A DNA stretch of 12,108 nucleotides from an uncultured Porticoccus sp. (GTDB lineage: Bacteria > Pseudomonadota > Gammaproteobacteria > Pseudomonadales > Porticoccaceae), in the NCBI GenBank assembly GCA_950063125.1, contig CATLZI010000038.1:1-12108 (forward strand). The letters run 5' to 3'. Below, piece after piece: positions 1 to 12,108 of this stretch. The notes under the pieces were generated by a model, which was given only the letters and a program-made list of their open reading frames with translations, was not told the DNA's origin and made no database searches. A program made the translations under genes and the position numbers. Positions within the stretch are counted from its first letter, which is position 1; each line of letters starts with the position of its first letter.

Positions 1-1086
1 GTTCTCGCCGTCAACAATGATCTCCCTATCCGCACTGATGCTCCTGTGCACAGCGGTAAGGTACGCTCAGTCTACTGGCTTACAGAAAAAGACAGCCTCA
101 GACTGATAGAGCAACAGGGTTATGATGTGGCGCCCGGTGCACCACTTGCCATCATGGTAATCAGTGATCGCATTTCTGCATTTGACTGCATTTGGCATGG
201 CGAAGGCGGCATGCATGGCGTCCCAGGCAAGGGGGCGGCACTGAATGCCATTTCGAACCACTGGTTCAGGTTGTTTCGCGAGAAGGGCCTGGCAGACAGC
301 CACATTCTGGATATCCCGCATCCCCTGGTCTGGATTGTACAAAAAGCCCAACCTGTCATGATCGAGGCTATCTGTCGCCAATACATTACCGGCTCCATGT
401 GGCGTGCCTATGCCAAGGGAGAGAGGGAGTTCTGCGGCATCCAGTTGCCGGACAATCTGAAAAAAGATCAGAAGCTGCCAGAATTACTGATTACGCCATC
501 CACCAAAGGCATACTGACGGGTTTGCCGGGTGTTCCAGAAGCGGACGATGTGAACATCACCCGACATGATATTGAAAGAAACCATGCAGCCTTCAATTTT
601 CGCAGTATTGACGATATCGATCTTTACGAAAACCTGTTGCGGGAGGGGTTCGATGTCATCAGCCGTGAATTGGCTGCACTGGATCAGATTTTTGTGGATA
701 CCAAATTTGAATTTGGCTACGTCAAAGACAAAACCGGTACCGAAAAGCTGATTTACACGGACGAGGTTGGCACTCCTGACTCATCCCGTATCTGGGACGG
801 TCAGAGCTATCGAAACGGCGAAGTGGTCGAAAACTCAAAAGAAAGTTTCCGGCAATTGCTGCTCAAACACTTCCCGGATCCCGACATCCTACTCAACAAA
901 GACCGGATGACCGAACGCCAGGCACTGGCCAGAAACAACGAGCTGCCCGCGGATGTTTTGCTTGAAGTTTCCAGAACGTATGTTTCGATCGCCGAAAAGA
1001 TCATTGGGGGAAAACTACACCTCCCTGACAGGCCGAAAGCAGAAATCATGGATATCCTCAGTAGCCGATACAATCTCATTGTCTAA
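1..1086 (+). CDS. purC: Phosphoribosylaminoimidazole-succinocarboxamide synthase (SAICAR synthase), 5'-truncated by the window
   Basis: PurC is a cytosolic purine-biosynthesis enzyme that joins aspartate to CAIR using ATP to form SAICAR. The reading frame is open from base 1 and the visible 361 residues start inside the protein ([20 protein letters not shown]). The GTG at 46 is therefore not the start, and only a few N-terminal residues should be missing if the protein has the usual length of about 367 residues for the long gammaproteobacterial form. Family motifs seen in order are [11 protein letters not shown] (nucleotide-binding start of the domain), [21 protein letters not shown], the ITPSTKG segment, [13 protein letters not shown] and [13 protein letters not shown]. 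The last two are the classic SAICAR synthase signatures. It ends with TAA and converges on ectR. It has no evident functional link to the ectoine genes and looks like a chromosomal housekeeping anchor. Confidence 0.96.
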
Positions 1087-1095
1087 GTTTTAATC

Positions 1096-1114
1096 TGGTC
1101 ATGTTGCCTGACCA
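1096..1114. terminator. Hairpin between convergent purC and ectR stop codons (possible bidirectional terminator)
   Basis: A perfect 6-bp inverted repeat, TGGTCA (1096-1101) and TGACCA (1109-1114), has a 7-base loop. It fills most of the 29-base gap between the two convergent stop codons. No clear T tract follows on either strand, so it is not a textbook intrinsic terminator. Its location is the main argument for a transcription-ending role. Confidence 0.3.
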
Positions 1115-1115
1115 A

Positions 1116-1667
1116 TTAGTCTGCAGGCGAGGTTGAGCGCCCTTTGATTCCATCTCCCAGCTGCAGAGCACTTGGCTCCGTCAAAGACGAATGTCTATCC
1201 AGGACTCCCAGGTCCAGCAAAGGCGAGGCATCAATATGCTCAGCATCCATCATTTGGGCGACTCTCTGTAGCGCAGAAACAATCATGGCCTGCTCCCAGT
1301 CACTGAGATTGGCATACTGGCGTGAAAAATGTTGCTGCAAGGGTGTGGGTGCATTCTTCAAAACATGAACTGCCTTCTCTGTCAAAAAAGCATGCACTTT
1401 GCGTTTGTCTGTCGATGACCGGACGCGGTAAACCAATTGTCGCTTCTCGAGTCGATCAATAATGGTGGTTACCGTTGCCTGACTCAGACTGATTTCGGCA
1501 GCCAGTTCACCAATTGTCACCTGCCCCCGATCACGAATCGCCTGCAGTAACAAAATTTGCGGCACAGTCAGACCGGACGTTTTAGCCAGGCGTTTTGAAT
1601 ATAGGTCTGTCGCCCTGATAACCCGCCGCAGTGCAACCAAGACCTGTTCGATAGAACCACCTCTCAT
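1116..1667 (-). CDS. ectR: MarR-family transcriptional regulator of ectoine biosynthesis (EctR-like)
   Basis: This is a winged-helix DNA-binding protein transcribed divergently from ectABC-ask, the position of EctR1 in halophilic methylotrophs, where EctR1 represses the operon. With the start at 1667 it has 183 residues. An N-terminal helix (about 1-35, IEQVLVALRRVIRATDLYSK) is followed by the MarR core: a first HTH helix near TIGELAAEIS (51-60), the recognition helix LSQATVTTIIDRLEKRQ (61-77) and the wing RVRSSTDKRKV (81-91), which carries the typical D-x-R. C-terminal helices for dimerisation follow, then a tail rich in Ser, Leu and Asp. The frame also allows starts at 1700 and 1742. The 1742 ATG has no Shine-Dalgarno, and its codons would overlap the -35 of the putative ectA promoter. 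The 1667 start gives a family-like length but also lacks a strong ribosome site, so the start is uncertain. A likely operator lies about 95 bases upstream. Confidence 0.85.
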   Translation of the reverse strand: MRGGSIEQVLVALRRVIRATDLYSKRLAKTSGLTVPQILLLQAIRDRGQVTIGELAAEISLSQATVTTIIDRLEKRQLVYRVRSSTDKRKVHAFLTEKAVHVLKNAPTPLQQHFSRQYANLSDWEQAMIVSALQRVAQMMDAEHIDASPLLDLGVLDRHSSLTEPSALQLGDGIKGRSTSPAD

Positions 1668-1735
1668 AATCAATTTATACCGCCCTGTTATGGAATACAT
1701 CCACTCTGTCGCCAGCCCCCAGGGCGGTGCCAAAC

Positions 1736-1763
1736 TGGACATTTTAATGCTTTTGAGTATAAT
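1736..1763 (+). promoter_or_regulatory. Putative sigma-70 promoter of ectABC-ask
   Basis: TGGACA at 1736-1741 matches the -35 consensus in five of six bases. It is separated by 16 bases from a perfect TATAAT at 1758-1763. A transcript would begin near 1770 and give an ectA leader of about 135 bases. The EctR-like palindrome at 1762-1781 overlaps the end of the -10 and the expected start site, which suits direct repression. AT-rich DNA makes chance TATAAT boxes common, which limits confidence. Confidence 0.55.
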
Positions 1764-1781
1764 ATTTAGAGCTCTAATTAT
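1762..1781. promoter_or_regulatory. EctR-type operator palindrome
   Basis: ATATTTAGAGCTCTAATTAT is a 20-base inverted repeat with a perfect 12-base core (TTAGAGCTCTAA, 1766-1777) and one mismatched pair at 1765/1778. As I recall the published EctR1 site of Methylomicrobium alcaliphilum, it is two 8-base half-sites separated by two bases (TATTTAGT-GT-ACTATATA). Bases 1763-1780 here read TATTTAGA-GC-TCTAATTA, with the same spacing and a nearly identical left half. It lies between divergent ectR and ectA and overlaps -10-like boxes on both strands, so it could control both genes. Confidence 0.65.
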
Positions 1782-1782
1782 A
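1777..1782 (-). promoter_or_regulatory. Possible -10 box of the ectR promoter
   Basis: The minus strand reads a perfect TATAAT here, inside the right half of the operator palindrome. Transcription would run toward ectR with a start near 1770 and a leader of about 100 bases to the 1667 ATG. No convincing -35 is present upstream (TTATTT-like at the right distance), so this is tentative. If real, EctR bound to one site would block both divergent promoters. Confidence 0.3.
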
Positions 1783-1806
1783 TAGTTTAATTATTTTTAG
1801 AAATAA

Positions 1807-1847
1807 GGAAGTCATTTTTGGCTTCCAAATAAAATGAAAAATTTTCA
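1807..1847 (+). promoter_or_regulatory. Hairpin and second palindrome in the ectA leader
   Basis: GGAAGTC (1807-1813) and GGCTTCC (1820-1826) form a 7-bp stem with one G-U pair and a six-base loop. Just downstream, TGAAAAATTTTCA (1835-1847) is a perfect palindrome around a central A. Both lie in the AT-rich region between the putative transcription start and ectA. They may be a leader RNA structure, an additional protein site or chance in low-complexity DNA. Confidence 0.3.
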
Positions 1848-1905
1848 CAAGAAAATATTATTTGAGCTATAACTTTTATTAATAACGGGAATTTTGTCAC
1901 TTCTT

Positions 1906-2415
1906 ATGGACCGTAAAATAACACTTCGTCCACCAACGCCGGAGGACGGCGTGCGGGTACACCAACTGGTTGCCCAGTGTCCTCCTCTCGACCCTAACTC
2001 CATCTACTGCAACCTACTGCAATGTACTCATTTTTCAGGTACATCCGTGGCAGCTGACATTGAAGGAGAACTGGTCGGTTTTATCTCGGGTTATCGCCCA
2101 CCACAACAAACCAGCACACTGTTTATCTGGCAGGTCGCTGTCGGCGAAAAAGCACGTGGTCAAGGTCTCGCCTCTCGGATGTTGGTTAATATTCTCGCCC
2201 GCGATGAGTGCAAAGAGGTCGATCACCTTGAGACCACTATCACTGAAGACAATCAAGCTTCCTGGGCATTGTTCCAGGGATTGGCGGACAAATTACAAGC
2301 GCCTCTGACCCAGTCTCCACAATTCGACCGTGAATTGCATTTTGCCGGTCAGCATGACACAGAGGTATTGGTCAGAATCGGTCCATTTAAGCAGCCCGTG
2401 ACCACTGAAGCCTAA
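1906..2415 (+). CDS. ectA: L-2,4-diaminobutyrate N-gamma-acetyltransferase
   Basis: EctA acetylates diaminobutyrate with acetyl-CoA, the second dedicated step of ectoine synthesis in the cytosol. From the ATG at 1906 the protein has 169 residues, normal for the family. It starts with a GNAT strand (ITLRPPTPEDG), then the EctA-specific stretch PLDPNSIYCNLLQ. The acetyl-CoA loop is RGQGLA (about 84-89) after the strand IWQVAVGE, and the family segment LETTITEDNQAS follows. A TTG at 1894 in the same frame would add four residues. A GGGA at 1887-1890 sits only 3 bases before that TTG and 15 before the ATG, so neither is ideally spaced. I prefer the ATG. It is first in the ectA-ectB-ectC-ask order, 27 bases before ectB, and probably repressed by the divergent EctR. 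Confidence 0.95.
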   Translation: MDRKITLRPPTPEDGVRVHQLVAQCPPLDPNSIYCNLLQCTHFSGTSVAADIEGELVGFISGYRPPQQTSTLFIWQVAVGEKARGQGLASRMLVNILARDECKEVDHLETTITEDNQASWALFQGLADKLQAPLTQSPQFDRELHFAGQHDTEVLVRIGPFKQPVTTEA

Positions 2416-2442
2416 TTCCAGAAAGGACTAATTGAGGAAATC

Positions 2443-3804
2443 ATGAAAATTTTTGATGAAATTGAATCTGAAGTACGCAGTTACGCCAGAGCCTTCCCGC
2501 GTTTATTCAACAAGGCCCAGGGCGAATTTATCTATGACGATGAAGGTAACCAATATCTGGATTTTCTGGCCGGCGCCGGCTCGTTGAATTATGGGCACAA
2601 CCACCCGGTGTTCAAGAAAAAACTCCTGGAATATATAGAGCGGGATGGCATTACCCAAGGCCTTGATTTACACACACAAGCCAAAGGTGAGTTTCTGGAA
2701 AGCTTTAACGAGAACATCCTGAAACCCAGGAATTTCAACTATATTGTCATGTTTACCGGCCCGACCGGGACCAACGCAGTTGAGGCATCTCTCAAGATCG
2801 CACGCAAATATACCGGCCGCGAGAACATTATCTCCTTCACCAATGGCTGGCACGGCCAGACACTCGGCGCTCTGTCCGTCACAGGTAACGCGACCCACCG
2901 TGGCGGTGCTGGCATTACATTGCCGGGCGCCACAAGAATGCCTTATGACGGCTATCTCGGTGATGATTTTGATACCACCAATCTGTTGGACAAAGTGTTG
3001 TCAGACTCCAGCAGTGGTGTCGACAAGCCCGCAGCGGTTATCGTCGAAACGGTACAGGGCGAGGGCGGCATCAATGCTGCTTCGATGACCTGGCTCAGAA
3101 GCCTGTCGGAAATCTGCAAGCGCCATGAGGTATTGTTGATTATCGATGACATTCAGGCTGGCTGCGGTCGTACCGGGACCTTCTTCAGTTTCGAAGAAGC
3201 CGGCATTTACCCAGACATTGTCACCCTGTCCAAGTCACTGAGTGGTTACGGTCTGCCATTTTCTGTGGTTCTGATGAAACCGGAGATTGATGAATGGAAA
3301 CCGGGCGAGCACAACGGTACTTTCCGGGGTAACAACCACGCATTTGTCACCGCCAAAGCGGCCATCGACCACTTTTGGAAAGACGACAAATTTGCCAAGG
3401 AAATCCAGCAAAAAGGCGATTACATTGCCGACCGGGTAGACAAGATCGTCAGCGAATACGGTGAAGGAAACTTCAACTCTCACGGTCGCGGTATGTTCAG
3501 GGGCATCAACTGTGTCAGTGGCGAACTGGCTGAGCAGATTACCCGACGGTGTTTCCAGAAAGGGTTGATTATTGAGACCAGCGGTGCGGAGGATCATGTG
3601 GTCAAGTTCCTCTGCCCACTGACAATCCGTCAGGAAAACCTGCAAAAAGGTATCGATATTCTCGAGGAAGCAATCAAGGAAGTCTGTGCCAAAGCAGACT
3701 CCATCCCCGAGGAAAAAGATTTTTTCGAAGGCGATTATTCGGTCAGCGATGAAGTTGACAAGGGCACGCCGAAAAGAAACGGGTCTAACCCGATTTCTGC
3801 CTGA
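2443..3804 (+). CDS. ectB: Diaminobutyrate--2-oxoglutarate aminotransferase
   Basis: EctB is a PLP-dependent class III aminotransferase. It converts aspartate-4-semialdehyde and L-glutamate to L-2,4-diaminobutyrate and 2-oxoglutarate, the entry step to ectoine. The start [19 protein letters not shown] is typical, and GAGGA at 2434-2438 supports the ATG. Visible motifs are [16 protein letters not shown] (cofactor phosphate region), [25 protein letters not shown] with Asp235 expected to contact the pyridine nitrogen, and [12 protein letters not shown] with Lys264 as the Schiff-base lysine. At 453 residues it is somewhat longer than many EctB proteins of about 420-430. The extra part is a polar C-terminal tail after about residue 420 ([19 protein letters not shown]) outside the catalytic core. 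It is followed by an 89-base gap with hairpins before ectC. Confidence 0.97.
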
Positions 3805-3809
3805 TAGAT

Positions 3810-3869
3810 ACCGGGGCCTATCTCCGGTCAATACAGGATATTCACTTATCTGGCGGGGTCAGCCCCGCC
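3810..3869 (+). promoter_or_regulatory. Two stem-loops in the ectB-ectC intergenic region
   Basis: ACCGG (3810-3814) pairs with CCGGT (3824-3828). Further on, GGCGGGG (3852-3858) pairs perfectly with CCCCGCC (3863-3869) around a TCAG loop. The second stem is very stable, ends 24 bases before the ectC ATG and is not followed by a T run. It is therefore more likely an mRNA-processing or stability element, or an attenuating structure, than a strong intrinsic terminator. A role is inference only. Confidence 0.4.
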
Positions 3870-3893
3870 TCGTTACAGACAACCGAGGTCACA

Positions 3894-4298
3894 ATGATAG
3901 TCAGACAACTACAGGAAGCAGAAAAAACCTCTCGCAGAATTGTTTCCCCCGACGGCAACTGGGAAAGCACGCGGATGCTACTCAAAGATGATCAAATGGG
4001 ATTTTCTTTCCACATCACAACAATCTATGCCGGAGCCGATTTCCGTATGCATTACCAAAACCACCTGGAATCTGTTTACTGCATTTCAGGGGAGGGTGAA
4101 GTGGAAACACTGGACGACGGAAAAAAATATTCGATTAGCCCCGGAACCCTCTATATTCTTGATAAGCACGACCGCCATATTCTGCGATCCTTTAAAGAAA
4201 TGACAATGGCCTGCGTCTTCAATCCTCCGCTCAATGGCAAGGAAGTACACAACGCCGAGGGTGCGTATGAGCTGGATGCAGATTCGGTCAGCCAATGA
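3894..4298 (+). CDS. ectC: L-ectoine synthase
   Basis: EctC cyclises N-gamma-acetyl-L-2,4-diaminobutyrate to ectoine with loss of water. It is an iron-dependent cupin-fold enzyme. The 134 residues match the family length. The start [16 protein letters not shown] is characteristic, and GAGGT at 3885-3889 precedes the ATG by four bases. Cupin features include [33 protein letters not shown] in sequence (residues 37-69) and [15 protein letters not shown]. By alignment with the studied Paenibacillus lautus enzyme, the metal ligands should be Glu59, Tyr87 and His95, and all three are present. It is third in the operon, followed after 61 bases by ask_ect. No ectD follows, so hydroxyectoine formation is not encoded in this window. 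Confidence 0.97.
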
Positions 4299-4359
4299 GA
4301 GGCGAGACTCACTCCAGCTCAGGAAAATGGAAAAAGATGCAACAGGAGACAGTCCTTTA

Positions 4360-5799
4360 ATGAGTTTTCACAGTGTGGAAAAAATCGGCGGCACTTCAAT
4401 GAGCAACTATGCCGCTGTCAGAGACAATATTATTCTTAAACCCACAGGCGATACGCTTTATCAGCGTATCTTTGTGGTGTCCGCCTATGCCGGCATAACG
4501 GATCAATTGCTTGAGCATAAGAAAACGGGCAAAGCTGGTGTTTTTGCTTCATTTGCCAATGGTGTCAATGACGATAGCTGGCTGGATCTTCTTAATGAAT
4601 TAAGAACCCAGGTTATTGAAATCAACAGCAATCTATTCGACGATCCGGAAATGCTCGCCGATGCCAACCGGTTTATTGGTGATCGGCTCGACGAGGCCGA
4701 ACACTGCCTGAGCGATCTGAAAAAACTTTGTCAACACGGCCACTTTGCACTGGATGTCCACCTGGCAACCGTCCGCGAAATGCTGGCCAGTATCGGTGAA
4801 GCACACAGTGCCTGGAATACTGCCCGGCTGCTTCAGAGAGATGGTGTCAATGCCTGCTTTGTGGATTTAACCGGCTGGAAAACCACGCGACACATGTCGC
4901 TGGATGAACGAATTAAAGTCACTTTTGAGGACATAGATCTCGAGAGCCAACTACCCATCGTCACCGGCTATGCCCACACTCAGGATGGACTAATGTCCAG
5001 TTTTGACCGCGGTTACAGTGAAATGACGTTCAGCCGTTTGACCGTGATCACGAATGCCCGAGAAGCTGTCATCCACAAAGAGTTTCACCTCAGCAGTGCC
5101 GATCCCCGCATAGTGGGCGACGACAATGCCGTACCCATCGGACGCACCAACTACGATGTGGCTGACCAACTGGCCAATCTCGGCATGGAGGCGATTCACC
5201 CCAAGGCTGCCAAAGGTTTGCGTCAAAACAATATCCCTCTGCGCGTCAAGAATACTTTTGAACCGGAGCACGCCGGGACGTTGATTACCAGTGACTATAT
5301 CAGTGAGAAGCCTCGCGTCGAGATTATTGCAGGGTGTCGGGGAGTTCACGCCATTGAACTGTTTGACCAGGATATGGCCGGCAATTTCAGCCGTTATGAC
5401 ACAACTATCCTGGGGTGTATCAGCCGGTTCAAGGCACATGTGGTTTCAAAGGATATCAACGCAAACACGATCACCCATTACCTGTCTACCAACCTGAAAA
5501 CAGTGAAACGCATTTGTCGTGCACTGGAAGAACAATTTCCCGATGCGGAAATCAATAATCAGGAAGTTGCAATCGTATCGGCCATCGGCAGTGACATGCA
5601 GGTGCCCGGGCTATTGGCCAAAACAGTAGGAGCACTGGCGGAAAAGGATATCAGTGTGTTGGCAATGCACCAGTGCATGCGCCAGGTCGACATGCAGTTT
5701 GTTATCAACCAGGACCGCTGGGAAGATGCCGTACGAAGCCTGCACAGATGCCTTGTTGAGGTACACGATCACGGACGCGCCATATGCCTCGCATCCTGA
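4360..5799 (+). CDS. ask_ect: Ectoine-pathway-specific aspartate kinase (Ask_Ect)
   Basis: This kinase phosphorylates L-aspartate to 4-aspartyl phosphate. As a dedicated copy in ect operons it secures aspartate-semialdehyde supply for EctB. The 479-residue protein starting MSFHSVEKIGGTSM has the Ask_Ect form of the usual KFGGTS motif (Lys8). Further signatures are FVVSAYAGITD, the substrate loop region FDRGYSEMTFSRL, SSADPRIV and AIHPKAAKGLRQNNIPLRVKN. Two C-terminal ACT domains follow (VEIIAGCRGVHAIELFDQD and VAIVSAIGSDMQVPGLLAK). The frame stays open upstream to 4234 inside ectC, but family alignment and AGGAG at 4344-4348 favour the ATG at 4360. The ATG at 4327 has a poorly spaced site. 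In family terms Ask_Ect enzymes escape normal lysine/threonine feedback, which cannot be judged here. Confidence 0.95.
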   Translation: MSFHSVEKIGGTSMSNYAAVRDNIILKPTGDTLYQRIFVVSAYAGITDQLLEHKKTGKAGVFASFANGVNDDSWLDLLNELRTQVIEINSNLFDDPEMLADANRFIGDRLDEAEHCLSDLKKLCQHGHFALDVHLATVREMLASIGEAHSAWNTARLLQRDGVNACFVDLTGWKTTRHMSLDERIKVTFEDIDLESQLPIVTGYAHTQDGLMSSFDRGYSEMTFSRLTVITNAREAVIHKEFHLSSADPRIVGDDNAVPIGRTNYDVADQLANLGMEAIHPKAAKGLRQNNIPLRVKNTFEPEHAGTLITSDYISEKPRVEIIAGCRGVHAIELFDQDMAGNFSRYDTTILGCISRFKAHVVSKDINANTITHYLSTNLKTVKRICRALEEQFPDAEINNQEVAIVSAIGSDMQVPGLLAKTVGALAEKDISVLAMHQCMRQVDMQFVINQDRWEDAVRSLHRCLVEVHDHGRAICLAS

Positions 5800-5844
5800 C
5801 TTGCAAGCCAGCAACCTCTACCCAGTTTTTCGGGACCAACACAC

Positions 5845-5873
5845 CGGGGTGTGCGGTACACTCGCGCACCCCG
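5845..5873 (+). terminator. Strong hairpin downstream of ask_ect (possible end of ect transcript)
   Basis: CGGGGTGTGCG (5845-5855) pairs with CGCGCACCCCG (5863-5873) over 11 base pairs with a single G-U wobble and a 7-base loop. It lies 45 bases after the ask_ect stop. There is no U tract behind it on either strand, so it could be a Rho-associated end, a 3'-end-stabilising stem or an attenuator before the symporter gene. The rest of the 5800-5978 gap shows no gene or convincing promoter. Confidence 0.45.
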
Positions 5874-5978
5874 CCAAATATATCGGGCAAGACCCGACAA
5901 CGCCTTTGGCCTTCCAAACCGTGAATTATCCGATCCTTCGGGTAGTCGCACCGTACCCCTGGACAGCCTGACAGCACC

Positions 5979-7400
5979 ATGATTCTCTCCTTCCTCTGCT
6001 TCCTCTTGATGTTCACCCTTGTAGGGGTTCTCTCCGCAAAGAAAAGTCGGGGAACAAAGCAGGATTATTACCTGGCCAGTAACACCGTCCAGCCATGGCT
6101 GGTTGGGCTGTCCGCTGTTGCCACCAATAACAGCGGTTACATGTTTATCGGAGTAATCGGTTACACCTATGTCGCTGGATTATCGTCTGTGTGGCTGATG
6201 CTGGGCTGGATCAGCGGCGATTACCTCGCCTCTCGATTTGTTCACGCCAGACTCAGGGATGCCGCACCGCGAACCGGTGAAGTGAGCTATGCCGGGGTTA
6301 TCAGCAACTGGTACGGCAAACGAAATTCTGCCCTACAGCGGACCATGGGGTTAATTTCATTGTCGTTTTTACTGGTATACGCCAGTGCCCAGCTGGTCGC
6401 TGGCAGCAAGGCGCTTCATGTTCTATTCGACTGGCCCATGTGGGCTGGGGCGACACTCTCCGCTTTTCTGGTGACCCTGTACTGTATTGCCGGCGGCATT
6501 CGCGCATCAATCTGGACAGACGCGGCGCAATCCATGGTGATGGTTTTAGCGATGGGCTTGCTACTGGTTATAGCCACCAGTTCCCTGGGCGGTGTTGACC
6601 AGGCACTTATCGAGATGGACGCTATCGACGGGTTTATGAGCTGGTTCCCAAGTGATCTGCCTTTCCCGGGTGTACTGGGGGCATTACTGTTCGCCGCCAG
6701 CTGGTTATTTGCCGGTCTCTCAATTATCGGTCAGCCCCACATTATGGTGCGCTTCATGGCACTGAACGATAATCGCAAAATGAACCAGGCACGACGCTGG
6801 TATTATGCGTGGTACGTAATGTTTTATGCCATGGCGACCGCAGTTGGCATGCTTTCGCGGGTATTCCTGTCAGATGCGGCAAGTTTTGATGCCGAGCTCG
6901 CACTACCGGTGTTGGCCCAGGCACTGTTCCCCCCCGTGCTGGTTGGATTAGTGCTGGCAGGTATATTTGCAGCCACCATGTCGACAGCGGACTCACTGGT
7001 TCTCGGCTGTTCGGCAGCCATCACCCACGATCTGTTACCCCACAATGTTGAACGCACCAGTGTCATGAAGGGTATTACTGTGCTCGTAACAGCCTTTGCA
7101 CTGCTATGGGCTTTGCTCAACAGTCAGAGCGTTTTCAGCCTGGTAGTAATGGCATGGTCTGGCCTTGCAAGCGCTTTTGCACCCTTACTGATTATCCTAT
7201 GTCTGGGAGGGAAACCGGGATCCGGAGTGAGCATCCTGGCCGTCTGCTCGGGGCTTCTGGTCGCACTGGGCTGGCGCATGATGGGGTGGCACGATTTCGC
7301 CTATGAGGGCATGCCAGGTATTCTGTCGGGTTTGTTAATCCTGTGCGGAGCCCTTTTTCTATCCAGAAGAAGGGAAGCCCAACTCACTCAATCACTGTAG
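5979..7400 (+). CDS. Sodium:solute symporter family transporter (PutP-like)
   Basis: This 473-residue inner-membrane protein has about 12-13 hydrophobic segments and belongs to the SSS family, which couples sodium entry to uptake of amino acids, betaines, urea or other small solutes. Motifs match PutP-type members: a first membrane segment at 2-20, QDYYLAS then GLSAVATNNSGYMFIG, GGIRASIWTDAAQ (172-184), GQPHIMVRFMA (251-261) and AGIFAATMSTADSLVLGCSAAITHDL (327-352). In PutP the Ser-Thr pair of this last segment (here Ser335-Thr336) lines a sodium site. The substrate is not determined. The first in-frame start after a stop at 5943 is this ATG, with no clear ribosome site. It follows ask_ect by 179 bases and overlaps the convergent alanine racemase gene by 13 bases. 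Uptake of an osmolyte, proline/5-oxoproline or a D-amino acid are all plausible. Confidence 0.9.
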   Translation: MILSFLCFLLMFTLVGVLSAKKSRGTKQDYYLASNTVQPWLVGLSAVATNNSGYMFIGVIGYTYVAGLSSVWLMLGWISGDYLASRFVHARLRDAAPRTGEVSYAGVISNWYGKRNSALQRTMGLISLSFLLVYASAQLVAGSKALHVLFDWPMWAGATLSAFLVTLYCIAGGIRASIWTDAAQSMVMVLAMGLLLVIATSSLGGVDQALIEMDAIDGFMSWFPSDLPFPGVLGALLFAASWLFAGLSIIGQPHIMVRFMALNDNRKMNQARRWYYAWYVMFYAMATAVGMLSRVFLSDAASFDAELALPVLAQALFPPVLVGLVLAGIFAATMSTADSLVLGCSAAITHDLLPHNVERTSVMKGITVLVTAFALLWALLNSQSVFSLVVMAWSGLASAFAPLLIILCLGGKPGSGVSILAVCSGLLVALGWRMMGWHDFAYEGMPGILSGLLILCGALFLSRRREAQLTQSL

Positions 7401-8482
7401 ACCCGCGGAACCCTGCGGGGCATCCTGGTTAACAGCTCATAACTGATCGTACCCGCACAACCCGCCACTTCGTTGACGGAGAGGCCTTTACCCCAGAGAA
7501 TCACTTCATCCCCCACCGCCACCGTCGGCAAGTCCGTGACATCCACCGTTATCATGTCCATAGATACGCGGCCCACCATCGGGCAACGCTGGTTATTGAC
7601 CAGTACCGGTGTGCCATCTGGTGCATGTACCGGATAACCATCGCCGTAGCCGATTGCAACCGTGGCAATCCTGCTGGACCGTTGCGCCGACCAACGCGCA
7701 CCGTAGCCCACTGACTCCCCCACAGGGACATCTCGCAGAGCAATGACCGAAGAGCACAACGTCATGACAGGTTGCAATCTGTCGGCTTCCACATGAGGAA
7801 CAGAAAAAGGAGAACTACCATAAAGCATGATCCCCGGCCTGTTCCAATCAGCGTGGGTCTCCGGCCAACCGAGTAGCCCCGCAGAGTTATCGAGACTCAA
7901 CGGCACGGTATCGGCGTTTGCCAAGCTGGCCACACCTGCCTTGAACTGCTGTATCTGTCGATAAGTCAGATCACTTGCCAACTCATCGGCACAGGCAAAG
8001 TGCGTGGCAATCACAATATCGCTGGCAACATTGCGGCTGGCGGCCAACGTCCGATAGGTAGACTCAATATCGTCAACCGCAATACCCAGTCGGTGCATGC
8101 CGCTATCCACACAAATCCAGACAGTTACAGGGGTTTTCAGCGATGCTCTCAAAATCGACTGTTGTTGCTGTTTATTCACCACTGAGAGCCAAAAACCCAA
8201 TTCAGCGGCCAGAGGTATCTCGTCGTCGGAGAAAGTCCCCTCCAAAAGGCAAACAGGCTTGGTGATGCCCCCTTCACGGAGCTCGACTGCCTCCTCCAAA
8301 CAGGTAACGCCAAAGGCGGGAACCAGCGGCTCAAGGGCGCGAGCAACAGGCAACACACCATGCCCATAGGCATTGGCTTTGATAATGGCCATTGTGCGGG
8401 AATTGGGGGCCAGACCGTTTGCCAACTCGCAATTGTGCCTGAGGGCAAGGAGATCGATATAAGCTTTTGTTGGTCTCGACAT
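7388..8482 (-). CDS. alr: Alanine racemase
   Basis: This cytosolic PLP enzyme interconverts L- and D-alanine. The 364 residues are normal length. The N-terminal barrel carries AIIKANAYGHG with Lys35 as the cofactor lysine and Tyr39 stacking nearby. The other catalytic base is Tyr260 in SVGYGARW. Typical segments are CVDSGMHRLGI, AIGYGDGYP, VGRVSMDMITVDVT and the C-terminal ISYELLTRMPRRVPRVY. The ATG at 8482 has a GGTGA upstream at a workable distance. It is the last gene of the minus-strand operon, 41 bases after the aminotransferase gene. It could make D-alanine for the cell wall, but the partners suggest it feeds or drains a D-amino acid pathway, as catabolic DadX racemases do. Sequence alone does not separate the Alr and DadX roles. 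Confidence 0.95.
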   Translation of the reverse strand: MSRPTKAYIDLLALRHNCELANGLAPNSRTMAIIKANAYGHGVLPVARALEPLVPAFGVTCLEEAVELREGGITKPVCLLEGTFSDDEIPLAAELGFWLSVVNKQQQQSILRASLKTPVTVWICVDSGMHRLGIAVDDIESTYRTLAASRNVASDIVIATHFACADELASDLTYRQIQQFKAGVASLANADTVPLSLDNSAGLLGWPETHADWNRPGIMLYGSSPFSVPHVEADRLQPVMTLCSSVIALRDVPVGESVGYGARWSAQRSSRIATVAIGYGDGYPVHAPDGTPVLVNNQRCPMVGRVSMDMITVDVTDLPTVAVGDEVILWGKGLSVNEVAGCAGTISYELLTRMPRRVPRVYSD

Positions 8483-8523
8483 AACGCTTTCACCAAAAAG
8501 TACAGGCGGGCTGATGCACTCGA

Positions 8524-9381
8524 TTAATAATTAAACTTACCAGCCGTATAAATGCGCTGAGCAGCCAGCCAGACATCGCCCACTTCCCCGCCACCGACGG
8601 ACCTGCCATCGACTTCAATGACGGGCACCAGTTCTTTTGAGGAACTCGTCAGCCAGATTTCGTCCGCATTGAGCACTTCTTCCATTGAGACAGGTCGTTC
8701 CTGCACGGCAATAGATCCGTCTTTGCGCAGTAGCTCCAACAGAATATGGCGGGTAACTCCCGGTAATTTCTGGCTATCCAGCACTGGAGTAATGACTTCG
8801 CCGTTTTTAACGATGTAGGCATTACAGGCACTGGCTTCTGTCAGCTCACCTCGCTCATTGAACAGCAGAATTTCATCAGCACCCTGCTGAAAACCCTGCT
8901 GAAAGTGCATGACGTTACCCAGCAATGCAGTGGACTTGATGTGGCAGCGATCCCATCGCAAATCGCGATCAGTGATAACCCGGTAGGGTTTAACCCGATT
9001 TTTATCGGCCACCGGTGCAGCGGGAATCACATAAGTAAAAGCAAAAATGGTAGGGGTTATATTTTCCGGGTAAGCATGAAAACGGCGGACATCGGCGCCG
9101 CGACTCACATGCAAATAAAGGCCGAGATTACCACCACCATTTTTATCGATGAGTGTATTACAAACCGTGCGCCACTGGTGTTGCGACCAGTCAAGTGTTA
9201 AGTCAATGGACCTCAGACCGTTCAGCATCCGCTGCATATGCAGTGAAAAACCGACGATCTTGCCATCATAGGAGGGCAACACCTCATAAATACCATCGCC
9301 AAACAAAAAGCCCCGATCCATCGGCGAAATACGGGCTTCGGCCATTGGCAGATAGGCACCGTCGAGATAAACAATACTCAT
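8524..9381 (-). CDS. dat: D-amino acid aminotransferase (D-alanine transaminase, class IV)
   Basis: This class IV PLP transaminase moves amino groups between D-amino acids and 2-oxo acids, typically D-Ala + 2-oxoglutarate to pyruvate + D-Glu. From the ATG at 9381 it has 285 residues and begins MSIVYLDGAYLP, with AAGGTAA just upstream on the coding strand. An upstream start at 9438 would add 19 residues that do not resemble the family. Motifs are DRGFLFGDGIYEV (Tyr32 corresponds to Tyr31 of the Bacillus YM-1 enzyme), R-F-H at 100-102 corresponding to its Arg98/His100 carboxylate trap, RWDRCHIKS with Lys149 as cofactor lysine, TEASACNAYIV and LPGVTRHILLELL. The R-x-H pair and the GDGIYEV start favour a D-amino acid enzyme over branched-chain transaminase or aminodeoxychorismate lyase. 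It sits between the cyclase-like gene and alr. Confidence 0.88.
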   Translation of the reverse strand: MSIVYLDGAYLPMAEARISPMDRGFLFGDGIYEVLPSYDGKIVGFSLHMQRMLNGLRSIDLTLDWSQHQWRTVCNTLIDKNGGGNLGLYLHVSRGADVRRFHAYPENITPTIFAFTYVIPAAPVADKNRVKPYRVITDRDLRWDRCHIKSTALLGNVMHFQQGFQQGADEILLFNERGELTEASACNAYIVKNGEVITPVLDSQKLPGVTRHILLELLRKDGSIAVQERPVSMEEVLNADEIWLTSSSKELVPVIEVDGRSVGGGEVGDVWLAAQRIYTAGKFNY

Positions 9382-9438
9382 TAAGTTACCTTGTATCTCG
9401 CCGAAATAAAGCGGGCCAGCGGGGTCATAAAGCGGCAA

Positions 9439-9467
9439 ATCTTAGCAGTGGGTACCCAGACAGGCAA
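9439..9467 (-). promoter_or_regulatory. Weak candidate internal promoter upstream of the D-amino acid aminotransferase
   Basis: On the minus strand TTGCCT (9462-9467) and TAAGAT (9439-9444), each matching consensus in four of six bases, are spaced by 17 bases. The pair lies in the 116-base gap between the cyclase-like gene and the aminotransferase. The spacer contains the perfect palindrome TGGGTACCCA (9449-9458). It could allow dat-alr to be expressed apart from the pxp genes, but two 4/6 boxes are easily found by chance. Confidence 0.2.
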
Positions 9468-9497
9468 AGTAAATTCCCCAGCAACTCAGCCTGGACC

Positions 9498-10352
9498 CTA
9501 AACACCGCTAACACCGATCAAATCACGCAACGCATTAACCAGAGCCTTGCCCGTTTCACTGGGCAGGCCGTCTTCTGTCAGTGTGTTATCGAGGGTAACG
9601 CCATCGATACTGCCCCGACAGGCCAGGTATTCAAGTATGGCCCGGTTATCCCAGTCCGTCAGATAGTCTTCTCCAGCACAATAGGACATCATGGCCACCA
9701 AGCCGAGTGCCGCCCAGTTCGATACATCCGCTATCACCAGCTCGTCACAGGTGGTTACCGACGGAATAATGGCCAGCTCACTGAGTTTATCGAGCACATT
9801 ACCCATGCCGATCTCATTGCCACCATCACCCAATGCAATGACCGGACAATTCGAAAGCTCAAGAAAGACATCAAAGCAGAGGGTGCCGGAGCTGATATCC
9901 TCGCCGCGCATATTGTAATAATGTCCGTCAGCTGCGGGCCCGGGAAGTTCGATACTGACCATGAGCTCTGGCTGGCAATACGCTAACAGGTCGGCCACCT
10001 GCTGGCTGAGCCCTGTGGGACGACCAAGGGACACGCGCTCCACGCAATAATCACCGCCTATGGCATTAGCCAATACATCGCCACAAACCAGTATCGGCTC
10101 GGCACCGGTCTGTTCAAGCACTCGATAAAGAGCAATTGCGCCGGCCGGTCCATCGGACTCAAACGTGTCCAGCACAGGAAAACCCGTACCGATCAATACC
10201 CGGCCAGAACAACTCAACAACCGTCTGGCTGCCCGCAGACAGTAGCCGGGTTTAAGGCTGGACTGAACGGATTGCATTCCCCGCAGATTGCGAGCCACCA
10301 GCAGGTTTTCAATGCTTTTACTAACTGCCAGCTCACGCCGAATATCATTCAT
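9498..10352 (-). CDS. Stand-alone DUF4392 / D-glutamate cyclase-like protein
   Basis: This 284-residue soluble protein matches the C-terminal domain family (DUF4392) of the mitochondrial D-glutamate cyclase DGLUCY, which converts D-glutamate to 5-oxo-D-proline and water. Motifs recognised are GTGFPV (55-60), ESDGPAGAIAL (65-75), an acidic/glycine segment ELPGPAADGHYYNMRGEDIS (135-154), GDGGNEIGMG (175-184) and ADVSNWAALGL (208-218). The other DGLUCY domain (DUF1445) is absent from this protein and from the visible neighbourhood. In the relatives I recall, the third motif reads E-R-P-G; here it is E-L-P-G. The ATG at 10352 follows GGTGG closely. It lies 21 bases after pxpC, so it is probably co-transcribed with the 5-oxoprolinase genes, which fits 5-oxoproline as the product. 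The family call is fairly safe, while the exact reaction is inferred. Confidence 0.78.
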   Translation of the reverse strand: MNDIRRELAVSKSIENLLVARNLRGMQSVQSSLKPGYCLRAARRLLSCSGRVLIGTGFPVLDTFESDGPAGAIALYRVLEQTGAEPILVCGDVLANAIGGDYCVERVSLGRPTGLSQQVADLLAYCQPELMVSIELPGPAADGHYYNMRGEDISSGTLCFDVFLELSNCPVIALGDGGNEIGMGNVLDKLSELAIIPSVTTCDELVIADVSNWAALGLVAMMSYCAGEDYLTDWDNRAILEYLACRGSIDGVTLDNTLTEDGLPSETGKALVNALRDLIGVSGV

Positions 10353-10373
10353 AAGCCACCAATAAATTAGCCC

Positions 10374-11315
10374 TCAGTCACAAACCTCGGGGTTTATTTG
10401 TCTGTACATGCTGTCCGCCGCCAGCCGAATGTGACGAGCCTCCGCCATCGTGACGGACTTAAAAGATACCAGACCACCCGGTTTTAATTGCGCCAGTTGT
10501 GACATATCCAACGACATCACCGAACCCAGCTTCGGGTAACCACCGATGGTCTGACGATCATGCATCAGTATGATAGGCAAACCATCCGGTGGGATTTGTA
10601 TTGCACCCAAGCAAACACCTTCGGATAAAAGATCGGGAATATCAATATCTATGGGTGGCCCCGCCAACCGACATGCCATCCGGTCGGACTGACTCAACAA
10701 TCGATACTCACTGGCAAAAAAATGCTGCTGCTGGTCGTTTGTAATCAATTCTGACTGGTAACCACTCACCACCCTCAAAATTACGCGGCCACCATAAACC
10801 GGTCGATAGCCACGTGCCAGCGAGAGGCATTGACGACTAGAGGTGGCTGCACAGGGTAAATGATCCCCAGCCTGCAGCGGATTACCGGACAAGCCTCCCA
10901 CGCCTTCGCGAACGACCGTCGCCGTACTGCCGAAGGTTGCCGGGATATTGAAGCCATCAGCCACCGCCAAATAGGCACGCATACCCCTGCGGGCATAACC
11001 CAACGCCACCCTGTCACCGGATTTTACCCGTTGGCTACGCCAGCTCTCCTTTGGTTGTCCGTTAATGGTCAGTGGCATATCTGCACCACAGAGGGCAAAA
11101 ATCGTGTCTGCCTGGCATTCAAGTTCCAGACCGCCAATGGTCACTTCAAGAGCCGTTATGCCGCGATCATTCCCGCACAACCGATTGGCCCAATTGAAGG
11201 CAAGGGGATCGGCCGGACCACCGGTGGTCAAACCAAACCGGTTATGGCCGAAGCGGCCTGCATCCTGGAGAAGAGTCAGGACACCGGGGCGATTCACACG
11301 AAAACCACCTTTCAT
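10374..11315 (-). CDS. pxpC: 5-oxoprolinase subunit PxpC (biotin-dependent carboxyltransferase-like, KipA family)
   Basis: PxpC is one of three subunits of the ATP-dependent prokaryotic 5-oxoprolinase that opens 5-oxoproline to glutamate. The 313-residue protein shows the family start VNRPGVLTLLQDAGRFGHNRFGL in sequence and then GGPADPLAFNWANRLCGN. The middle has ALEVTIGGLELE and FALCGADM, followed by YLAVADGFNIPATFGS, VREGVGG and LQAGDHL. C-terminal motifs are DRMACRLAGPP, LLSEGVCLGAIQIPPDGLPIILMHDRQTIGGYPKLG, all usual for PxpC/KipA. Its ATG overlaps the pxpB stop by four bases (ATGA, 11312-11315), implying translational coupling and equal subunit supply. The gene is complete. The same family was historically annotated as allophanate or urea-carboxylase related, but adjacency to pxpB and pxpA makes 5-oxoprolinase the better call. 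Confidence 0.93.
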   Translation of the reverse strand: MKGGFRVNRPGVLTLLQDAGRFGHNRFGLTTGGPADPLAFNWANRLCGNDRGITALEVTIGGLELECQADTIFALCGADMPLTINGQPKESWRSQRVKSGDRVALGYARRGMRAYLAVADGFNIPATFGSTATVVREGVGGLSGNPLQAGDHLPCAATSSRQCLSLARGYRPVYGGRVILRVVSGYQSELITNDQQQHFFASEYRLLSQSDRMACRLAGPPIDIDIPDLLSEGVCLGAIQIPPDGLPIILMHDRQTIGGYPKLGSVMSLDMSQLAQLKPGGLVSFKSVTMAEARHIRLAADSMYRQINPEVCD

Positions 11316-11992
11316 GCTAACCGGCCACCTCTGGCCAGAAAGGTTTCCCGATTGATACTGAAAAAGCGTACCCGGTCACCCACCTGAAGCGGCATACCGG
11401 GTTCGCTGAGGGGATCGAACATCCGCTCCGGACAAAGGCCAATCAAATTCCAGCCACCGGGGGAGTCCACCGGATATACTGCAGTCTGTCGCCCGGCTAT
11501 ACCCACGCTACCGCGGGGCACCAAAGTCCTGGGTGTATCCAGTCTGGGCATGACAATGCGCGAATCAACCTCCCCAAGGTAGGCAAAACCCGGTGCAAAA
11601 CCTATCGCATACACGAGGTATTCCCGGGATTGGTGCAGAGCGATCACCTCCTCCACCGAGACCTTTTTCACGCGACTGATTTCGGCGAGATCCGGCCCGG
11701 ACTCCATGCTGTAGTAAACAGGCAATTCAACGAGTTTGCCGTCTGAACTGGAGGCAGCTGGTGCGGCATCCAGCATTTCTGTAATCTGCTGCTCAAGGGT
11801 TGCGGCATCGATACACGAGAGATCGAAAATAACCAGTAGCGAGGCATAGGAGGGCACCAGATCAATCAGCACATCGACTAACGCGGACTCCAGCACAGCC
11901 GTTGCCTGTCGAACCCGAGCTGACGTATCCGCTGTCACCACCTGCTCAAAATAGATGATCAGCGCATTTTCACTAGCGGGAACGACTTTCAT
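11312..11992 (-). CDS. pxpB: 5-oxoprolinase subunit PxpB (KipI family)
   Basis: PxpB is the KipI-like subunit that works with PxpC and PxpA in ATP-driven opening of 5-oxoproline. The 226 residues are typical. The N-terminal half (1-80) is the variable alpha/beta part starting VVPASENALIIYF. The conserved C-terminal domain carries ELPVYYSMESGPDLAEI (89-105), YAIGFAPGFAYLG (128-140), PRGSVGIAGRQTAVYP (159-174) and SPGGWNLIG (177-185), the hallmark segments of this family. Its start ATG at 11992 overlaps the pxpA stop by four bases, and its stop overlaps the pxpC start the same way, so the three genes form one translational unit. The Bacillus homologue KipI also inhibits a sporulation kinase, but that role is not expected in a gammaproteobacterium. 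Confidence 0.94.
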   Translation of the reverse strand: MKVVPASENALIIYFEQVVTADTSARVRQATAVLESALVDVLIDLVPSYASLLVIFDLSCIDAATLEQQITEMLDAAPAASSSDGKLVELPVYYSMESGPDLAEISRVKKVSVEEVIALHQSREYLVYAIGFAPGFAYLGEVDSRIVMPRLDTPRTLVPRGSVGIAGRQTAVYPVDSPGGWNLIGLCPERMFDPLSEPGMPLQVGDRVRFFSINRETFLARGGRLA

Positions 11993-12108
11993 TGCTCAAG
12001 CAATGCCCGGATTTCACGAATCACCGCGACGCTTTCCGGATTATCCCCATGAATACACAGGGTATCCGCTTTAATGAACAGCGAGTCGCCATCCTCGGTG
12101 GTAACCGA
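11989..12108 (-). CDS. pxpA: 5-oxoprolinase subunit PxpA (LamB/YcsF family), C-terminal 39 residues only
   Basis: The frame is open from the right window edge to a TGA at 11989-11991 and translates to a 39-residue C-terminus. It contains DSLFIKADTLCIHGDNP followed by an amphipathic helix ending in REIRALLEQ. The segment resembling D-T-L-C-x-H-G-D-x-P is the characteristic end of the LamB/YcsF (PxpA) family, normally about 250 residues. Most of the gene therefore lies beyond the window. The TGA overlaps the pxpB ATG by four bases. Together with pxpB and pxpC it completes the three-subunit ATP-dependent 5-oxoprolinase. The operon promoter must lie further right. Confidence 0.88.
   Translation of the reverse strand, partial: SVTTEDGDSLFIKADTLCIHGDNPESVAVIREIRALLEQ

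Follow-up and report, generated by a model that had tools for sequence, protein, structure and literature searches.

A conserved gammaproteobacterial gene cluster in Porticoccus as a possible operon for D-glutamate supply, cyclization and 5-oxoproline drainage

The prokaryotic 5-oxoprolinase PxpABC, encoded by ycsF-type operons, performs the ATP-dependent opening of 5-oxo-L-proline. D-glutamate cyclase (DGLUCY) is a mitochondrial enzyme of animals, and a D-amino acid aminotransferase can serve as a source of D-glutamate in bacteria without MurI. In the present study, we analyzed a stretch of 12,108 nucleotides (the window), which was the entire contig C38 of an uncultured Porticoccus sp. genome (G000; 78.5% complete) and carried genes related to each of these systems. 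The gene calls rested on Pfam and NCBIfam scans (Table 1), which backed every gene of the short-gapped minus-strand run pxpA-pxpB-pxpC-PF14336-dat-alr named in a preliminary description. That description had counted six genes; their identities stood, but only five were complete, pxpA being cut. The three PxpABC subunits were encoded together, with pxpA partial in the window and whole in relatives (e.g., L024:6549-7286).

Table 1. Features of the cluster in the window.
Gene	Product	Position	Strand	Remarks
pxpA	5-oxoprolinase subunit A (LamB/YcsF family)	11989..12108	-	last 39 codons and stop, cut at contig end
pxpB	5-oxoprolinase subunit B	11312..11992	-	PF02682, 231.6 bits; TIGR00370, 177.5 vs cut-off 145.55
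pxpC	5-oxoprolinase subunit C	10374..11315	-	PF02626, 284.8 bits; TIGR00724, 264.4 vs cut-off 230.2
PF14336 (DUF4392)	stand-alone protein, 284 aa	9498..10352	-	D-glutamate cyclase C-terminal-half homologue
dat	class IV aminotransferase, probably D-amino acid	8524..9384	-	PF01063
alr	alanine racemase	7388..8482	-	TIGR00492, 357.2 vs cut-off 168 bits

The pxpA piece matched the C-terminal end of the PF03746 profile and also NF003816, pxpC was under the NF045499 cut-off (219.5 vs 500 bits), and PF14336 ("D-glutamate cyclase-like, C-terminal") was matched at 214.5 bits against a cut-off of 27.9. The overlaps pxpA/pxpB and pxpB/pxpC were at most 4 nt each, and gaps of 21 nt (pxpC-PF14336), 113 nt (PF14336-dat, from an ATG start) and 41 nt (dat-alr) followed. 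Comparison with congeners at 89-98% protein identity gave a dN/dS of about 0.07-0.18 for alr, dat and pxpC (n=5) and for PF14336 and pxpB (n=4, one dropped for N); a sixth congener, L028, was saturated and excluded. Between 7300 and 12108, neither promoter-like sites (2, both on the plus strand; 3.9 in shuffles) nor terminator-like sites (6; 4.8 in shuffles) were above chance. We rejected a functional link with the convergent ectoine/SSS genes, as ectoine-gene matches were absent from the stretches of, e.g., L030, L033, L036 and L039. The tail-to-tail overlap with these genes at 7388-7400 recurs in congeners such as L023-L027.

The aminotransferase was best named as D-amino-acid transaminase, yet it fell under both curated cut-offs (NF005209, 232.8/320 bits; TIGR01121, 205.1/277.45 bits). 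Its best PDB relatives were D-amino acid aminotransferases (4pbc, 4m0j, 9pxs and 3daa), and the IKS lysine region and an R-x-H stretch, the latter of which we take to be a feature of these enzymes, aligned with 4pbc, 4m0j and 9pxs. The probable reaction of Dat is D-Ala + 2-oxoglutarate = D-Glu + pyruvate.

We then compared the gene order across genomes; loci of the genomes with G-handles and 80 named loci were counted separately, and some records were common to both sets. In the closest relatives, a PF07286 (DUF1445) gene directly precedes pxpA. It was not found in the incomplete G000, where its position would fall past the contig end, and since the window ends inside pxpA, it was hidden from the preliminary description. 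The order DUF1445-pxpA-pxpB-pxpC-PF14336-dat was observed in 17 of 20 relatives with PF14336, indicating that the arrangement is not due to chance, and alr came next in 16 of those 17. The order from DUF1445 to dat is widely conserved in Gammaproteobacteria across many genera. The conservation that the preliminary description had suggested checking was thus borne out from pxpA to dat, and alr proved to be only an optional neighbour (present in 26 of 62 named loci).

The distances within the cluster were best correlated in the DUF1445-pxpABC-PF14336 block (r 0.64-0.81), and those of alr hardly correlated with pxpA (r 0.07) or dat (r 0.11). The weak alr correlation would suit a loose housekeeping neighbourhood, in which pxpABC for metabolite repair and dat-alr for wall supply are merely adjacent and act in separate pathways. 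Three other observations point the same way: a gene family with a LysR regulator as its tested member is placed between PF14336 and dat, or close to them, in 27 of 101 clustered loci; dat-alr occurs without pxp among the loci compared; and pxpABC adjoins alr with neither cyclase nor close dat in the MurI-bearing G018 and G033. However, the order is retained across many genera, PF14336 and close dat co-occur almost one-to-one, and G003 has lost both cyclase halves with pxpABC, dat and alr intact. We consider mere adjacency very improbable.

Pfam uses the name D-glutamate cyclase in its entries for both PF07286 and PF14336, and on this basis both cyclase halves would be encoded together. DUF1445 was present in 43 of 45 PF14336 genomes, the two misses (G000 and G619) falling at the end of a contig, and in 40 of 45 it lay no more than 6 kb from PF14336. 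Among 14 control genomes, PF07286 occurred in B. subtilis only and PF14336 in none. Against the predicted cyclase role, the PF14336 model seemed to resemble metal-dependent DHH phosphoesterases, hardly an obvious cyclase; four PF14336 proteins matched no further Pfam family at E up to 10. A DHH-like metal-enzyme fold might fit a phosphorylated intermediate, as expected if the cluster served oxoproline repair: D-Glu and L-Glu/Gln cyclize spontaneously, and PxpABC, with DUF1445 and PF14336 as accessory or specificity subunits, would reopen both hands of 5-oxoproline to glutamate, so that D-Glu is kept for the cell wall and nothing is drained. Fusions of pxpC to PF14336 at 5 loci and the well-correlated distances of the DUF1445-pxpABC-PF14336 block are consistent with such a role. 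On the other side stand the Pfam naming of both families and the occurrence of DUF1445-PF14336 without pxp nearby, either also without dat (L062 and L063) or with it (L166). Taken together, oxoproline repair appears quite unlikely.

The neighbourhoods of DUF1445-PF14336 blocks provided a further indication of the substrate. NamZ, GH3, kinase::MurQ-like, SSF or RpiR genes lay near such blocks at L059, L061 and L063, and GH3 at L157, L167 and L169; the MurQ, NagZ, MurR or YdiJ likeness of these neighbours is our assumption. The murein-scavenging neighbours at six loci support D-Glu as the substrate and, with the retained gene order, agree with the earlier proposal of a conserved unit centred on D-glutamate and 5-oxoproline. 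They also favour the purely catabolic salvage originally proposed, in which the cell would break down D-Glu and D-Ala taken from the environment or from murein: Dat would convert D-Glu and pyruvate to 2-oxoglutarate and D-Ala, Alr would yield L-Ala, and the cyclase and PxpABC would yield L-Glu. Conversely, tblastn queries for GH3, NamZ, kinase-MurQ, SSF and YdiJ (E up to 1e-15, half of the query) matched 0 of the 80 named loci. Moreover, the link of close dat to MurI absence and the single racemase copy found, described below, make dat-alr hard to read as purely catabolic in such genomes. Salvage as the only role is therefore unlikely in our view.

Associations with MurI were counted over 283 genomes of the order, as raw counts ignoring phylogeny. 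Close dat was defined as a match of 300 bits or more, and the two-piece dat of G647 was included by summing its pieces. G503 (19.6 bits, under the cut-off) was excluded from the PF14336 count. MurI-less genomes included eleven whose MurI hits were E 8.5e-15 or weaker; G471, G106 and G629, with better hits of unlisted cut-off status, were counted as MurI-bearing (215 vs 214 automatically). Genomes absent from the association table were taken as the remainder, and the sum of 283 agrees. In G011, a murI fragment gave the impression of decay, but its match runs to 10236 on a 10239-base contig, so this genome was not scored as having lost murI.

Close dat lay beside PF14336, on one contig and no more than 6 kb away, in 43 of 45 genomes (exceptions G502 and G595) and was found in 3 of 238 without PF14336 (G001, G020 and G046), all three of which had no MurI match. 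In these raw counts, 32 of 45 PF14336 genomes vs 36 of 238 others had at most a weak MurI match, as did 35 of 46 genomes with close dat. A dat match was found in 58 of 68 MurI-less genomes; its absence from the other 10 counts against a model of Dat acting for MurI. None of the 37 genomes with DUF1445 and no PF14336 was MurI-less. Within genus g284, PF14336 occurred without a MurI match in G479 and G568, and the opposite pattern was seen in G536, G552 and G584. PF14336/PxpABC is unlikely to be the MurI replacement itself, since the MurI-less G001, G014, G020, G031 and G046 have dat and alr without PF14336.

The alr of the operon was the sole alanine racemase gene found in G000 (one match in this 78.5% complete genome) and in the single-contig G008. 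Given this and the tracking of MurI absence by close dat, dat-alr is probably a peptidoglycan supply, although G000 also has MurI. The preliminary wording, "rather than a peptidoglycan supply set", did not hold up on these grounds, nor did it fit the dat-alr pairs of the MurI-less G001, G014, G020 and G031, which lack the cyclase halves and PxpB. MurI is intact in G000 and retained in 13 of 45 PF14336 genomes, which suggests that the need goes beyond draining D-Glu made by Dat.

The best reading is a D-glutamate disposal module attached at places where D-Glu arises. The grouping of a probable D-Glu-forming enzyme, the presumed cyclase halves and an oxoprolinase in one cluster suggests that making and disposal of D-glutamate are handled together in some gammaproteobacteria. 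Specifically, we propose, with a probability of about 0.5, that the window carries the downstream genes of a D-glutamate operon conserved in gammaproteobacteria and combining D-Glu supply, a split cyclase and a PxpABC drain. Alr would convert L-Ala to D-Ala, from which Dat would form D-Glu and pyruvate with 2-oxoglutarate; the two would feed peptidoglycan synthesis with D-Ala and D-Glu, on their own where there is no MurI and beside MurI in G000. DUF1445 and PF14336 would be the two subunits of a cyclase, equivalent to the animal enzyme divided over two chains, and would convert excess D-Glu to 5-oxoproline. PxpABC would return this to glutamate with ATP, either by accepting 5-oxo-D-proline or after a missing inversion step. 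Muropeptide scavenging would be another source of free D-Glu, served by the same pair at some loci. Substrates, direction, a physical complex and the drain role are proposed here from family names and pathway knowledge. If PxpABC made D-Glu from 5-oxo-D-proline, cyclase and PxpABC would form a futile cycle, which would count against the drain.

A more far-reaching version, possible although doubtful, is that bacteria that moved from MurI to Dat carry a dedicated D-Glu valve, in which a split DGLUCY (DUF1445 and PF14336 as a DHH-fold metal enzyme) complexed with PxpABC drains D-Glu or restores it in an ATP-dependent manner. If so, an unregulated Dat would be able to serve the cell wall. PxpC and PF14336 are one chain in some carriers.

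The proposed operon would supply a tractable bacterial context for DUF1445 and DUF4392, and for the D-glutamate cyclase of animals, which is poorly understood. It links both families to whether a cell uses MurI or Dat to make D-glutamate for its wall, and the L/D question of the oxoprolinase becomes directly testable with a few purified proteins. Compared with known PxpABC systems, the three subunits are in order here and DUF1445 lies upstream in relatives, whereas PF14336 and dat are added. As for DGLUCY, the operon of relatives contains both domain families; the animal enzyme is one fused protein, whereas here two genes of predicted function flank pxpABC. Finally, as in bacteria using Dat for MurI, Dat occurs with Alr and carriers are often without MurI, but here the pair is tied to cyclase and oxoprolinase genes, and the genome of the window keeps MurI.

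The gene assignments of the preliminary description were all confirmed, except that pxpA was present only as its last 39 codons. The window is the complete contig G000:C38 (12108 bases), and the completeness of its genome (G000) was 78.5%. The five complete operon genes showed dN/dS values of approximately 0.07-0.18 against congeners (89-98% protein identity). Among the best 80 of at least 584 named relatives, those nearest to the window were a Cellvibrionales record and Porticoccus records. An ectoine cluster, whose genes presumably include ectABC, adjoins the operon in the window and in several congeners too; in the window, its SSS transporter gene and alr run toward each other, and their ends overlap by 13 nt.

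Coordinates of the operon, its neighbors and selected features at loci examined in relatives (L)
Locus	Positions	Feature	Strand
Window	7388-12108	End of pxpA, then pxpB, pxpC, PF14336 protein, class IV aminotransferase (dat), alanine racemase (alr)	minus
Window	1116-7400	Ectoine cluster: MarR-like regulator, presumed ectABC, ectoine-type aspartokinase, SSS transporter	
L024	4935-5558	Editing gene or proS upstream of DUF1445	DUF1445 strand
L082	4833-5354	Editing gene or proS upstream of DUF1445	DUF1445 strand
L150	3892-5622	Editing gene or proS upstream of DUF1445	DUF1445 strand
L060 (genome G328)	2680-13401	3573-aa open frame directly 3' of DUF1445; two PF14336 matches, one DUF4781 match	DUF1445 strand
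L064 (genome G441)	3577-7815	1412-aa protein with PF14336 as C-terminal end; remainder without Pfam match	
L063	8818-11652	FAD/Fe-S dehydrogenase near cyclase pair	
L167	735-3581	FAD/Fe-S dehydrogenase near cyclase pair	
L169	1-2249	FAD/Fe-S dehydrogenase near cyclase pair	

In relatives, pxpA was preceded by a gene of PF07286 (DUF1445), which is named D-glutamate cyclase in Pfam and "putative hydro-lyase" in NCBIfam, and PF14336 is described in Pfam as "D-glutamate cyclase-like, C-terminal". Animal D-glutamate cyclase carries both domains in a single chain, so both halves are encoded in the relatives' operon. PF14336 was found in 21 of the 58 genomes searched, G000 included, and the order DUF1445-pxpA-pxpB-pxpC-PF14336-dat was conserved in 17 of the other 20, with alr next in 16. 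The deviant genomes were G039 (pxpA-PF14336-dat-alr), G003 (both cyclase halves broken) and G028, whose sequence ended inside a pxpC::PF14336 fusion. Among named genomes, at least 584 relatives were recovered by profile scan, of which the best 80 were retained; as all 80 resembled the query, the sample leans toward close kin. Among these best 80, counting only loci that extended 4 kb or more upstream or 5.5 kb or more downstream, we found DUF1445 in 63/69, pxpA in 67/69, pxpB and pxpC each in 68/69, dat in 56/62 and alr in 26/62. Across the phylum, PF14336 was uncommon (11/397 genomes sampled, including G000). At L148, from one MAG, PF14336 and dat each occupied two frames, possibly through sequencing errors.

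Pairwise distances were best correlated inside DUF1445-pxpABC-PF14336 (r 0.64-0.81); the correlation was lower with dat (r 0.46-0.64) and slight with alr (r 0.07-0.42). In-frame pxpC::PF14336 fusions occurred at five loci. DUF1445-PF14336 stood without pxp or dat nearby at L062 and L063, and with dat and a LysR gene at L166, again with no pxp nearby. Genome G046 carried pxpABC, a phosphoribosyltransferase-like gene, dat and alr and neither cyclase half, and G018 and G033 carried pxpABC-alr, with glutamate racemase (MurI) present. In G003, pxpABC, dat and alr were intact and 92-96% identical to their G013 counterparts; of DUF1445, no more than the final 96 residues were found, and a stop together with a change of frame disrupted the PF14336 gene. 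Because the assembly is a draft, this loss is suggestive only. Upstream of DUF1445 we also observed one of two genes: at 10 loci a tRNA-editing gene (YbaK/ProX-like) standing alone, and at 10 loci proS, which encodes this editing domain as part of its product; some records were counted twice.

Among 283 genomes of the order, all at least 95% complete except G000, PF14336 was above cut-off in 45. A close dat (match of at least 300 bits) lay within 6 kb of PF14336 in 43 of these, and only 3 of the 238 genomes without PF14336 had one. DUF1445 was present in 43/45 and within 6 kb in 40/45; the other five comprised two contig ends and G039, G502 and G525, where it was elsewhere. MurI was absent or weakly matched in 32/45 genomes with PF14336 versus 36/238 without. 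A dat match (E ≤1e-40) was found in 58 of the 68 MurI-less genomes and not in the other 10, and none of the 37 genomes with DUF1445 without PF14336 was MurI-less. Fisher tests over the 283 genomes, uncorrected for relatedness, gave 9.6e-45 for PF14336 and dat, 1.4e-13 for PF14336 and MurI absence, and 3.6e-23 for MurI absence and dat. Within genus g284, G479 and G568 had PF14336 and no MurI match, and G536, G552 and G584 the reverse; this switch argues that the association was not a single event. In the 58-genome set, 11 of the 21 PF14336 genomes had no MurI above cut-off, G011 being left out because a contig end cut its MurI fragment. MurI-less G001, G014, G020, G031 and G046 carried dat-alr without PF14336 or DUF1445. 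The MurI of G000 was intact, both cysteine regions aligning to a solved glutamate racemase; G008, a single contig, gave a full-length MurI match, and its sole alr and close dat both sit in the operon. Given this distribution of MurI, dat and alr, the dat-alr pair of the window probably serves wall supply, at least partly.

A second context was observed at other loci. At L059 the block adjoins NamZ, a kinase::MurQ-like protein, an RpiR gene and an SSF transporter; at L063, DUF1445-PF14336 adjoin GH3, kinase::MurQ-like, SSF and RpiR genes, and L061 has GH3, kinase::MurQ-like and SSF. GH3 was upstream in L157, L167 and L169, the last two being the Pseudoalteromonas replicons examined among the five listed. 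L157 belongs to the window's order and the remaining loci to other gammaproteobacteria. From domain content, we take these neighbors to be NagZ-like, MurQ-like and MurR-like. They point to muropeptide scavenging, and D-Glu would therefore be the common substrate. The FAD/Fe-S dehydrogenase is presumably YdiJ-like. In the 80 named loci (best 80 of at least 584), GH3, NamZ, kinase-MurQ, SSF and YdiJ queries gave no match, and RpiR gave one weak match (L136). In L168, the one rhizobial record examined, the DUF4392 (PF14336) relative is approximately 26% identical and lies among genes for a dehydratase, RidA and a hydroxy-acid oxidase, close to the bhc glyoxylate cluster; its function is probably different.

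Collectively, the genome comparison established gene content and linkage, and the best-supported reading is that a split cyclase and the oxoprolinase would together dispose of D-glutamate, as a module tied to the source of D-Glu: Dat in most carriers of the order, and muropeptides at the second-context loci. For such a route, either PxpABC would have to accept the D form of 5-oxoproline or an epimerase would be needed, a difficulty already raised in the preliminary description. We infer its substrates, direction and drain role from the families encoded. The single families are all known already; their combination in one cluster, associated with the absence of MurI, represents a variation that is new as far as genome comparison alone can show. 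The animal D-glutamate cyclase is one chain, whereas the relatives' operon has separate genes for the two putative halves, flanking pxpABC.
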